Positions 1 through 64,000 of a stretch of DNA of 64,000 bases are shown piece by piece. The position numbers and the translations under genes are program-made. The notes below the pieces were generated by a model. That model saw only the letters and a program-made list of their open reading frames with translations, ran no database searches and had not been told where the DNA came from. This DNA comes from an uncultured Fodinibius sp. (lineage in GTDB: Bacteria; Bacteroidota; Rhodothermia; Balneolales; Balneolaceae): positions 1-64,000 of the forward strand of contig CAJXMW010000008.1 of assembly GCA_913056235.1 (NCBI GenBank). The letters are read 5' to 3'. The first letter of the stretch is position 1; every line of letters starts with the position of its first letter.

Positions 1-59
1 TTAAGCCCGGCAGCGCCGATGGTACTGCCCGCAGGGCGGAAGCGTAGGTCCCCGACTGC
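1..59 (+). rRNA. 5S ribosomal RNA, 3' half (5' end outside window)
   Basis: The first bases carry the conserved 5S 3' half: the AAGCCCGGCAGCGCCGATGG segment, then GTACTGCC, a GGGCGGAAGCGTAGGT arm and a closing CCCCGACTGC. The 5' half, and presumably the 23S and 16S genes, lie left of the window. The exact 3' end (about 55-60) is estimated from the helix and from the terminator that follows. It is the last gene of a plus-strand rRNA operon. Confidence 0.85.
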
Positions 60-74
60 TCGCTTATTTGATTG

Positions 75-110
75 AAGCCCTTTACGCTCACCGCGTAAAG
101 GGCTTTTTTA
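75..110 (+). terminator. Rho-independent terminator of the rRNA operon
   Basis: A perfect 13-bp stem (AAGCCCTTTACGC at 75-87, GCGTAAAGGGCTT at 93-105) with a 5-nt loop is followed by a T run. It lies 15 nt after the 5S gene and before the converging tgt gene, so it most likely ends the rRNA operon. Confidence 0.9.
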
Positions 111-156
111 CTTATATGTGTTTTTCTTGTATGGAAATGAAATTGGCAAGCTGATC

Positions 157-1284
157 TTAGATTTTGGTATCCAGAATCTCAGCCTTATCCTGATACCAAT
201 TATAGAAGGTATCATTTGCTATACGTTCTTTAACTTCATCCATCAGCCACAAATAGAAGGTTAGGTTATGCAACGTGGCCAAGCTGAGTCCTAACAGTTC
301 ATCATTGCGAAACAGGTGATGTATATATGACATCTTGTATTTCTGACACAGATCAGAGGGAAAGTCCGGATCAAGTGGCTTATTATGATTTTTCCATTTG
401 GCATTGTGGATATTGATGTACCCATTCTTGGTGAAAATTTGACCGTTCCGTGCATTACGGGTAGGCAACACACAATCGAACATGTCAAGGCCACGGGCAA
501 TGCAGTGCAAGAGATTGGCCGGTTTGCCTACGCCCATTAAGTATCTGGGCTTGTCCTTAGGCAAATAATCGGTATTCAGATCAGTCATTTCGTACATGAG
601 TTCGGTAGGTTCTCCCACGCTGAGACCGCCGATAGCAATACCCTCAAAATCAAGGTCGGTGATATACTTTGATGATTCAATTCTTAAATCCTCGTATGTA
701 CCCCCTTGGACAATACCAAACTGGGCTTGGCTGTGCCCGTATTTAGGTTTTGTATCCAGAAAAGCCTCACGACCCCGCTTCTCCCAGCGGTGGGTAAGCT
801 CCATCGACTCTTTGGCATATTCATAACTACAGGGATAAGGCGGGCACTCATCAAGTACCATCATGATGTCAGATCCCAGCGTTCGCTGTATATCTACCAC
901 GTTTTCAGGTGTAAACATATGTTTCGATCCATCGAGATGGCTTTTGAACTGGGCGCCCTCTTCAGAAAGTTCACGATTATCCGAAAGGGAATACACCTGA
1001 TAGCCGCCAGAATCAGTTAGGATTGGTCGATTCCAATTCATGAAAGAGTGCAGGCCACCTGCGTTTTCAATAATATCACAGCCTGGACGTAGATAAAGGT
1101 GATAGGTATTGCTTAATATTATTTGGGCTTTGACTTTATCAATAAGTTCGTCTTGTTTTACTGCTTTGACGGTAGCCAGTGTACCCACTGGCATAAAAAT
1201 AGGGGTGGATATTTCTCCGTGTTCAGTTGTTAGAGTGCCGAGTCTTGCTTTTGTTGAAGTGGCTGTTTTTTTAAGATCAAACAA
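157..1284 (-). CDS. tgt: tRNA-guanine transglycosylase (queuosine synthesis)
   Basis: Exchanges the wobble guanine of GUN-anticodon tRNAs for the queuosine precursor preQ1 in the cytoplasm. At 375 residues it has the usual length. The catalytic acid (D91 in TDSGGYQ) and the nucleophile (D270 in DCVLPTRNARNG) are present, as are the IVQGG and GGLSVGE loops. The start is TTG at 1284, chosen because no in-frame ATG fits and MFDLKK begins just before the conserved core. One oddity stands out: aligned without gaps to the E. coli CxCxxC plus His zinc site, only the last cysteine (C313) and H339 remain, and F308 and S310 occupy the other two positions. The gene converges on the 5S rRNA and diverges from the glycosyltransferase at 1433 across about 150 bp of AT-rich DNA. 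Confidence 0.95.
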   Translation of the reverse strand: MFDLKKTATSTKARLGTLTTEHGEISTPIFMPVGTLATVKAVKQDELIDKVKAQIILSNTYHLYLRPGCDIIENAGGLHSFMNWNRPILTDSGGYQVYSLSDNRELSEEGAQFKSHLDGSKHMFTPENVVDIQRTLGSDIMMVLDECPPYPCSYEYAKESMELTHRWEKRGREAFLDTKPKYGHSQAQFGIVQGGTYEDLRIESSKYITDLDFEGIAIGGLSVGEPTELMYEMTDLNTDYLPKDKPRYLMGVGKPANLLHCIARGLDMFDCVLPTRNARNGQIFTKNGYINIHNAKWKNHNKPLDPDFPSDLCQKYKMSYIHHLFRNDELLGLSLATLHNLTFYLWLMDEVKERIANDTFYNWYQDKAEILDTKI

Positions 1285-1432
1285 TGGATGTGATTGAATT
1301 AATATTATTGTGAGTAATGAAGCACGAAAATAGTAAAATTATTTATGCAACATTAACAACCTATTTCGTATTCTTAGAAAAATTATTAGGCTAATTAGCA
1401 TTTAATTATTTAGAATATTGTTAGACGAGTTT

Positions 1433-2161
1433 ATGTCGCAAAAGACGTTGGTAATTGTTCCCACATATAATGAAGGCAACAATATTTCCCGCCTTATTGA
1501 GAAGGTAATGAGTCTTGATACATCAATTCACCTATTAATTATTGATGATGGATCCCCCGATGGGACGGCTGATGTTGTAAAAAACAAACAGCAAGCATAT
1601 GACGGACGCTTACACCTGATTGAGCGTTCGGGGAAACTAGGGCTTGGTACAGCTTATGTACGGGGATTTAAGTATGCCCTGGACCATGACTATGCATATA
1701 TCTGTGAAATGGATGCCGATTTCTCCCATGATCCAGAAGATTTGCCGCAATTGATCGAAGAAGTGAGTGAGGGTCGGACAGATGTAGCGGTAGGATCCCG
1801 TTACGCTAATGGTATCAGTATTATTAACTGGCCACTGAGTCGACTTATTCTTTCCTACAGTGCCAACTTATATGCACGATTTATCACCGGTCTCCCCATT
1901 TTTGATACAACCGCCGGTTTCAAATGCATACATCGAAAAGTACTAGAAGGTATTTCGGTGGACAAGATTAGCTCAAATGGCTATGCATTTCAAATTGAGT
2001 TGCATTTCCGGGCATGGAAAGCGGGCTTTGATCTTAAGGAAGTAGCCATCATTTTTCGTGAACGTGAGGAGGGGGTCTCCAAGATGTCTAAAGCCATTGT
2101 TTGGGAGGCGATTTGGCGTGTTTGGACGCTTAAGTTGCAAAGTATGTTTGGCAAGCTATAA
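1433..2161 (+). CDS. polyprenol (dolichol)-phosphate mannosyltransferase-like GT2 glycosyltransferase
   Basis: Family GT2 enzyme that moves a sugar, usually mannose, from a nucleotide donor to polyprenyl phosphate at the inner face of the membrane. About 242 residues. Visible motifs are VIVPTYNEGNN near the start, LLIIDDGSPDGTAD, the donor/metal motif EMDADFSHDPEDL, and TTAGFKCIHRKVL with SNGYAFQIEL, all typical of the DPM1/Ppm1 subgroup. There is no C-terminal GtrA-like membrane domain, so it is the short soluble form. I start it at ATG 1433 (MSQKTLVIVP); an in-frame TTG at 1418 would add five residues. It stands alone between tgt and the accA operon. The acceptor and exact sugar cannot be read from the sequence. 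Confidence 0.88.
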   Translation: MSQKTLVIVPTYNEGNNISRLIEKVMSLDTSIHLLIIDDGSPDGTADVVKNKQQAYDGRLHLIERSGKLGLGTAYVRGFKYALDHDYAYICEMDADFSHDPEDLPQLIEEVSEGRTDVAVGSRYANGISIINWPLSRLILSYSANLYARFITGLPIFDTTAGFKCIHRKVLEGISVDKISSNGYAFQIELHFRAWKAGFDLKEVAIIFREREEGVSKMSKAIVWEAIWRVWTLKLQSMFGKL

Positions 2162-2317
2162 GAAGGTGTGCCAGAAATGGGAATAATATATTTTTTTAAT
2201 TGTTCCCCATTTACTCTTGTGCATAAAGGTTAAATTTGCATACACAGCGAAACTTGGTCCCCAACAGCCAGTATGAAGTATCAAACATTAATTCCTTACA
2301 ATCTCACTTGAAGTTGT

Positions 2318-2325
2318 TATATTTG
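2318..2325 (+). promoter_or_regulatory. possible Bacteroidota-type -7 promoter box (TATATTTG) for the accA operon
   Basis: TATATTTG matches the TAnnTTTG -7 consensus of Bacteroidota primary-sigma promoters and sits 35 bp before the accA ATG. I see no convincing -33 TTG at the expected distance, so this is tentative. Upstream, about 2174-2211, an imperfect hairpin (AATGGGAA with TTCCCCATT) surrounds a T-rich loop; its role is unknown. Confidence 0.35.
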
Positions 2326-2360
2326 AAATCAATTTAGCAGAATTCGTAGACAAACCATTT

Positions 2361-3332
2361 ATGCAGTATTTAGATTTTGAACAACCGATTGCTGACCTGG
2401 AGAAGAAGATCAAGGAACTTAGCGAACTCTCGGTGGCTGATGATGAAGTGCTTTCGCCGGAAATAGAAAGGCTTGAAAAGCGCGTTGACGAACTTCGTGA
2501 ATCAATTTTTACCAACCTAACTCGTTGGCAGCGCGTGCAGTTAGCTCGCCATCCGGATCGTCCATACACGCAGGATTACATCTATAAGATGTGTGATAAT
2601 TTTGTAGAGATTCATGGCGACCGGTATCACAGCGACGACAAAGCCATTATAGGTGGTTTTGCCACAATCGATGGGCAGTCGGTAGTTATTATGGGGCACC
2701 AAAAGGGACGTGATACCAAGAGTAGGCAATTTCGCCGTTTTGGGATGGCCAATCCCGAAGGCTATCGCAAAGCTCATCGGCTGATGAAATTGGGCGAAAA
2801 ATTTGATATCCCTGTCATTACGTTGCTGGATACGCCTGGTGCATATCCTGGCCTTGAAGCTGAGGAGCGTGGACAGGCTGAGGCCATTGCTAAAAACCTG
2901 AAGATGATGGCAACACTTAAAGTCCCCATTATTTCGGTGGTGATTGGTGAAGGAGCCAGCGGTGGGGCTATCGGTATAGGTATGGGCAATGAAGTGTATA
3001 TGATGGAAAACACATGGTATTCGGTTATTGCTCCAGAATCGTGTTCTACTATTTTGTGGAAAAACCGGGATTATAAAGAGCAGGCCGCTGCGGTATTAAA
3101 ACTAACGGCTCCTGATCTTAAGGATATGAATGTGATTGACGGGGTCATCGAAGAACCGCTCGGCGGAGCACACCGCGATCCTGATCAGTCGGCAAAGGCG
3201 GTGAAGAAACAACTATTGAATTCGCTGAACCGTCTTAAAGAGATGTCACCCGAAGAATTGGTCGAGAAACGCATCGAAAAATATTCCCAGATGGGCGAAT
3301 GGAAAGAAATATCCAAAGCTAAACAAGCATAA
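2361..3332 (+). CDS. accA: acetyl-CoA carboxylase carboxyltransferase subunit alpha
   Basis: Alpha half of the carboxyltransferase that makes malonyl-CoA for fatty-acid synthesis; it works with AccD (not in this window). 323 residues, normal length. An N-terminal helical segment (about 1-60) precedes the crotonase-like core. The core carries [23 protein letters not shown], the [23 protein letters not shown] region and the oxyanion segment [14 protein letters not shown], followed by [11 protein letters not shown]. Start at ATG 2361. It is the first gene of a compact operon to 7877; the next gene begins 6 nt after its stop. Confidence 0.97.
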
Positions 3333-3338
3333 ATACGA

Positions 3339-3779
3339 GTGTTCCCTGAGAAAGCTTCTATTTATACCTACACACATCAACTGCGGAGCCGTTACGGGGA
3401 GACCGACCAGATGGGCTATGTATATTATGGGCGGTACCTGGAATATTTTGAGGAAGCCCGTACCGAGATGATCCGTTCGCTAGGTTTCCCATATACCAAG
3501 CTCGAAGAGAGCGGCGTGATGCTGCCTGTTGTTCATACGGAAGTTGATTACAAAGCTCCGGTATATTACGATGAGTTGATGAGTATCGAGGTAATGCTGT
3601 TTGATATTCCAACGGTGAAGCTGGAGACTTTTTACAAAGTGTCTACCAATCGCCGGGAACAGCCGCACATTTTCGGAAAAGTGGTACTCTGCTTTATGAA
3701 AGAGGAGAATCGTAAACCGTGTAGGGCGCCAACAGCTTTTATTAATAACTTGACTGCTAATATCAACGCTTCAACATAA
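3339..3779 (+). CDS. YbgC/FadM-like hotdog acyl-CoA thioesterase
   Basis: 4-hydroxybenzoyl-CoA thioesterase-like hotdog protein, expected to hydrolyse acyl-CoA or acyl-ACP thioesters. 146 residues. RYGETDQMGYVYYGRYLEYFEEAR near the N-terminus contains the catalytic aspartate (D in ETDQMG) and the hotdog helix; HTEVDYKAPVYYDEL is the following strand motif. The start is GTG at 3339, 6 nt after accA. Its stop overlaps the next gene's ATG by one base (TAATG), so the two are translationally coupled. In other bacteria ybgC sits with the Tol-Pal genes; here it is embedded in a lipid operon, consistent with an acyl-chain role. The substrate is unknown. Confidence 0.88.
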   Translation: MFPEKASIYTYTHQLRSRYGETDQMGYVYYGRYLEYFEEARTEMIRSLGFPYTKLEESGVMLPVVHTEVDYKAPVYYDELMSIEVMLFDIPTVKLETFYKVSTNRREQPHIFGKVVLCFMKEENRKPCRAPTAFINNLTANINAST

Positions 3780-4279
3780 TGTCCAATCGCCAAACGAACC
3801 TTTATTTGTTGGTTCTTGTATCCATTTCGGGGGTAATTTTAGTTGGACTCGGAGGCGGTCTTTTTAACCAGCAGTCGCCATGGCAGATACAGTGGCAGCA
3901 CGAAGCGTTTTCAAATCTTTGTCATCAAAATCCCGCCCGTTCGTTCTGGATCAACGGGCAGCCCATGGCGGTCTGTAGTCGGTGCCTGGGGATCTACGCA
4001 GGCTTTGGCATAGGCTGGCTCACGTTACCGCTGTATGCAATCGCAAATATGGCTGAGAAGTGGAATTTCAAAAAAGTAGCGATGGCCATAGTTTTAATAA
4101 ATATTTTTGATATAGTTGGAAATATCCTCGGTTTTTGGGAAAATACCTTGGTCTCACGATTGGCGCTTGGGTGCATGATGGGAATGTCAGCTGCACTGAT
4201 TTTTTCGGGAGACTTTTTTAAGACAATCATCAAATCAAAAGGGAATCATTATGGAAGAGTCACAGCAACAGATAGGTAG
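3779..4279 (+). CDS. DUF2085 family membrane protein
   Basis: Small inner-membrane protein, 166 residues, with about three hydrophobic segments (about 8-25, 68-90, 100-140). The family signature is clear: CHQNPARSFWINGQPMAVCSRC then LGIYAGFGIGW, with conserved Cys and His residues that could bind a metal. The function of DUF2085 proteins is not established. It begins at an ATG overlapping the thioesterase stop and its last 29 nt overlap the next gene, so it belongs to the accA-cdsA operon. Confidence 0.8.
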   Translation: MSNRQTNLYLLVLVSISGVILVGLGGGLFNQQSPWQIQWQHEAFSNLCHQNPARSFWINGQPMAVCSRCLGIYAGFGIGWLTLPLYAIANMAEKWNFKKVAMAIVLINIFDIVGNILGFWENTLVSRLALGCMMGMSAALIFSGDFFKTIIKSKGNHYGRVTATDR

Positions 4280-4799
4280 TTTGCCCTCATATTGGAACTC
4301 TGTTATTATCGCCGGGGCAATATTTGGGCTGATATCCGCCATTGGACAATTGGTTGGAGGCTATGTGCTTATTAACACTGGTGAACAATCCAATATAATT
4401 AATGTCGGATTTTGTTTGATTGGAGCTTTTGCAGGATTTACAGCATTATGGCATTATAACGATCTTGGTGATTTTAGTATGTCACTGGGTCGGGGTGCCC
4501 TTATCGGTTTTTTGGCAGGAGCAGTTGCTGCTCTTCTTAGTATGGGCTTTGTTTGGATCTGGAAACTTATCGATCCCAGTTATGAACAGGCATTTAAGCA
4601 AGCTAATATTGCTATGATTGAAAATGATGGGAGCATTCCCGACGAATGGAAGCAAATGTCGATTGACATGATTCATGATCCAAGTTTGATGATGACCATC
4701 CTTACTTCAATTGGGGGAATAGTATTTATGGGAGTCCTCAATATGTTAACCGGCATGCTGGGGGTTAAAGTATTCGGCAAAAAAGAAGAAAAATTCTAG
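4251..4799 (+). CDS. DUF4199-like membrane protein
   Basis: Inner-membrane protein of 182 residues with four hydrophobic helices (about 15-37, 48-66, 78-102, 148-170) and a polar stretch near 105-140 containing EWKQMSIDMIHDP. This layout matches DUF4199, a family common in Bacteroidota with no known function. The start is ATG 4251 inside the 3' end of the DUF2085 gene, preceded by AAAAGGGAA, a plausible ribosome site. Encoded within the lipid operon. Confidence 0.7.
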   Translation: MEESQQQIGSLPSYWNSVIIAGAIFGLISAIGQLVGGYVLINTGEQSNIINVGFCLIGAFAGFTALWHYNDLGDFSMSLGRGALIGFLAGAVAALLSMGFVWIWKLIDPSYEQAFKQANIAMIENDGSIPDEWKQMSIDMIHDPSLMMTILTSIGGIVFMGVLNMLTGMLGVKVFGKKEEKF

Positions 4800-4816
4800 G
4801 ATAGAGATACGTTATA

Positions 4817-5758
4817 GTGACAGATCAGGCTTCGGAGAATAAGACAACAAATCCTCTTTACAAACCCTGGATTGAACGCAACGGTTTTGCCCATTGGGCC
4901 ATAGCCATCTTTTGGATAGTAGGAGCGTTTATACTGTTCCAGTTTACTGCTTCCATCGTAGCGCTTGTATTGGTGGCTTCGAAGAAAGGAATCAGCGCTA
5001 ATCCGGCTGAGATGATGGACATGATGCAGCAGAATCTGGACCTGTTGTTTGTGGGCAATACCAGTGGACAAATTCTGTTCTTAGGATTGGCCACTTGGTT
5101 TGTGACGCGGTTGCACAGCTCAGCAGAAAATAGGTCAACATTTCTTCGATTTAGCTTTCATAAGGATACGCTGCAGAAGACCGGAATTACCTTCTTGTTG
5201 ATTATTGCGGCTCAGCCAGCGGTCTGGTTTCTTTCATGGCTCAATGCGATGATCCCGGTTCCGGAATTCTTCAGCAACATGCAGAATACGCAGATGCAGA
5301 TGATTGAAAACTATCTGAGAGGCGATCACCTGATGGTAATTACCCTGTTTCATGTAGCACTGGTTCCGGCCATCTGTGAAGAAACACTCTATCGGGGATA
5401 CGTTATGCGTGCCTTCCAAAAAAGCTGGGGGGTATTGCCCGCTATTATTATTTCGGGATTATTCTTTGGTCTCTACCATGTTCAGCTCAGTAATCTACTA
5501 CCACTGGCCACCCTCGGAATGTTATTCGCGTATGTTACCTGGGCTTCGGAAAGCATTTATCCTGCTATTGTGGCTCATTTGGTGAATAATGGGGGGAGTG
5601 TACTGATGGGTACCTATTATCCTGAATCGGCTTTTTCAGAGATGACGCCCGAAGCAATGCCCCCGGTGTGGGCCGTAATTCCCAGTCTGTTAATTACGGC
5701 ATATATTGTATATTGGTTATATAATCAGCACACGAAACAACCGGCTAAGGAGGTCTGA
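4817..5758 (+). CDS. CPBP (Abi) family intramembrane metalloprotease
   Basis: Polytopic membrane protein of 313 residues from the CPBP/Rce1-like family. The glutamate motif EETLYRGYVMRAF, the FFGLYHVQ histidine motif and the HLVNN motif near the C-terminus are the three catalytic/metal signatures of these proteases. Several hydrophobic helices precede them. The start is GTG at 4817, the only suitable codon after the previous stop. Family members process prenylated proteins or peptides, or act as immunity proteins; the substrate here is unknown. It is followed 2 nt later by the DUF2007 gene. Confidence 0.88.
   Translation: MTDQASENKTTNPLYKPWIERNGFAHWAIAIFWIVGAFILFQFTASIVALVLVASKKGISANPAEMMDMMQQNLDLLFVGNTSGQILFLGLATWFVTRLHSSAENRSTFLRFSFHKDTLQKTGITFLLIIAAQPAVWFLSWLNAMIPVPEFFSNMQNTQMQMIENYLRGDHLMVITLFHVALVPAICEETLYRGYVMRAFQKSWGVLPAIIISGLFFGLYHVQLSNLLPLATLGMLFAYVTWASESIYPAIVAHLVNNGGSVLMGTYYPESAFSEMTPEAMPPVWAVIPSLLITAYIVYWLYNQHTKQPAKEV
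5747..5753 (+). promoter_or_regulatory. strong Shine-Dalgarno sequence for the DUF2007 gene
   Basis: AAGGAGG lies 7 nt before ATG 5761. It is a near-perfect anti-16S match and stands out because most genes here have weak or no Shine-Dalgarno sequences. It lies within the final codons of the CPBP gene. Confidence 0.75.
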
Positions 5759-5760
5759 CT

Positions 5761-6033
5761 ATGTACGAAGGATCAAAACCAAATGAGATTGAGAATTGGA
5801 CCTGCGTTATGGAGCGGGGTACCGAGTACGAGGTTGAGATTGCTAAAAACTATCTGGCTGATCTTGATATTCCCTCGAACATCCTGTCGAAACGAGATTC
5901 GGTTATCAGCGTAAACGTAGGTGAAATGGCGCTGGTTTATCTCTATGTTCCGCAAGAATATGAGGAACAGGCCCGCGAAGCGCTTGAAGATATGGATCTG
6001 TCTGAGGAAGATGCTAATGACGAAGAAGAATAA
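5761..6033 (+). CDS. DUF2007 domain protein (putative signal transducing protein)
   Basis: Small acidic soluble protein of 90 residues. The DUF2007 pattern is visible: an early strand, then GTEYEVEIAKNYLADLDIPS, a strand ending in V-LYVP, and a helix EEQAREALEDMD. The fold is a small alpha-beta (ferredoxin-like) unit; the function is unknown. The C-terminus is a run of Asp and Glu. It sits between the CPBP protease and cdsA, 2 nt after the former and 7 nt before the latter. Confidence 0.75.
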   Translation: MYEGSKPNEIENWTCVMERGTEYEVEIAKNYLADLDIPSNILSKRDSVISVNVGEMALVYLYVPQEYEEQAREALEDMDLSEEDANDEEE

Positions 6034-6040
6034 CTGACCT

Positions 6041-6862
6041 GTGAGCGAATTAACAAAGCGCATTCTCTTTGCGGTACCGGCAGCTATTCTGTTTTTATAT
6101 ATTACTTGGGTGGGCAGCTTTTATTTTACCGGGCTTATAGTGTTGGTTGCTTTGTTTATACAACGTGAAATTTCTTTAATCAGCGAAAGTGCTGATTTTA
6201 AGCCGGATACCTTTTTCCCCTACACGATTGGTTTGTGGATTTTGTTGAGTCCGCTGCTGTCTCATGCCCTTATTTTGGGTATTGCTATATTCCTGATATT
6301 TATGGCTGTCCAAGTGTTTAAAACCGGTGATCGTGCCCTCAAAGAACTTATTTCTACAACCTTTTGTGGGATTTATGCTCCGCTGGGGCTTCTAACCTTA
6401 TTGATGCTCCGGAATATCGGAAGCACTGAAACCGGGTTTCTGTTGACAATCACCCTCTTGCTTATGGTCTGGGGCAACGACGTGTTTGCCTATTTTGGTG
6501 GTAAAGCATTTGGAAAAAATAAGTTGGCGCCCACGGTTAGTCCCAATAAAACCTGGGAGGGTTTTTTCTTCGGGATTTTAGGTGCCCTTGTTGGATTGTT
6601 ACTTGTGATATATTTGACTCCGATAAAATTCCCAGTCTCGGTTGTAGCAGTGGCTCCGGCGGCTCTTCTTGTTAGTATTTTTGGTCCTATTGGAGATCTC
6701 ACCGAAAGCCGCCTCAAGCGGGCCGCGAATATGAAAGATGCCTCAAATATTTTGCCCGGCCACGGTGGTTTTTTTGACCGCTTTGATGCGCTTATTTTGG
6801 CCGCTCCTGCTTTTTATTGTTATCTCTATCTGTTAAAAATTATTGGACATGTCTCGTTTTAG
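6041..6862 (+). CDS. cdsA: phosphatidate cytidylyltransferase (CDP-diglyceride synthase)
   Basis: Makes CDP-diacylglycerol from CTP and phosphatidate, the branch point of phospholipid synthesis, in the inner membrane. 273 residues with about seven or eight hydrophobic helices. The family signature is intact in the C-terminal third: GDLTESRLKRAANMKD then LPGHGGFFDRFDAL. The start is GTG at 6041, 7 nt after the DUF2007 stop. It overlaps the next gene by 14 nt. Together with accA it marks this operon as membrane-lipid related. Confidence 0.95.
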   Translation: MSELTKRILFAVPAAILFLYITWVGSFYFTGLIVLVALFIQREISLISESADFKPDTFFPYTIGLWILLSPLLSHALILGIAIFLIFMAVQVFKTGDRALKELISTTFCGIYAPLGLLTLLMLRNIGSTETGFLLTITLLLMVWGNDVFAYFGGKAFGKNKLAPTVSPNKTWEGFFFGILGALVGLLLVIYLTPIKFPVSVVAVAPAALLVSIFGPIGDLTESRLKRAANMKDASNILPGHGGFFDRFDALILAAPAFYCYLYLLKIIGHVSF

Positions 6863-7877
6863 TATCGAAACTTTTGACAACGAATTAGCTCTTGAAAATC
6901 CCTTTACCATTGCCCGCGGCACCAAAGAAACCGTCCCTAATGTAGGGGTTCGTCTTAGAGCGGACAGGATAACCGGTTATGGCGAAGCGGGTCCTAACAG
7001 CCGGTATGATGAGGATGCCGAAAAAGTAATGGCCTTTGTTGCTCAGCTGCCGGACCCCTTTTTTGATGATATTGATGCTCCACATGCAGTTGCAAAGAAG
7101 TTGCATGATGTGAACATGCCAGTACAGTCGGCCAGAGCGGCCGTGGAGATGGCATGGCTCGACTGGTGGGGCAAAAGTCACCAGCAACCGCTTTGGAAGC
7201 TCTGGGAGGCCCCCTCCAACAAGACCCCATCCACCTCTTTTACCATTGGTCTGGATGAGATTGACGTGATGCAGCACAAAGTTGAGGAAGCTGCTGAGTA
7301 TCCCATCCTAAAAGTGAAATTAGGTACTGATCGTGATCGCAAAATCATAAGAGCTATTCGGGAGATTACTGATAAGCCTATTCGGGTAGATGCTAATGAA
7401 GGTTGGGAAACATTAGACGTGGCCAAAGAGCAGATTACATTTCTGGCGGATCAGAATATAGAGCTTGTCGAGCAGCCCATGCCGGCAGCCATGCATGATA
7501 AGATGACCGAGCTCAAGCAATGGTCACCGCTGCCCCTGATGGCCGATGAGAGTTTTAAAGGCAATGAGAATTTGGATAAAACCGCAGAGGCTTTTCACGG
7601 TATCAACATTAAGCTGATGAAAATAGGCAGTCTTGTGAAAGCTCGTGAGGTTATTCAACAGGCACGAGCTCGTGATTTACAGGTGATGGTTGGCTGCATG
7701 ATCGAGAGTTCGCTGGCTATTTCAGCGGGTGCATTGATTGGAACGTGGGCCGACTACGTAGATTTAGATGGGTTCCTATTGATCAAGGATGATCCGTTTG
7801 AAGGATTGGAACTGACTACCGACAAAGAAGTACAGCTCAGTGATAACCCGGGATTGGGCGTTCATCCCAGGGATTAA
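6849..7877 (+). CDS. L-Ala-D/L-Glu-type dipeptide epimerase (enolase superfamily)
   Basis: Muconate-lactonizing-enzyme subgroup of the enolase superfamily, most likely epimerising L-Ala-D-Glu released from peptidoglycan. About 342 residues. An N-terminal capping domain is followed by the barrel with catalytic lysines in LKVKLG, metal ligands in RVDANEGW, ELVEQPM and MADES, and the second catalytic lysine in NIKLMKIGS. I use ATG 6849 (MSRFSIETF); a TTG two codons upstream is also open. It overlaps cdsA by 14 nt, and its last 4 nt overlap the convergent DoxX-like gene. Dipeptide specificity is inferred from the family. Confidence 0.88.
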   Translation: MSRFSIETFDNELALENPFTIARGTKETVPNVGVRLRADRITGYGEAGPNSRYDEDAEKVMAFVAQLPDPFFDDIDAPHAVAKKLHDVNMPVQSARAAVEMAWLDWWGKSHQQPLWKLWEAPSNKTPSTSFTIGLDEIDVMQHKVEEAAEYPILKVKLGTDRDRKIIRAIREITDKPIRVDANEGWETLDVAKEQITFLADQNIELVEQPMPAAMHDKMTELKQWSPLPLMADESFKGNENLDKTAEAFHGINIKLMKIGSLVKAREVIQQARARDLQVMVGCMIESSLAISAGALIGTWADYVDLDGFLLIKDDPFEGLELTTDKEVQLSDNPGLGVHPRD

Positions 7878-8341
7878 GGATTACGGATACTTTTTGGTTT
7901 TTCTTGTTCATTGGATTTTGTTTTTATCAACACAAAAGCGCCAATAATCATTATGCCAAGCACGAGGTTTCGGACAAGCGTAAACTCGAGGCTCGAGGAA
8001 AAGCCAAAGGCACCGAAACAGCCACAACTCTCCACGCTCATTCCCTGAGAATAGAAGTAGCCAAGCACGGAAGAGAATCCACCCAGCATCAAGAACGCGC
8101 CGCTTAGTGCCCATTTCAAATATTTGCCCCAAAGTAGAAAGGCAGCCAGAATCAGCTCGAGGATGGAGGTAGCAATTACGATAGGACCGGCATATTCGAT
8201 CAGCCAGAAATATTCGGTGGCCAATAATTCTACCAGATAACGAGCATCTGAACCGTTGATTAGTTTACCTATACCGGAGAATACGAAAAGGCCACCAAGT
8301 AAAATCCGAATGCCGGTGAGCAAAATAGTTTTGTAATTCAA
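7874..8341 (-). CDS. DoxX/MauE-like membrane protein
   Basis: Four-helix inner-membrane protein of 155 residues. RILLGGLFVFSGIGKL near the N-terminus is the DoxX/MauE signature, and ESCGCFGAFG after the third helix is a cysteine motif seen in MauE-type proteins, which are linked to disulfide or redox handling. The start is TTG at 8341, as no in-frame ATG lies near the first helix. Its 3' end overlaps the convergent epimerase gene by 4 nt, so the two messages could pair. It diverges from the TIGR01777 gene. Role unknown. Confidence 0.75.
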   Translation of the reverse strand: MNYKTILLTGIRILLGGLFVFSGIGKLINGSDARYLVELLATEYFWLIEYAGPIVIATSILELILAAFLLWGKYLKWALSGAFLMLGGFSSVLGYFYSQGMSVESCGCFGAFGFSSSLEFTLVRNLVLGIMIIGAFVLIKTKSNEQEKPKSIRNP

Positions 8342-8347
8342 ATCAGG

Positions 8348-8355
8348 TATATTTG
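8348..8355 (+). promoter_or_regulatory. possible -7 box (TATATTTG) for the TIGR01777 gene
   Basis: TATATTTG matches TAnnTTTG and lies 65 bp before ATG 8421 in the divergent spacer. No well-spaced -33 element is evident. Confidence 0.3.
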
Positions 8356-8420
8356 TGTGGAATTTTTGGCTACTTTTAAATGTAATTGTTTCCAGATAAA
8401 AAATTGAAACAAATCAGGAC

Positions 8421-9317
8421 ATGAATATACTTATAACTGGTGGGACGGGCTTCATTGGATCGTATTTGAGAACGCTGCTGCTTCGCGAGGGACATCTGCT
8501 GACAATTATTACGCGCAGCCCCAAGAAGTACAAAAGTGAAAAGGCCCAGAATCAACGCTTCGTTTCGTGGGATGATAACATGGTGGCTGAAATGGAAAAG
8601 TCGGATGTGGTCATTAACCTTGCTGGGGCTTCCATTTTTGGCCGTCGCTGGACCGACGAGGTCAAGCGGCAGATATACGATAGTCGTATTGAGTGCACAA
8701 AACAGCTTGTTAACGCTATTGAAAAAGCTGACGACCGTCCATCGTTGATGATTTCAGCTTCGGGGGCCGATTACTATGGGGACACTGGTGACAAAATTCT
8801 GGATGAATCGGCCGAGCCGGGCAATAGTTTCCTGGCACGCGTCTGTATGGATTGGGAGAAGGCAGCCCAGCCGGTTACGGATGTGGGAGTTCGTCTTGCA
8901 AATCCGCGTATTGCCGTTGTTTTGGAACAGGATGGCGGAGCCTTGCAGCAGATGCTGTGGCCATTTAAGCTGGGTGTAGGCGGACCTATTGGCAGTGGCA
9001 ACCAATATTTTCCATGGATTCACATGATGGATCTTTGCCGCGGACTGATGTTTGCTATAGAGAACAAAGATTTTGAGGGGCCATATAATTTAAATGCTCC
9101 CAATCCGGTAACGATGAACGAATTTGCCGACGAGCTGGCCACCCAATTACATCGCCCATCACTGTTTAGGGTGCCCGAATTTGCGCTGGATCTAGTTTTA
9201 GGCGAAGCAGCCAATCCCGTTATCACCAGCAAGCGGCTACAGCCAAAGAAATTACAGCAACATGGCTTCGAATTTAAATTCAGCTACTTGCGTGAAGCTC
9301 TGGCCGACATTTTGTAA
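8421..9317 (+). CDS. TIGR01777 family NAD(P)-binding epimerase (SDR39U1-like)
   Basis: Extended short-chain dehydrogenase fold, 298 residues. ITGGTGFIGSYL at the N-terminus is the Rossmann nucleotide motif; NLAGASIFGRRW and SASGADYYGDTGD follow, and FPWIHMMDL and GPYNLNAPNPVT are typical of TIGR01777, with the DUF1731 C-terminal helix region after them. The E. coli relative is YfcH; the substrate is unknown. It ends 18 nt before the convergent lipoprotein gene. Confidence 0.88.
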   Translation: MNILITGGTGFIGSYLRTLLLREGHLLTIITRSPKKYKSEKAQNQRFVSWDDNMVAEMEKSDVVINLAGASIFGRRWTDEVKRQIYDSRIECTKQLVNAIEKADDRPSLMISASGADYYGDTGDKILDESAEPGNSFLARVCMDWEKAAQPVTDVGVRLANPRIAVVLEQDGGALQQMLWPFKLGVGGPIGSGNQYFPWIHMMDLCRGLMFAIENKDFEGPYNLNAPNPVTMNEFADELATQLHRPSLFRVPEFALDLVLGEAANPVITSKRLQPKKLQQHGFEFKFSYLREALADIL

Positions 9318-9335
9318 GTAGCCTTTTACAACTCC

Positions 9336-12002
9336 CTACCTTCCGTTGGTACTACTTTTTTCGGGTTGACCGTAGAGGGTCCATGTGCGAAGGCCTTCCC
9401 GGGTTTGAGCAATTAACTCGTTATAGCCATCATTATCAATGTCGATGATTGTCGGATATTTCATTGCTGCTGTAGGTACGGTATAGAGACGTTCGCCACT
9501 ACTTGCTTTCCATACATACAGCCGTCCAAAGTTGGCCAGGGCTACGATATCCTTTTGGTTATCTTTTTCGATATCGGTAACAAGCGGGGAGAACGAGGAG
9601 GCCGCTGGTTGCCCCATATTCTGAGTGAAGCGGAGTTGACCGTTAGTGCTGATCAAAAATACTGATCCATTAGAACTCATTGTAAGAATCATAGGTTCAT
9701 TATATACCTGGTCACCACTTTCTACCGTCAAATTATGAACGGAGGGTGTACCTACCAGCGAGCTGTTGGAAGCGTATATAGCTTCTGTCTTCGAAGATTT
9801 GGTCTTGTTATCAAATACATTTAAAGAATCATCGAACATTTGGTTTGGACCTACTGAATAGAGATATCCATCCGCTGCGTTAGCCAGGATATTTCCCTTG
9901 TAGATTACGGGCGATCCATTGAGTGATGCATTGATGAATTTGGGATATCCCGAGATGTGATTACCATCGGGAAGCCAGGCATGAATTGCATTTTCAGAGA
10001 ATGCAAGCACACTTTTGGAGCCACCGAAGGTATCCACAACAGGCTTGGTTTTAATTTCTGCATTTGAGGATACCGGCCAGCCGTTGATATTTAGTCCCCG
10101 ACCGTTCAGGGCGTGCAGTTTGCGGTCGGCTGTGGCTACAATTGCATTAGGGAGGCCATTGCGATCAATATCATCTATCACGAGTGGCGCAGTTATTTTC
10201 TCGTTCAATGTAAGTGGAAATTTGGGAAGTGACTGCCCATTATCGTTCCATCCATAAATTTTGTTTCCTGCTGCTAGCAAAATTACATTTTGGTTGGTTG
10301 CGTACCAATCGTACACTACGGGCGAACCAATAGGCTGATCGGTACCGGTATTGGCTTGCATCACAACCGTGCCGTCGGCCGCAAGGGCATACACATCGCC
10401 TGATTTAGTGGCGAATATCACTTCATCGCGACTGCTACCGCCAATGTTGGAGAGTACCGGTTCACCAGAGAGGTCCGATCCGGTGGGGAACAGCCATTTT
10501 TCCTGATAGGGGGCAGAACGGTCTTCTGTTTGATAGGTGTTAAGCTTAAAAGACAGGCTTCCGGTTTCGTTATTGAGTGAGGTTGAAGCAGTAAGAATAT
10601 CAAACTTTGAGGTGATGGCATTCAGGTAGCTGTCCGGTGATAGAAATGGTTGAATGAAAGAGTAAAATTCAGGATTTGTGACAAACAGGCTGCTGACTTT
10701 CTCCGGCAGATTTTCTTTGATATCACGGAACTGCTGCTCGTAAAACATGGTCCGCCGGCGACTGCGATCGGAAGAGACAATTTCGACAAGCCCTTTACGC
10801 TTTGAAATTACAACAGCTTCGCCGGTAATATCGAGATAGAAGTCTTGGAATCCACAGAAGGAACTGCCGATAAGTTTACCGAGTGCCGCGCTGCGGACAA
10901 AGTAGGTGCCGTCATTTCGTTCGATGTAACCATCCGCTTCCAGGGCTGCCAGTTCATTTCGAAGAGTGGAAACATCAGATACTTTGCGCAAAAAAAGATG
11001 TTCTCCGGTGGAAAGAAAACCTGATTGGGTATACATCACCAGCGAAAATTCGGGTCCCAGTGTCTTGGCTAAACTAGCATACTGTGTTTTACTGCGCATG
11101 AGAGTTGAATCGAGTCTGCTGGTATCGGGCAGCGTGGACGGCGGTGCAAGTCGGGGCTGCAATCGGAATAGCCCAAATGCCGTAGCATTGGATGAAATGT
11201 AGCGATCGAGTGATATTCGTTTGTTATCACTTGAGATAGCCGCAACCAGATTGCTGGCTACAGCCTCACTATCAAGTGAAATTGACCCCGACAGTTGAAC
11301 CTGGTTATTTTGCTGTTTGCCCTGTTGTGACACCGACAATAAGGTCGGTTTTGTACCTTTGAGAATATTTTTAATCGTGGGGCGATACATCACTTGACTC
11401 AACTGCTGTACCCACCCATCCAGAGAGGGAGTGTTCATAATAATGTGCCCCGGCGTAAGCGAGAGATCTGCAAGATCAGCCTGGGGTAACCGACCGGTAT
11501 ACGCTCGGATAGCATCTTCAATACCCAGGCTCGATTCTGAGAGCAATACATTGTCATGAAGCTGAGCAGCAAAAAGCTGGCGATCTCCCAGATGCAGCAC
11601 ATTAATGACGACGCCATGAAAGTAATACTGGTTTTGGGTAAACTTGCGATAGAACTCTTTTTTCATCCGCTCGATAAAGCCATCCGCCGACTTTGCCATC
11701 CAGACGGGTTCCAACTTGTTTTTAGCCCCGCTGTATAGCATGATTGCATTAAGGTTGATGTCTCCGGAAGCGGTTGAATCTACCCGTGACAGCAGTTGAA
11801 CGGCCGAGGAAGTGATGTCGTCAAGAAAGGGAGAGTAAGAGGATTGCAGTACGGAATTAAGTGTAGCATCCTGCTCTGGAATAACGACGAAAGGTGCTTT
11901 TTGGGGGATGGCATCCGACCAGGGACGATCAGGAATGGATGAACACGAGGAGATAAGAATAAGGGCAAAAACAAGAAGACTGGGCGTTTTCAGTTTATTC
12001 AT
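9336..12002 (-). CDS. large lipoprotein: DUF3352-like N-terminal part, FG-GAP/PQQ-like beta-propeller C-terminal part
   Basis: 888 residues with a lipoprotein signal (hydrophobic stretch then LISSC, Cys at about 20), so it is expected in the cell envelope. Roughly the first 500 residues resemble DUF3352-type proteins in pattern, but I am not sure of that. From about residue 510 come repeated blades with calcium-loop-like motifs DIDRNGLPNAIVA, DIEKDNQKDIVALA and DIDNDGYNELIAQ alternating with short W/G strands such as VYGWND and LYVWKASSG, typical of FG-GAP/VCBS or PQQ-like propellers. It diverges from the VWA gene at 12116 over 113 bp. Likely a surface or periplasmic binding protein; ligand unknown. 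Confidence 0.7.
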   Translation of the reverse strand: MNKLKTPSLLVFALILISSCSSIPDRPWSDAIPQKAPFVVIPEQDATLNSVLQSSYSPFLDDITSSAVQLLSRVDSTASGDINLNAIMLYSGAKNKLEPVWMAKSADGFIERMKKEFYRKFTQNQYYFHGVVINVLHLGDRQLFAAQLHDNVLLSESSLGIEDAIRAYTGRLPQADLADLSLTPGHIIMNTPSLDGWVQQLSQVMYRPTIKNILKGTKPTLLSVSQQGKQQNNQVQLSGSISLDSEAVASNLVAAISSDNKRISLDRYISSNATAFGLFRLQPRLAPPSTLPDTSRLDSTLMRSKTQYASLAKTLGPEFSLVMYTQSGFLSTGEHLFLRKVSDVSTLRNELAALEADGYIERNDGTYFVRSAALGKLIGSSFCGFQDFYLDITGEAVVISKRKGLVEIVSSDRSRRRTMFYEQQFRDIKENLPEKVSSLFVTNPEFYSFIQPFLSPDSYLNAITSKFDILTASTSLNNETGSLSFKLNTYQTEDRSAPYQEKWLFPTGSDLSGEPVLSNIGGSSRDEVIFATKSGDVYALAADGTVVMQANTGTDQPIGSPVVYDWYATNQNVILLAAGNKIYGWNDNGQSLPKFPLTLNEKITAPLVIDDIDRNGLPNAIVATADRKLHALNGRGLNINGWPVSSNAEIKTKPVVDTFGGSKSVLAFSENAIHAWLPDGNHISGYPKFINASLNGSPVIYKGNILANAADGYLYSVGPNQMFDDSLNVFDNKTKSSKTEAIYASNSSLVGTPSVHNLTVESGDQVYNEPMILTMSSNGSVFLISTNGQLRFTQNMGQPAASSFSPLVTDIEKDNQKDIVALANFGRLYVWKASSGERLYTVPTAAMKYPTIIDIDNDGYNELIAQTREGLRTWTLYGQPEKSSTNGR

Positions 12003-12115
12003 GAATCGTCGTAAATTTTCTCCGTAATATTATTACTAAATCGCTGTTAATTTAATAGTTTTCATTAATCACAAGCAGCTAGGGTAGCGGCACAAAAGTA
12101 ACAATTTTGAGGTAA

Positions 12116-14248
12116 ATGAACTTTCTTAATCCTTTTTTTCTGTTTGGATTGCTGGCGGTGGCACTGCCAGTTATCATTCACCTGATTAATCTTCGCCGTC
12201 CCCAGAAAGTATCATTTTCGACGCTGTCGTTTTTTAATGAGCTACGTAAAAGTACCATTCGTCGGATACGAATCAAACAATACTTGCTGATAGCGCTTCG
12301 AGCGCTGGCAGTGTTGTTTCTGGCACTGGCGCTGGCACGTCCTTTTTTACCTCCAACGCTAACCGGCTCAGTAAGTTCCAGCGAACCCAAGTCGGTGGCT
12401 ATTCTTATTGACAATAGTGCCAGCATGAATCGTATTGGCAGCAGTGGCCCGCTTATCGATCAGGCAAAAAGTGTTGCCAACCGCATTGTTGGGAATGCCA
12501 ATTCCTCCGATCGTTTTTTAATTAGAACAACTAACGCTGGTGACGGCGCCAGTACCGCTTTTACAAGTAAGTCACGTGCAGGTGAACTCATAGAAAAGGT
12601 AACGGCTACAAATACCGGACATTATACGAAAGAGAAATTCAAAAGTGTATACGAGCAGCTGCAAGATTCTCCGCAGTCGCAGGCTGTCATTTATCTGATT
12701 TCGGATGGTCAAGACAGCCAGCTGCAGGATCTCAAAGACATGAAACTACAGGAGCAGGGCAGCCAAGGCAAGCCGGTATCGTTACAATTGATTAACCTTG
12801 AACAGGCCAAGCAGCAGAATGTAGCCGTGTCGTCGGTTTCTCTGAAAAGTCAGATGTTAAGCCAGGGGTCACCTGTGACACTGGCTGTGGAAGTAGAAAA
12901 TGTAGGAGATGCTGCTGTGGCTAATCAATTTGTCTCGCTGGAAGTAGAAGGAGAGCTTTCGGGACAGTATGAGACATCTCTGGAGCCCGGCGAAACCAAG
13001 GAGTTTACCTTCCAGGTAGTGCCGGTAACCACGGGTGATTTAACGGGACGTATTATTGTAGAGGGGGATGAAGTTGATTACGACAATACGCGCTTCTTCG
13101 TGATTCGGGTTCCCCAAACTCGTTCCATTTTACTTGTCAACAATCAACAGAAGCAGTCGTCATTTACCTCTTATTTAAAGCCTGCTCTGGAGGCAGCCAG
13201 GCAGACCAATACTCAACTTTCCTTTGAAGAAAAAAAGGTTAATGAGGTGGACCAGGCTCAGTGGGGGCAGTACAATGCAATCGTGCTTGACGGAATTGAT
13301 ACCGTACCGGAGTACTGGTTTCAGGATCTGCGTCGTTACGTGCAAAATGGAGGAGGTGTGCTATTTTTTCCTTCCGAAAAAGGAGATGTTAAAAACTATA
13401 ATCAGTTCTTTTCGCTTTTCAATGCGGGTAATTTTAGTAATGTAATCGGAGAGTACGGATCGTTCAATTCTGTAGTGAAGATGGCTGAACTTCAGGAGGG
13501 GCATCCTGTGCTGGATGAATTGTTTAGCAAAAAAGACGATGAGCAAATTAATGTAGAATTGCCGTCGCTGTTCTATTATTACCGTTATCAGCAGCCATCG
13601 AATACGGGAACACTGAATTTACTGGAGGCCGCGAATAATGATCCGCTGCTCAGCGAACAGCAGTTTGGTAAGGGGGTGCTGATGGTATCGGCGCTCGGGG
13701 CCGATCCGGGCTGGTCGAACTTTCCCGTGAATCCCTTGTTTGCTCCGCTTTATTACCGAAGTATTCTCTATGCATCCTCATCCGAAAATGGGGGGCTCCA
13801 ACAACACGAGCTGGGTACTCCATTTAGCTGGCAGGGAGTTGGGCAAGAGTCTGGGGTGACGCTTCAAATTAATGATACTGAATACAAGCCTGATATCCAG
13901 CAGCAGGCCGAAGGCATCCGCATAAATTATGAAGGACGTGATTGGAAGCCTGGGATATTAACAATTAATACTGATCAGACCGATCACAAGGTGGCTGTAA
14001 ATCAAAGTATAATGGAATCACGGTTTGATACGTTGGAGGAAGAGCAGTGGCAGACCATGTTTAGTCAGGCCGTAAATGTGAATAGCATAATCAGTGCTGA
14101 AGACCTGTCTGCCAATAGTCTGGAAGATGAGCTAAACAGTGCGGTCTTCGGTAAAGAAATTTGGAACTGGTTTATTTGGATAGCATTGCTTTTTTTAGTT
14201 ACAGAGACCTTGGTTACGCGTCTCTATAAGGCGGAATCCATATCGTAG
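12116..14248 (+). CDS. BatA-domain/VWA membrane protein
   Basis: 710 residues. The N-terminus (FLFGLLAVALPVIIHLINLRRP, then KQYLLIALRALAVLFLALAL) is the BatA N-terminal domain with two membrane helices, usual in Bacteroidota aerotolerance-type proteins. A von Willebrand A domain follows with the MIDAS motif DNSAS (about 100) and an LISDGQDS strand. Next come an Ig-like/CARDB-like segment near 230-330 and a glutamine-amidotransferase-like fold near 340-480. A final helix (WNWFIWIALLFLVTETLV) anchors the C-terminus. The next gene starts 5 nt after the stop. Role in envelope stress is inferred from family context only. Confidence 0.8.
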   Translation: MNFLNPFFLFGLLAVALPVIIHLINLRRPQKVSFSTLSFFNELRKSTIRRIRIKQYLLIALRALAVLFLALALARPFLPPTLTGSVSSSEPKSVAILIDNSASMNRIGSSGPLIDQAKSVANRIVGNANSSDRFLIRTTNAGDGASTAFTSKSRAGELIEKVTATNTGHYTKEKFKSVYEQLQDSPQSQAVIYLISDGQDSQLQDLKDMKLQEQGSQGKPVSLQLINLEQAKQQNVAVSSVSLKSQMLSQGSPVTLAVEVENVGDAAVANQFVSLEVEGELSGQYETSLEPGETKEFTFQVVPVTTGDLTGRIIVEGDEVDYDNTRFFVIRVPQTRSILLVNNQQKQSSFTSYLKPALEAARQTNTQLSFEEKKVNEVDQAQWGQYNAIVLDGIDTVPEYWFQDLRRYVQNGGGVLFFPSEKGDVKNYNQFFSLFNAGNFSNVIGEYGSFNSVVKMAELQEGHPVLDELFSKKDDEQINVELPSLFYYYRYQQPSNTGTLNLLEAANNDPLLSEQQFGKGVLMVSALGADPGWSNFPVNPLFAPLYYRSILYASSSENGGLQQHELGTPFSWQGVGQESGVTLQINDTEYKPDIQQQAEGIRINYEGRDWKPGILTINTDQTDHKVAVNQSIMESRFDTLEEEQWQTMFSQAVNVNSIISAEDLSANSLEDELNSAVFGKEIWNWFIWIALLFLVTETLVTRLYKAESIS

Positions 14249-14252
14249 TAGT

Positions 14253-14840
14253 ATGATAAAAAGCGACATTAATATCATTTTTTGGTTTATTCTGGGTGTT
14301 TTTACACTAGGAGCTGCGGTGTTGGCTACAGCTACGCTTGTGAATGTGGTTCGTTTACGCAACAAGCGGCTGAGCTGGGAAGCGGGGAAGCTCGGGGGAT
14401 ATCCTTTGTTTTCCACGCTTTTTATGCTGTCGTCGCTAATAGCCGGTGTTGTTGCATGGTACTGGGGTACAATGAGTGATATTGTAGCTGCAGGTCTGTA
14501 TTCATGGCTGGGATTCTGCTGGTTTACCACCAGCTATTTTGCGACCAAGCGTTATATTACCGATAACGGAATCGTAAAGAATGTAAACGAGCCGTCGCAG
14601 ACGGTGGCTTGGCACCAGATTCGTGATTTTGTTGAAAAAGTAAATGAGGACGACACTCACTATATTTTTATTTACGCACTGGAGGAGGGATCCAAACCCG
14701 ATTCGCTAATTCGACTGGAGTTGACAATCCCCAACAGTAAGAAAGGGGCATTCCAAAAATTAATTTCGCATAAACTCGGCAACCGAATTCGTTGTTATAT
14801 GAAGGACGATATTAATGTAGAGCAATTTAACCGCCTGTAA
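14253..14840 (+). CDS. uncharacterised membrane protein with PH-like cytoplasmic domain
   Basis: 195 residues. Three or so hydrophobic helices (about 8-30, 50-70, 76-98) precede a soluble part that begins KRYITDNGIVKNVNEPSQTV and continues AWHQIRDFVEK, the usual shape of bacterial PH domains that follow membrane helices. No specific family recognised. It begins 5 nt after the VWA gene and ends 36 nt before hflX, so it is probably cotranscribed with the VWA gene. Confidence 0.6.
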   Translation: MIKSDINIIFWFILGVFTLGAAVLATATLVNVVRLRNKRLSWEAGKLGGYPLFSTLFMLSSLIAGVVAWYWGTMSDIVAAGLYSWLGFCWFTTSYFATKRYITDNGIVKNVNEPSQTVAWHQIRDFVEKVNEDDTHYIFIYALEEGSKPDSLIRLELTIPNSKKGAFQKLISHKLGNRIRCYMKDDINVEQFNRL

Positions 14841-14875
14841 TAAATCACAACTTATAACTTTTACCACATACACAT

Positions 14876-16165
14876 TTGTTTGAAGAGATACGAAATTCTG
14901 ATATAGTTCAAGAACGTGCCCTGCTTATCGGGGTATATGGTCCTGAGACTCCTCGTGTGCAAGCTGAAGAATATTTAGACGAGCTTGAACTACTTACTTA
15001 TACGGCCGGTGGACAAACGGTTGACAAAATTCTACAAAATCGCATGCACCCGGATCCTGCTACGTATGTAGGCTCGGGCAAATTGCGTGAGTTAAAGCGG
15101 ATGTCTGGTGAGAAAAATATCGATACGCTTATTTTTGATGATGATCTTTCACCAACACAGATCCGCAATGTCGAAAAAGAGACCAAGGTGAAAGTGCTGG
15201 ATCGCAGCGGATTAATTTTGGATATTTTTGCCTCGAGAGCCAAGACAGCGGCCGCTAAAACCCAAGTTGAGCTAGCGCAACTGCAGTATTTGCGTCCAAG
15301 GTTGACCCGTTTTTGGACACACTTGTCGCGGCAGGAAGGTGGTATAGGCACGCGAGGTCCCGGTGAAACCCAGATTGAGATGGACCGTCGTATGATTGAC
15401 AAGCGCATTGCCACGCTCAAAGAGAAACTTGACAAGATCGACCAGCAGCGCCACACGCAACGCAAGGGACGCTCCGACAAAGTGCGCATTTCGCTGGTAG
15501 GCTACACCAATGCCGGCAAATCTACTCTGATGAATGCCCTGACGGATACCGAAGTACTGGCCGAAAACCGCTTGTTTGCCACACTCGATTCCACCGTACG
15601 CAAGTACGAGGTCGGGAACCACGAAGCACTGCTATCGGACACGGTAGGATTTATACGCAAGTTGCCGCACGATCTTATTGCCAGCTTTAAGTCTACGCTG
15701 GATGAAGTGCGAGAATGTGATATTTTGCTGCACGTGGTTGATGCAGCTTCTATGATGGTTCAGGATTATATCGATGTGGTAGAGGAGACGCTCGAGGATA
15801 TGGACGTCAATGGCAAAAAGAGTCTGATTGTATTTAACAAGATAGATGCTATTGATACTCAGCGTATTAAGGAATTGAAACGCGCCTATCCCGAGGCGGT
15901 TTTTATCTCCGCAGAACGAGGAATCGGGTTAAGTAAACTCGAAGATCGCATCCAGGAACTTATTGAAGAAGATTTCGTAACAAAAACCATGAAAATTCCT
16001 GCTGCGAAGTACGAAGGCGTGGCTTTTTTGCATCGCGAAGCAAATATTATAGAAAAAAAATATGTAGGGTCTGATATTAAGCTTACTTTTAGTATAGCGA
16101 AGCCTGATTTAATGCGGTTACAAACAATATTGGATAATATTGATACCGCCGAATCAGTTATCTAA
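14876..16165 (+). CDS. hflX: ribosome-associated GTPase HflX
   Basis: GTPase that splits stalled or stressed ribosomes. 429 residues. The N-terminal HflX domain holds DDDLSPTQIRN and LDRSGLILDIFASRAKT, then LQYLRPRLT and the glycine-rich GGIGTRGPGETQIEMDRR linker. The G domain carries G1 GYTNAGKSTLMNAL, G3 DTVGFIRKLP, G4 FNKID and a G5 serine-alanine motif. The start is TTG at 14876 (MFEEIRNS); no ATG is available before the conserved core. It is followed after 24 nt by the CBS gene. Confidence 0.95.
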   Translation: MFEEIRNSDIVQERALLIGVYGPETPRVQAEEYLDELELLTYTAGGQTVDKILQNRMHPDPATYVGSGKLRELKRMSGEKNIDTLIFDDDLSPTQIRNVEKETKVKVLDRSGLILDIFASRAKTAAAKTQVELAQLQYLRPRLTRFWTHLSRQEGGIGTRGPGETQIEMDRRMIDKRIATLKEKLDKIDQQRHTQRKGRSDKVRISLVGYTNAGKSTLMNALTDTEVLAENRLFATLDSTVRKYEVGNHEALLSDTVGFIRKLPHDLIASFKSTLDEVRECDILLHVVDAASMMVQDYIDVVEETLEDMDVNGKKSLIVFNKIDAIDTQRIKELKRAYPEAVFISAERGIGLSKLEDRIQELIEEDFVTKTMKIPAAKYEGVAFLHREANIIEKKYVGSDIKLTFSIAKPDLMRLQTILDNIDTAESVI

Positions 16166-16189
16166 CAGAAAGTTATCAACTATTGCGAT

Positions 16190-16858
16190 ATGCTTACGAA
16201 TAAATCCATAACAAATCCGACGTTTGAGCCTCTTGAGGCCAGCGATACTGTTGCAGAGGTTACACATCGTATGGATGAACTGGGGGTCCAGCAGCTTCCC
16301 GTTGTGGATTATACGACTCAAAAGTTAATCGGACAACTCACAGAAAGCACGATTGGGGATGCCGATCCAACAGACGTTGTTTCTGATCTTGATCTGGAAG
16401 AGGCGGTCAAAATCTATGAAAAACAGCACATTTTTGAAGCTGGCCGGCTGATACTACAGTACGAACTCGAGTATTTACCGCTGGTTGATGAGGAATCGAC
16501 GTTTCTGGGTATCATCAGTAAAGAAGAAGTGCTGCAATCCATTTCGCGGATGCTTAATTTGTCTGAAGAAGGGTCGGTGTTGACTGTAGAATTGGATCCC
16601 ATTGATTTTTCGATCTCCGAGCTGGTTCAGATTATTGAAACTGAGGGCGCTAAGATACTTGGACTCACCGTTGAGAGGCCCAGCAGCACGGATAACACCT
16701 TCCACATTTCGCTAAAGCTCAATATGAAAGATCTTTCGCGCGTAAAGGCTGCGCTCAAACGGTATGACTACGAGGTGATCGTTGAATCAGAAAATACGGT
16801 ATTTGGCAAAGATGTGGAACATCGTGCTGATGAACTAATTAAATACATGGATATGTAA
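16190..16858 (+). CDS. CBS-pair protein with ACT-like C-terminal domain
   Basis: 222 residues, soluble. Two CBS motifs are visible: residues about 7-60 (EVTHRMDELGVQQLPVVD) and about 70-125 (EAGRLILQYELEYLPLVDEE then FLGIISKEEVL). The C-terminal 90 residues alternate strands and helices (FSISELVQIIETEGAKILGL) in ACT-like order. CBS pairs bind adenosine nucleotides; the regulated partner is unknown. It follows hflX closely and precedes the TPR gene by 102 bp. Confidence 0.75.
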   Translation: MLTNKSITNPTFEPLEASDTVAEVTHRMDELGVQQLPVVDYTTQKLIGQLTESTIGDADPTDVVSDLDLEEAVKIYEKQHIFEAGRLILQYELEYLPLVDEESTFLGIISKEEVLQSISRMLNLSEEGSVLTVELDPIDFSISELVQIIETEGAKILGLTVERPSSTDNTFHISLKLNMKDLSRVKAALKRYDYEVIVESENTVFGKDVEHRADELIKYMDM

Positions 16859-16960
16859 TCTATGTATGGTTGAGGTATCCTTTCTTTTGAATTGCGGAAC
16901 AAATACTCAATTCTTGATATATTCAGTAATAACTGAAACAGAAACTGTTTTCTCTATTCA

Positions 16961-19951
16961 ATGATAAATACGCGCGGAATTCTCGGCCTACTGCTTGTGG
17001 GAATCCTCATGAGCCCTGTACAACTGCAAGCCCAAGAAGTTCAGCATTCTTCTTCCAAGCTTTATAATCAAGGTATGGACTTGTTCCACCGGGGGCTTTA
17101 TGAAGAGGCGATAGCTGAATTCCGGCAATTTGTGGATCAGCATCCCGATCATGACTTGACGACCGCGGGCCGCTACTACCTGGCTCGGGCCCAGGGCAGG
17201 GCTGACTCGACGCACAAGACCGCGTATTTTGAAGAGTTTATTGACCAGTATCCACATTCTGAGTTTTCAACGAAATTGCTCTTTGAATTGGGAGACCAGG
17301 CCAAGAAGCAGCAGAAGTACAGCAATGCCGAGGAGTATTATCATCGCGCACTCAAGTTGGGAGCCAACAAGAAAGAATCAGCCAGAGCATATTACTGGAT
17401 GGCCGAAGCTGCTGCTTCAAACGGTGAACAGCAACAGGCGCGCTCCAACTTTTTAACGCTGGCCGATAAATATCCGCGATCGGAGTGGGCTCCCAAAGCG
17501 CTGTACGCACGCGGGCGTTTATATCTCAGTGAAAATAAGTATGATTCGTCCACCGTGGCTTTTGAATTATTGAAAGAGCGATATCCCAATAATGAAATGA
17601 CGCGGCGAATTGGCACGGCGCTGGGAGAATCATATTACCAGCAAAAGCGATACAATGAAGCCATTGAAGCGTTCAAAAACGCTATGCCATACCTTGACGG
17701 AGAACTTAAATCTAAAGCGGTGTACCTGATTGCCGAAAGTTATAACTACCTGGGCAATTTTGATGAGGCCTCGACCTACTACCTGCAGTATATCAAGTTG
17801 AACAAAGGTACCGACAAAGAGCGTGCTGCTCACTACGGATTGGGCTGGGTGTATCACAAACAGGAAATTTACCATTGGGCGGCCGAAGAGTTTGGGAAAG
17901 CAGCCAAGGGCAGTGATGAGATTGCCCGCAAAGCGCTGTACTACAAAGCAGTAAATCAGAAGCTGGGCTCTCGGTATGCAGATGCTATCGAGACGTTTCG
18001 TAATTTTGGAGATCGTTTCAAAAAAGGATTGTGGGTTGAGAAAGCCTATTACGAGTGGGCTATTACAGCATATGAAACGGGCCGATATCCCGAAGCTATT
18101 GAAGTGCTGCTGCCGCTGGTGCGAAGCGACCGCGAGCTCGACTGGAAAGGTAAAGTCTACACACTGCTTGGCGAATCCTACTTTGCCAATAAAGAATATA
18201 CACGAGCACTTGATGCTTTTGATGCGGCTGAAAAAGTGACCGACGTTGATCCGGCGATCAAGCGACAGGCGCGTTTTCAGAAGGCATGGGTGCAGTACAG
18301 TAACCAGGCTTACAAGCAGGCACAGCCTATTTTTGAGTCGCTGCACAACCAATCGCCGCAGAAGAAACTTGGCAAAGAGGCCCTGTTTTGGAGCGCGGAT
18401 GCCTATTACCAAATGGAACAGTTTGGTCCGGCCAGTACCCGGTATGCCAAATTTATTCAGCAGTACCCGGATCACGAGCTGGTGGGGCCGGCGCACTATT
18501 CGCTGGGATGGAGCTATTTTAAAAATGGAAAATACCAGCAAGCTATTGAGCCGCTGGTTACGTTTTTGAACGAATACAAGGCGCCCGAAGTGGCATTGTA
18601 TCCCTATGACACAGATACCAAGCTGCGTATTGGGGATTCTTATTATGCCATTGGCCAATACTCAGATGCCATAAAATATTACCAAAAAGCCATCGGTGCT
18701 GAGCCGGGTGGTGATTATGCGATGTTCCAGATTGCCAACAGCCACTATCGGGCCGAGAATACCTACGAAGCCGTGACGACCTTCCGCAAGTTCCTGCGGA
18801 TCTATCCCTACAGCCGACTTCGCGAGCAGGCCCAGTACAATATCGCGTATATCTATCTGAATACTGGGAACTATACCCAAGCTGTTGAGGAGTTTAAAAG
18901 CGTGATTAATAAATATCCCAATACAAGCTGGGCGGCTCGCGCACAGTATAATATTGGGGATACCTATTATAATGCCGGCGATTACGAAAAAGCTATTGAG
19001 GCCTATAACGAAGTGATGCAGAAGTATCCACAGAGCGAATACATTATTGAAGCTGTCAACGGTATTCAATATGCGCAAGTGTCATCAGGCAGGTCTGATT
19101 CCAGTTCAGCCGTACTTGAAAACTTTATCGATCAGCATCCGCAGGCTTCCATGGCCGACCGGCTTCGGTTCCGTCAGGCCGACAATCGGATGCAGTCGGG
19201 GGATTACCAAGGGGCGATTGATGAATTCCAGCAGTACATCCGCATAACAAATAACCAAGAGTTGTTGCCTGATGCGCACTTCAACCTGGCGAATGCCTAC
19301 GAGCAGACCAATCAGACTGCGAAAGCTGTAGAAGCGTACCAGAAAGTGGTTGAAAAGTACCCTGATTCGCAGCGTGCGGCGCCATCGCTGGCTGCATTGG
19401 GACGTATTGCATATGCCCGCGCAAATTACCAGCGGTCGTTTGATTATTTCAGTCAGCTTGCCGAACAGGGCAGCAACTACCGTCAGGAGGCCTACATTGG
19501 TATGGGAAATGCGCAGTTGGCGATGACCAATATCGATCAGGCCGAAGAGCAGTACCAGGCGGCCCTGGATGGAGATCCCAACTTTGCACCGGCCAAAGTG
19601 GGACTGGCCAAAGTAGATATGGAAAGAGGAAATCTGCAGGCCGCCAAGGATCAGCTGTCGCTGGTGGCCGAGGCCAATACCACCGAGATTGGGGCCGAGG
19701 CGCAATATCTGCTGGGCGTGGCCAACCAGAAACAGGGTAATATGGAGGCGGCGGTCAAAGCATTTACAAATGTGAATATTTTGTACGAGGCCTTTGATGA
19801 CTGGGTAGCCAAAGCGTTGCTAAAGAAAGCCGAAAGTTATATTCAGATGGGGCAGCGCGGCGAAGCACGATCGACGTTGAATACCCTGGTCAAAGACTTT
19901 CCCGGCACGCCGCAGGCCAAGGAAGCACAGAAATTGTTGAACACCGATTAA
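16961..19951 (+). CDS. secreted or periplasmic tetratricopeptide-repeat protein
   Basis: 996 residues with a cleavable-looking signal peptide (GILGLLLVGILMSPVQLQAQ) and then almost nothing but TPR units of about 34-37 residues, with recurring motifs of the kind YEEAIAEFRQFVDQHP, SYYAIGQYSDAIKYYQKAI and AQYNIGDTYYNAGDY. The tandem YbgF/BamD-like repeats suggest a periplasmic scaffold, possibly for envelope or outer-membrane assembly; the partner is unknown. The coding region is richer in G and C than the spacers around it. It ends 3 nt before aroA, so the two may be cotranscribed. Confidence 0.85.
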   Translation: MINTRGILGLLLVGILMSPVQLQAQEVQHSSSKLYNQGMDLFHRGLYEEAIAEFRQFVDQHPDHDLTTAGRYYLARAQGRADSTHKTAYFEEFIDQYPHSEFSTKLLFELGDQAKKQQKYSNAEEYYHRALKLGANKKESARAYYWMAEAAASNGEQQQARSNFLTLADKYPRSEWAPKALYARGRLYLSENKYDSSTVAFELLKERYPNNEMTRRIGTALGESYYQQKRYNEAIEAFKNAMPYLDGELKSKAVYLIAESYNYLGNFDEASTYYLQYIKLNKGTDKERAAHYGLGWVYHKQEIYHWAAEEFGKAAKGSDEIARKALYYKAVNQKLGSRYADAIETFRNFGDRFKKGLWVEKAYYEWAITAYETGRYPEAIEVLLPLVRSDRELDWKGKVYTLLGESYFANKEYTRALDAFDAAEKVTDVDPAIKRQARFQKAWVQYSNQAYKQAQPIFESLHNQSPQKKLGKEALFWSADAYYQMEQFGPASTRYAKFIQQYPDHELVGPAHYSLGWSYFKNGKYQQAIEPLVTFLNEYKAPEVALYPYDTDTKLRIGDSYYAIGQYSDAIKYYQKAIGAEPGGDYAMFQIANSHYRAENTYEAVTTFRKFLRIYPYSRLREQAQYNIAYIYLNTGNYTQAVEEFKSVINKYPNTSWAARAQYNIGDTYYNAGDYEKAIEAYNEVMQKYPQSEYIIEAVNGIQYAQVSSGRSDSSSAVLENFIDQHPQASMADRLRFRQADNRMQSGDYQGAIDEFQQYIRITNNQELLPDAHFNLANAYEQTNQTAKAVEAYQKVVEKYPDSQRAAPSLAALGRIAYARANYQRSFDYFSQLAEQGSNYRQEAYIGMGNAQLAMTNIDQAEEQYQAALDGDPNFAPAKVGLAKVDMERGNLQAAKDQLSLVAEANTTEIGAEAQYLLGVANQKQGNMEAAVKAFTNVNILYEAFDDWVAKALLKKAESYIQMGQRGEARSTLNTLVKDFPGTPQAKEAQKLLNTD

Positions 19952-19954
19952 TTT

Positions 19955-21250
19955 ATGATTCAAGACGTATCACCGGCCAAAGGGCTACAGGGATCAGTAA
20001 AACTGCCGGCCGACAAATCTATTTCACATCGCTCCGTGATGTTTGCCGCCTTGCATGAAGGTACATCTACTATTGGCAACTTTTCGGAGGCTGCCGATCC
20101 TCACAGTACCATTGATTGTTTTCGAAAATTGGGTGTAACTATTCGAGAATTACACGATGATGATCATACCATCGAAGTGGAAGGCGTGGGTCGTGACGGG
20201 TTACAAACGCCCACCGAAGATCTGGATTGTGGCAATTCCGGCACTACGATGCGGCTGCTGAGTGGCATTATTGCGGGGGCGGGTGTGCCTGCCCGATTGA
20301 CCGGCGACGAGTCGTTATCGAGTCGCACGATGAAGCGCATTATTGATCCTCTTATGGAAATGGGAGCTGATATTGGAGCTCGGGAAAATGACTTTGCGCC
20401 GCTTACCATCCGCCGGCAAGGCCCGTTGAAACCACTACATTTTCCGCTGCCAATACCCAGTGCCCAGCTTAAATCGTGCGTGTTATTGGCTGGTCTGTTT
20501 GGGGATGAGGAGACCAAAGTCATCGAAACGTTACCCAGCCGCGATCATACCGAGCGTCTACTACAGTTGCCTATCACTGAAAATGGTAACAAGAAAGTGA
20601 TCTCATCCAGTCTCGATGCGAATATCCCTGAACAGTCGTACCGTGTGCCCAATGATTTTTCGGCCGCAGCTTTCTGGCTGGTGGCCGGTGCTATTCATCC
20701 CCATGCCGAAATTACGCTCAAAAATGTAGGTATGAACCCGACCCGAACCGGAGCACTGGATATGCTGCAGAAAATGGGAGCCGAAATCGATATTCATCCC
20801 AAAGAAAACGATGAGCTCGAGCCAGTGGCCGACCTGATCGTTCGGAGTTCCGAGCTACAAGCCATTGATATCACCGAAGAAATTGTACCCAACTGCATAG
20901 ATGAGATTCCCATTCTGGCGATTGCCATGCTCTTTGCCCATGGGACTTCCCGTATTTCGGGCGCCGAGGAGCTGCGCCACAAAGAAACCGATCGCCTTGC
21001 CGCCCTGGCAGATATGCTATCCAAAGCCGGAGCGGATTTTACCGAATATGACGACGGTTTTGAAATCAGGGGGAATCCCGGGTTTCGACCCAAGCCTGCT
21101 GCTTTTGAAAGTTATCACGATCATCGCATTGCTATGTCTGCGGCGGTGCTGTCTGTGATGGCTCGGGATGTTAGTCAGGTAGTCGATGCCGAATGTACTG
21201 CCATTTCTTACCCTTCCTTTTGGGATGACCTTGCAAGTATGACGAATTGA
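19955..21250 (+). CDS. aroA: 3-phosphoshikimate 1-carboxyvinyltransferase (EPSP synthase)
   Basis: Sixth shikimate-pathway step: joins phosphoenolpyruvate to shikimate-3-phosphate. 431 residues, normal length. KLPADKSISHRSVMFAAL at the N-terminus, LDCGNSGTTMRLLSG near 90, SRDHTERLL, VPNDFSAAAFWLV and EELRHKETDRLAAL near 335 with DHRIAMS at the end are all diagnostic. The LDCGNSGTTMRL motif fits the class I/II active-site loop, but I do not assign a class. Start at ATG 19955, 3 nt after the TPR gene. Confidence 0.97.
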   Translation: MIQDVSPAKGLQGSVKLPADKSISHRSVMFAALHEGTSTIGNFSEAADPHSTIDCFRKLGVTIRELHDDDHTIEVEGVGRDGLQTPTEDLDCGNSGTTMRLLSGIIAGAGVPARLTGDESLSSRTMKRIIDPLMEMGADIGARENDFAPLTIRRQGPLKPLHFPLPIPSAQLKSCVLLAGLFGDEETKVIETLPSRDHTERLLQLPITENGNKKVISSSLDANIPEQSYRVPNDFSAAAFWLVAGAIHPHAEITLKNVGMNPTRTGALDMLQKMGAEIDIHPKENDELEPVADLIVRSSELQAIDITEEIVPNCIDEIPILAIAMLFAHGTSRISGAEELRHKETDRLAALADMLSKAGADFTEYDDGFEIRGNPGFRPKPAAFESYHDHRIAMSAAVLSVMARDVSQVVDAECTAISYPSFWDDLASMTN

Positions 21251-21335
21251 TCGCCCATTCCGCAAATCTGACAATTCACTCTCCGTGATGGCGCAATAAT
21301 GCCAATACGTCATAAAACAACCCCGCCTATACAGC

Positions 21336-21352
21336 TTGGCATTGTGATTGCT
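21336..21352 (+). promoter_or_regulatory. sigma-54-like (-24/-12) promoter for hsp20
   Basis: TTGGCATTGTGATTGCT fits the RpoN consensus YTGGCACGRNNNTTGCW at 15 of 17 positions, with the invariant GG and GC and exactly 10 nt between them. Transcription would begin near 21363, about 14 nt before ATG 21377. No enhancer site is evident in the 126-bp spacer, and no rpoN or activator gene is in the window. Confidence 0.45.
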
Positions 21353-21376
21353 CATATACAAGTGAATTTGGAATAA

Positions 21377-21814
21377 ATGGGTAAGTCCATGAGTGAATTT
21401 ACAATTGACATCGAAAAACAGTTGACCAAACTGGGGAAAGACCTTCAGGATTTTGTGGAGCGTATAGTTCCACTTGAGGATAAAGGTCACGATTTTACCC
21501 CGGTTTGCGATATCATTGAAAGTGATGAAACGTTTGTCATTAAATTGGATTTGCCTGGATTGTCGAAGAAAGAAATTAATATTGCTCTCAAAGAGCATGT
21601 TTTAACGGTGAAAGGCGAACGCACGGAAGAGTTAGATGATTCGGAAGTGTTTCGCCGTCAGGAGCGTTCAACGGGGGTGTTTTCACGCTCGTTTGCGTTG
21701 CCTGAAAATGTAAATGCCGCCGAGACGGATGCGGTATTCCGGAACGGTGTGCTGTCGATCACGATGCCCAAATCGGATGTTCTTAATGATTCGAAATCGA
21801 TTCCGATTAAGTGA
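21377..21814 (+). CDS. Hsp20/alpha-crystallin family small heat-shock protein
   Basis: ATP-independent holdase chaperone, 145 residues. The alpha-crystallin domain spans about 42-138: TPVCDIIESDETFVIKLDLPG, KKEINIALKEHVLTVKGERT, RSTGVFSRSFALPENV and the closing FRNGVLSITMPK. A short C-terminal tail ends KSIPIK, the I-x-I motif that binds neighbouring subunits. The start is ATG 21377; ATG 21389 is a second candidate. It lies 149 bp before dnaK with a repeat element between them. Confidence 0.92.
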   Translation: MGKSMSEFTIDIEKQLTKLGKDLQDFVERIVPLEDKGHDFTPVCDIIESDETFVIKLDLPGLSKKEINIALKEHVLTVKGERTEELDDSEVFRRQERSTGVFSRSFALPENVNAAETDAVFRNGVLSITMPKSDVLNDSKSIPIK

Positions 21815-21906
21815 CATCACAGATGTTATCCCGAAGCACGTGCTGAGCTTGTCTCAGTATCACGAGGGATTTAACGATAGATGCTGGAACAAGTTCAGCA
21901 TGACAC
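21811..21906. repeat. dispersed intergenic repeat (family C), hsp20-dnaK spacer
   Basis: The right part (21877-21905), read on the minus strand, gives GTGTCATGCTGAACTTGTTC and onward. It matches the plus-strand copy at 43618-43647 at about 26 of 30 positions. The left part holds a degenerate relative (GTGCTGAGCTTGTCTCAG). The paired opposed halves make an imperfect hairpin in the spacer between hsp20 and dnaK. Confidence 0.6.
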
Positions 21907-21963
21907 AGACAAAGAAATTGCACAAAGAATTAAACAACTAACAAAAAATCATAAATTAATATT

Positions 21964-23943
21964 ATGGGAAAGATTATAGGAATTGACTTAGGTACTACCA
22001 ACTCCTGCGTTGCTGTAATGGAGGGTAATGAGCCTACGGTTATTCAAAACTCGGAAGGTGGCCGAACAACCCCATCGGTTGTGGCTTTCTCCAAAGACGG
22101 CGAACGCCTGATTGGTGCACCTGCTAAACGACAAGCAATTACTAATCCTGAAAAGACGATCTCGTCTATTAAACGCTTTATGGGCCGTTTTTACGACGAG
22201 GTTAAAGAAGAGTCTAAACAGGCGTCTTACGAAATTGTTAAAGGCGATAATAATACGGCCCGTGTACAAATTGAGGACCGCACATATACGCCTCAGGAAA
22301 TTTCAGCAATGGTACTGCAGAAGATGAAGCAGACCGCTGAAGAGTATCTGGGCGATGATGTGACTGAAGCAGTTATTACAGTTCCGGCTTATTTCAATGA
22401 TGCGCAGCGTAAAGCTACGCAGGAAGCTGGTGAAATTGCGGGTCTCGATGTAAAGCGAATTATTAACGAGCCTACGGCTGCTTCGCTGGCTTACGGTCTG
22501 GATAAGAAAGATCAGGATCAGACCATTGCCGTGTATGACCTCGGTGGCGGTACATTTGATATCTCCATCTTGGAGCTCGGTGATGGCGTTTTTGAAGTGA
22601 AATCCACCAGTGGTGATACTCATCTCGGTGGCGATGACTTCGACTCTCGTCTGATTGATCACTTGGCCAAGGAATTCAAAAAAGAAGAAGGCATTGACCT
22701 TCGCGAAGATCCGATGGCCATGCAGCGACTGAAAGATGCCGCTGAAAAAGCCAAGATTGAGCTTTCAAGCTCGCAGAAAACCAATGTGAACCTGCCGTTT
22801 ATTACGGCTACGGATTCTGGGCCTAAGCACCTGAACATCGATATCAGTCGTTCAGAGTTTGAAAAGATGATCGACGACCTGGTTCAGAAGACAACCGATC
22901 CTTGCAAGAAAGTATTGCAGGATGCGGATCTGAGCAAGAACGATATTGACCAAGTTATATTGGTTGGTGGATCTACCCGAATTCCGAAGATTCAGGAAGT
23001 TGTGAAAGACTTCTTCGGCAAGGATCCCAGCAAAGGTGTTAATCCTGATGAAGTAGTAGCTGTTGGTGCTGCCATCCAGGGTGGTGTAATGTCTGGCGAT
23101 GTTGATGATGTTGTACTGCTCGACGTTACGCCGTTGTCGCTTGGTATCGAGACGCTCGGTGGTGTATCCACACAGCTGATCGAAGCCAATACGACTATCC
23201 CGACCAGCAAGACGGAAACATTCTCTACGGCTGCAGACAATCAGACCAGCGTAGAAATTCACGTACTGCAAGGTGAACGTGCGAAAGCTCAGGATAACCG
23301 AACGCTTGGCCGCTTCCACTTGGATGGAATTCCTCCGGCACCGCGAGGCGTACCTCAGATTGAGGTGACCTTCGATATTGATGCCGACGGCGTATTGGAT
23401 GTAAGTGCCAAAGACAAAGGTACCGGCAAAGAGCAGAGTATCCGCATCGAGGCTTCTTCAGGTCTTTCTGAAGAAGAGATTGAAAAGATGAAGGAGGAAG
23501 CCGAAAAGCACGAAGAGGAAGACGAGCGTATTCGCGAGCGAGCTGAGAAGCTGAACAAAGCGGACAGCTTGGTCTTCTCTACACGCAAGCAGCTTGACGA
23601 GCATGAAGATAAGATCTCTGATGAGAATAAGGAGAAAATCGAAGCTGCACTTGAGAAAGTGGAAGAGCTGCACGACCAAGAAAAAGTCGATGAGCTTGAT
23701 GAGGCCATGGAAGAATTGAATGACGCATGGTCTGAAGCTTCCCAAGAAATCTATCAGGGCGCTGCACAGGGACAAGGTCAGCCTGGTCCCGGAGCTGCAG
23801 GCGCTGCTGGAGCCGCTGCCGGTGCTGCCGGAGCAGGAGCTCCCAACGGAGCAAATGCTGAAGCGGAACAAGATGATGAAGACGAAGATGCCGTAGATGC
23901 TGACTTTGAAGTTGTCGATGATGAGGACAACGAAGAGAAGTAG
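21964..23943 (+). CDS. dnaK: molecular chaperone DnaK (Hsp70)
   Basis: ATP-dependent foldase of the cytoplasm. 659 residues. The ATPase domain starts [16 protein letters not shown], with [10 protein letters not shown], the phosphate motif [15 protein letters not shown] and the [14 protein letters not shown] adenosine motif. The substrate-binding domain follows ([16 protein letters not shown], then [21 protein letters not shown]). The lid helices are highly charged and end in a Gly/Ala/Pro-rich linker and a strongly acidic tail. GrpE and DnaJ are not adjacent. A good terminator follows. Confidence 0.98.
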
Positions 23944-23970
23944 TAACTAATGCATCGGTAGTAGATTTGA

Positions 23971-24004
23971 AAGCCCTCCATCATTACGGTGGAGGGCTTT
24001 TTTA
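23971..24004 (+). terminator. Rho-independent terminator after dnaK
   Basis: AAGCCCTCCATC pairs with GGTGGAGGGCTT around a 5-nt loop, followed by a T run, 27 nt after the dnaK stop. Confidence 0.9.
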
Positions 24005-24149
24005 TTTTGGTACAAACTTATCAATGCCCGAAGATCTGAAAGCGCCTGAGAAAACGAACCGACCTGATTTGGAAACGATCAATGTTAGGTGGATTGGCGT
24101 TAAAGTCTTATACATGGATAAATTTAAGAAAACCCCAATAGTGAATGGC

Positions 24150-24285
24150 ATGTCCATCCCCACGGATTTTTTTAATTATGGGAAGCGGTACTGCAGGCTT
24201 GCAAGCCATAATCAAACTAGCCAATATGGTTCTTTGAGGTTATTGACTAAATCTTCTCTACAGGCCAGCAGATATTAGATTAAGC
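24150..24285 (+). pseudogene. remnant of nadB (L-aspartate oxidase), N-terminal end only
   Basis: From ATG 24150 the DNA encodes MSIPTDFLIMGSGTAGLQAI, then IKLANM, GSLRLLTKSSLQAS and an RL-like stub, if two one-base frameshifts are allowed. The first is an extra T in a seven-T run near 24167-24173; the second is a lost base near 24229. This is the FAD-binding N-terminus of NadB (usual pattern DFLVIGSGIAGL, KLA, LTK, S, NT). A stop and loss of similarity follow after about 24280. Intact NadB has about 530 residues, so more than 90 percent is gone. The family call is by eye. Confidence 0.6.
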
Positions 24286-24389
24286 GAGTGTTGTTGGCAT
24301 GCACAGGCGTTTCAATTTCCCCGATTCAGGTTCGATACCGACCACATCATAATTTTTCAGAAATCCCAAGGAATATTGATGGCAGCAAA

Positions 24390-24515
24390 ATGAATAATAC
24401 GAATATCACACTGCAAGAAGATCACGTTATCCATGATCAGCACGAAGTGAAAGTACCCGGCGAACTGGCCGAACGGGCGCACCTGCCGATTGAATGCATG
24501 CTGAGTTTCGCATAA
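24390..24515 (+). pseudogene. remnant of nadA (quinolinate synthase), C-terminal end only
   Basis: An open stretch of 41 codons ends DQHEVKVPGELAERAHLPIE then CMLSFA and a stop. This matches the C-terminus of quinolinate synthase, which commonly ends in V-VP-E-AERA--PIERML. The preceding MNNTNI could be the remains of the conserved CPxMxMN region. No NadA core lies upstream. Together with the nadB start 105 bp before, it looks like the two outer ends of a former nadB-nadA operon joined by an internal deletion. No function is expected. A family match this short needs a search to confirm. Confidence 0.5.
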
Positions 24516-24526
24516 TGGTTTATTGG

Positions 24527-24590
24527 GTAGTTCGTATTGCGTATCTTCTCATTACCAAATAATTAATGCTCAACACGGAGTACGAATTAC
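24527..24590. repeat. dispersed inverted-repeat element (family A), copy 1
   Basis: GTAGTTCGTATTGCGTAT (24527-24544) faces TACGAATTAC (24581-24590), giving a 10-bp inverted repeat with one mismatch. It ends 3 bp before the tsaD ATG, so it forms the tsaD leader. Related copies are at 31527-31585 and 41177-41232. It also fills the end of the 650-bp gene-free stretch after dnaK. Confidence 0.6.
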
Positions 24591-24593
24591 AAC

Positions 24594-25607
24594 ATGAATA
24601 TTCTTGGCATTGAATCATCCTGTGACGAAACGGCGGCGGCGGTCTATACCGATGATGGGCTCAAGTCGAATATAATTGCCTCTCAGGCTGTCCATGAGCA
24701 GTACGGCGGTGTGGTGCCCGAGTTGGCGTCGCGGGCGCATCACAAGACGATCTGGCGGACAGTACAGCAAGCATTGGATGAAGGCTCTACCAATCTTGCT
24801 GACATTGATACCATTGCCGTTACGCAGGGACCGGGACTGATGGGATCGCTGTTGGTAGGACTTTGTTTTGCTAAGGGACTTTGCCTGGCGCGCGATATTA
24901 AACTCATCGGCGTCAATCACATGGATGCTCACATTTATTCCAATTTTATAGATAATAGTCCCGAATTTCCATTTGTGGCACTTACCGTTTCCGGTGGACA
25001 TACACAGCTTGTTCATGTGACTGGTCCCTTTGAGCACAAACTGTTAGGGCAAACCCGCGATGATGCGGCTGGCGAAGCCTTCGATAAAATCGGCAAAATT
25101 CTTGGATTGCCTTATCCCGCCGGACCCGTAATTGATGAGCGAGCCCAGCATGGTGATCCCCGATTCCACGACTTTCCGCAGGCGATGCTGGATCAGGATT
25201 TTGAGTTTAGTTTCTCCGGATTAAAAACATCCGTCAAATATTACTTGGAGGATCAAGATAATAAAGAGAGGTTTCTGGAAGATCATCTGGATGACGTCTG
25301 TGCCAGCGTATCCTATGCCATTACCGAAGTGCTGGTAAAAAAACTTCGCAATGCAGTAGAACATACCGGCGTTGATACAATGACCATTGCCGGAGGAGTG
25401 TCAGCTAATTCTATGCTACGGCGGAAGGCAAATGAGTTGGTTCAGGAACTTGATATCGAGTTACATATCCCCAAGCTGGCCTATTGCACCGACAACGCAG
25501 CCATGATTGCGGTGACAGGTTATATGATGGCCGAGCGGGGTATGTTTTCGGATATGAATTTGAAGCCGTTTGCTAATCTTAAAGCGCTTAAAAAGATGAG
25601 GGCCTGA
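24594..25607 (+). CDS. tsaD: tRNA N6-adenosine threonylcarbamoyltransferase subunit TsaD
   Basis: Transfers threonylcarbamoyl to A37 of ANN-decoding tRNAs with TsaB and TsaE (not here). 337 residues. GIESSCDETAAAVY at the N-terminus, the metal-binding HMDAHIYSNF histidines, VSGGHTQLVHV, the DDAAGEAFDKIGK motif and IAGGVSANSML with CTDNAAMIA are all diagnostic of the Kae1/TsaD family. Start at ATG 24594. It converges on rnhA, with a palindromic repeat between the two stops. Confidence 0.97.
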   Translation: MNILGIESSCDETAAAVYTDDGLKSNIIASQAVHEQYGGVVPELASRAHHKTIWRTVQQALDEGSTNLADIDTIAVTQGPGLMGSLLVGLCFAKGLCLARDIKLIGVNHMDAHIYSNFIDNSPEFPFVALTVSGGHTQLVHVTGPFEHKLLGQTRDDAAGEAFDKIGKILGLPYPAGPVIDERAQHGDPRFHDFPQAMLDQDFEFSFSGLKTSVKYYLEDQDNKERFLEDHLDDVCASVSYAITEVLVKKLRNAVEHTGVDTMTIAGGVSANSMLRRKANELVQELDIELHIPKLAYCTDNAAMIAVTGYMMAERGMFSDMNLKPFANLKALKKMRA

Positions 25608-25615
25608 TAGGTGGG

Positions 25616-25643
25616 GTAGGGATTTATTGCAATAAATCCCTAC
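25616..25643. repeat. perfect 28-bp palindrome with GTAG/CTAC ends (REP-like)
   Basis: GTAGGGATTTATTG is followed directly by its exact complement CAATAAATCCCTAC. The element begins with GTAG and ends with CTAC, as does the larger one at 57264-57311. It lies between convergent tsaD and rnhA and might also act as a weak bidirectional terminator, though no T run follows. Confidence 0.7.
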
Positions 25644-25652
25644 AAGGTTGAA

Positions 25653-26102
25653 TTATTGAAACTTCTTCGAGGCTTCCACAGCCAGTGCATCTACGCGATT
25701 ATTGCGCTCGTTGTCGGCATGTCCCTTTACTTTGATCCACTCCACATCATGAGGTTGCATGGCCGTAAGCATCTCTTCCCAAAGATCTCTGTTTTGAACC
25801 GGTTTTTTATCCGCTTTTTTCCAGTTTCGTTTTAGCCAGCCGTCAATCCATCCCTGTTTAAAGGCATTGACAATGAGTGCGCTGTCGCTGTGAATTTTTA
25901 CGTGACAGGGCTGATTGAGTGCTTTAAGCGCTTCGATTACCGCGCGCATTTCCATGCGATTGTTGGTGGTATCGCGGGCGCTGCCGGTGATTTCCTTTTC
26001 TTTGTTACCCCACTGCAGCAGTGCGCCCCATCCACCGGGACCGGGATTCCCACTGCATGCGCCGTCGGTAAATACAATGACTGTTTTCTTGTTCTTAGAC
26101 AT
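25653..26102 (-). CDS. rnhA: ribonuclease HI
   Basis: Cleaves RNA in RNA-DNA hybrids in the cytoplasm. 149 residues. Catalytic acids are visible in FTDGACSGNPGPGGWG (Asp), NRMEMRAVIEAL (Glu), IHSDSALIVNAFKQGW (Asp) and GHADNERNNRVDALA (Asp), with the family's His in WIKVKGH. Start at ATG 26102. Its first 8 nt overlap the end of pyrF, so the two are cotranscribed. Confidence 0.96.
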   Translation of the reverse strand: MSKNKKTVIVFTDGACSGNPGPGGWGALLQWGNKEKEITGSARDTTNNRMEMRAVIEALKALNQPCHVKIHSDSALIVNAFKQGWIDGWLKRNWKKADKKPVQNRDLWEEMLTAMQPHDVEWIKVKGHADNERNNRVDALAVEASKKFQ

Positions 26103-26934
26103 ATCGTTCAGTGATTGTAGATAATCGTTTCTTTAGATTTTGTGCTGATTCGGCTACCTCTTTCTGCCAGCTGTCGGAATTCCCACCGGCATAAATGATA
26201 CTTCGGCTGGAGTTGATGAGCGGAATTCCTTGATGGTTTTCTAGCGCTTCGGCCAACTTTGTAATGTCGCCACCCTGTTTACCCACGCCGGGAATCAGCA
26301 GGGGCGCTTCCGGGAAGGGCGTAATTACTGGTTCTAGTGCTTCTGTTTTGGTAGCACCTACAACCATCCCGATAGAGGATTCTGCTTCCTGCTGCTTTTT
26401 GTTTAGTTGCTCTGCAATATGAGTTGAAACGGTGTCTCCGCCGGCTATTTTTTGCAACAAAATATCTTTGGAGCCAGGATTGGAGGTGAGGGTGAGTACA
26501 AAAATCCCTTTGGAAGAATCATTCAAGAATGGATCCAGTGTCTCAAATCCCATCAGCGGGTTGAGCGTGATGGCATCCACATCGTACTCCTCGAAAAAGG
26601 CTTTGGCATAATGCTCGGCCGTAGAGCTAATGTCGCCGCGCTTGGCGTCGGCAATGACGATTTTATCGTTAGGTATATAATCAAGAATACCTGTAAAAAG
26701 ATCCCAGCCATCAGGGCCCAGTGCTTCAAAAAAGCCCAGGTTAGGCTTGTAGGCCGTACAATAAGGCTTGGTCACATCAATCACTTTTTTGAGGAATAGT
26801 GACACCTGTTGGGTAGGCGTTCGATCCTTCTTAATAATATCCTTGGGAAGTAATTCCAGGTTGGGATCAAGTCCGACGCAAAGGGTTGAATTATTTGTTT
26901 GAACGGACGCTTTGAGTTTTTCCGTGAAGGTCAT
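26095..26934 (-). CDS. pyrF: orotidine 5'-phosphate decarboxylase (type 2)
   Basis: Last step of UMP synthesis. 279 residues from ATG 26934 (MTFTEKLKASV). I reject the 12-residue extension upstream because it lacks similarity and a good start. CVGLDPNLELLP near the N-terminus, KPNLGFFEALG, the catalytic IADAKRGDISSTAEHYA and NPLMGFETLDP, and a C-terminal IPGVGKQGGD phosphate loop define the type 2 (longer, bacterial/eukaryote-like) PyrF family. It overlaps rnhA by 8 nt. Confidence 0.94.
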   Translation of the reverse strand: MTFTEKLKASVQTNNSTLCVGLDPNLELLPKDIIKKDRTPTQQVSLFLKKVIDVTKPYCTAYKPNLGFFEALGPDGWDLFTGILDYIPNDKIVIADAKRGDISSTAEHYAKAFFEEYDVDAITLNPLMGFETLDPFLNDSSKGIFVLTLTSNPGSKDILLQKIAGGDTVSTHIAEQLNKKQQEAESSIGMVVGATKTEALEPVITPFPEAPLLIPGVGKQGGDITKLAEALENHQGIPLINSSRSIIYAGGNSDSWQKEVAESAQNLKKRLSTITERYV

Positions 26935-27000
26935 AGTTGAGCAATGTTTGAAATTCAGCAGAAGATACAAAGGGCTCGAAGGGATTCGAAATGATCAGCC

Positions 27001-27036
27001 ATAAAAAATGGAGCCGCTTTTTACAACGGCTCCATC
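27001..27036 (-). terminator. Rho-independent terminator after the SGNH hydrolase gene
   Basis: On the minus strand TGGAGCCG pairs with CGGCTCCA around a 10-nt loop and is followed by ATTTTTTAT. It lies 22 nt beyond the stop of the hydrolase gene at 27059. Confidence 0.85.
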
Positions 27037-27058
27037 AGTCTAAAGGGATAAATAATTG

Positions 27059-28396
27059 TTAGTTGCTAACAGGAATCCCTTGGGGAATGGTACTTATATT
27101 GATGGTTGGCAAGTTGGCGTTGTAAGTATTATTGATCGCCTCAATCGTCATGTTGGCAACGATTCCGTGGCCTTGGTTACCGGGATGCACGCCATCAAAG
27201 CTGAACAGGGACCCCGGGACGGGCGTTAAAGTAACACCATTTTGGGATATTCCCTGGGAACCTCCAGATTGTTGAAAATTTTGGAAGATTTGGCTGAACG
27301 CAGAGTTTATATCCACAAGGGCCCAACCATTATTACTTGCCGCATTAGCAATTGTATTATTATACGCACTAACTACCTGGCTGGCTTGGACAATTTCTGA
27401 ATTACCAGAAGGGGGAGAAGAAATTGGACCATCCAGTACATATTGATTGGGTATCGGACTGTTGGGTGATACTGGGGGAGCGGTTTCACCAGCTTGTACA
27501 CTTTGGAAATAGCTTGAAGCTGATAATAACAAGAGATCATTAGCACGCATGACTCTTGTTGAATTAGCCGTTTCTATATAGATGTCGGTGTATCCCTGCG
27601 GTGTTTGTAGCTGATAAGTTTGAGTCGGTTGGTTGTACCTGATGGTTCCTTGTTGTTCCAACTGAGATCGCAGTAGGAATACATAAGGTATGGTTGTTAC
27701 ATCAGGAATGTTATAAAGTACTGCATCAGCCCCTGTTTGTGCTATTGCATTCATAGATGCCTGATAGAGTGACTGAAAATTGGAGGCAGGGACATAAGGA
27801 GTAGTACCACCACTTGTTACATAGCCCAGAATATCATTATTCCCTAACCAGAACATTACAAACGTAGGCTGTAAAGCGGCCATTTGTTCGGCCTGGGTTC
27901 CATTACCGCGTAAAACAATGTTGAAGAAGGGATTGTTTTGTTTTCGGTTATCGTATGTGTTGGAACCCATATCCTGTCCTAAGAAGTCTGCCAGGATTGC
28001 ACCCGGAACGCCCAAATTATTATAGGGACGATCTAAGTCGGTATTAATGGGACTCCCTTGCTCTTGAGCCTGAGTAGGACCTGAAAGGTCGGAACCACTA
28101 AGCTGAAGACGTCCACCGATGCCGGGATCACTGATGAGGGGTTGTTCAAAATTGTTGACACCCGCCATTTGTCCAGCAACCATAGCCGGGAAGGAGTAAC
28201 GCTGTGCTGATTCAAACAGTGCATTACTTTGATAACCGGCCGTAAGACTATTCCCAATTGCTACAACTGAGGAAAAGTCGGCATCACCGCTGTTTGGATT
28301 AACATCCAGATCGTTGTAATCCTTGCATGAATAAAAAGTAAATGACGCTACCAGCAGCGCAAACAATAATTTTTTAGATATATTCTGTAATGACAT
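27059..28396 (-). CDS. SGNH/GDSL-family lipoprotein hydrolase
   Basis: 445 residues with a lipoprotein signal (ALLVASFTFYSC, Cys at about 24), so envelope-anchored. Block I is AIGNSLTAGYQ with the nucleophile serine; block III is FWLGNNDIL with the oxyanion Asn; block V is FDGVHPGNQGHGIVAN with the catalytic Asp and His. It is longer than the about 200-residue core because of inserts rich in Pro, Ser, Gln and Asn. The FadL-type porin gene lies 18 nt upstream on the same strand, so lipid or ester uptake followed by hydrolysis is a reasonable inference. Substrate unknown. Confidence 0.85.
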   Translation of the reverse strand: MSLQNISKKLLFALLVASFTFYSCKDYNDLDVNPNSGDADFSSVVAIGNSLTAGYQSNALFESAQRYSFPAMVAGQMAGVNNFEQPLISDPGIGGRLQLSGSDLSGPTQAQEQGSPINTDLDRPYNNLGVPGAILADFLGQDMGSNTYDNRKQNNPFFNIVLRGNGTQAEQMAALQPTFVMFWLGNNDILGYVTSGGTTPYVPASNFQSLYQASMNAIAQTGADAVLYNIPDVTTIPYVFLLRSQLEQQGTIRYNQPTQTYQLQTPQGYTDIYIETANSTRVMRANDLLLLSASSYFQSVQAGETAPPVSPNSPIPNQYVLDGPISSPPSGNSEIVQASQVVSAYNNTIANAASNNGWALVDINSAFSQIFQNFQQSGGSQGISQNGVTLTPVPGSLFSFDGVHPGNQGHGIVANMTIEAINNTYNANLPTINISTIPQGIPVSN

Positions 28397-28414
28397 AACT
28401 AAACTCCTTTAGAC

Positions 28415-29683
28415 TTAAAATTTCGCAGTGAAACCGAGCGATGGTAAGTTGGCATAGGTGTTGTAAACACCATGCAATCCATTTTCAGAGGAACGGTTTA
28501 CGCGTTCTTTAGCACGGATGAAAATGTAGGCTGCGTCGACGCTCAGGCTCGGGATAATATCATAAGTAAGTCCACCTGAGAATAACCAGCGATCAGAGTC
28601 GGGAAGGGTCGGATCTATATACTTGGTAGGTAATGGTGATTGATCGTAGGATATACCAGCTCGAATATCGAGGCCTTCAACGCCTGCATTTGTATATTCA
28701 CCACCCACCCGAATTTGATAGGAATTTTCGTAGCCGCGTTTGCTAACCAGTTCGTTGGAATTAAAAGCAGGAATTGTTTGGTCAAATTTGATGGCCAATT
28801 CGTCGTAACTTGACCAACCCCACCATACGTAATCAACTTCTAAGCTCAGGTTTTTTGTGGGAGCTACATTGAGACCTGCTGCCCAGTTAGATGGTAATTC
28901 GAGTGTTGTACCACCGCCGGTGTTGGAAGGAAAGAGAGCCGTAGGAAGGCCGTCAAAATCTGCATCACCATTGAATTCAACTTCTACTTTACTTCGGTAA
29001 GTAAAACCCAGCGATACCATGTCTGTGGGTTCCCAAAGAAGGCCAAGATTATATCCAAATGCCGGTTTTTCGAGGTCACCATTGAGGCTGAAAATATCGT
29101 TCTGGACCCCAAAGTCTTCTACTCCTCGGCTCAGCTTAACTTCGCCATAGGCAGCAATCATTAATCCGGCCCCCACCTGAACATTTCCAATGCCAAATTC
29201 AGGCAGCTTATAGGCAACGGTTGGTTGTACAAAAATGGTTTCTATGGACGTTTCAATTGCTTCGGTCCGTCCAACCCAGTTTTCATCCCATTTTGTACCC
29301 AGACCATATGGGGCATAGACTCCAATACCAGCAGTTAAGCCATCTTTAATCTGGTAGGAGGCATAGAAATTGGGAACGAAGAAGTTTTGCTCCTTCATTT
29401 CATATTTCCCCTGGGAACCTGGGTAAGGGGTTGAGCTGGGAAATGGACCTCGAAAGGTAGAACGGGGGGCAATGATGGTGGCGCCACCGCTTACCCGAAA
29501 ACCATCTAGCCCGGCCATACCAGCAGGATTGTAATAGATGGTTGAAACGTGATCTGCATATGCCGAAAAGGCTCCGAGCATTCCATTAGCGCGAACGCTG
29601 GCTTCGTAGATCGAGAAGCCACTGGAATAGGCGGAAGCCGAGCATATCAATACAAGACCGATAGTAGCTAAAATTCTTCGCAT
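28415..29683 (-). CDS. OmpP1/FadL-family outer-membrane transport protein
   Basis: Outer-membrane beta-barrel for hydrophobic compounds such as long-chain fatty acids. 422 residues. A signal peptide ends near SAYSS; the mature N-terminus GFSIYEASVRANGMLGAFSA, then STIYYNPAGMAGL, is the FadL hatch signature with the conserved NPAG. The barrel strands alternate polar and aromatic residues, and the last residue is Phe, as usual for barrel insertion. It is the first gene of a two-gene unit with the SGNH hydrolase. The 237-bp AT-rich spacer upstream (29684-29920) must hold promoters for both directions; I see no clear box. Confidence 0.92.
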   Translation of the reverse strand: MRRILATIGLVLICSASAYSSGFSIYEASVRANGMLGAFSAYADHVSTIYYNPAGMAGLDGFRVSGGATIIAPRSTFRGPFPSSTPYPGSQGKYEMKEQNFFVPNFYASYQIKDGLTAGIGVYAPYGLGTKWDENWVGRTEAIETSIETIFVQPTVAYKLPEFGIGNVQVGAGLMIAAYGEVKLSRGVEDFGVQNDIFSLNGDLEKPAFGYNLGLLWEPTDMVSLGFTYRSKVEVEFNGDADFDGLPTALFPSNTGGGTTLELPSNWAAGLNVAPTKNLSLEVDYVWWGWSSYDELAIKFDQTIPAFNSNELVSKRGYENSYQIRVGGEYTNAGVEGLDIRAGISYDQSPLPTKYIDPTLPDSDRWLFSGGLTYDIIPSLSVDAAYIFIRAKERVNRSSENGLHGVYNTYANLPSLGFTAKF

Positions 29684-29920
29684 AATTCTCCGATTTTATT
29701 ATAGATTAGCATATTGAACAGCTGATCAATATCATTTTTAAAAAGCTACCTTTTGCGAGTAGTTTTCTTAAAAATCTGTTCAAAATGTCTGTAAATAGTT
29801 AACACTGTTAATCTTAAGTAATTAAAAGCATGGGAAAGATAAAAGTAATAGTTTGCAATAACCCGGCAATTTTACTTCATTCGGTGCATATAGACTATTT
29901 AAATTATTAAAAAAGTACTT

Positions 29921-30664
29921 ATGGATTGGTTTGAAGAGTGGTTTGACAGTCCGCTTTATGAAAAATTGTATGCAAACAGGGATGAAAAGGAGGCTGCCCG
30001 GCTTGTACAGCTCCTGGAAGATACCCTGAAGTTGGAAGAATGTTCAAAAATTTTGGATCTGGGTTGCGGGCGCGGCCGTCATGCCATCAACTTAAACAAA
30101 AAAGGATACGATGTGACCGGCATTGACCTTTCGGAGCAGGCTATTGCAACGGCGCGTGAGAAAGCTGGAGATTTAGGACTTAAAAATATCCGGTTCAAAG
30201 TGCGGGATATGCGCCATCCGCTTCCTGAAAAATTTGATGCTATCGTTAACCTGTTTACAACCTTTGGCTATTTTAAGTCGGATGAAGAAAATGCCAGCGT
30301 GTTTGAAAGTGTGAAACAGATGCTGGAACCGGAGGGCATTTTTGTGTTGGATTACCTTAATGCGCAGCGTGTTAAAAATAACTACCGGCCGGCGGATGAG
30401 GGAGAATTCCACGGTATCCATTACGAAATCCAGCGTTATCTTAGTAATAACTCTATTATTAAAGAGATAGAGTTTTCGGGGAATAAAATTGATGGTAAGA
30501 AGCAGTACGCCGAGCGCGTAAAGCTGTATGATTTGGCTTGGTTCAAGAAAGAGATGACTAAGCGAGGATTTGAAATCGAGCATGTCTATGGCGATTACGA
30601 AGGCCACGACTTTGATCCTGAGAGTAGTGCCCGTCTGCTTATTATCAGTCGGCTGAAAGAATGA
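29921..30664 (+). CDS. class I SAM-dependent methyltransferase
   Basis: 247 residues, soluble. Motif I ILDLGCGRGRHAINLNKKG binds S-adenosylmethionine, followed by the acidic VTGIDLSEQAI strand, RDMRHPLPEKFDAIVNLFT (motif II) and a C-terminal half with FVLDYLNAQRVKNNY. The protein is of the general small-molecule methyltransferase type (Methyltransf_25/11); the substrate is unknown. It diverges from the FadL gene. Confidence 0.85.
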   Translation: MDWFEEWFDSPLYEKLYANRDEKEAARLVQLLEDTLKLEECSKILDLGCGRGRHAINLNKKGYDVTGIDLSEQAIATAREKAGDLGLKNIRFKVRDMRHPLPEKFDAIVNLFTTFGYFKSDEENASVFESVKQMLEPEGIFVLDYLNAQRVKNNYRPADEGEFHGIHYEIQRYLSNNSIIKEIEFSGNKIDGKKQYAERVKLYDLAWFKKEMTKRGFEIEHVYGDYEGHDFDPESSARLLIISRLKE

Positions 30665-30706
30665 TGATATTGTCCAAGTGGATAAGATATTGGTTCAACA
30701 GTGTTA

Positions 30707-30739
30707 CTCATCAGGCGACAACTCCAGTCGCCAGATGAG
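30707..30739. repeat. intergenic hairpin, CTCATC...GATGAG type
   Basis: CTCATC and GATGAG enclose GGCGAC and GTCGCC, making a two-part stem with a 7-nt loop 43 nt after the methyltransferase stop. No T run follows, so I do not call it a terminator. A hairpin with the same CTCATC/GATGAG ends is at 45492-45524. Confidence 0.45.
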
Positions 30740-30742
30740 AAT

Positions 30743-30850
30743 CTACCCTAAAACAGATCCCAAGTTGAGCACCCGGATATCCGGGGGTTTTGACTGACGA
30801 ATACTTGGAAACCCCAATGCTGATAAATCGGTGAGTGTCTCTTCGTCCAT
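30743..30850 (-). CDS. short open frame, 35 residues, unknown
   Basis: Begins ATG 30850, 12 nt after the stop of the gene at 30863, and encodes a protein-like sequence (MDEETLTDLSALGFPSIRQS, then KPPDIRVLNLGSVLG). It may be a tiny downstream gene of that unit or the remnant of a larger one. The perfect palindrome CCCGGATATCCGGG lies inside it. I do not recognise it; coding is doubtful. Confidence 0.2.
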   Translation of the reverse strand: MDEETLTDLSALGFPSIRQSKPPDIRVLNLGSVLG

Positions 30851-30862
30851 CAGAAAGTCGTT

Positions 30863-31522
30863 TTACAGAACTGTTTCGGGGAAGACTTCCTCGGCGCCAT
30901 GGGGAGGGTTGTCAAGGGTCCAGGTTTCAAAATAGAAATGCCGTTCTGATCCCATTCGCTTGCTGTTGATACTGAAGAATCGGAACTCATCCTCAACCAG
31001 TGTTTTCAGCTTTTCGAAAAGAGAAGGGTAGATATTTTCCATCGAAAAGAGATGCAGGTCATAGCCGTGATGTGCCTGTTCTTTATAAAGTACGAAAGCG
31101 CCTGTTTTTAAGATTTCGGCCAGCTCTTCTTTTTTATGGCCCACATTCGACTCTTCATGAACCTGGAGGGCGGAAAAATTGTAGTCTCTGTCTTTATCAC
31201 TGATTATCAGCGCATGGCCAATTTCAGTTGCTGCAAGGGCGTTGGGCAGTGATTCAAATGTTCCCTCAACAGAATAAATAGTTTGGTTGGAAAAAACGTT
31301 ATCCAGCTGATCAATGACATCTTTATATTTGGCCAGTGTATTAATACCAAAGCGTTCATTCTCTAATCGTGTGCCGGTGATATAAAACTTTGAGTAGGTG
31401 GGATCCGGCGCCATAAAATCTTCCAGTGATGATTCTTTTTCTTCGGCCGTCTTGTTGGCATTGCGCTTGGCCAGCTTATCAAGACGCTGATCGTGATTGA
31501 AGAAGAGCTTGAAAATATCCAT
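30863..31522 (-). CDS. uncharacterised soluble protein
   Basis: 219 residues, no signal peptide and no membrane helix. It starts MDIFKLFFNHDQRLDKLAKR and continues with a charged linker. The middle alternates strands and helices (SVEGTFESLPNALAATEIGH, ALIISDKDRDYNFSALQVHE), and the C-terminal part holds HHGYDLHLFSMENIYPSLFE. I recognise no family. It begins at ATG 31522 just downstream of a family A repeat, and the hppA terminator lies on the other side of that repeat, so it is probably its own transcription unit. Confidence 0.6.
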   Translation of the reverse strand: MDIFKLFFNHDQRLDKLAKRNANKTAEEKESSLEDFMAPDPTYSKFYITGTRLENERFGINTLAKYKDVIDQLDNVFSNQTIYSVEGTFESLPNALAATEIGHALIISDKDRDYNFSALQVHEESNVGHKKEELAEILKTGAFVLYKEQAHHGYDLHLFSMENIYPSLFEKLKTLVEDEFRFFSINSKRMGSERHFYFETWTLDNPPHGAEEVFPETVL

Positions 31523-31526
31523 AAAA

Positions 31527-31585
31527 GTGTTTCGTGTTTCGTATTGCTAGGAATTTAAATATATGGAATACGAATTGTGCAATAA
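31527..31585. repeat. dispersed inverted-repeat element (family A), copy 2
   Basis: TTCGTATT (31538-31545) faces AATACGAA (31567-31574), a perfect 8-bp inverted repeat, with further similarity outward (GTGTTTCGTG and TTGTGCAATA). Like copy 1 it sits directly before a start codon, here the ATG at 31522 on the minus strand. Confidence 0.55.
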
Positions 31586-31620
31586 AAGAAAAGCCCCATC
31601 CCGGTAAATCAGGACAGGGC
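31581..31620 (-). terminator. Rho-independent terminator after hppA
   Basis: On the minus strand GCCCTGTCC pairs with the GGGATGGGGC side (two G-T pairs) and is followed by TTTTCTTTTATT. It lies 24 nt beyond the hppA stop. Confidence 0.8.
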
Positions 31621-31643
31621 CGAAAATATTAGCTCTGTTTAGC

Positions 31644-33830
31644 TTAGATCATGGTAGCAATTACAAGTGCTACCACCGACATAAGCTTAATAAGAATGTT
31701 GAGCGAGGGACCAGAAGTATCCTTAAACGGATCACCAACGGTGTCGCCAACAACAGAAGCTTTGTGAGCATCAGAGCCTTTGCTAAGCGTTTCTCCTTTG
31801 TACTCAAAACCTTCCTCAATCATTTTCTTGGCGTTGTCCCAGGCACCACCAGCGTTGGACTGGAAAAGGGCCATCAGTACGCCGGATGCGGTAACGCCGG
31901 CCAATAATCCACCAAGCATTTCAGGACCGCCGAGGAAGCCAAATGCAACAGGAACAATTACAGCCAACAAGCCGGGCGCAATCATCTCGCGAAGCGAAGC
32001 TGTCGTCGAAATGGCGACGCATTTTTCGTATTCCGCTTTTCCGGTAGCAGCTTCAAACTTCTGTTGATCTTCTTCGGACCAGTTTTCGAGTTTTTCACCT
32101 TTGTTCCGGTTCATGGCATCAAGTCCTTCGCGCAGTTCGGGAATAGTATTGAACTGGCGCCGTACCTCTTCAATCATCGACATTGCCGCTCGTCCCACTG
32201 CTTTCATCGATAGTGCGGAGAAAAGGAATGGCAACATAGCGCCAATAAAGAGGGCAGCCATTACCGTGGGCTGGGTTACATCAATACCTGTGAGCGCTAC
32301 TTCATGCGTCGCATTGTAAGAAGTAATAAATGCGGCAAAGAGCGCCAGGGCTGTGAGGGCAGCTGATCCAATAGCAAATCCCTTACCGATAGCTGCGGTG
32401 GTGTTTCCAACCGCGTCGAGCTTGTCGGTGCGTTCACGTACTTCGCTGGGCAGTTCCGACATCTCGGCAATTCCACCGGCATTGTCAGAAATGGGTCCGT
32501 AGGCATCAACAGCCAACTGAATACCCGTGTTGGAGAGCATCCCTACAGCGGCAATAGCAATTCCGTAAAGTCCGGCAAGTTTAAAGGCGCCAATAATGGC
32601 AGCTGCAATAATGACGATGGGTATAGCAGTGGATATCATTCCAACTCCTACACCAGCAATAATATTAGTAGCCGCACCCGTAGAGGACTGTTCCACAATT
32701 CCTTTTACAGGTCCGGTTCCTGTTCCCGTGTAATGCTCAGTAATAAGTCCAATCAATAAGCCGGCAGCAAGACCAAAAATCGTAGCCCAGAATACGCCAC
32801 TGGGAGTGTATTCAACACCGTTGAACATCCAGCTTTCGGGAAGCATCCAGTGGATGAGGAACCAAGAAGCAACCAGCATGACAGCAGCAGAAACAAATTC
32901 GCCAATATTTAGGGCCGTCTGTGGATTGCCACCTTCCTTAACGCGCACGAAGAATGTACCGAGAATAGAGGTAAGAATACCTGTACCGGCAAGGACAAGG
33001 GGTAGCAACACTGCTGACAGTCCGTTGAAATTGTCAGCCCATTCAGGGTTGGTCATAAAAGCAGCACCGAGAACCATGGTACCAATGATGGATCCAACAT
33101 AGGATTCAAAAAGGTCGGCCCCCATTCCGGCCACATCACCAACATTATCACCTACATTGTCTGCAATAGTTGCAGGATTCAACGGGTGATCTTCGGGAAT
33201 GCCCGCTTCAACTTTTCCTACCAGATCAGCGCCTACATCAGCCGCCTTGGTATAAATACCGCCGCCCACACGAGCAAACAGGGCAATGGAGGAAGCTCCG
33301 AAAGAAAACCCGGTAACTACGGCCAACACTTTGTTAACTTCGGCAGCGGTGCCGGTTCCAAACATATCACCAAAGAACAAGAACAGTGTACCAAGGCCGA
33401 GAACACCCAGCCCTACAACGCCGAGTCCCATTACGGAACCGCCGGCAAAAGCAATATTCAGCCCTTTGCCAAGACCATCGCGGGCCGCATTGGTAGTTCG
33501 AACATTTGCTTTGGTAGCAACACGCATTCCGATAAAACCCGCCAGACCAGAGCAAAAAGCACCAACAACAAAGGATGCAGCGACCAGCCAGTGGGAGGTT
33601 TTAGGATTAGCGGTAACCGCAAGTAAAACGGCGACACAGAGAACAAAAATGGAAAGTACTTTGTACTCTGCTTTCAGAAAGGCCATAGCTCCTTTTTGGA
33701 TGTGGGAGCTAATGCCCGCCATTTTTTCGGTACCGGGATCCTGTTTATTAACCCAGGATGATTTTAGAAAGGTGTATAGCAGAGCTATTACACCTGCAAC
33801 CGGAACTAAGTAGGTTATTAAGGTATTCAT
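31644..33830 (-). CDS. hppA: membrane-bound ion-pumping pyrophosphatase, probably K+-dependent
   Basis: Integral inner-membrane enzyme that couples pyrophosphate hydrolysis to H+ (or Na+) pumping. 728 residues with about 16 hydrophobic helices. The substrate motif [20 protein letters not shown] followed by [20 protein letters not shown] is intact, as is the C-terminal [19 protein letters not shown]. At about residue 473 the sequence is [10 protein letters not shown]; an Ala after GNTTA, in place of Lys, is the known mark of the K+-dependent subfamily. Whether it pumps protons or sodium cannot be settled by eye. It is last in the minus-strand run prs-rplY-pth-hppA, with its own -7-like box. 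Confidence 0.94.
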
Positions 33831-33850
33831 GTCAGCTTTGGTTTATTTAT

Positions 33851-33858
33851 CAAAGTTA
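33851..33858 (-). promoter_or_regulatory. possible -7 box (TAACTTTG) for hppA
   Basis: On the minus strand TAACTTTG matches TAnnTTTG and lies 20 bp before the hppA ATG in the 36-bp pth-hppA spacer. A -33 element would fall inside the end of pth, where CTTTAATT is only a weak match. Confidence 0.35.
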
Positions 33859-33866
33859 ATCGTCGA

Positions 33867-34424
33867 TTAATTAAAGTCGTTCATCGCTTGGTCAATACCA
33901 TCTCTGATGAAACAGAAACAAGCATCAACGGCTTTATCCAAGGTGGGGTCGATAACTTTACGCTCGTCGTCGGAGAAAGGAGAAAGTACATGCTGTACTT
34001 GCTGTCCTCTTGGAAAGTCGTTCCCGATCCCGATTCGTAAGCGTGGAAAAGCATCAGTACCCATTTTTTGAATAATATCCTTTATACCATTGTGTCCGCC
34101 CGCGCTACCGTCGGGGCGCAGGCGAATAGTGCCTACTTCCAAATCCAGATCATCGTAGCAAATGAGGCAGCGGTGTATATCTTCTTTGTACCAATTTACT
34201 GCCTGGCGGACGGCATCCCCGCTATTGTTCATATAAGTTGTGGGCTTAATCAAATAAATCGAATGTCCCGCATGGTTCCCTTTGCCCACATGAAAAGGGC
34301 CTTTTCCAGGCCCTAATTGGGCTGACATTGCATCTGCCAGCCTGTCGATTAATCCAAAACCAACATTATGACGCGTACCAGCGTACTTACTCCCGGGGTT
34401 TCCCAGTCCTATGATTAACGCCAT
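33867..34424 (-). CDS. pth: peptidyl-tRNA hydrolase
   Basis: Recycles peptidyl-tRNAs dropped by the ribosome. 185 residues. IIGLGNPGSKYAGTRHNVGF contains the first catalytic Asn and the His; KPTTYMNNSGDAV holds the Asn pair; CYDDLDLEVGTIRLRPDGSAGGHNGIKDI carries the Asp and the GGHNGxK motif. The three-gene order prs-rplY-pth is common in bacteria. It ends 36 nt before hppA. Confidence 0.97.
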   Translation of the reverse strand: MALIIGLGNPGSKYAGTRHNVGFGLIDRLADAMSAQLGPGKGPFHVGKGNHAGHSIYLIKPTTYMNNSGDAVRQAVNWYKEDIHRCLICYDDLDLEVGTIRLRPDGSAGGHNGIKDIIQKMGTDAFPRLRIGIGNDFPRGQQVQHVLSPFSDDERKVIDPTLDKAVDACFCFIRDGIDQAMNDFN

Positions 34425-34454
34425 AAAGTAGTTACGCTGGTTTGGTCAAAATCG

Positions 34455-35165
34455 TTATTCGGGCGCTTCTTCGTCTTCGGCTCCTTCTTCGCCTTCTTCC
34501 GGCTCTTCGCCCTCTTCGAGTTCGCCTTCTTCGAGAGCTTCTTCGCCTTCTTCGAGCTCTTCTTCGCCAGGCTCTTCGCTGATAAGTGAAGAGGTGAGCA
34601 GCGCTTCGGATTTTGGAGGACGGATAGTCACCAGCGTTCGGCTGAGATCATCCAGCGGTATAATGCCTTCGAGCTCCAGGTCTCGAACGTGCAGGGAGTC
34701 GCCAATTTGCAGTTCACTAATATCTACAGTGTAAGCGCCGGGAATACGATCAGGTGTAACACGAATTTCCAGGATATGCATTGGTTGGAAAATACGTCCA
34801 CCGCCTTCAGTAACACCAACAGGAGTTCCTTCCAACTTGATGGGAACGGTCAAGGTCACTTTATGATCGTCTGCCAGGGCGTACAGATCCATGTGAATGG
34901 GACGATCCGTCAGGGGATGAAATTCAATTTCTTTGAGGAGGGTCTTGTGTGTTTCGCCGTCAATATTCAGTTCAAGAATCTGACGCTTACTCTCAGCTAA
35001 AATCTTTTCAAGCTCAAGCTCATCAACAGAGAAGTGAATATTCTCATCAACTTTCGGTCCATACATGACGCCGGGTACGCGTTTGGCATCGCGCAGAGTA
35101 TCGGCGACATTGCGACCGGTTTCTCTTTCTTTTCCTTTTAATTCTACTACTTCTGGAGTTATCAT
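34455..35165 (-). CDS. rplY: 50S ribosomal protein L25, CTC form
   Basis: Binds 5S rRNA in the large subunit. 236 residues: an N-terminal L25 domain (about 1-95, with RETGRNVADTLRDAKRVPGV then MYGP and FHPLTDRPIHMDLYAL) and the TL5/CTC beta domain (about 96-185, with GRIFQPMHILEIRV and GDSLHVRDLE). The C-terminal 45 residues are almost only Glu, Gly, Leu, Pro and Asp, an acidic tail encoded by a simple GAA/GAG-rich stretch. It lies between prs and pth, 18 nt after the former. Confidence 0.93.
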   Translation of the reverse strand: MITPEVVELKGKERETGRNVADTLRDAKRVPGVMYGPKVDENIHFSVDELELEKILAESKRQILELNIDGETHKTLLKEIEFHPLTDRPIHMDLYALADDHKVTLTVPIKLEGTPVGVTEGGGRIFQPMHILEIRVTPDRIPGAYTVDISELQIGDSLHVRDLELEGIIPLDDLSRTLVTIRPPKSEALLTSSLISEEPGEEELEEGEEALEEGELEEGEEPEEGEEGAEDEEAPE

Positions 35166-35183
35166 AATTGGTAAACCATTAAT

Positions 35184-36116
35184 TTAATCGTCAAAAAGTG
35201 CACTTATCGTGTCGTTGGTGTGAATACGTTGTATTGCTTCTGCAAAAATACCGGCTACGCTCAATACCTTGATCTTGCTCGACGGTTTGCGCAGCGGCAC
35301 GGTATCCGTAACCAACAACTGATCAATAGGTGAATCTTCAATGCGTTGATACGCAGGCCCCGATAAAATGGGATGCGTACAAGTTGCAATAATGTTTAGC
35401 GCTCCGCGATCTTTCAGCGCGGAGGCTGCGTTCGTGAGTGTGCCGGCCGTGTCGATCAGATCGTCCACGATCAGCACGTTCTTTCCTTTCACCTCACCGA
35501 CAATATTCATCACTTCGGCTACATTTTGTTTGGGCCGCCGCTTGTCGATAAAGGCCAGTCTTGCTCCCAGTCGCTTGGCGTACGATCGCGCCATTTTTAA
35601 GCTGCCCACATCGGGGGCAACGACTACAAGATTGTCGATCGGATTCTCGCTAAAGTGATCGATAAATAATCTGCTGGCATATAAGTGGTCCAGCGGAATA
35701 TCGAAAAACCCCTGTATCTGGGCTGCATGTAAATCCATCGTCAAAATGCGGTCGGCACCCGCTTCAGTTAGCAGGTTGGCCATCAGCTTAGATGCGATGG
35801 ACACACGCGGCTGATCTTTGCGATCCTGACGGGCATACCCAAAATAGGGGATGACGGCCGTCACGCGTTTAGCCGAAGCCCGCTTTGCCGCATCGAGCAA
35901 AAACAGCAGTTCCATGATGTTATCTCCCGGCGGGGGCGTCGACTGAACAACAAACACATCTTCGCCGCGGATACTCTGCTCGTATTTAACATACAGCTCG
36001 CCGTCCGAAAACGGCTTGATCGTTACTTCCCCTAATGTTGTACCATATTTTTCTGCAATAGCCCGTGAAAGAGCAAGATTACTGCGGCCGGCAAATATGG
36101 CTAGCGGGGTATCCAA
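35184..36116 (-). CDS. prs: ribose-phosphate pyrophosphokinase (PRPP synthetase)
   Basis: Makes PRPP from ribose-5-phosphate and ATP for nucleotides, His, Trp and NAD. 310 residues. The N-terminal IFAGRSNLALSRAIAEKYG, the ATP-contact IPYFGYARQDRKDQPR flexible loop, TMDLHAAQIQGFFDIPLDHL and the PRPP loop VLIVDDLIDTAGTL define class I enzymes. The start is TTG at 36116, only about 30 nt beyond a terminator that ends the upstream tRNA, so the promoter must overlap that terminator or transcription reads through it. Confidence 0.96.
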   Translation of the reverse strand: MDTPLAIFAGRSNLALSRAIAEKYGTTLGEVTIKPFSDGELYVKYEQSIRGEDVFVVQSTPPPGDNIMELLFLLDAAKRASAKRVTAVIPYFGYARQDRKDQPRVSIASKLMANLLTEAGADRILTMDLHAAQIQGFFDIPLDHLYASRLFIDHFSENPIDNLVVVAPDVGSLKMARSYAKRLGARLAFIDKRRPKQNVAEVMNIVGEVKGKNVLIVDDLIDTAGTLTNAASALKDRGALNIIATCTHPILSGPAYQRIEDSPIDQLLVTDTVPLRKPSSKIKVLSVAGIFAEAIQRIHTNDTISALFDD

Positions 36117-36140
36117 CGAAGCAGAATTTTCAGGGAGTTA

Positions 36141-36182
36141 AAAATAAAAGAAAAAGGATGGCTTTTTCAGTCATCCTTTTGA
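36141..36182 (-). terminator. Rho-independent terminator between tRNA-Gln and prs
   Basis: On the minus strand AAAAGGATG pairs with CATCCTTTT around an 11-nt loop, followed by a long T-rich stretch (TTTTCTTTTATTTTT). It lies 16 nt after the tRNA-Gln gene and before prs. Confidence 0.85.
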
Positions 36183-36197
36183 TCGAAGTATCACATG

Positions 36198-36269
36198 TTG
36201 CCCGGGGAGGACTCGAACCCCCACATACGGCACCAAAAGCCGCTGTCCTGCCAATTAGACGACCGGGCA
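36198..36269 (-). tRNA. tRNA-Gln (anticodon UUG)
   Basis: Read on the minus strand it folds as a cloverleaf of 72 nt. The acceptor TGCCCGG pairs with CCGGGCA; the D arm is GTCT/GGAC; the anticodon stem GCGGC/GCCGT encloses the loop TTTTGGT with UUG in the anticodon place; the T arm GGGGG/CCTCC encloses TTCGAGT. CCA is not encoded. The order tRNA-Gln, prs, rplY, pth is known from other bacteria. Confidence 0.95.
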
Positions 36270-36321
36270 ATAGTATGCCTGTTTCAGCAGATGCAGATGA
36301 TATGAATTTACTGATTGCGAA

Positions 36322-37506
36322 TCAAGAAGAAATTGCATTTTTAAACACTTTGCAATCTTGGCAGTTACGGGGCTGGCAGTATTCTCGAAGTTGATAAATA
36401 GCGCCCAGTTTTTGGGCATAAAGCTTGGCAGGCATGTCGGTATTATGGAAACGTTTCAGTAGAGAGGAGGGAATATTCGCTTGGTGATCGCGCCAGAGCT
36501 CCCAGCTTTGGCTTTTGCGTTTTGTCGAAAAGAATAAGTTGCCCAGAGAATATAAGGCGGGCAGAAAAACGGTTCCAAACAAAATAGGACCGCGTTCTTT
36601 GCCCAGAGAAGGGGTTACAGTGACAGCATTGACCAAGTTTCGCCACAGCATTTCTGGCTCTTCTTGTAGCCATTGGTCGAAGGAGAGCTGGTGAATGTGC
36701 CAAAGGATATCGGCGGCCTGTCGGATGCGGGCCTCTGGATGGTTGCCCGGGCGACAGCCTTTGTGCTTCCATTGCGATGATAATGGAGAGTCGTCTTGTT
36801 GACGGATCCCGGAAAACGTATGGGCTTTTTGCTGTAGCTCTTCGCGGGAGGAAATGGACGGGAGCTGGCCAATAAGCTTAGAGGCCAGCCTGCGCATGGG
36901 CCGGCGATTGTGCGAAATCCCTAGTCCGTCGCTTAAGGCAATCCCGAACATTTTTAGCCAAGCGCCGGAAGGGGGCAGGTTGGGATCATAGAATTCCAGC
37001 AGATCATCCACTTTTTGTTCGAAATACTCTTTGTGGGCTTTTTTGAGCTGTTGTTGAAAAGCTTCCTCAGAGATGAAGGAAAGCTGCCCGGCACACGGTA
37101 GTTCGGGTTGGCTGCGATAATGCTGCAAAAACGTTTGCAGTGGTTGCGAGAGTTGCGGTTCCAGACAGAGTGTAGGTATATCTGAGCCATCTTGGCGGCG
37201 GCTTTGGTGGTTGGTTTCTGCAAACACCACGTGCAGTATTACGTTATTAAAGTTGGGATCGGTTTGGTGGCCATGTTGTTTCCAGTCGCTGATCTCCCAA
37301 TGTATTTCCACATCCCCGTGCCACCGAAGGTTACCAATAGTAAGATTGGCCTGCTTAAAATCAGGGCCATCGGATTTGTTACAACGACCGGGAGAATGAA
37401 TCTCTACAGCTTGGCCACCGGTAGTGTGTAGCGATCTTGGGTTAAACTGCCGATGTTCCCAGATCCAGTGAAGCAGTGCCTCATGATATGCAGGCCGGCT
37501 ACTCAC
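36322..37506 (-). CDS. DUF2851 family protein
   Basis: 394 residues, soluble, no signal peptide. The N-terminal third has the family pattern: ALLHWIWEHRQFN, PGRCNKSDGPDFKQANLTIG, and WHGDVEIHWEISDWKQHGH with NNVILHVV. The PDF, EIH and V-H residues recall the D-E...K nuclease fold, but that is only a suspicion. The C-terminus holds a cysteine cluster (CQPRNCQDCKVF). The family is frequent in Bacteroidota and has no proven function. The start is GTG 37506, overlapping the previous gene by 8 nt. Confidence 0.8.
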   Translation of the reverse strand: MSSRPAYHEALLHWIWEHRQFNPRSLHTTGGQAVEIHSPGRCNKSDGPDFKQANLTIGNLRWHGDVEIHWEISDWKQHGHQTDPNFNNVILHVVFAETNHQSRRQDGSDIPTLCLEPQLSQPLQTFLQHYRSQPELPCAGQLSFISEEAFQQQLKKAHKEYFEQKVDDLLEFYDPNLPPSGAWLKMFGIALSDGLGISHNRRPMRRLASKLIGQLPSISSREELQQKAHTFSGIRQQDDSPLSSQWKHKGCRPGNHPEARIRQAADILWHIHQLSFDQWLQEEPEMLWRNLVNAVTVTPSLGKERGPILFGTVFLPALYSLGNLFFSTKRKSQSWELWRDHQANIPSSLLKRFHNTDMPAKLYAQKLGAIYQLREYCQPRNCQDCKVFKNAISS

Positions 37507-37801
37507 TGATGATATCTTTGTCGCTCAGATCGATATTTTCGGTGGCCTCATACAAGTCGGGTACGTTTTGTTTGATACCTTTATGGATATTCTTGCGAAA
37601 CTTTTCCAGTTTGCGATCGCTTTTTAATCGTGCAGCTTTCCTTTGTGTATTCATCCAGTTGCCCAGTTCTGTGGCGTGGTCGGAGACCCAGGCTCGGTTT
37701 TGGGATCCCTTTTTAGGAGCCAGCAGTAATCCAGCGGTAATGCCTCCGAGAAATGATGTGGTGGCAAGTAGAATAGAGCCAAGGTTTGTTTTCCGTCTCA
37801 T
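37499..37801 (-). CDS. YtxH-like small membrane-anchored protein
   Basis: 100 residues: one hydrophobic N-terminal helix (SILLATTSFLGGITAGLLLAP) followed directly by KKGSQNR, the LLAPKxG signature of YtxH-type proteins, and then a charged helical tail. Function unknown; relatives are general-stress proteins. It overlaps the DUF2851 gene by 8 nt and diverges from the PyrR-like gene. Confidence 0.75.
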   Translation of the reverse strand: MRRKTNLGSILLATTSFLGGITAGLLLAPKKGSQNRAWVSDHATELGNWMNTQRKAARLKSDRKLEKFRKNIHKGIKQNVPDLYEATENIDLSDKDIISE

Positions 37802-37941
37802 AGTATTTCTCCCTGTATTTGGTTAGGCAGATAGCCTGGTTGTTAATTTCTCTCTTTCGTAATGTACCAACCTTTTAGTTTATTATAAATCGATCGCATA
37901 TTTTCCGGAAAAATAACGCAAAAATATTTACAATTTAATTT

Positions 37942-38466
37942 ATGGATGAAAGTGTAAACATAGTGTTGATGGATAACGAGCGCATTCAGCGTTCGCTCGA
38001 TCGGATGGCACACGAGATTGCCGAAAAAAATATTGACGACCGCCCTGTACTATTATTTGGTATTGAAAAGCGTGGCTTTGCTATTGCTAATGCTCTGGCG
38101 AAACTGCTGGCGCCTATTTTTAAAGAGGAAGTTGAGTCAGTACAGCTCTGGTTAAAGAGTGGTAATTCTCAGGAGTCGCTTGAGCAATTGCAGGGCAGAG
38201 ATGTACAGAATTGTTTTTTGATTGTTGTTGATGACGTAATCTTTTCCGGGCAGACAATGTTTACTGCTCTGAAAAAAGTCTCAGATGCCCTCGAACCCTC
38301 GCAGATGCATACCGCTGTACTGATCGATCGCGGTCATCGTAAATTTCCGGTTCAGGCCGAGTTTCGCGGTATGGAGCTTCCTACTAAGGCCAACGAGCAT
38401 GTATCAGTCCAGGTAGAAGGGAAAGATATAGAAGAGGTGACACTGATAAGCAAAGAGAGAAAATAG
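37942..38466 (+). CDS. PyrR-like phosphoribosyltransferase
   Basis: 174 residues of the type I PRTase fold. LLFGIEKRGFAIANALAKLL is the N-terminal loop, VVDDVIFSGQTMFTAL is the PRPP-binding motif, and AVLIDRGHRKFPVQAEFRG with ELPTKANEHVSV is the PyrR signature. PyrR proteins bind pyr mRNA and may have uracil phosphoribosyltransferase activity. No pyr operon or PyrR-type leader lies next to it, so regulation of pyr genes in trans, or a changed role, remains open. 67 bp separate it from the DUF3078 gene. Confidence 0.8.
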   Translation: MDESVNIVLMDNERIQRSLDRMAHEIAEKNIDDRPVLLFGIEKRGFAIANALAKLLAPIFKEEVESVQLWLKSGNSQESLEQLQGRDVQNCFLIVVDDVIFSGQTMFTALKKVSDALEPSQMHTAVLIDRGHRKFPVQAEFRGMELPTKANEHVSVQVEGKDIEEVTLISKERK

Positions 38467-38533
38467 TTTTTTAAAAAATGAATATCTGGTATTTTTAGAC
38501 AAAATTTATTCGACAATACTTTATTTATTATCT

Positions 38534-39484
38534 ATGCGAAAATACTTATTGGCTGTTCTCTTTCTCTTGGGGTTCATCTTCCTCTACTATTCCTCGGGCT
38601 TTGCACAGGAGGCAATTGAAATCAGTGAATTACTAGAAGAAGAAAAAGACATCTCAGTACGGGATATGTCCCGCATCAACAGTAAGGTTGTTGTAGCTGA
38701 TACTCTAAAGGGATGGCGCGTTGACTGGGTTGGAGGACTAAATGGCGCGCAGGCATCTTACGACAACTGGAGCCAGGGCGGTGTCAACACTGTCAGTGTA
38801 TCGGCATCAACGGTATTGAATGCCAAGTATCGTAAAAACAAATTTGCCTATGCGCTGGCGACCAACCTTAAATATGGAAAGGCCAAGCTGGAAGGCGAAG
38901 GTACGCGCAAAACGGATGACCGGATCGCCGTTAATAATAAGTTCAGTTACCTGTTTTCAGATGAAAGCTGGAGTGCCTTTGGTAACATAAATTTCAGTAC
39001 TCAGTTTGATCAGGGATTTAACTATGATGTTGCCGATGACGAGGATCCCATACTGATTTCAAAGTTCTTTGCCCCGGCTTACTTTACGCAGATTGCTGGT
39101 ATTGCTTATAATCCCACCGATTATTTTACCGCTGAGGCCGGTTTGGCTATGAAGGAAACTATTGTGACGGATACAAGATTATCAACTCGCTACGGGTTGG
39201 ATGAAGGCGAAAAATTTCGATTTGAGCCCGGTTATTCACTGGCGCTGAACTTCGAAAAGAAGGTTTTTGCCAACGTTCGCCTGATCAGCACGGTTGAAAC
39301 GTTTACCAACCTGCAACGCCATGTCGATAATACAGATGTTAACTTTTCGAACGAGCTGATTGGTAAGATCAACAACTTTATGAACATGTCGCTGCAATTT
39401 GTGATGATCTACGACAGCGATTACAACCGGGAAGTACAGATTAAGCAGGTACTTTCGGCCGGTATATCCTACAGTATTTTATAA
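38534..39484 (+). CDS. DUF3078 outer-membrane-type protein
   Basis: 316 residues with a signal peptide (LAVLFLLGFIFLYYSSGFAQ). The mature part is rich in alternating beta strands and starts GWRVDWVGGLNGAQASYDNW then SQGG, the DUF3078 hallmark in Bacteroidota. The end (SAGISYSIL) looks like a barrel strand. The protein is probably an outer-membrane barrel; the function is not known. A strong bidirectional terminator follows. Confidence 0.82.
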   Translation: MRKYLLAVLFLLGFIFLYYSSGFAQEAIEISELLEEEKDISVRDMSRINSKVVVADTLKGWRVDWVGGLNGAQASYDNWSQGGVNTVSVSASTVLNAKYRKNKFAYALATNLKYGKAKLEGEGTRKTDDRIAVNNKFSYLFSDESWSAFGNINFSTQFDQGFNYDVADDEDPILISKFFAPAYFTQIAGIAYNPTDYFTAEAGLAMKETIVTDTRLSTRYGLDEGEKFRFEPGYSLALNFEKKVFANVRLISTVETFTNLQRHVDNTDVNFSNELIGKINNFMNMSLQFVMIYDSDYNREVQIKQVLSAGISYSIL

Positions 39485-39508
39485 ACTTTTTCGAAATATA
39501 TACCAATT

Positions 39509-39538
39509 AAAAAAGCCCCCGAATTTCGGGGCTTTTCT
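39509..39538. terminator. bidirectional Rho-independent terminator
   Basis: AAAAAGCCCC and GGGGCTTTT pair as AAAGCCCCCGAA/TTCGGGGCTTTT, with A and T runs on the two sides. It serves the DUF3078 gene (plus) and the convergent aldehyde dehydrogenase gene (minus). Confidence 0.85.
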
Positions 39539-39593
39539 TGTTTTTAGGATATTGGAATTAATAGCCTGGGCATAAATGCCCGGGATTACTAGA

Positions 39594-41123
39594 TTATTCG
39601 ACATCAAACTCAATGCCTTGTGCTAGCGGCATCTCATCGCTCCAGTTAATGGTGTTGGTTTGACGACGCATGTAGGCTTTCCAAGCATCTGAGCCCGATT
39701 CGCGACCACCGCCGGTCTCTTTTTCGCCTCCAAAGGCCCCACCAATTTCGGCCCCGCTGGTACCCACGTTGATGTTGGCTATACCGCAATCGGAACCACG
39801 GGCACTTAGGAAGGCTTCGGCTTCGCGGATGTTCAGCGTGAACATAGCAGAGCTGAGCCCCTGTTTAACGCCGTTGTGTTTGTCAATGGCATTATCGAGA
39901 TCGCTATACTTAATGAGATAGAGAATAGGGGCAAAGGTCTCTTCCTGTACGATGTCATAACTGTTTTCAGCAATCGCAATAGCAGGACGCACATAATGGC
40001 CGTCGCCTAGTTTTTTCTTTTCGAGCTTTTCGCCGCCATAAATTACTTCACCGCCAGCTTCTCTGAGTTCTTCGAGTGCATCTTGCATGCTATCGGCAGC
40101 ATCTTCGTCAATAAGGGGACCAACCAGTGTATCCTCATCCAGCGGATTGCCAATGTTGACATCCTCGTAGATTTCGACTAGGCGATCTTTCAGCTCGTCG
40201 AAGACTTCTTCGTGCACAATCAGTCGCCTGGTAGAGGTGCAACGCTGTCCGCAGGTGCCCACAGCGCCAAAGACCGTTGCGCGGGCTGCCATTTCAAGGT
40301 CTGCATTCTCAGTCACCACGATGGCATTGTTGCCACCCAGTTCGAGAATCGTTTTGCCGAGTCGTGCACCCACGGTCTTGGCCACCTCTTTACCCATGCG
40401 GATGGAGCCGGTGGCTGATATTAGGGGCAGGCGTTCGTCTTCGGTCATCCATTCGCCAACTTCACGTCCACCGGTAATCAAGTTAAAAATTCCTTCCGGC
40501 ATGTCATTGCGCTTAAGCACTTTTGCGATGATATTTTGGACTGCAATTCCACAAAGTGGTGTTTTTTCCGATCCCTTCCAGATCATTACGTTGCCGCAGA
40601 TAGCTGCGATCATAGCATTCCAACTATAAACGGCAACCGGAAAGTTAAAGGCCGAAATAATACCCGTAATGCCCAACGGATGCCACTGCTCATACATCCG
40701 GTGTTGGGGACGTTCCGACTGCATGGTCTTTCCGTAGAGCATGCGAGACTGACCCACCGCAAAATCACAGATGTCAATCATCTCCTGCACTTCGCCGAGC
40801 CCCTCTTGGTAAATTTTGCCCATTTCATAGGTTACCAGCCGGCCGAGATCCTCTTTATGTTTGCGCAGCTCCAGGCCAATCTGACGAACAATTTCGCCTC
40901 GCTTTGGTGCCGGCGTCATTCGCCATTCTTTGAATGCTTCCTGCGCCTGCTCCACCACTTGGTCATATTCTTCGCGCGTAGTTACCGTGGTATCGGCAAT
41001 GTGGGAGCCGTCAATGGGGGTGCTGCTCGAAATCGTTTCTTGTCCCTCTTTGCCTAAAAATTCTTGTCCTGTGCTTGTACCGAGGTTTGTGCCTTCAATA
41101 CCTAGTTTTTTGAGAAATTCCAT
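39594..41123 (-). CDS. aldehyde dehydrogenase, ALDH7 (antiquitin) type
   Basis: NAD-dependent oxidation of an aldehyde, most likely L-2-aminoadipate semialdehyde from lysine or pipecolate breakdown. 509 residues. The oxyanion Asn is in GIISAFNFPVAVYSWN, the general base in ILELGGNNAIVV, and the nucleophile in GAVGTCGQRCTSTRR; the C-terminal SGAEIGGAFGGEKETGGGRE is typical of ALDH7. The N-terminal EFLGKEGQETI is also characteristic. No other lysine-catabolic gene is adjacent, so the substrate is inferred from the family alone. Confidence 0.9.
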   Translation of the reverse strand: MEFLKKLGIEGTNLGTSTGQEFLGKEGQETISSSTPIDGSHIADTTVTTREEYDQVVEQAQEAFKEWRMTPAPKRGEIVRQIGLELRKHKEDLGRLVTYEMGKIYQEGLGEVQEMIDICDFAVGQSRMLYGKTMQSERPQHRMYEQWHPLGITGIISAFNFPVAVYSWNAMIAAICGNVMIWKGSEKTPLCGIAVQNIIAKVLKRNDMPEGIFNLITGGREVGEWMTEDERLPLISATGSIRMGKEVAKTVGARLGKTILELGGNNAIVVTENADLEMAARATVFGAVGTCGQRCTSTRRLIVHEEVFDELKDRLVEIYEDVNIGNPLDEDTLVGPLIDEDAADSMQDALEELREAGGEVIYGGEKLEKKKLGDGHYVRPAIAIAENSYDIVQEETFAPILYLIKYSDLDNAIDKHNGVKQGLSSAMFTLNIREAEAFLSARGSDCGIANINVGTSGAEIGGAFGGEKETGGGRESGSDAWKAYMRRQTNTINWSDEMPLAQGIEFDVE

Positions 41124-41176
41124 GAGTAAATAATTTCGGTTTTATTAGGATGGTCAGATACGGGTTGTCGCTGGTA

Positions 41177-41232
41177 ATTTGTATTGCGTATTTTGTAGAT
41201 AAAGAAAATACGAAATACGAAGTACGCAATAA
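41177..41232. repeat. dispersed inverted-repeat element (family A), copy 3
   Basis: GTATTGCGTATTTT (41181-41194) faces AAAATACGAAATAC (41206-41219) with one mismatch, and TACGCAATA (41223-41231) gives a second partner for the same arm. It sits just before ATG 41244 of the SpoU methyltransferase gene. All three family A copies lie next to start codons. Confidence 0.6.
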
Positions 41233-41243
41233 ACAATCTTTGC

Positions 41244-42056
41244 ATGAAGCCTGAATCTATCTCAAATAACAAGCTCACCCTTCTGCGTAAACTCAATCAG
41301 AAAAAATACCGCTACCAAGAGCAGCTTTTTTTGCTGGAGGGGGCACGGGCTGTGGAACAAGTACTGCAGAACGGATCCATCAACGTTAAGATGCTTGTTT
41401 TTGATGAAGATCAGCAATACTGGCTGCAGGATACCTGGAAAAAGTATTTGCCTAAAACGGATGCCTTTATGTTGGATTCCGATCAATATGCCGAAGTTTC
41501 CGATACGGATAATCCCCAGGGCGTGGTGGCGGTGTGCCGTATGCCTGAGGAAGTATCGATAGAGAAGTTGTCATCCACAGAAGGAATAATTGTAGCCCTG
41601 GACGGCGTGCAGGATCCGGGCAACTTGGGCACCATCATCCGCACGGCCTCATGGTTTGGTGCCAGCGGGTTGTTGAGCGGCAAGGGCACCGTCGATCTTT
41701 TTCATCCCAAAGTGGTGCGCAGTACCGCAGGTTCAACCGGCGTGATTCCGCATATTAATGGAGACCTCTCTGAATTACTGCCTGTGTTTGAAGAGGCCGG
41801 CTGGCCGGTGTTTCTTTTGGATGCGGGATCGGATTCGCAATCGCTAGAGGAAGTCAGTGCACTCGATAAAGCGGTGATCGTAGTTGGAAATGAAGCTCAC
41901 GGCGTTGATAGTAAATTGGTTGCGGAGGACCGATCAAAAATTCGTATTGCGGCTCCGAGGGCGCAAAAAAATGTTGAAAGTCTCAATGCAGCTATTGCGA
42001 CCTCTATTGTGCTTTATAATTTATCTGCTAAACTGGGAGTCTCAGAGAAGAATTAA
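41244..42056 (+). CDS. SpoU/TrmH-family RNA 2'-O-methyltransferase
   Basis: 270 residues of the SPOUT class, which methylates ribose 2'-OH in rRNA or tRNA. The N-terminal substrate-binding part (LLRKLNQKKYRYQEQLFLLE) is RlmB/TrmH-like. SPOUT motif 1 is DGVQDPGNLGTIIRTASWFG, motif 2 is VIVVGNEAHGV and motif 3 is SLNAAIATSIVLYNL, which form the knot. Target not predictable. Confidence 0.92.
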   Translation: MKPESISNNKLTLLRKLNQKKYRYQEQLFLLEGARAVEQVLQNGSINVKMLVFDEDQQYWLQDTWKKYLPKTDAFMLDSDQYAEVSDTDNPQGVVAVCRMPEEVSIEKLSSTEGIIVALDGVQDPGNLGTIIRTASWFGASGLLSGKGTVDLFHPKVVRSTAGSTGVIPHINGDLSELLPVFEEAGWPVFLLDAGSDSQSLEEVSALDKAVIVVGNEAHGVDSKLVAEDRSKIRIAAPRAQKNVESLNAAIATSIVLYNLSAKLGVSEKN

Positions 42057-42164
42057 TTTTTAGTTAAGATTTCAATAATAATTGCTTCTGATGGGGCGAT
42101 TCTATAACCTTGAAATAGTAATAGTTCGGCATTTTTGTTCTTTCCAATCTAAATATGATGCTAT

Positions 42165-43496
42165 ATGCCCAGAGCTAAGAAACACAAGATATACGTTCTC
42201 GATACCTCCGTTCTTTTATATGATTCCGACGCCGTAAAAAACTTCCAAAAAAATGACATCGCCATTCCCATCACGGTGCTGGAAGAGATCGACACGTTTA
42301 AAAAAGGCAATAATGTAATCAACCTGCATGCGCGGGAATTCAGCCGTTACCTTGATAAGATTTCGGATAAGAATTTGCTGCAGAAGTGGATTCCGCTGAA
42401 CGGCAAGACTCACGGTAGGTTGCGTGTGCTTAATAACGAAAAAAGTGAGGTCGATGCGGCGGAGGTGTTCGGCAAGAAGAAGAACGATCATCGGATCTTG
42501 AATTCGGTGCTCAGGCTGATGGAGGATGAGCCGGAGAAGAAGGTGATCCTGGTATCGAAGGATATCAATCTGCGCATCAAGGCGCGGGCACTGAACATCG
42601 ATGCTGAAGATTACGAGACTATTCGCATCAAGGATATCGACCATCTTTACAAGGGCAAGACCGAAGTGGCCTATGAGGATTCCGAAGTCATCGATCGCCT
42701 GTACGAAGAGGGGCAGGTCGACCCGGAGGCAGTGATGGAAGAGGAGCCAACCAGCAATCACTTCTTTATCCTTAAAAATCACTCCAGTTCGGCCCTGGGC
42801 TATTACAATTCAAAGTCCGGATACATCGAGCCGGTGCACAAGCGAACGGCCTATGGCGTTACGCCCCGAAACGTGGAACAAATATTTGCGCTGCAGGCGA
42901 TTATGAATCCCGATAACCTACTGGTGACGATTACCGGCGCGGCAGGAACCGGCAAGACATTGCTGGCATTGGCGGGCGCGCTGGAACAGCGGCGCAACTA
43001 CCATCAGATTTACCTGGCGCGACCTATTGTACCGCTCAGCAATAATGATATCGGTTACCTGCCCGGCGATGTGAACTCCAAGATCGATCCCTATATGCAG
43101 CCGCTCTGGGATAACCTGTCGTTTATCAAGAACCAGTTCTCTGAGAGCAGCAAGAAATATCAAACAGTAGAGCGAATGCTCGAAAATGACAAGCTGCGGA
43201 TTATTCCGTTGGCTTATATTCGGGGACGCAGTCTATCGAACGTTATTTTTATTGTGGATGAGGCGCAAAACCTGACCCCGCACGAAGTGAAGACCATTAT
43301 TACCAGGGCCGGCGAAAACACCAAGATTATTTTTACCGGGGATATTTACCAGATTGATACTCCTTACCTGGATACCCAGAGCAATGGCCTCTCATTTTTG
43401 GTAGACCGCATGCACGATAACGATCTCTACGCCCATATCAATCTCGAGAAAGGAGAGCGCTCCGAGCTGGCAAATCTGGCCAGTAAGTTGCTGTAG
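42165..43496 (+). CDS. PIN-PhoH fusion ATPase
   Basis: 443 residues. An N-terminal PIN nuclease-like domain (YVLDTSVLLYDSDA, VLEEIDTFKKG, about 5-145, with acidic residues in place) precedes a PhoH ATPase/helicase domain with Walker A TGAAGTGKTLLALA (about 260), Walker B VIFIVDEAQNLTP and sensor IIFTGDIYQID. The combination is known as PhoH2 or YlaK type, thought to unwind and cleave RNA. It stands alone, 108 bp after the SpoU gene, and is followed by a repeat array. Confidence 0.9.
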   Translation: MPRAKKHKIYVLDTSVLLYDSDAVKNFQKNDIAIPITVLEEIDTFKKGNNVINLHAREFSRYLDKISDKNLLQKWIPLNGKTHGRLRVLNNEKSEVDAAEVFGKKKNDHRILNSVLRLMEDEPEKKVILVSKDINLRIKARALNIDAEDYETIRIKDIDHLYKGKTEVAYEDSEVIDRLYEEGQVDPEAVMEEEPTSNHFFILKNHSSSALGYYNSKSGYIEPVHKRTAYGVTPRNVEQIFALQAIMNPDNLLVTITGAAGTGKTLLALAGALEQRRNYHQIYLARPIVPLSNNDIGYLPGDVNSKIDPYMQPLWDNLSFIKNQFSESSKKYQTVERMLENDKLRIIPLAYIRGRSLSNVIFIVDEAQNLTPHEVKTIITRAGENTKIIFTGDIYQIDTPYLDTQSNGLSFLVDRMHDNDLYAHINLEKGERSELANLASKLL

Positions 43497-43501
43497 GTGA
43501 A

Positions 43502-43775
43502 GCCGCAGATTTATACAGATTAGAACGGATTTTTCTTCTTGTTCCTTGAAGCATCCACGTTTTTAACAATTGCCAGGCATTGTTTAGACTGAAGAGGAGA
43601 CACTCCAGTCAGCCTCAGTGTCATCCTGAACTTGTTTCAGGATCTTCTAGCATATTGCAATATACGTCTACTGATTAACCTAATTCCCGATGAAAACCAA
43701 GCTCTTTTCCGTTGGTCAAGATGACATTTTAATTATATTGATGATGTCATCTCGAGCGAAAGCGAGAAATTTTTG
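43502..43775. repeat. left repeat array flanking the ABC genes
   Basis: This 287-bp spacer holds, in order: a GCCGCAGATTTATACAGATT unit (family B, 43502-43534), GAAGCATCCACG (43548-43559), a GTGTCATCCTGAACTTGTTT unit (family C, 43618-43647) and a long unit with AATGACATTT-like sequence and GATGTCATCTCGAGCGAAAG (family D, 43711-43775). B, GCATCCACG and D recur in the same order at 45447-45645. No gene is seen in it. Confidence 0.65.
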
Positions 43776-43783
43776 TTTAAACT

Positions 43784-44773
43784 ATGTTAGGTACTGATAG
43801 ACATACAGCAGATCATTGTACACAATATTTGGGGTTACGGCTCAGAATGGCCGGACGATTGCTATCCAGATTGGGCGTAGTTCGCTGCGTTGTGCTTGCA
43901 GGGCTTCTTTTGATCGTAATAGTACGTTTGGCAGTGATGGAGACGGATATAGCTCAATGGATGGTGGCGGGGTTGGGCTGTGCCATTGTTGGATCGCTTC
44001 ACCTCCGGCGTCGCGATATAGCATTTCTTCAATCGCTGAACAGCAGGTACCAATTATTTCTGACCGTTGAATATATCCTAATTAGTCTGCCATTATCTAT
44101 GCTACTGGTGCTCAAAGGCGCTTGGGAGATGGGAGTTCTACTTTTGGTTACAGGAGGGGCGTTACCTTTTTTGTATCAAAATCAATTGCACCATATAACA
44201 AATCCCAAAGACCGCCGGCCCTTTCCACCGGTTTTGATTCAATCATACGAATGGGTTGCGGGACTTCGACGATACGGTATTTTTTTGGCATTGCTGTGGC
44301 TATTGACCGCTATTTTGTTGCACAACCATTTTTTAGTGGGATGGGTCGGAACCTTTTTAATAACAACGTTGATCGCATCTTTTTATGTAGAGATTGAGCC
44401 GGCTCACTTTGTGACGCTTATCGCCAATGAGCCGCGGCACTTTTTGTTACAGAAAGTTGCTTCCGGAGTCGGAAAAAGTCTTCTTTTGATGGTACCACTT
44501 TGGGTTGGGCACTTGTTCTTATATCCTGATTGGTTTTTGTATACCATCCTGTTTGGTGCCATGAATGTAGTTTTAGTGATAGCAATGATACTTGCGAAGT
44601 ATACTTTTTATGAACGTGGAGCAGATTTAGAATTGCCCATAAGTACTATTTTTATGGTGTTTTGTACCTGCTTTATCGTTCCGTATCTGTTGGCGATGGT
44701 GCCACTGGGCGTAATATGGTTGTTTCACAGGGCCACGAAACGTCTTAAGAATACGGTGTATGCTCACGCTTGA
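43784..44773 (+). CDS. putative ABC transporter membrane protein
   Basis: 329 residues with about eight hydrophobic helices spread over the length and a short cytoplasmic loop carrying NPKDRRPFPPVL. The 3' end overlaps the ABC ATPase gene by 14 nt, the usual sign of a permease-ATPase pair. I do not recognise a defined permease family. The start could be ATG 43784 (used here) or ATG 43847 (MAGRLLSRLG), which better fits the first helix. The left repeat array ends 9 bp before the start. Substrate unknown; export is inferred from the absence of a binding protein. Confidence 0.7.
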   Translation: MLGTDRHTADHCTQYLGLRLRMAGRLLSRLGVVRCVVLAGLLLIVIVRLAVMETDIAQWMVAGLGCAIVGSLHLRRRDIAFLQSLNSRYQLFLTVEYILISLPLSMLLVLKGAWEMGVLLLVTGGALPFLYQNQLHHITNPKDRRPFPPVLIQSYEWVAGLRRYGIFLALLWLLTAILLHNHFLVGWVGTFLITTLIASFYVEIEPAHFVTLIANEPRHFLLQKVASGVGKSLLLMVPLWVGHLFLYPDWFLYTILFGAMNVVLVIAMILAKYTFYERGADLELPISTIFMVFCTCFIVPYLLAMVPLGVIWLFHRATKRLKNTVYAHA

Positions 44774-45446
44774 AAACATATCATTTGCTTATCAGCAGAA
44801 AGCCGTCTTGAACGGTATCACTTTGCGTTTAGAAGATGGATTAGTGCACGGAATCCTGGGACCAAACGGATCGGGAAAGACTACGCTGTTTAACGTGATT
44901 GCGGGAAGGTTGCAGCAGGATGAAGGGGATATCCGATATCATGATCGGCGAATTTCAACAGATATGATTGGTTATCTGGAAACGAACCTATTTTTTTACT
45001 CTCTGATGACCGGCCGGGAGTATCTGGAGCTACATGCTCGTGGCAACAATGATTTCCCTATTTCCAAGTGGAATGACATTTTTAATTTGCCGCTGGACCA
45101 TTTGATTGAAAGCTATTCCAGTGGTATGAAGAAAAAACTGGCTATTATGGGACACATTGGTCTGGATCGTCCCATCATGCTTCTGGATGAACCGTTTAAT
45201 AACCTCGATTTAGAAGCGAATCAATTTTTGGCAGCACTCATACGCATGCTGGCTAAAAAAGGAAAGCTGATCTTTTTAAGCAGTCATTTCATGGAGGTTA
45301 TAACAACAGTCTGTGATCGGGTTCAGGTTCTGCAGAAAGGCACAATAACAGAGATGGTGCAGCGTGAAGAGTTTGATGAATGGAAAGGCCAGCACCGTTT
45401 TTCTCAGATTGAAGCCGCCAAAAAGCAGGCCCGAAAGTTGTTATAG
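44760..45446 (+). CDS. ABC transporter ATP-binding protein
   Basis: 228 residues, a single nucleotide-binding domain. Walker A is GPNGSGKTTLF, the signature is SYSSGMKKKLAI, Walker B and D-loop are IMLLDEPFNNLDLEA and the H-loop is FLSSHFMEV. The Gln-loop is replaced by a stretch ending IGYLETNLFFYSLMT, as in CcmA-type exporters. It overlaps the membrane gene by 14 nt and ends at the right repeat array. Confidence 0.9.
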   Translation: MLTLENISFAYQQKAVLNGITLRLEDGLVHGILGPNGSGKTTLFNVIAGRLQQDEGDIRYHDRRISTDMIGYLETNLFFYSLMTGREYLELHARGNNDFPISKWNDIFNLPLDHLIESYSSGMKKKLAIMGHIGLDRPIMLLDEPFNNLDLEANQFLAALIRMLAKKGKLIFLSSHFMEVITTVCDRVQVLQKGTITEMVQREEFDEWKGQHRFSQIEAAKKQARKLL

Positions 45447-45854
45447 GATTTTACAGATTTGCCCAGACTATACTGATTAATACGTTGTAACCTCATCCGA
45501 TTTCTGGGTTTGAAGTCGGATGAGTGAAAGAAGGTTAACATAACCCTTGCTTGCAGCATCCACGCTTCAAACAAAGTTCTCGTTAGTTGGAATGACATTT
45601 TTGTTAGAAATTACGATGTCAGTTCGAGTGAAAGTGAGAAATCTGTGTGTTGAAGAATCTGTATTGATCAGGTGCTAAAAAGAATATTTATAGCGTTTAG
45701 CGCCTGCTCGTGTTGTAATGCCATCCCAAAAAGCTGATTACCAACATTCTGCATCTCAAACAATTGTCTGCAATGTATGGTAGCCTGAACCTGGGCACTT
45801 ATCCAGCAGAAAATAAACGTTAATCTGTGTCAAAATCAGTGTAAATCTGTGGCT
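45447..45854. repeat. right repeat array flanking the ABC genes (gene-free, 413 bp)
   Basis: Begins at the ATPase stop with a family B unit (TTACAGATTTGCCCAGACTA, 45447-45482), then a CTCATCCGA/TCGGATGAG hairpin (45492-45524), GCAGCATCCACG (45553-45564) and a family D unit (AATGACATTTTTG and GATGTCAGTTCGAGTGAAAG, 45581-45645). After about 170 bp without recognisable content comes an inverted family B unit (TAATCTGTGTCAAAATCAGT onward, 45821-45854) abutting the next gene's stop. No gene, promoter or terminator with a T run is seen. Confidence 0.65.
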
Positions 45855-45859
45855 AGGTA

Positions 45860-47077
45860 CTAAATATTCTGTGCTGCAATCCAGCCCGTGGTCCAGGCCG
45901 ACTGAAAATTATAGCCGCCCGTAATGCCATCAATATTGAGCACTTCGCCGGCAAAATAGAGGTTAGGGCATTTTTTGCTTTCCATTGTGCCCATGTTGAC
46001 TTCACTCAGTGGAATACCGCCGCTGGTTACAAACTCCTCTTTATAGGTCGTTTTGCCCTCGATCTCGTAGTGGGCGTTGGTGAGCTGTTGCGCCAGGTTA
46101 TGAATTTGCTCGTTGGAAAGCTCGGCCCAACGAGTATTGGGAGCAATATCTGAAAGCTCCAAAAATCGCTCCCAGAGACGGTTGGGTATAGGGAACTGCG
46201 CCTGCTTGGCCGCCGTTTTACGCGCATTATCCTGCCGGAGCTGTTTCAGTGAATTCCTGATCTCCTGTTCATCATGGGGATGCAGCCAGTTTACGCGAAT
46301 AGTGAAATGGTACTCCTGATCGTACAGATACCGCGCGGCCCAGGCCGATGTCTTGAGCACCGCCGGCGCGCTCAATCCCCAGTGGGTAATCAAGATAGGT
46401 CCGGTATGCTGATATGAAGTGCCTTCAATAGCTACCGCGCATCCTTTAACTGATATACCCGAAAGATCCTCGAAAATTTTGTTCTTAAAATTGAAGGTAA
46501 ATAGTGAGGGGACGGGCTCTACAATAGAGTGGCCCAGTTCCTCCAGCCATTCGTAAGTGCTGCGACGGTTTGAGCCACCTGTTGCGATGACGACCGCATC
46601 AAAGGTTTGTGAGGCTTCGTCGCGGATTGAGAGCTCATATTGATCATTTGTGGGAGAGATGCCTTCAACGCGGGTACGCTTGTGAACCGTAACATCATGC
46701 TTGCGGGCCTCTTCCTTCAGGCAGTTAATGATGGTGGCAGAGTCGTCACTGACGGGAAACATCCGTCCGTCGGATTCGGTTTTGAGATCAATGTCGCGCT
46801 CTTGAAACCATTCGACTGTATCCTTGGCCTGAAACTGCTCGAAGGCCCAGCGTAGCTCCTTGGATCCGCGCGGATATGCTTTGGCCATCACTTTGGGATC
46901 AAAACAGTGGTGGGTCACATTGCAGCGCCCACCGCCCGAAATGCGAACCTTTGACATCACTTCGCGGCTTTTTTCGAAGATGGTTACATCTAGATCGGGA
47001 TGAAGTCGTGCCGCATTTACGCCGGCAAAAAATCCCGCGGCCCCTCCGCCGATGATTGCTAATTTTTTAGTCTTCAT
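45860..47077 (-). CDS. HI0933-family flavoprotein (BaiN/YhiN-like)
   Basis: 405 residues. KLAIIGGGAAGFFAGVNAAR at the N-terminus binds FAD; SKVRISGGGRCNVTHH is the family signature; VVIATGGSNR is the second dinucleotide contact; and EFVTSGGIPLSEVNMGTMES with FAGEVLNIDGITGGYNFQSAW closes the FAD domain. Members are putative NAD(P)H-dependent flavin oxidoreductases; the substrate is unknown. It lies 6 nt after murI on the same strand. Confidence 0.92.
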   Translation of the reverse strand: MKTKKLAIIGGGAAGFFAGVNAARLHPDLDVTIFEKSREVMSKVRISGGGRCNVTHHCFDPKVMAKAYPRGSKELRWAFEQFQAKDTVEWFQERDIDLKTESDGRMFPVSDDSATIINCLKEEARKHDVTVHKRTRVEGISPTNDQYELSIRDEASQTFDAVVIATGGSNRRSTYEWLEELGHSIVEPVPSLFTFNFKNKIFEDLSGISVKGCAVAIEGTSYQHTGPILITHWGLSAPAVLKTSAWAARYLYDQEYHFTIRVNWLHPHDEQEIRNSLKQLRQDNARKTAAKQAQFPIPNRLWERFLELSDIAPNTRWAELSNEQIHNLAQQLTNAHYEIEGKTTYKEEFVTSGGIPLSEVNMGTMESKKCPNLYFAGEVLNIDGITGGYNFQSAWTTGWIAAQNI

Positions 47078-47083
47078 ACAGCC

Positions 47084-47911
47084 TTAAACTTTGATGTGTT
47101 TAGAGGATACTTCCCGACCGAAGAAGGTAGTAGCGTGATGATCAAACTGTTCGGCGGTATCGGTCGTCAGGAAACGCTGTGAGCTGTGTTTGGAGCAGTT
47201 TTTTTCTATCTCGGGATGGCGTTGCAGGTAATCCTGCAAACTTGCTGCCACAATGGGGCCTTGGCTGAGAACTGAAATATCCGAGGAAAGGTAGTCTTGA
47301 ATTTTGGGCATTAGCAGGGGATAGTGCGTGCAGGCCAGCAGCAGCGTGTCGATATCGGGGGATTGATCCAGAATGAGATCCAAGTATTTTTTAACGAAAT
47401 AATCCGCCCCCGGATCGCTGTACTCATCATTTTCAACCAGCGGCACCCACATCGGGCAGGCCTGCTGGTGGATCGACAGCTTGGGAAATTGGTGCTCGAT
47501 TTCCATCAGATATGATTCCGATTGTACGGTTCCCGTGGTTCCGAGAACACCCACATGGCCCGTTTGGGAATGTTTGCCGATGATTTCGGCCGTGGGACGA
47601 ATGACGCCCAGCACGCGTTTATTGGGATCAATCTTGGGCAGGTCTCGTTGTTGAATAGTGCGCAATGCTTTTGCTGATGCAGTGTTGCAGGCCAGAATAA
47701 TAAGATGGCAGCCCTGAGAAAACAGATACTTCACACATTGCAAGGTGAACTGATAGATCGACTCAAACGACCGGTTGCCGTAGGGGGTTCGTGCGCTGTC
47801 GCCCAGGTAGAGGTAGTCGTATTTGGGCAGTCGTTCCACAATGTCCTTCATCACGGTGAGCCCGCCGACGCCGGAATCAAAAATGCCTATCGGTGCTTCC
47901 TGTTTATCCAT
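47084..47911 (-). CDS. murI: glutamate racemase
   Basis: Makes D-Glu for peptidoglycan. About 275 residues from ATG 47911 (MDKQEAPIGIFDSGVGG). I reject a 16-residue N-terminal extension because similarity begins at this Met. GIFDSGVGGLTVMKDI has the first catalytic acid; ILACNTASAKAL and LLACTHYPLL hold the two catalytic cysteines. It leads a two-gene unit with the HI0933 flavoprotein. A repeat lies upstream, next to the large LTD gene's 3' end. Confidence 0.95.
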   Translation of the reverse strand: MDKQEAPIGIFDSGVGGLTVMKDIVERLPKYDYLYLGDSARTPYGNRSFESIYQFTLQCVKYLFSQGCHLIILACNTASAKALRTIQQRDLPKIDPNKRVLGVIRPTAEIIGKHSQTGHVGVLGTTGTVQSESYLMEIEHQFPKLSIHQQACPMWVPLVENDEYSDPGADYFVKKYLDLILDQSPDIDTLLLACTHYPLLMPKIQDYLSSDISVLSQGPIVAASLQDYLQRHPEIEKNCSKHSSQRFLTTDTAEQFDHHATTFFGREVSSKHIKV

Positions 47912-47971
47912 TAAATACGGTATCCAAAGGATTGATAATGACAGACGGAAAGTAGGCAATCAGCGGCTAAA

Positions 47972-48010
47972 AATTAAGAATTACGTACAATTCATAATTC
48001 CTCATTCTTA
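47972..48010. repeat. low-complexity repeat, ATTAAGAATTAC/TTCATAATTC type
   Basis: AATTAAGAATTACGTACAAT and then TCATAATTCCTCATTCTTA form a loose inverted repeat between the murI start and the end of the LTD gene. The type resembles other small spacer repeats in this window but has no second clear copy here. Confidence 0.4.
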
Positions 48011-48014
48011 CTTC

Positions 48015-51000
48015 CTAATTCAGCTTCCGGGCAAGAACCACCGTTTTTTTAAAGGATTTATTATTACCGGAGGCACTGTCGTAGGCTTCAAATACTACAA
48101 TATAGATACCGATCCTGTTTTGGCTGCCGTCATCCTTGCGGCCATTCCAGATGAGTTGCCCCTGCAGTCCGGCCTGTTTCCCATCAGCCAGCTCGCGCAC
48201 CATGCGACCATAGCGATCATAAATATGAACGTCAATCAGGTAATCCTGTTGATCCACCTTGTAGTTGATAAACAGGTTATCTTCATGGCCATCCCCATCC
48301 GGTGAAAAGGGATTGGGCGTAAAGCTTATGCCTGTTTCTTGCGGCTGCTGGGCATTTTCCTGGTAAATCGAATTTTCTTTGTTGGGCGTGCCACCTCGTG
48401 CATTGACGCTGGATCCCCAGTTGGATTCATCATTGCTGGGACCGCTGGGAGACACTCGTTCTAGGGCTACGCCGCGCGTATCGATGATGTTGGGATTATG
48501 CCAGCTTTTCCCATAGAAAACCGAATCAATAGTAGCGCCGGTGCTGTCGGCAATGTAGATGGCATCGCCCGAGGCGGCCAAGCTCAAACTCGAGTGATCC
48601 ACCCGCATGATCGACTGCATATTGGGCATGCCAAGGTCAAAGAAGCTGGCGGTCTTACTGTCCTCGAAAGATGCGGCATCATCGGCGTGAATCAGTACCT
48701 TTCCCTGTGCCGGAACCCATTTTGCTGTCGTGATCACCGGCTGTAAGTTGCGGGTATCTCCATCCTCGTCTGGGGCATCATGCAGGTACAGCCCTTCCAG
48801 CGATACGGCATAATCCTGGGTGTTGCGAAGCTCGATATATTCGCTCTGGTCAGGCCTATTGTCGTCTTCCTCATCCAACGGGTTGAACATGATTTCGTTG
48901 ATTACGAGGTTGGACTGCTGCATGGGTTGGGCCACCGAGACTTCCGTGCTGCTTGTGGTGTTGCCCTTCACATCCGAAAGGTTCTCAACGGTAATTGTGG
49001 TACCATCAGCAATACTTTTTAGGGATTTTGACGAGCCGTTGGTCAGAAAAATAACGTTGGCTTGGGTTGAATCGAAGGAGGCAATTTGGAGGGGCGTGTC
49101 GCCGGTGAAAAATGTTAGATCCGGAGTCAGCTGGATGAATTCATCAAAGCGTACTTCAATTTGCCCATTCGAAAGCACTTTGGAAAAGATGACATTAGGT
49201 GGGCTCGTATCCTCCTTGAAACTTATATTTTGATTCCCGGCCGAGCTGGCGCTGCTTGTCTGCCAGTTGGAGGCGTCATTAGATGCAGCCAGGGGATCTT
49301 TGCGTTCAAGGGAGCTCCCTGCCGTGCTGCCACCCCAGGTGGTCTCATAATGCAGGGAATCGATGATGCGTCCGTTGTTTGTCTTCAGATAGACATCATC
49401 GCCGCTGTTATTATTGTATGATGGAAAATTATCTACATCCAGCCCATTGCTCACGCTGCTGGCGAAACGGTCGCCACCAGTAAGTACCAGGTAGCTGTTG
49501 GCTTGCAGCTGGATATTTTGAGGTAGCGTAGCCTCCCTGCTTGCATCGCCGATGGCCCAATTGCTTAAATCAAAGTTTTTGGAAGTGGTATTGTAGATTT
49601 CAACGAAATCGGCTTTTCCATTTGAATCGGGATTGTACAGAATTTCGTTAATGACGATATCCCCCGAACGAGCGGCATCGATTTTTAGAAACTCGAACTC
49701 TTCGGTGGCACCGGAAAGCGTGTTGCCGAAGATATCAGAAATGTTGGTAGCTGTGACTTCATACGTATCACCGGAAGTGAGTTCGCTTTCGAGGAACAGG
49801 GTAACACTGTCGCTGCGTGCTGAAATTAGCTGGATGTTTTTGCCGGGACTTATTTTATAGTTCTGAGCATTGGTGGCCGAGGAAGCCGTGATCTTTTCAG
49901 AAAATACGAGCTGTAGCGTCGTAGCATCCAGGGCATAGAGTTCTTCGAAAAAAGGCGGTGTGTCGTCAGAGGGAATTTCATTGATGGAGCCGGGGGTACC
50001 GAAACCATTTGGTGCGTCGCCCCAGTTCTCATCAAAGGTTCCCTTTACCTCAACAGTACGTCGTTCCAGTGCTACGTCATTGCCGCCCCACTCGGAGGTG
50101 TATCGCAGTGAATCCAAAAGAGCACCGCTTGCACTGCGTATTTTGATATCGTCACCGCTGCCATTGAGGGCCGGGAAGTTGCTCATTGTCACCAGCGAAA
50201 TATCCGGATGATCGGAAAGCAATGTATTATCGGGAGCAATGACTACGAAGCTGTCAGGGGGAACAATATACTGCGAATTTGTAATGACGGAGTTGTTACT
50301 GCGATTATCGCTTAAGGTCCAGCCAGCAATGTTGAATGATTCGGAGGTTGCGTTATAGATTTCTACATACTCTGTACTGCCGGAGGGCGGATCAAAACTA
50401 AATTCGTTAATGAACACATCGCCCGAATCCACCGGAGACACTTCGTAGAACGTAAACGAGGTATCCGCCGAAGCCAGCTGATTGCCAAAAATATCCTGAA
50501 TGTTCTGAGCTGAGATGGCATAGGTTGAGGCGTTTTGGAGTTCCGAACTCAACGTAACTGCAACAGTATCAGGAGGAAGCAGTGAAGTACTCTCGATAGA
50601 AGTACCTCCGGATATCGTTAGGTTTTCGCTTCCCAGAGGAGATCCATCAAGACGTTCATTAAAGATGAGATTCAGTTGCTGGCTGTTGCCGATTTTAAAT
50701 CCAGTTAGGTACGGAGGCGATTGGTCAGCTTCAACTTGATTCATTTTTCCAGGCGATCCATTGCCGGATGGGGCATTACCCCAATTTTCTTTATAAATGG
50801 CGGGAGTAGTGGTTGTGCGGCGTTCCAGGGAAACTTCGTTGCCGCCCCAGGTGGAGGTATATTGCAGCGAATCGAGCTGCGTGTCGCTGCCATCGTGAAG
50901 AGCAATCACATCCCCACTGTTGTTGAGGGCCGGGAAATTGTTCATGGCTACCAGTGAAATGTCCGGATAATCAGACAGCAAGGTGTTATCGGGGGCGATG

Positions 51001-53642
51001 ACGACAAAGCTGTCGGGCGGCATGATATACTGTGAATTAGTAATGGAAGAAGGATTACCCCGGTTATCGCTCAGTGTCCAGTTTTGCAGGTCAAAGGATT
51101 GGGAGGTGGGATTATAAATTTCAACATATTCCGTGCTGCCCGAAGCGGGTTCAAAATTGAATTCATTAATAAAAACATCTCCGGATGCGACCGATGAGAT
51201 TTTGTAAAAGGTAAAAGTAGTATCAGTGGAGACCACGGTATTTCCGAAAATATCCGTCACATTCTCAACTGATAAGTTATAATCGGTTGCATTTTGGAGC
51301 TCACTGCCAAGTTGCAGCAATACGCTGTCGGGTGAGGCAAAAATAGCATCATCGATGGCAGGACCATCACTCATGGAGTAGTTAGTGGTATTTTCTGCAC
51401 TTGGTCGGTCCAGCTGTTCTGAGAACGTCAGCAGTATTTTTGTGCTATTGCGGATCGAGAATGAGTTCAGCTCCGGCGATTCAGTGTCAGGGGTAACCTC
51501 ATTTTGGCGACCCGGCGTGCCGAAGCCATTCGGTGCACTTCCCCAGTTACTTTGATAGGCACCGGACACCTCTACAGTTCGTCGCTCCACCGCGATTTCT
51601 TCGTCGCCCCACTCCGAGGTGTAGGCCAGCGAATCGAGCAGGGTGCCGTTGCCATCCCGTAGGATGATTTGATCCCCACCATTGTTGAGGGAAGGAAAAT
51701 CGCCCATGACTACCATGTTGATATCGGGATAGCTGTTCTCAATGATATTATTCGGAGTGATGACGATAAAGCTGTCGGGCGGAACAATTACCTGCGATTG
51801 CGTGATGGGATCGGGGGTGCCGCGATTATCGCTCAGTGTCCAGTTTTTCAGATCCAGTGATTTGTCGGAATGATTGTAGAGTTCAATATACTCTGAGCCG
51901 CTGGAGGGCGGGGCGGACATAAATTCATTGATGGCCACATCGCCAGAATCTACCGGTGCTGGTTTGTAAAAAGTAAAGCTGGTATCGGTGGCGGCGATAG
52001 TATTGCCAAAAATGTCTTCAGCATTGGAAGTCGAAAGGGTATACTCTTGGGCATCCTGCAAATTCGATCCCAGGGTGAGTTCTACGGTATCGGAAGCTAT
52101 TTGGCTGACCGAGCTAACACTTGAGCTTGTGATATTATAGCTGCCCGGTTGATCCAGCCGTTCATTATAGGCGAGCGTTAAGGTTTGTGGAGAATTGATT
52201 GTCAAATTTGTCAGGCGGGGCGGGGTATTATCAGAGGCGACTTCGTTTGCCTGCCCGGGCGTTCCTCCTTGGGAGTTCGGGGAATTTCCCCAGTTTTCAC
52301 TGTAAATACTGGCTGCTGAGAGGGATCGGCGTTCGAGTGCTACATCATTGCCGCCCCATGCTGAGGTATAAAACAGGGAGTCCGCCTGGGAGCCGCCGGC
52401 TGTCACTAATTGGACGGCGTCATCACTGTTATTGAGTGATGGAAGCGCACTTAGCAGTATATAGTTTTGACTTCCGTAGGTATTGAAAAGTGCAGTTGTG
52501 TCCGCTGATACCACGCGAAATCCATTGGGCTCCAATGGAATGGGATCGTTGCCCAAAGCTTCGGTGCCCTCATCATCGCCCACTTCCCACTGGGCCAGGT
52601 TCAGGTATTTGCCGCTGGTATTGATGACTTCCACATACTCAGCCTGTCCGGAGGGGGGATCAGCCATAAATTCGTTGATCTTGACATCACCGCTGGCATA
52701 ACTGTCAAAGACATAAAACAGTTGGTCAGTCGACTGAATGCTGTTGCCAGACTGGTCCCTAATTCCGCTAGTTGAGACTGTATATTTATTTGAGGACAGC
52801 GATTCGTTATAGCTTAATCGTACAGTATCCGAGGCTGGGAAAGAAATTGAAGACGGGGAACCGACGCCGTTGTCGATGGTGAAATCGGATGCGTCAATGG
52901 TTGCCTGATCCGGTGCGCGGTTGAAGGCCATGTCAACCGAGGTTGCACTAGCCAATTGTGCATCAGTTGTGGTAAAGGGGGGCAGGTCGATTTTGAAATC
53001 CAGGTAAAAAAGATCTGACCGACTGGAAGTGAAACTAATTTTAGGGCCAAAATATGATGCCGAGGTATGCGTGTTATCTGTGGCTGATTGACTGGTAGCG
53101 GACGTCAGGCCGTATCCTTCGGCTATCTGCATTTGCCAATTGCCATTATTGTCACGGTCAACCCGAATAGTGTAGCCGCCTCCGGATTGGACTACGGTTG
53201 TTCCTGAAAGCACAATGGCGGCTTCGGATCCGCTGTCATAGCGGACCAGATGAAATACGTCATCACCGCTTTCACCCACTTGAATGGCATAGCCGTTTAC
53301 CGATCCTTCGAGGTTGGAAATGTCACTCATCAGAAATATTTCGGCTTGGTTGGAGCCAGAGGGTTCAAAGCCCCGAAATTCGATATAAAATTGCCAGTAA
53401 CCTTCGATGCTGGAGGCCGAAGTGGAAAGATAAGAGGGACTGCTACCTGCAGCATCCAGTTGTAGTAGGTAATTGGGATCGTCATCTGTAACGGTGAAAT
53501 CAGCCTCATCACCGCTCCAGGCCGGATTGCCGGTGAGATCTCCATCCTCAAAACCATCTTCAAAGTTGATGGATTGGGCCTCTGCAGTGGAGGCAATAAC
53601 AAAAGAAAGGAGCAGAAAAATGAGCCCAGAAAAGTATCGCAT
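48015..53642 (-). CDS. giant secreted multi-domain surface protein with six lamin-tail domains
   Basis: 1875 residues from ATG 53642 (MRYFSGLIFLLLSFVIASTA), with a signal peptide ending near AEAQ; a 23-residue upstream extension is open but lacks signal character. The first 220 residues form a lectin/jelly-roll-like domain. Then six lamin-tail domains (each beginning GDV-INEF or similar and containing EYVEIYN, DLKNWTLSDNRG and LERRT) alternate with Ig-like SbsA-type domains (LNLIFNERLD, ADTSFTFYK). The repeats begin near 52690, 51945, 51180, 50430, 49670 and 48915, about 750-760 nt apart. The last 95 residues (FTPNPFSPDGDGHEDNLFI, then YDRYGRMVREL) are FlgD-like and resemble Bacteroidota sorting domains. 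Expected at the cell surface or secreted; function unknown. Confidence 0.85.
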   Translation of the reverse strand: MRYFSGLIFLLLSFVIASTAEAQSINFEDGFEDGDLTGNPAWSGDEADFTVTDDDPNYLLQLDAAGSSPSYLSTSASSIEGYWQFYIEFRGFEPSGSNQAEIFLMSDISNLEGSVNGYAIQVGESGDDVFHLVRYDSGSEAAIVLSGTTVVQSGGGYTIRVDRDNNGNWQMQIAEGYGLTSATSQSATDNTHTSASYFGPKISFTSSRSDLFYLDFKIDLPPFTTTDAQLASATSVDMAFNRAPDQATIDASDFTIDNGVGSPSSISFPASDTVRLSYNESLSSNKYTVSTSGIRDQSGNSIQSTDQLFYVFDSYASGDVKINEFMADPPSGQAEYVEVINTSGKYLNLAQWEVGDDEGTEALGNDPIPLEPNGFRVVSADTTALFNTYGSQNYILLSALPSLNNSDDAVQLVTAGGSQADSLFYTSAWGGNDVALERRSLSAASIYSENWGNSPNSQGGTPGQANEVASDNTPPRLTNLTINSPQTLTLAYNERLDQPGSYNITSSSVSSVSQIASDTVELTLGSNLQDAQEYTLSTSNAEDIFGNTIAATDTSFTFYKPAPVDSGDVAINEFMSAPPSSGSEYIELYNHSDKSLDLKNWTLSDNRGTPDPITQSQVIVPPDSFIVITPNNIIENSYPDINMVVMGDFPSLNNGGDQIILRDGNGTLLDSLAYTSEWGDEEIAVERRTVEVSGAYQSNWGSAPNGFGTPGRQNEVTPDTESPELNSFSIRNSTKILLTFSEQLDRPSAENTTNYSMSDGPAIDDAIFASPDSVLLQLGSELQNATDYNLSVENVTDIFGNTVVSTDTTFTFYKISSVASGDVFINEFNFEPASGSTEYVEIYNPTSQSFDLQNWTLSDNRGNPSSITNSQYIMPPDSFVVIAPDNTLLSDYPDISLVAMNNFPALNNSGDVIALHDGSDTQLDSLQYTSTWGGNEVSLERRTTTTPAIYKENWGNAPSGNGSPGKMNQVEADQSPPYLTGFKIGNSQQLNLIFNERLDGSPLGSENLTISGGTSIESTSLLPPDTVAVTLSSELQNASTYAISAQNIQDIFGNQLASADTSFTFYEVSPVDSGDVFINEFSFDPPSGSTEYVEIYNATSESFNIAGWTLSDNRSNNSVITNSQYIVPPDSFVVIAPDNTLLSDHPDISLVTMSNFPALNGSGDDIKIRSASGALLDSLRYTSEWGGNDVALERRTVEVKGTFDENWGDAPNGFGTPGSINEIPSDDTPPFFEELYALDATTLQLVFSEKITASSATNAQNYKISPGKNIQLISARSDSVTLFLESELTSGDTYEVTATNISDIFGNTLSGATEEFEFLKIDAARSGDIVINEILYNPDSNGKADFVEIYNTTSKNFDLSNWAIGDASREATLPQNIQLQANSYLVLTGGDRFASSVSNGLDVDNFPSYNNNSGDDVYLKTNNGRIIDSLHYETTWGGSTAGSSLERKDPLAASNDASNWQTSSASSAGNQNISFKEDTSPPNVIFSKVLSNGQIEVRFDEFIQLTPDLTFFTGDTPLQIASFDSTQANVIFLTNGSSKSLKSIADGTTITVENLSDVKGNTTSSTEVSVAQPMQQSNLVINEIMFNPLDEEDDNRPDQSEYIELRNTQDYAVSLEGLYLHDAPDEDGDTRNLQPVITTAKWVPAQGKVLIHADDAASFEDSKTASFFDLGMPNMQSIMRVDHSSLSLAASGDAIYIADSTGATIDSVFYGKSWHNPNIIDTRGVALERVSPSGPSNDESNWGSSVNARGGTPNKENSIYQENAQQPQETGISFTPNPFSPDGDGHEDNLFINYKVDQQDYLIDVHIYDRYGRMVRELADGKQAGLQGQLIWNGRKDDGSQNRIGIYIVVFEAYDSASGNNKSFKKTVVLARKLN

Positions 53643-53722
53643 ATGAGTTATCCCAGAAAAATATTTTGCTGTAAGGATAATAGAGGATGGGGGAAATGGC
53701 AAGAAGAGCAATTGATTCTAAT

Positions 53723-53870
53723 AAAAAATAGGGTGAATCAGCTATCAACTGATTCACCCCGGAAGGACATTTGATATTGCTCTCTATTTCAACGGCTTAT
53801 ACGCTTTTAAGCGTTTCTGTTGGTAAGACCCTTGAAAAGGGAAATCCTTACAAATTTTTTTCATTTTTTT
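53723..53870. ncRNA. candidate structured RNA or leader between the LTD gene and 53913
   Basis: Three successive paired elements fill a 148-bp spacer. First, GGGTGAATCAG (53731-53741) pairs with CTGATTCACCC (53749-53759). Second, CAAC/GTTG (53790-53793, 53819-53822) encloses ACGCTT/AAGCGT (53801-53814). Third, GTAAG/CTTAC (53823-53827, 53847-53851) encloses CCCTT/AAGGG. On the minus strand the first hairpin is followed by TATTTTTT, a terminator form, with a TTGGCT and TATAAA pair about 17 nt apart upstream of the RNA. On the plus strand the third is followed by two T runs. It may be a minus-strand small RNA or an attenuator for the LTD gene. I do not recognise a known RNA family. Confidence 0.4.
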
Positions 53871-53912
53871 ATATAATCTTCTTCAGCCAATAAGACACCT
53901 AAACTTCGGACA

Positions 53913-54323
53913 ATGGGATACGCTAATAAACAGTCTGTGCCTTTTGAAATTGATAACATAAATCACGGTTTTCAGGTTGCCAAGGGAATTTTAAAGCTCA
54001 GGGACAAGGCACTTGAACTGGAGTTTGAAGTCGAAGATGCTATACTCGGTATTATTAGCTCAGATGTGCAAACGATACGTCTTTCGTTTGATGATCTGGA
54101 ATCTATTCAGTTTAAAAAGGGGTGGTTTCGTGCAAAAATAATATTGGAGGCTGTATCCATGCATGTGTTTGAAGATCTTCCCGGTAGTGAACAGGCTTCA
54201 TGTACGTTGAAAGTTAAACGAAAGGACCGGAAAGAGGCTGAACAAATTATTTCAACAGCACGCATGCAGCTGTCAGAGCATAAACTCGATCAAATGGAAG
54301 GTGGGATGGCAGATAACGGGTAA
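53913..54323 (+). CDS. uncharacterised small protein, PH-like fold
   Basis: 136 residues, soluble, no signal. The middle alternates strands: VAKGILKLRDKALELEFEVE, then VQTIRLSFDDLESIQFKKGW and FRAKIILEAVSMHVF, ending in a charged helix (KEAEQIISTARMQL). The strand order with a C-terminal helix resembles bacterial PH domains; family not assigned. The plus-strand T runs of the structured spacer lie about 40 nt before its ATG. Confidence 0.55.
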   Translation: MGYANKQSVPFEIDNINHGFQVAKGILKLRDKALELEFEVEDAILGIISSDVQTIRLSFDDLESIQFKKGWFRAKIILEAVSMHVFEDLPGSEQASCTLKVKRKDRKEAEQIISTARMQLSEHKLDQMEGGMADNG

Positions 54324-54329
54324 TGAAAT

Positions 54330-54360
54330 ATCCTGCCCGGGATTCTTTCCCAAGCAGGAT
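54330..54360. terminator. weak bidirectional hairpin between 53913 gene and asd
   Basis: ATCCTGC pairs with GCAGGAT and the inner GGGA with TCCC, between two convergent genes. The flanking T runs are poor (ATATTTC on the minus side), so termination is inferred from its position. Confidence 0.5.
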
Positions 54361-54377
54361 AACGTCGTGTCAATGAA

Positions 54378-55436
54378 TTAATGTATCAATCCTTTCGCAG
54401 CTAACAGTTCGCCATTCAGGATAGCACCGCCGGCAGCTCCGCGGATGGTATTGTGAGCCATCGTCACGTAGCCGAGATCCATCACAGTACCTTCGCGCAA
54501 ACGTCCCACCGCCGTTTGCATACCGCCTTCGCGATCGGCATGTAGTCTTGGCTGGGGATGTCGATTCTTTTCGTATAGCTTGATGGGATTTTCTGGCGAC
54601 GAGGGGAGATCCAAGCTGGCTATGGGATTATCCCAGTCGGTGTAGGCCTGTTTGGCTTCGTCAATGGAGGATGGTGCATTTTTAAGCTGTACCGAAACTG
54701 AGAGCAGGTGTCCCTCGATCGTAGGGACGCGCACAGCTGTAGCCTGTATTGTAAAATCATTAAAGGCGATAGTATCATCCCAGAGCGAACCAAGTACCTT
54801 GGTGGATTCGGTTTGTACCTTGGGTTCTTCGCCGCCAATATAGGGAACTACGTTTGCTACGATGTCGAGGCTGGGGACGCCGGGATAACCCGCCCCGGAG
54901 GTCGACTGCATAGAAGTGACGATTACTTCGTCAATCTCAAAAGCATCGTGCAGAGGCTTGAGCGACATCGAAAGCGGCACCGACACGCAGTTGGGATTGG
55001 TGACAATCCAGCCGCTGCCATCATCGGTAAACGTTTGTTTGGTGATGAGGTCCGCGTGATCGGGATTCACTTCTGGCACCAGCAGCGGCACCTGATCGTG
55101 CATGCGATAGTTTTTGGCGTTGGAAATTACGGGGATGCCGGCTTCGGCAAAACTTTTCTCGATCCCTTCGGCCACCGACGAGTCTAATCCAGAGAATACA
55201 AAATCGACGCCAGAAAATGCCTCGGGCTCACATTCTGCCACTTCCATCTTGGCAGTGTCGGCAGGCATCTCGGTGGGTTCAATCCAGTGAGCTGCCTCTT
55301 CGTACTTTTTACCGGCCGACCGCTCGGAAGCCCCAAGCACACTAATTTTGAACCAGGGATGATCTTCCAATAACCGAACGAATTTTTGTCCTACCGCTCC
55401 GGTTGCACCCAGAACTCCAACTTGAAATGTCTGCAT
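54378..55436 (-). CDS. asd: aspartate-semialdehyde dehydrogenase
   Basis: Second step towards Lys, Thr, Met and the peptidoglycan precursor diaminopimelate. 352 residues. GVLGATGAVGQKFVRLL binds NADP; the catalytic Cys is C150 in IVTNPNCVSVPLS; SMQSTSGAGYPGVPSLD follows, and DREGGMQTAVGRLR with the His region near the end. This pattern (NPNCV and the following text) is that of the archaeal/fungal-type subgroup rather than the E. coli type. Start at ATG 55436. Confidence 0.93.
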   Translation of the reverse strand: MQTFQVGVLGATGAVGQKFVRLLEDHPWFKISVLGASERSAGKKYEEAAHWIEPTEMPADTAKMEVAECEPEAFSGVDFVFSGLDSSVAEGIEKSFAEAGIPVISNAKNYRMHDQVPLLVPEVNPDHADLITKQTFTDDGSGWIVTNPNCVSVPLSMSLKPLHDAFEIDEVIVTSMQSTSGAGYPGVPSLDIVANVVPYIGGEEPKVQTESTKVLGSLWDDTIAFNDFTIQATAVRVPTIEGHLLSVSVQLKNAPSSIDEAKQAYTDWDNPIASLDLPSSPENPIKLYEKNRHPQPRLHADREGGMQTAVGRLREGTVMDLGYVTMAHNTIRGAAGGAILNGELLAAKGLIH

Positions 55437-55493
55437 CGTACCTATGATCTGTTATTTGTAATTGTTTACGAGATATCTGTAAAGAAGAAGCAA

Positions 55494-55528
55494 GTGTACT
55501 CAATACTCACTACTCATAACTAAAAGTC
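55494..55528. repeat. low-complexity spacer repeat (TACTCAATACTCACTACTCA)
   Basis: Short direct reiterations of ACTCAATACTCACTACTCAT lie in the asd-glyS spacer. Similar wording is common in spacers of this bacterial group in my memory, but there is no second copy in this window. Confidence 0.3.
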
Positions 55529-55582
55529 CAGAAAGGTGAAGATAGGCATAAAAGCAGAATTAATTAAAGCCGTAATTTTTCC

Positions 55583-55590
55583 TATCTTTG
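55583..55590 (+). promoter_or_regulatory. possible -7 box (TATCTTTG) for glyS
   Basis: TATCTTTG matches TAnnTTTG exactly and is preceded by a T-rich TTTTTCC stretch, typical of Bacteroidota promoters. Transcription would begin near 55597, about 35 nt before the glyS ATG. Confidence 0.5.
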
Positions 55591-55631
55591 GGCTCTGAAA
55601 ATTTCATTATTCAACTAAAATTTAGTACTAC

Positions 55632-57104
55632 ATGTCAGTAACTGAACTTCAGGATTTAGAAACGCTTGTGTCGCTGGCGAAAGCCCGGGGGCTCATTTAT
55701 CAATCATCAGAGATTTACGGCGGACTCGGAGCCGTCTACGATTACGGTCCGTTGGGAGCAGAACTCAAGCGCAACATTCGTGATATGTGGTGGAAAGACA
55801 TGACGCAGCGCCATGATAACATTGTGGGGCTCGATTCGGCCATCTTCATGCATCCCAAAGTGTGGGAGGCCAGTGGTCACCTCGAAGGATTTAACGATCC
55901 GATGATCGACGACAAGCAGTCGAATAAGCGCTACCGTGCTGACATGCTGATCGAGAATGAAATTGCCAAGCTGAGAAGCAAAGGCAAAGCTGATAAAGCC
56001 GATGAAATGCAAGAGCTGCTGGATACTGCCGGCTCGCGCAAGGGTGTCTGTGAGGATCTGTACGAGATTATTATGGATTATGAAATCCGTGCCCCGGAAT
56101 CCGGTGCTTTTGAATGGACTCAGGTTCGTCAGTTTAACCTGATGTTCAAGACGCAGTTTGGTGCAACTTCTTCCGGTGATGACGGAGATGATGCGGTGTA
56201 TCTACGTCCTGAAACTGCGCAGGGCATTTTCGTGAACTTTAAGAATGTAATGGATACGGCGCGCCAGCAGGTACCGTTCGGTATTGCCCAGGTCGGCAAG
56301 GCGTTCCGCAATGAGGTGGTTGCTCGACAGTTTGTGTTCCGCATGCGTGAGTTCGAGCAGATGGAGATGCAGTACTTTGTGGAGCCCGGCACCGACGAAG
56401 AAACCTATGACCACTGGCTGAACAAACGGTTTGAATGGTTTAAGAAGCTGGGAATCCGTGAAGATAAGTTACGGACGCATCAGCATCCCGAGGATAAGCT
56501 GGCACACTACGCTGCTCAAGCCGCTGATATCCAATACGAATATCCCATTGGCTGGCAGGAAGTCGAGGGCGTGCACAACCGTACCGATTTTGACCTTTCG
56601 CAGCATATGGAGCACTCGGGCAAGAAGCTGGAGTTTTATGATCAGCAAAAACAAGAAAAATATGTGCCGTATGTGATTGAGACCTCTATCGGACTGGATC
56701 GCACGGTGATGATGGTATTGAGCGATGCCTACCGCGAGGAGGAAGTAGATGGCGATACGCGCACGGTCTTGAAGATGAATCCACAGCTGGCGCCCACGAA
56801 AGTTGGTGTGTTCCCTTTGATCAAAAAAGACAAGTTGCAGGACTTGGCACACAAAATTACCGACGACCTGCGCGAAGATTACAATGTGCTGTATGACGAA
56901 TCGGGATCAATTGGTAAGCGTTATCGTCGCCAGGATGAGGCGGGTACGCCGTTCTGTATTACCGTCGATTTCGACGGCGTGGAATCGGAAGGCGAAGATA
57001 CGGTAACTATCCGCTATCGTGATGACATGACCCAAGATCGGGTGCCGGTGAGTCGCTTGCGCGAGGTTATTGACGAAAAAATGAAGAGCTGGCAGCCGGA
57101 GTAG
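55632..57104 (+). CDS. glyS: glycyl-tRNA synthetase, single-chain dimeric type
   Basis: Charges tRNA-Gly. 490 residues of the alpha2, eukaryote/archaea-like type. The N-terminal AKARGLIYQSSEIYGGLGAV and YDYGPLGAELKRN is the class II motif 1 region; VYLRPETAQGIFVNF with FRNEVVARQFVFRMREFEQM is motif 2; and ETSIGLDRTVMMVL is motif 3. The C-terminal 130 residues are the anticodon-binding domain (PTKVGVFPLIKKDKLQ, GSIGKRYRRQDEAGTPF). Start at ATG 55632. A terminator follows. Confidence 0.96.
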   Translation: MSVTELQDLETLVSLAKARGLIYQSSEIYGGLGAVYDYGPLGAELKRNIRDMWWKDMTQRHDNIVGLDSAIFMHPKVWEASGHLEGFNDPMIDDKQSNKRYRADMLIENEIAKLRSKGKADKADEMQELLDTAGSRKGVCEDLYEIIMDYEIRAPESGAFEWTQVRQFNLMFKTQFGATSSGDDGDDAVYLRPETAQGIFVNFKNVMDTARQQVPFGIAQVGKAFRNEVVARQFVFRMREFEQMEMQYFVEPGTDEETYDHWLNKRFEWFKKLGIREDKLRTHQHPEDKLAHYAAQAADIQYEYPIGWQEVEGVHNRTDFDLSQHMEHSGKKLEFYDQQKQEKYVPYVIETSIGLDRTVMMVLSDAYREEEVDGDTRTVLKMNPQLAPTKVGVFPLIKKDKLQDLAHKITDDLREDYNVLYDESGSIGKRYRRQDEAGTPFCITVDFDGVESEGEDTVTIRYRDDMTQDRVPVSRLREVIDEKMKSWQPE

Positions 57105-57131
57105 TCCTGGATGCTAGAGGCTATATTTCAG

Positions 57132-57168
57132 AAACCTGTCAGGGATTAAACTCTGACAGGTTTTTTAT
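57132..57168 (+). terminator. Rho-independent terminator after glyS
   Basis: AAACCTGTCAG pairs with CTGACAGGTTT around a 10-nt loop, and six T residues follow, 27 nt after the stop. Confidence 0.9.
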
Positions 57169-57263
57169 TAGCTGTTAGGCTTTTAAAAATGGCAGAAACG
57201 CACTTCATTGCGTGTTTAGCCTGTTGATTCATCGCCAGGCTAGTAGCCGGAAAATCAAAAAAA

Positions 57264-57311
57264 GTAGGCCGGATTGACAATCCGGCTGGACGGGTTATCA
57301 ACCCGTCCTAC
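57264..57311. repeat. REPIN-like double hairpin with GTAG feet
   Basis: GTAG is followed by the hairpin GCCGGATT-GAC-AATCCGGC, a spacer T, the hairpin GGACGGGTT-ATC-AACCCGTCC and a closing TAC that completes CTAC. Read from either end the element is GTAG plus a hairpin, the layout of paired REP sequences mobilised by RAYT (TnpA-REP) transposases. It lies between the convergent glyS and hydrolase genes. Confidence 0.6.
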
Positions 57312-57346
57312 AATTATTTTTTTACTATTAACGGATAATCAATAAC

Positions 57347-58756
57347 TCATTCTTTAATCCACTCTGTGAGCGCAGGTATCAGCCCATCCACAAATTTATT
57401 ATCCAGAGTTGCGTATTCTTGGACTTGGCCGGTCTTTGCTTTCTGAAACAGATGATTGGCGTGCTCAAACACTTTTGTTTGGTAGGAGATACCAGCCGAT
57501 TCCAGAGCCTGTTCGATAGGTTCCTTATTTAGTGCCACGGTTACTTGGGTGTCCTTTCCGCCGAAAATTACCAGCACTGGAATGGTAAGTTTTTCAAGAT
57601 CTTTGGTAGGATCATACGTCAGCAGAGAACGTACTTGGGATGACCGGAATGTGTTGGTCAATTGCGTTACCTGTTGCTTTGCTGCGGCTGTTGCCTGAGC
57701 AGGGTCTGATCCCAGTTTAAGCTGGATTTCCTCGAATTTGGGGCGATAGTTGGCCTGAGCTTGTTCTACATTTTCTTCATCTAATACCGCATCCATCAGT
57801 TGTTCGCGGCCTGCTATTTCATCCGCAATGACCGCTGAGTCCAAACCGGCACGCTGAAACGACTGCCGGACCTGGAAATGTAATATCCTTTTTAGCGAGA
57901 TACCGGTTGAAGCCATCAGAATTAGTTTGTCAACCTGCTGATTTTCATTAGCAACTTTGCCGGCAATGACACCTCCTTGGCTGTGTCCAAGTAGTGTTAT
58001 TTTAGAATAGTCTTCCTTAAAGTGTTCAATAATGGCATCAACATCCGAAGCAAGCGTGCTGAGCGTAGCATCAGAAAAGCTACCGGTGGATTCACCGATC
58101 CCACGATCGTCGTATCGAAAGGTGGCTATCCCATTAGAAGTCAGTGATTCAGCAAGTGCTTGATAAGGTTTAAAATCAGTGATAGGTAGTTGCCCGTTAC
58201 GATTTTGTGCGCCACTGCCAGAGATAATAATTACCAGCTGATTGGTCTGTACATCTTCAGGCCAAGTCAATGTTCCACCAATGGAGATAGAATCGTTCTG
58301 GATGATTATTTCTTTCGCGGGATAGTCGATTATCTTGTCATTATCTTTGACCGTATCACTTTGGGCCTGCTTCGATTTTTTGAGGTGAAAAGGAAACGTT
58401 TGTCCATTCTGGTGAAACGTGCCGGCAACAGCAGTATCTCCTTTGACGATACCCTTGAACTTGGCCATGCCCAGTCCGGCCATAAATTCGAAATGGACCG
58501 AGTCGTCTTCGGTTATGCTTATGTTTTGCAGCGGGATATCCTGACCGCCCTGCTGTGGGATGTCAATTGTGCCTGTGACGCTGTCATCAGTAGGCGAAAA
58601 GTGTGTGATAATGATTAGCTCGGTGCCCTGCACGTCAATAGCTCCTTTCCAGTCGCCGGTAAGTGACTGTTGGCCAAAGGCGGGTTTAATTTGGGCAATG
58701 GAGAGTATAGTAATACAAAGCGTAATGATATAAAGTAAAGCGTGTAGTTTTCGCAT
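57347..58756 (-). CDS. secreted alpha/beta hydrolase with N-terminal beta domain
   Basis: 469 residues with a signal peptide (HALLYIITLCITILSIAQI, cleavage near AFGQQ). Residues about 30-130 form a small beta domain (GDWKGAIDVQGTELIIITHF) seen before S9/DLH-type hydrolases. The hydrolase follows: SGSGAQNRNG oxyanion loop, FRYDDRGIGESTG, nucleophile GHSQGGVIA, a helical cap, VIFGGKDTQV Asp strand and EHANHLFQKA His. Substrate unknown. It lies 7 nt after the SdpI-like gene and is probably under the same operator. Confidence 0.85.
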   Translation of the reverse strand: MRKLHALLYIITLCITILSIAQIKPAFGQQSLTGDWKGAIDVQGTELIIITHFSPTDDSVTGTIDIPQQGGQDIPLQNISITEDDSVHFEFMAGLGMAKFKGIVKGDTAVAGTFHQNGQTFPFHLKKSKQAQSDTVKDNDKIIDYPAKEIIIQNDSISIGGTLTWPEDVQTNQLVIIISGSGAQNRNGQLPITDFKPYQALAESLTSNGIATFRYDDRGIGESTGSFSDATLSTLASDVDAIIEHFKEDYSKITLLGHSQGGVIAGKVANENQQVDKLILMASTGISLKRILHFQVRQSFQRAGLDSAVIADEIAGREQLMDAVLDEENVEQAQANYRPKFEEIQLKLGSDPAQATAAAKQQVTQLTNTFRSSQVRSLLTYDPTKDLEKLTIPVLVIFGGKDTQVTVALNKEPIEQALESAGISYQTKVFEHANHLFQKAKTGQVQEYATLDNKFVDGLIPALTEWIKE

Positions 58757-58763
58757 AGTATTC

Positions 58764-59417
58764 TCAGCTTGATTGTTTGTAGAAATAAAAAGAGTAGCCG
58801 GTGGGAATGATCGCCAGCAAGGCGACGATAATCCCGAAGATGGTGCTAAAGGTTTTAATACTGAAAAAAGGAAACAGAACCATCATCAGCAGGCCGCCGG
58901 TGACCCATACGTAGGATCCGATTTTATGAGTCTGTTTCCAGTTTTCGGCATCTTCCAAGGCCCATGGCACGCGTATCCCTATAAAATAATTGGGCTTTAT
59001 GGTGCGTAGGTAGTTGCCCATCACCACAAAAAAGACCGCCAGGCCGAGATACATCCATCCCTGCGACTGGATCGGGGCATCCATGGCGCTGGCGATAACC
59101 CAGCTGTGGAGTCCCAGCAGCAATACCACTGTTAGGGTTCGAAGTACCGGAATAGGTTTCTGATCAATTTCGATGCGTCGTTTGGGATCGATGATTGGCA
59201 AATAAAGCAGCAACAGATAGACCCCAATGTTGACCATTGGTAAGATCATACTGCCGAGGGCCCGGCTGCTGTAATCATCCACTTCGCCCTGCAGGTTCCA
59301 GTGAGTGGGAATCTGTGCTGGAAGCTGATCCCAAATAAACGGTAGCACTAAGAAGGGCAATAAAAGCATCAGAATATTGTACCACTCTTTCTTGATTGCG
59401 TATTTGAGCGTTTTCAT
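58764..59417 (-). CDS. SdpI-family membrane protein (DUF1648 plus SdpI)
   Basis: 217 residues with about six hydrophobic helices. The DUF1648 motif IPTHWNLQGEVDDYSSR sits after the first helix, and the C-terminal SdpI region holds NYFIGIRVPWALEDAENW then KQTHKIG. In Bacillus SdpI gives immunity to the SdpC toxin and helps control the SdpR repressor. Its ATG overlaps the SdpR-like stop (ATGA). No SdpC-like toxin is nearby. Confidence 0.88.
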   Translation of the reverse strand: MKTLKYAIKKEWYNILMLLLPFLVLPFIWDQLPAQIPTHWNLQGEVDDYSSRALGSMILPMVNIGVYLLLLYLPIIDPKRRIEIDQKPIPVLRTLTVVLLLGLHSWVIASAMDAPIQSQGWMYLGLAVFFVVMGNYLRTIKPNYFIGIRVPWALEDAENWKQTHKIGSYVWVTGGLLMMVLFPFFSIKTFSTIFGIIVALLAIIPTGYSFYFYKQSS

Positions 59418-59683
59418 GATGAGGATGATTTATTTAGAATTTCGAGGAACCAGTTGGCTGCTTCTTCAAGTACGGTTGTGTTGATAGAGTACCGGATAAA
59501 CTGCCCGTCGCGCTCTCGGTCGATCAGCCTGGCTTGCCGCAGAATATCCAGATGATGCGAGATGCTCGGTTTGCTAATGTCAAATTCATCAGCAATGTCG
59601 CCCGCACTCAGGTCCTTGTCCTGCAGCATCTGCAGGATTTTACGGCGCGTTGGGTCGTTTAGAGCTTTAAATAAATTATTCAT
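59414..59683 (-). CDS. SdpR/ArsR-family repressor
   Basis: Winged-helix DNA-binding protein of 89 residues. ALNDPTRRKILQMLQDKDLS then AGDIADEFDISKPSISHHLD is the ArsR helix-turn-helix and QFIRYSINTTVLEEA the wing and dimer helix. It has no metal-binding cysteines, as in SdpR-type autorepressors. It leads the sdpR-sdpI-hydrolase unit and starts 6 bp from the perfect palindrome at 59690, so autoregulation is likely. Confidence 0.9.
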   Translation of the reverse strand: MNNLFKALNDPTRRKILQMLQDKDLSAGDIADEFDISKPSISHHLDILRQARLIDRERDGQFIRYSINTTVLEEAANWFLEILNKSSSS

Positions 59684-59689
59684 TTAGAT

Positions 59690-59709
59690 ATTTAGATAAT
59701 TATCTAAAT
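59690..59709. promoter_or_regulatory. perfect 20-bp palindromic operator for the SdpR-like repressor
   Basis: ATTTAGATAATTATCTAAAT is its own reverse complement and starts 7 bp upstream of the repressor ATG; an additional half-site TTTAGATA lies between. The position fits an ArsR/SdpR operator that covers the promoter. Confidence 0.65.
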
Positions 59710-59804
59710 AGTAAAAGTCAATACTGCTGGACAAGCAAGTGCTTATGTTTCTGTTGTTAATTGCTATCTTGGAGTACATTTATCAGTCTAAAAAATATAC
59801 ACCT

Positions 59805-60581
59805 ATGGGAAATAGATCATCTTCTCCTAAAGTGGCTGTTGTAACAGGCGGTGCGCAAGGGATCGGAAAAGCCATCACATTACACTTGCTTGAAGAAGGA
59901 TATGAGGTCATTGTTGCTGATATCGATAAAGAAGCAGGGACCAAGCTGGCACGGGCCTATGAGAAAATTTATTCGGTTAGATACTGTGAAACTGACGTTT
60001 CTGATCCCGATTCGGTGCAAAAATTGCATCAGTTTGTGAACGAGCACTATGGTCGGCTGGATGCGCTGGTGAATAATGCAGCAATTGCGTCAGCAGAAAA
60101 TGTTCCTTTGCAGGAAATGGCTCTTGAGGAGTGGGACGATAAAATTAGAACTAATCTGACAGGTCCCTTTTTATGTAGCAAGTATTTTGCTGCAGTTCTT
60201 GAACAGTCTCAAGGGGCTATTGTAAATGTGGCGTCTACGCGGGCGTTGATGTCGGAACCCAATACCGAGGCATATTCAGCATCCAAGGGAGGCGTGATAG
60301 CTCTTACTCATTCGTTGGCTAACACGCTGGGGCCTGAAATTCGAGTTAACGCGGTGAGCCCGGGCTGGATTGATGTTCGTGGCTGGCAAAAAGATAGTGA
60401 CAAAGAAGTGCCGGATCTTCGCAAAGTCGATCACACTCAGCATCCCGTGGGGCGCGTGGGCCAGCCGACCGATGTTGCCTACCTCGTTTCTTTTCTGATT
60501 TCGGAACGGGCGCAGTTTATTACAGGCCAGAATATTGTTATTGACGGAGGAATGACTCGCAAGATGATTTATAAAGAATAA
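59805..60581 (+). CDS. short-chain dehydrogenase/reductase
   Basis: Classical SDR of 258 residues from ATG 59805 (MGNRSSSPKVAVV). An in-frame upstream ATG at 59739 would add a hydrophobic stretch, which I reject. AVVTGGAQGIGKAITLHLLE binds NAD(P); the ADIDKE acidic residue suggests NAD preference; NNAAIASAE and the catalytic Ser-Tyr-Lys (VNVASTRALM, AYSASKGG) are intact, and ITGQNIVIDGGMTRKM ends it. Substrate unknown. Confidence 0.88.
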   Translation: MGNRSSSPKVAVVTGGAQGIGKAITLHLLEEGYEVIVADIDKEAGTKLARAYEKIYSVRYCETDVSDPDSVQKLHQFVNEHYGRLDALVNNAAIASAENVPLQEMALEEWDDKIRTNLTGPFLCSKYFAAVLEQSQGAIVNVASTRALMSEPNTEAYSASKGGVIALTHSLANTLGPEIRVNAVSPGWIDVRGWQKDSDKEVPDLRKVDHTQHPVGRVGQPTDVAYLVSFLISERAQFITGQNIVIDGGMTRKMIYKE

Positions 60582-60582
60582 G

Positions 60583-60612
60583 AAAAGCCTGACCAGCTAG
60601 GCCAGGCTTTGA
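60583..60612. terminator. bidirectional hairpin between SDR and sodC
   Basis: AAAGCCTG pairs with CAGGCTTT over an 11-nt loop, between two convergent genes. Short A- and T-rich flanks on both sides make modest termination possible. Confidence 0.6.
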
Positions 60613-60641
60613 AATATCTATTAGGTAGAGAAGGGGGGGGG

Positions 60642-61220
60642 TTACATCCCAGCGGACGTATTCCCTTTAGCAATACCGACAACGCCGCATCCCACACGCG
60701 GGCCAGCAGCTCCGGAAGGTTGTGACTCAAAATCGTCTTCACCGCCATGCACGATAATGCCGCGGCCGATAATGCCGTTGGGCCCGTTTAGTTTAATTTT
60801 CGGATCTACATAATCAAGGGTGGCACTGCCGTCTTCGGAAACTGCGAGGTTCCCCATATCTCCCATGTGTCGGTTATCTTGGGTGGGGGATCCATGTTTG
60901 TTGCCTGTGGGATTGTAATGTCCACCGGCGGAGGTACCATCGGATGCCGTGCAGTCGCCATATTGGTGAATATGGAAACCGTGTCGACCTTGGCTAAGTC
61001 CTTCAAAGTTGGCCTGCACGCGTACACCTTCATCTTCTTTGGTAAAGGTGACTGATCCGGTTACTTCGTTACCTTCGGTTGGATGAACTACGGCAACAGC
61101 TTTGGAATAATTGGTGGACGGTTCGTTGTCCATTTGCTGGTTCTTAGATTGCTGTTGGGAGCAACCCACCACAAATAAGAGCAACAGTATACTCGCTGAA
61201 AACTTTTTTAATAATGTCAT
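60642..61220 (-). CDS. sodC: Cu/Zn superoxide dismutase, lipoprotein
   Basis: Dismutates superoxide in the cell envelope. 192 residues with a lipoprotein signal (ILLLLFVVGCSQQQ, Cys at about 20). The metal site is visible: GFHIHQYGDCT (two His of copper), SAGGHYNPTGNKHGSP (bridging His and zinc His), DNRHMGDMGNL and RGIIVHGGEDDF. The disulfide pair (Cys in GDC and in RVGCGVVG) is present. A G9 run lies just past the stop at 60633-60641, outside the coding part. Confidence 0.95.
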   Translation of the reverse strand: MTLLKKFSASILLLLFVVGCSQQQSKNQQMDNEPSTNYSKAVAVVHPTEGNEVTGSVTFTKEDEGVRVQANFEGLSQGRHGFHIHQYGDCTASDGTSAGGHYNPTGNKHGSPTQDNRHMGDMGNLAVSEDGSATLDYVDPKIKLNGPNGIIGRGIIVHGGEDDFESQPSGAAGPRVGCGVVGIAKGNTSAGM

Positions 61221-61292
61221 AAGTAAAGTTAGTTTTATTCTTATTTACCCAATTTACAAACAGTCTATAAGTTACTGGCATTCAATTGATTC

Positions 61293-62048
61293 TCAAAAAT
61301 ATCGACCGGCCCAGCTGGCCAGCACCTCTGCCACATATATGCTGTCTTCTTCATTCACAAGCAGGTGGTCGGCGTCATCAAGTGATACAAAGCTTTTGGG
61401 ATGGTGTGCCAGTTTGTAAATATGAGCAGCATTGTCAATACCTACTACCTGATCAACAGGGGAGTGGAATATCATTAGAGCACGCTTAAGATTGCGAATT
61501 GTTGAGTCCATCGATGCGGCTTCCAGGTCATCCAGGAACTGCTTCTTAATTGTAAAATCCCGTCCGGCCAGGGTAACGGTGGCTTCGCCTTTGTTTTCAA
61601 TTTCGTCGAGGTTGGCGCCAAAGTTCTTTTTTACATGTACCGGATCGCAAGGAGCTCCAATGGTGGCCACGGCTTTACTACCAACAATTTTAGAGGCTGC
61701 CTGTAGTACTGCTGCCCCGCCCAAAGAATGGCCAATGAGGATTTCAGGCTCAGCGTAGTCGGCCTCCATGAAGGAGGCGGCGGCAACAAGATCTTCTACA
61801 TTGGAAGAGAAATTGGTATCCGAAAAGTCACCCTCGCTTTCGCCGAGACCAGTAAAATCAAATCGAAAAACCCCGATGTCATTGTCTACCAGCGTCCGAC
61901 TAATATTTTTAACGGGTTTTAAGTTCTTGGAGCAGGTAAAACAGTGAGCAAATAGCGCCAGGGTGCGTGGTTGCTGTTCTGGCAAATCAATGTAGCCTAC
62001 CAGCTCATCTCCTTGAGCGCCTGTAAAGGTAATTTTTTGCGATCGCAT
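61293..62048 (-). CDS. alpha/beta hydrolase (serine hydrolase)
   Basis: 251 residues, no signal peptide. ALFAHCFTCSKNLKPVKNIS forms the oxyanion region, FRFDFTGLGESEGDFSDTNF follows, the nucleophile is GHSLGGAAV, the acid is in FHSPVDQVVGIDNA and the His in DDADHLLVNE. Relatives often carry an OsmC domain at the C-terminus; this one ends right after the hydrolase, so it is the stand-alone form. It diverges from the VOC gene. Confidence 0.87.
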   Translation of the reverse strand: MRSQKITFTGAQGDELVGYIDLPEQQPRTLALFAHCFTCSKNLKPVKNISRTLVDNDIGVFRFDFTGLGESEGDFSDTNFSSNVEDLVAAASFMEADYAEPEILIGHSLGGAAVLQAASKIVGSKAVATIGAPCDPVHVKKNFGANLDEIENKGEATVTLAGRDFTIKKQFLDDLEAASMDSTIRNLKRALMIFHSPVDQVVGIDNAAHIYKLAHHPKSFVSLDDADHLLVNEEDSIYVAEVLASWAGRYF

Positions 62049-62118
62049 AACAGGTATCTGATTTATATTTTATGAGTTAATTTATTTAAAAGAATACAAG
62101 AATAACTACTTTCTTACC

Positions 62119-62544
62119 ATGGCTGATCAAACTCCGCTTTTTCACTTGGCTTTTCCTGTGGCCGACCTCGACGAAACGTTGACTTTCTACCGCGATGTTC
62201 TGGGATGTGAAACTGGTCGTAGTTCAGATCAATGGATCGATTTTAATTTTTGGGGACATCAGGTAGTGGCTCACGTGAGTCCCGAGGAGGCAGGCAAATC
62301 GAGCATGAATGAGGTAGATGGACACGCGGTGCCAGCGAAGCACTTTGGGCTGATCCTGGAGTGGGAGCAGTGGGAAGAACTGGCTGAACGGCTACAAGAG
62401 GAAGGCGTTGATTTTATTATTGAACCCTATATCCGTTTTGAAGGTGAACCCGGAGAACAGGCGACTATGTTTTTCAAGGATCCCAGTGGCAATGCACTTG
62501 AGTTCAAGGCCTTCCGCAACAAAGAGCAGATTTTTGCAACCTAG
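62119..62544 (+). CDS. VOC-family protein (glyoxalase/dioxygenase fold)
   Basis: 141 residues. [20 protein letters not shown] is the first beta-alpha-beta module and [20 protein letters not shown] starts the second; [16 protein letters not shown] is the closing strand with the conserved Glu. Metal ligands at the first His, the second His and the final Glu are in place, so a metal-dependent lyase or dioxygenase is possible. Substrate unknown. Confidence 0.85.
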
Positions 62545-62552
62545 TAGATCGT

Positions 62553-62608
62553 TACCACTAAGGCACTAAGTTACTAAGCTTCTTAATGTTCTTAGTGTCT
62601 TAGTGGTA
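62553..62608. repeat. inverted repeat, ACCACTAAGGCACTAAG type
   Basis: TACCACTAAGGCACTAAG (62553-62570) faces CTTAGTGTCTTAGTGGTA (62591-62608), 17 of 18 positions complementary. It fills the spacer between the VOC gene and the convergent ABC-F gene, ending 1 bp before the latter's stop codon. Confidence 0.7.
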
Positions 62609-62609
62609 T

Positions 62610-64000
62610 TTAATCGAATTCCTCCTCAATCTCCGTCATCTTCATGGCCAGCTCCTCCCACTCTGCATAGATGTCTTGCAGCTCCGATTTAAGCTTCTCA
62701 TATTCTTGTGATACCTCTTTGACCTGTTCCTCATCATCATAGAAATCTGACTGTGCCATCAGCTCCTCGATCTCATCCTTGCGGGCTTCGATCTGCTCAA
62801 TATTATCTTCCAGTGGTTCCATTTTCTCTTTGTAGGGTTTCAGGCGCTCGTGTTTACGCTGACGTTTTTGAGCTTCAATCCGCCGTTCTTCCTTGCGCGA
62901 CAATCCCGAGCTGTTCCTGGAATCTGAAGAAGACGTATCGAGTTCAGCTTTCTCGTGTTCTTCGCGCTCTTCCACTTTATCCAGATAGTAGCTAACATTG
63001 CCCAGAAAGGTATTGGTCTCATTGGGACGCACTTCGAGCGTTTTGTTGACGATGGGATCCAGGAAATCACGGTCGTGGGAGACAATGAGATAGGTGCCTT
63101 CGTATTGCTCCAGCGCTTGTTGCAGGATCTCCTTGGATTTCATATCCAGGTGGTTGGTGGGCTCATCAAAGATCATAAAGTTGGCCGGACGCATCAGCAT
63201 GCGTGCCAGGGCCAGACGGCTTTTTTCGCCGCCCGAGAGCACAGATACCTTTTTGAACACATCATCGCCCTGGAACAAAAAGCACCCCAAAATAGTACGC
63301 AGTTGCGTCTCATCAGCTTTAGGCGCCGCATCACGCATTATTTCAAAAACCGTTTTACTGATATCCAGCTCATCGGCTTGGTGCTGGGCAAAATAGGAGG
63401 TGGTCACATTATGTCCCGGTTCGCGGTTTCCTTGGTCAAAATCCTCGAGCCCGGCCATTACGCGAATGAGTGTAGATTTCCCCGCTCCGTTGGGACCCAC
63501 GATCGCTATTTTATCCTGGCGATCTACTGAGTAAGAGAGATCTTCAAACACCACATTACTTCCGTACTGTTTGCGGATGTTCTCCAACTTCATGACCACC
63601 GCGCCACTGCGCTCCGGTTGGGGAAACTGGAAGGAGATCTCCTCATCGCGTTCATCGAGTTCGATTTTGTCCATTTTTTCGAGCTTCTTGATCCGGCTCT
63701 GCACCTGCGCGGCCTTGCTGGCATTGTATCGAAATTTGTCAATGAACTCTTGGATCTCTTTGATTTCTTTTTGCTGGTTTTCGTAGGCCTTACGCCGGTG
63801 TTCCAGGTACTCAGCGTGTTTCTCCTCGTAATATTCATAATTACCCGAATAGTCCAGCAGATCTCCATTGTCTAAGGCCAGAGTACGATTGGTGATTTTG
63901 TTCAGGAAAGCCTTGTCGTGCGATACGATGACAACTGCACCCTCGTAGTTGCCCAGAAATTGTTCAATCCAACGGAGCGATTCGATATCCAGGTGATTTG
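62610..64000 (-). CDS. ABC-F family ATPase (5' end outside window)
   Basis: Twin-domain cytoplasmic ABC protein; ABC-F proteins act on stalled ribosomes. The frame stays open to the window edge, where the sequence is inside the first ABC unit (D-loop NHLDIESL, then VVIVSHDKAFLNKIT). The charged linker follows (RRKAYENQQKEIKEIQEFID, KFRYNASKAAQVQSRIKKLE), then the second ABC unit with GPNGAGKSTLIRVM, SGGEKSRLALARML and FMIFDEPTNHLDMKSKE, and a C-terminal coiled coil rich in Glu and Lys. A GTG at 63704 is internal, not the start. Target unknown; the linker length suggests the Uup/YheS type. Confidence 0.93.
   Translation of the reverse strand, partial: NHLDIESLRWIEQFLGNYEGAVVIVSHDKAFLNKITNRTLALDNGDLLDYSGNYEYYEEKHAEYLEHRRKAYENQQKEIKEIQEFIDKFRYNASKAAQVQSRIKKLEKMDKIELDERDEEISFQFPQPERSGAVVMKLENIRKQYGSNVVFEDLSYSVDRQDKIAIVGPNGAGKSTLIRVMAGLEDFDQGNREPGHNVTTSYFAQHQADELDISKTVFEIMRDAAPKADETQLRTILGCFLFQGDDVFKKVSVLSGGEKSRLALARMLMRPANFMIFDEPTNHLDMKSKEILQQALEQYEGTYLIVSHDRDFLDPIVNKTLEVRPNETNTFLGNVSYYLDKVEEREEHEKAELDTSSSDSRNSSGLSRKEERRIEAQKRQRKHERLKPYKEKMEPLEDNIEQIEARKDEIEELMAQSDFYDDEEQVKEVSQEYEKLKSELQDIYAEWEELAMKMTEIEEEFD

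Follow-up and report, generated by a model that had tools for sequence, protein, structure and literature searches.

The spacer between gene 53913 and the LTD gene in the window (the whole stretch of 64 000 nucleotides that was analysed) probably encodes, on its minus strand, a small RNA of about 100 nt which, judging from the sequence, would be fired by a DNA-uptake and recombination regulon. The RNA belongs to a family whose conservation within the Balneolaceae was shown from sequence, so that a spacer so far unannotated gains an RNA family and a regulon open to testing. Gene 53913 (divergent, plus strand) and the LTD gene (minus strand, ATG at 53642) flank the spacer (53643-53912). Read along the minus strand, it carries an A-rich tract, a promoter, a small hairpin, a conserved stretch, a core and a terminator, followed by about 80 nt up to the LTD ATG. 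These features and their neighbours are as follows.

53854-53878, minus strand: A/T-rich tract, A-rich in the oriented genus alignment; its sequence suggests a UP-element-like function
53843-53853, minus strand: -35-like box TTGTAAGGATT, from promoter pattern searches; kept upstream of the RNA homologs
53823-53829, minus strand: -10-like box GTCTTAC, 13 nt past the -35-like box, from pattern searches
53725-53817, minus strand: small RNA, ends predicted from models R1 and R3 and conservation
53801-53814, minus strand: 5' hairpin ACGCT/AGCGT, the inner part of the second dyad of an earlier note on this DNA; from sequence scan and genus folds
53769-53798, minus strand: highly conserved stretch AAGCCGTTGAAATAGAGAGCAATATCAAAT, matching the position of a strong hairpin in other genera
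53761-53768, minus strand: core GUCCUUCC, putative pairing seed, from aligned homologs
53720-53760, minus strand: intrinsic terminator, 13-14 bp stem and T run, from terminator scan and genus covariation
53674-53702, minus strand: possible separate LTD promoter TTGCCA-N17-TATCCT (9/12), weak; from hexamer scan and genus comparison
48015-53642, minus strand: LTD gene, encoding a surface protein of 1875 aa, in which a domain search gave six Lamin Tail Domains and one type IX secretion signal domain (CHU_C)
53913-54323, plus strand: gene 53913, divergent neighbour of 136 aa, no Pfam or NCBIfam family

Structure, covariation and distribution of the predicted RNA

The predicted start of the RNA lies 6-10 nt after the second promoter box and its predicted end lies in the T run. 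The earlier note had described three consecutive dyads in the spacer, two of them nested, as RNA stems. All three are present, but conservation of the nested arrangement at the 5' end is poor, and the first dyad consists of the promoter boxes, the others being the small hairpin and the terminator. The 11-bp stem with a T run before the LTD gene was borne out, its 11-nt arms (53731-53741 and 53749-53759) being perfectly complementary and about 80 nt from the ATG. The terminator scan, which returned 10 terminator-like sites in 7 kb against 6.9 +/- 2.5 expected, lengthened these arms into a stem of 14 pairs (53760-53730, minus strand), after which comes ATTTTTTATT. The second dyad recurs as a 4-6 bp hairpin at the position of 53801-53814 in the folds of 11/11 genus sequences, weak in G009 and G011. 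For its outer arms, CAAC/GTTG, four pairs are possible in 7/11 (six only with G-U) and impossible in the other 4, and these arms take part in the fold of the 5' segment in 2/11. The stem GTAAG/CTTAC around CCCTT/AAGGG (53853-53823) was rejected. Its inner arms are unconserved, with full pairing in 2/12 genus sequences and at 2-4 of the 5 positions in the other 10, and the conserved GTAAG and CTTAC recur as a promoter, in the form of identical boxes with identical spacing before many unrelated genes.

The folding energy of the whole spacer gave z-scores of -4.58 (minus) and -4.55 (plus), with 0/200 shuffles as good, and the part of the spacer without the terminator gave -1.5 (18/200 shuffles) or -1.9 (9/200). 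The terminator is the only part of the spacer whose folding energy exceeds chance. The equally good folding of the plus strand would suit a reading in which the dyads arose by chance or serve gene 53913 on the plus strand, as an RNA or a terminator. The plus-strand T runs before that gene, to which the earlier note had also pointed, are indeed present; however, they are the complement of the A-rich tract of the promoter, and a plus-strand RNA for gene 53913 found no support. As promoter, core and T run are all conserved and minus-oriented, we consider this reading next to negligible.

Covariation among homologous spacers, which had been proposed beforehand as a check, was positive. RNAalifold on 22 non-genus sequences (alignment A5) missed the terminator, with g19 misaligned, and pairs were therefore counted separately on alignments A6 and A3. 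In the genus (A3, 11 of the 12 members, without G001), 5/13 terminator pairs had changed on both sides and 99.3% of cells were paired. In the other genera (A6, 17 of 36 sequences, the genus itself with its 12 members, G021, G024 and five g19 genomes being excluded), 7/20 pairs of hairpin and terminator had changed on both sides and 97.6% of cells were paired; slid controls for these counts gave 45-62% paired. Shuffles equalled A6 in 0/500 cases for four measures and in 65/500 for further pair types, and equalled A3 in 0/500 for four measures and in 7/500 for pairs changed on both sides, with the caveat that related sequences can outdo shuffles without any structure. RNAalifold pairs in the conserved part of the genus alignment fell in nearly invariant columns and were not used.

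The earlier note had called the RNA possibly new, and a search of Rfam release 15 gave no match to it: only a tRNA scored above its gathering score in the whole window, and a permissive search of 53600-54000 gave one chance match on the opposite strand. A covariance model built from 11 genus members without the promoter (R1) matched 41/92 family genomes (E 0.01). Among 41 inspected places (21 + 20, window and G011 included), the 28 with the core had the promoter upstream with 0-5 mismatches of 18 (in L104 it lay inside the match), and in the 13 without the core the promoter pattern had 7-9 mismatches and was effectively absent. A second set of model matches in eight g4 genomes (L100, L101, L107, L109-L111, L113 and L114) was set aside, core and promoter being absent, and probably reflects terminator resemblance; these loci carry a different conserved terminator-ended sequence, GTACCCCAAAAAGCCAACGTATCAGGGG... 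A second model (R3, 17 sequences), run on 128 genomes from the order with an E threshold of 0.001, matched 38, all in Balneolaceae but one (G117, weak), and recovered only 7/12 genus genomes at this threshold.

Homologs were found in 46/92 Balneolaceae genomes, 37 of them recognised in the sequence itself and the other 9 solely from the model score. They cover 12/12 genomes of g1, 8/8 of g17, 10/10 of g4, 3/3 of g6 and 3/3 of g10, one genome each of g7, g11, g13, g14 and g18, and 5/28 of g19, which gave two further weak matches. A contig labelled 'Balneolaceae bacterium' (L189) also holds the RNA, the promoter, gene 53913 (48% match) and LTD. UCCUU is invariant in the 36/36 homologs of alignment A4, which were selected by it; G065 (L172) was left out, having been missed by the pattern though its core is present. 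A literature search found nothing, among the matches listed, on this RNA, its promoter or competence control in Balneolaceae, which leaves absence unproven. What looks new is this family of RNAs, the promoter, and the connection with DNA uptake, the integrase and PorX; a small RNA fired by a regulon is of an already known kind.

The shared promoter element, its regulon and a candidate regulator

A sequence search with the spacer matched the same place in other genus genomes and also hit many further places, incompletely and in its 5' part. The element in common (53853-53823, minus strand) reads TTGTAAGGATT-N13-GTCTTAC and has ECF-sigma-like spacing. In the own genome, the pattern TTGTAAGGATT-N15-CTTAC with up to 2 mismatches was found at 24 sites and its reversed form at 4. 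The version with GTCTTAC was present in 12/12 genus genomes, at 234 sites against 5 for the reverse, and TGTAAGGA-N16-TCTNAC with up to 1 mismatch, searched in one genome each of six other genera, gave 154 sites against 27. Elsewhere in the window, a near-perfect palindrome, TTGTAGGGATTTATTGCAATAAATCCCTACC (25615-25645), came up as a chance match to the promoter pattern (3 mismatches). The element has the sequence traits of an ECF-sigma promoter, namely two boxes at a fixed spacing, near start codons (many about 60-74 nt from the motif start), with GTC in the second box, and the usual arrangement at its other sites is a gene directly downstream. On these traits we take it as the putative ECF-type promoter of a DNA-uptake and recombination regulon. 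The right box varies by lineage, being GTACTTAC in many G006 sites, GTCATAC in G021 and CTCTAAC or CTCTTAC in G014, and that of the RNA promoter drifts together with the other sites of its own genome, a shared drift that links the RNA to this regulon.

The two boxes are also mutual inverted repeats (TGTAAGGAT/ATCCTTACA-type arms), and the GTAAG...CTTAC dyad could then be the operator of a dimeric transcription factor, with the RNA in the regulon of that factor. In other genera, however, the left box TGTAAGG stays constant and the right one drifts (TCTAAC, TCTGAC, TCATAC), an asymmetry that is partly due to selection, as the search patterns fixed the left box. The box spacing is moreover fixed, and the distance of 60-74 nt to many start codons is that of a core promoter, so that an operator appears unlikely. 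The presence of recA and recN in the regulon would fit a LexA/SOS box, but the published Balneolaeota box, as given in the available text of the report, is TTACACATATTTTWTACATA (PMC7739468). Its best match in the spacer has at least 6 mismatches of 20, and this candidate was rejected as very improbable.

In the own genome, 17 of the 24 sites could be named, the window RNA included. The genes downstream encode RecA, RecN, ComF, ComEA followed by PorX, SSB, RadC, YifB/ComM, a TPR protein followed by RuvB, an integron integrase, two GxxExxY-type nuclease-fold proteins, four four-helix-bundle proteins and one RAYT transposase; the ComF, ComEA, RecN, YifB and RAYT assignments have scores under the curated NCBIfam cut-offs, partly from a cut frame or locus. 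PorX, the second gene of the comEA operon behind the promoter, scored 438.5 bits with NF052313 (cut-off 300). The remaining seven sites (L035, L037, L038, L045, L053, L054 and L055) were left without a name; the four of them that were scanned gave no Pfam match. The four-helix-bundle (TIGR02436; L041, L044, L047, L051) and GxxExxY-type (PDDEXK_3; L042, L049) proteins are recurrent behind the promoter. At L050 the own-genome YifB/ComM frame, from 1570, ends after 285 aa with two stop codons, the family model length being 499.

The same genes were found in relatives. From 46 promoter sites listed in G002, G007 and G011, 40 were taken as own stretches, and 24 of these held orthologs of the own regulon (recA, recN, ssb, comM, comEA-porX, radC, comF, TPR-ruvB, IntI, GxxExxY and four-helix-bundle), with 3 more encoding ComEC-type, GIY-YIG and DUF559 proteins (Pfam) and the other 13 without an assignment. 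At 30 loci of six genomes from six other genera, 18 matched the regulon (ssb, radC, comM, recN, IntI, TPR-ruvB, GxxExxY, four-helix-bundle and three weak RAYT), and one was a RecQ helicase.

In 12/12 genus genomes, the TPR-ruvB motif copy (1-3 mismatches of 18) and the stop codon of an ECF-type sigma gene (TIGR02937, 46.9 bits, cut-off 42.9) overlap, and in other genera the motif lies 3-15 nt past the sigma match in at least 5/6 genomes (G059, G014, G021, G024, G075). The sigma gene itself has no copy of the motif within 300 nt of upstream sequence in the 12 genus genomes, the best match there having 6-8 mismatches. Relatives of the sigma gene occur in 87/92 family genomes, mostly with two matches each, and presence alone thus does not single it out. 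From gene adjacency, the ECF sigma beside TPR-ruvB is the most likely candidate for reading the motif.

Small RNA or leader of the LTD gene

The earlier note had suggested a small RNA or an attenuator before the LTD gene, and it was right in kind, as a conserved terminator-ended unit lies on the minus strand just before that gene. As a leader, the conserved RNA would sense a condition, the regulon promoter would drive LTD, and the terminator would let transcription pass conditionally. Indeed, LTD lies downstream on the same strand in 36 of all 37 homologs (22 with long flanks and 15 shorter), and at the other sites of the promoter a gene usually follows directly. Gene 53913 is, however, equally conserved (36/37), the order gene 53913 (divergent), RNA and LTD holding in 22/22 long-flank homologs, with argC beyond in 19. 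With both flanks equally conserved, the linkage to LTD alone is weak evidence.

The distance from the terminator to the LTD ATG is 48-86 nt in 25/29 measured loci; in G087 the LTD start was not found. In G028, G021 and G024 it is only 7-31 nt, which leaves no room for a separate promoter and speaks for the leader, and at least in some genomes LTD may be read through, as these short gaps indicate. Against the leader, a possible separate promoter of LTD, TTGCCA-N17-TAT(C/T)CT, lies at the same place between terminator and LTD in 6/12 genus genomes, though single cases are weak against shuffles, the hexamer scan finding 8 such sites in 7 kb against 9.2 by chance. Neither was a conserved antiterminator seen by eye in the homolog alignments, and the core goes beyond what a terminator needs. 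We therefore regard an attenuator as a minority possibility.

A variant of the leader places the core within a tiny reading frame, AUGUCCUUC..., whose translation would govern the terminator. An AUG directly precedes UCCUU in 30/36 aligned homologs, but G011 and five g19 genomes lack the AUG and yet keep UCCUUC, which makes a leader peptide improbable indeed.

We favour the small RNA over the attenuator, since its core exceeds the needs of a terminator, compensatory changes maintain its hairpin in other genera, and a second RNA, before recN, offers a parallel. This second short terminator-ended RNA-like unit lies behind the same promoter before recN (L032 1532-1610, L117, L144) and comprises GACTnTTCATTAAG..., a GC-rich stem and a T run; it is kept in G011 (L137) beside the same upstream gene, with no recN within 1.2 kb downstream. 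For the window RNA, a promoter of its own and an intrinsic terminator, two marks of a trans-acting small RNA, are both recognisable by sequence. At L038 (about 1531-1600) and L122, promoter sites are followed by a terminator-like hairpin and a T run, a possible third RNA type.

Proposed core function and comparison with known systems

The core GUCCUUCC is complementary to ribosome-binding sites of the GGAAGG type, on which ground translational silencing in trans is proposed. When the regulon is on, RNA polymerase with the ECF sigma, most likely that encoded by the gene overlapping the TPR-ruvB promoter copy, would start the RNA at about 53817, and the transcript would stop at the terminator to give a stable small RNA, with some read-through into LTD possible. 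The core would then pair with GGAAGG-type ribosome-binding sites and silence the mRNAs concerned during DNA uptake or recombination. Predicted folds leave the core unpaired with a mean of 0.36-0.79 per sequence in the genus of the window and 0.37-0.96 in others, that is, only about half unpaired, so that its accessibility is not clear-cut. The target pattern GGAAGGACA-N0-12-ATG gave 54 sites in the 12 genus genomes against 68 for the control, with no enrichment. One recurring target site, in seven genomes, was rejected as it lies inside a coding region, ABC transporter-like by eye (read in five: L194, L195, L200, L201, L209).

MicA and RybB are small RNAs of other bacteria that depend on sigma-E, an ECF sigma. 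The window RNA resembles them as a short, terminator-ended RNA right behind an ECF-type regulon promoter with a single conserved seed-like stretch, and differs from them in lineage, regulon and sequence. In pneumococcus, srf-03, srf-29 and the csRNAs are described, in the text available, as non-coding RNAs that are induced together with the competence regulon. For srf-03 and srf-29, both situated upstream of genes, the same paper discusses whether they are small RNAs or leaders (PMC6560143). The window RNA shares this ambiguity, whereas pneumococcal control, as far as that text goes, is by ComE/ComX/CiaR, in a Firmicute.

For Porphyromonas gingivalis, the accessible part of one report has PorX acting through the ECF sigma SigP, which bound the ruvA promoter (PMC4800418). 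Here PorX is likewise present, in the comEA operon, and LTD carries a type IX secretion signal domain; in contrast, the SigP motif given in that part is dissimilar to the window promoter. The place of PorX in the comEA operon is suggestive of a link to a PorX-ECF sigma route. The Balneolaeota LexA regulon, so far as its available description extends, also covers recA, but its box differs (PMC7739468), and the own genome has a separate LexA-like gene (L056, TIGR00498, 107.7 bits against a cut-off of 110.95).

More tentatively, one dedicated ECF sigma, separate from LexA, might run a Balneolaceae programme of DNA uptake and recombination (ComEA, ComEC, ComF, ComM, RecA, SSB, RadC, RecN, RuvB, integron integrase and PorX) and fire several terminator-ended small RNAs, the window RNA silencing mRNAs in the competent state via its anti-Shine-Dalgarno core. 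If true, this programme would stand apart from the published LexA regulon, would also control the integron integrase, PorX and small RNAs, and would be relevant to the activation of transformation and integrons among environmental bacteria.

On the far side of gene 53913, a strong 14-pair terminator-like stem (54329-54361) lies between its 3' end and that of a convergent argC-like gene.
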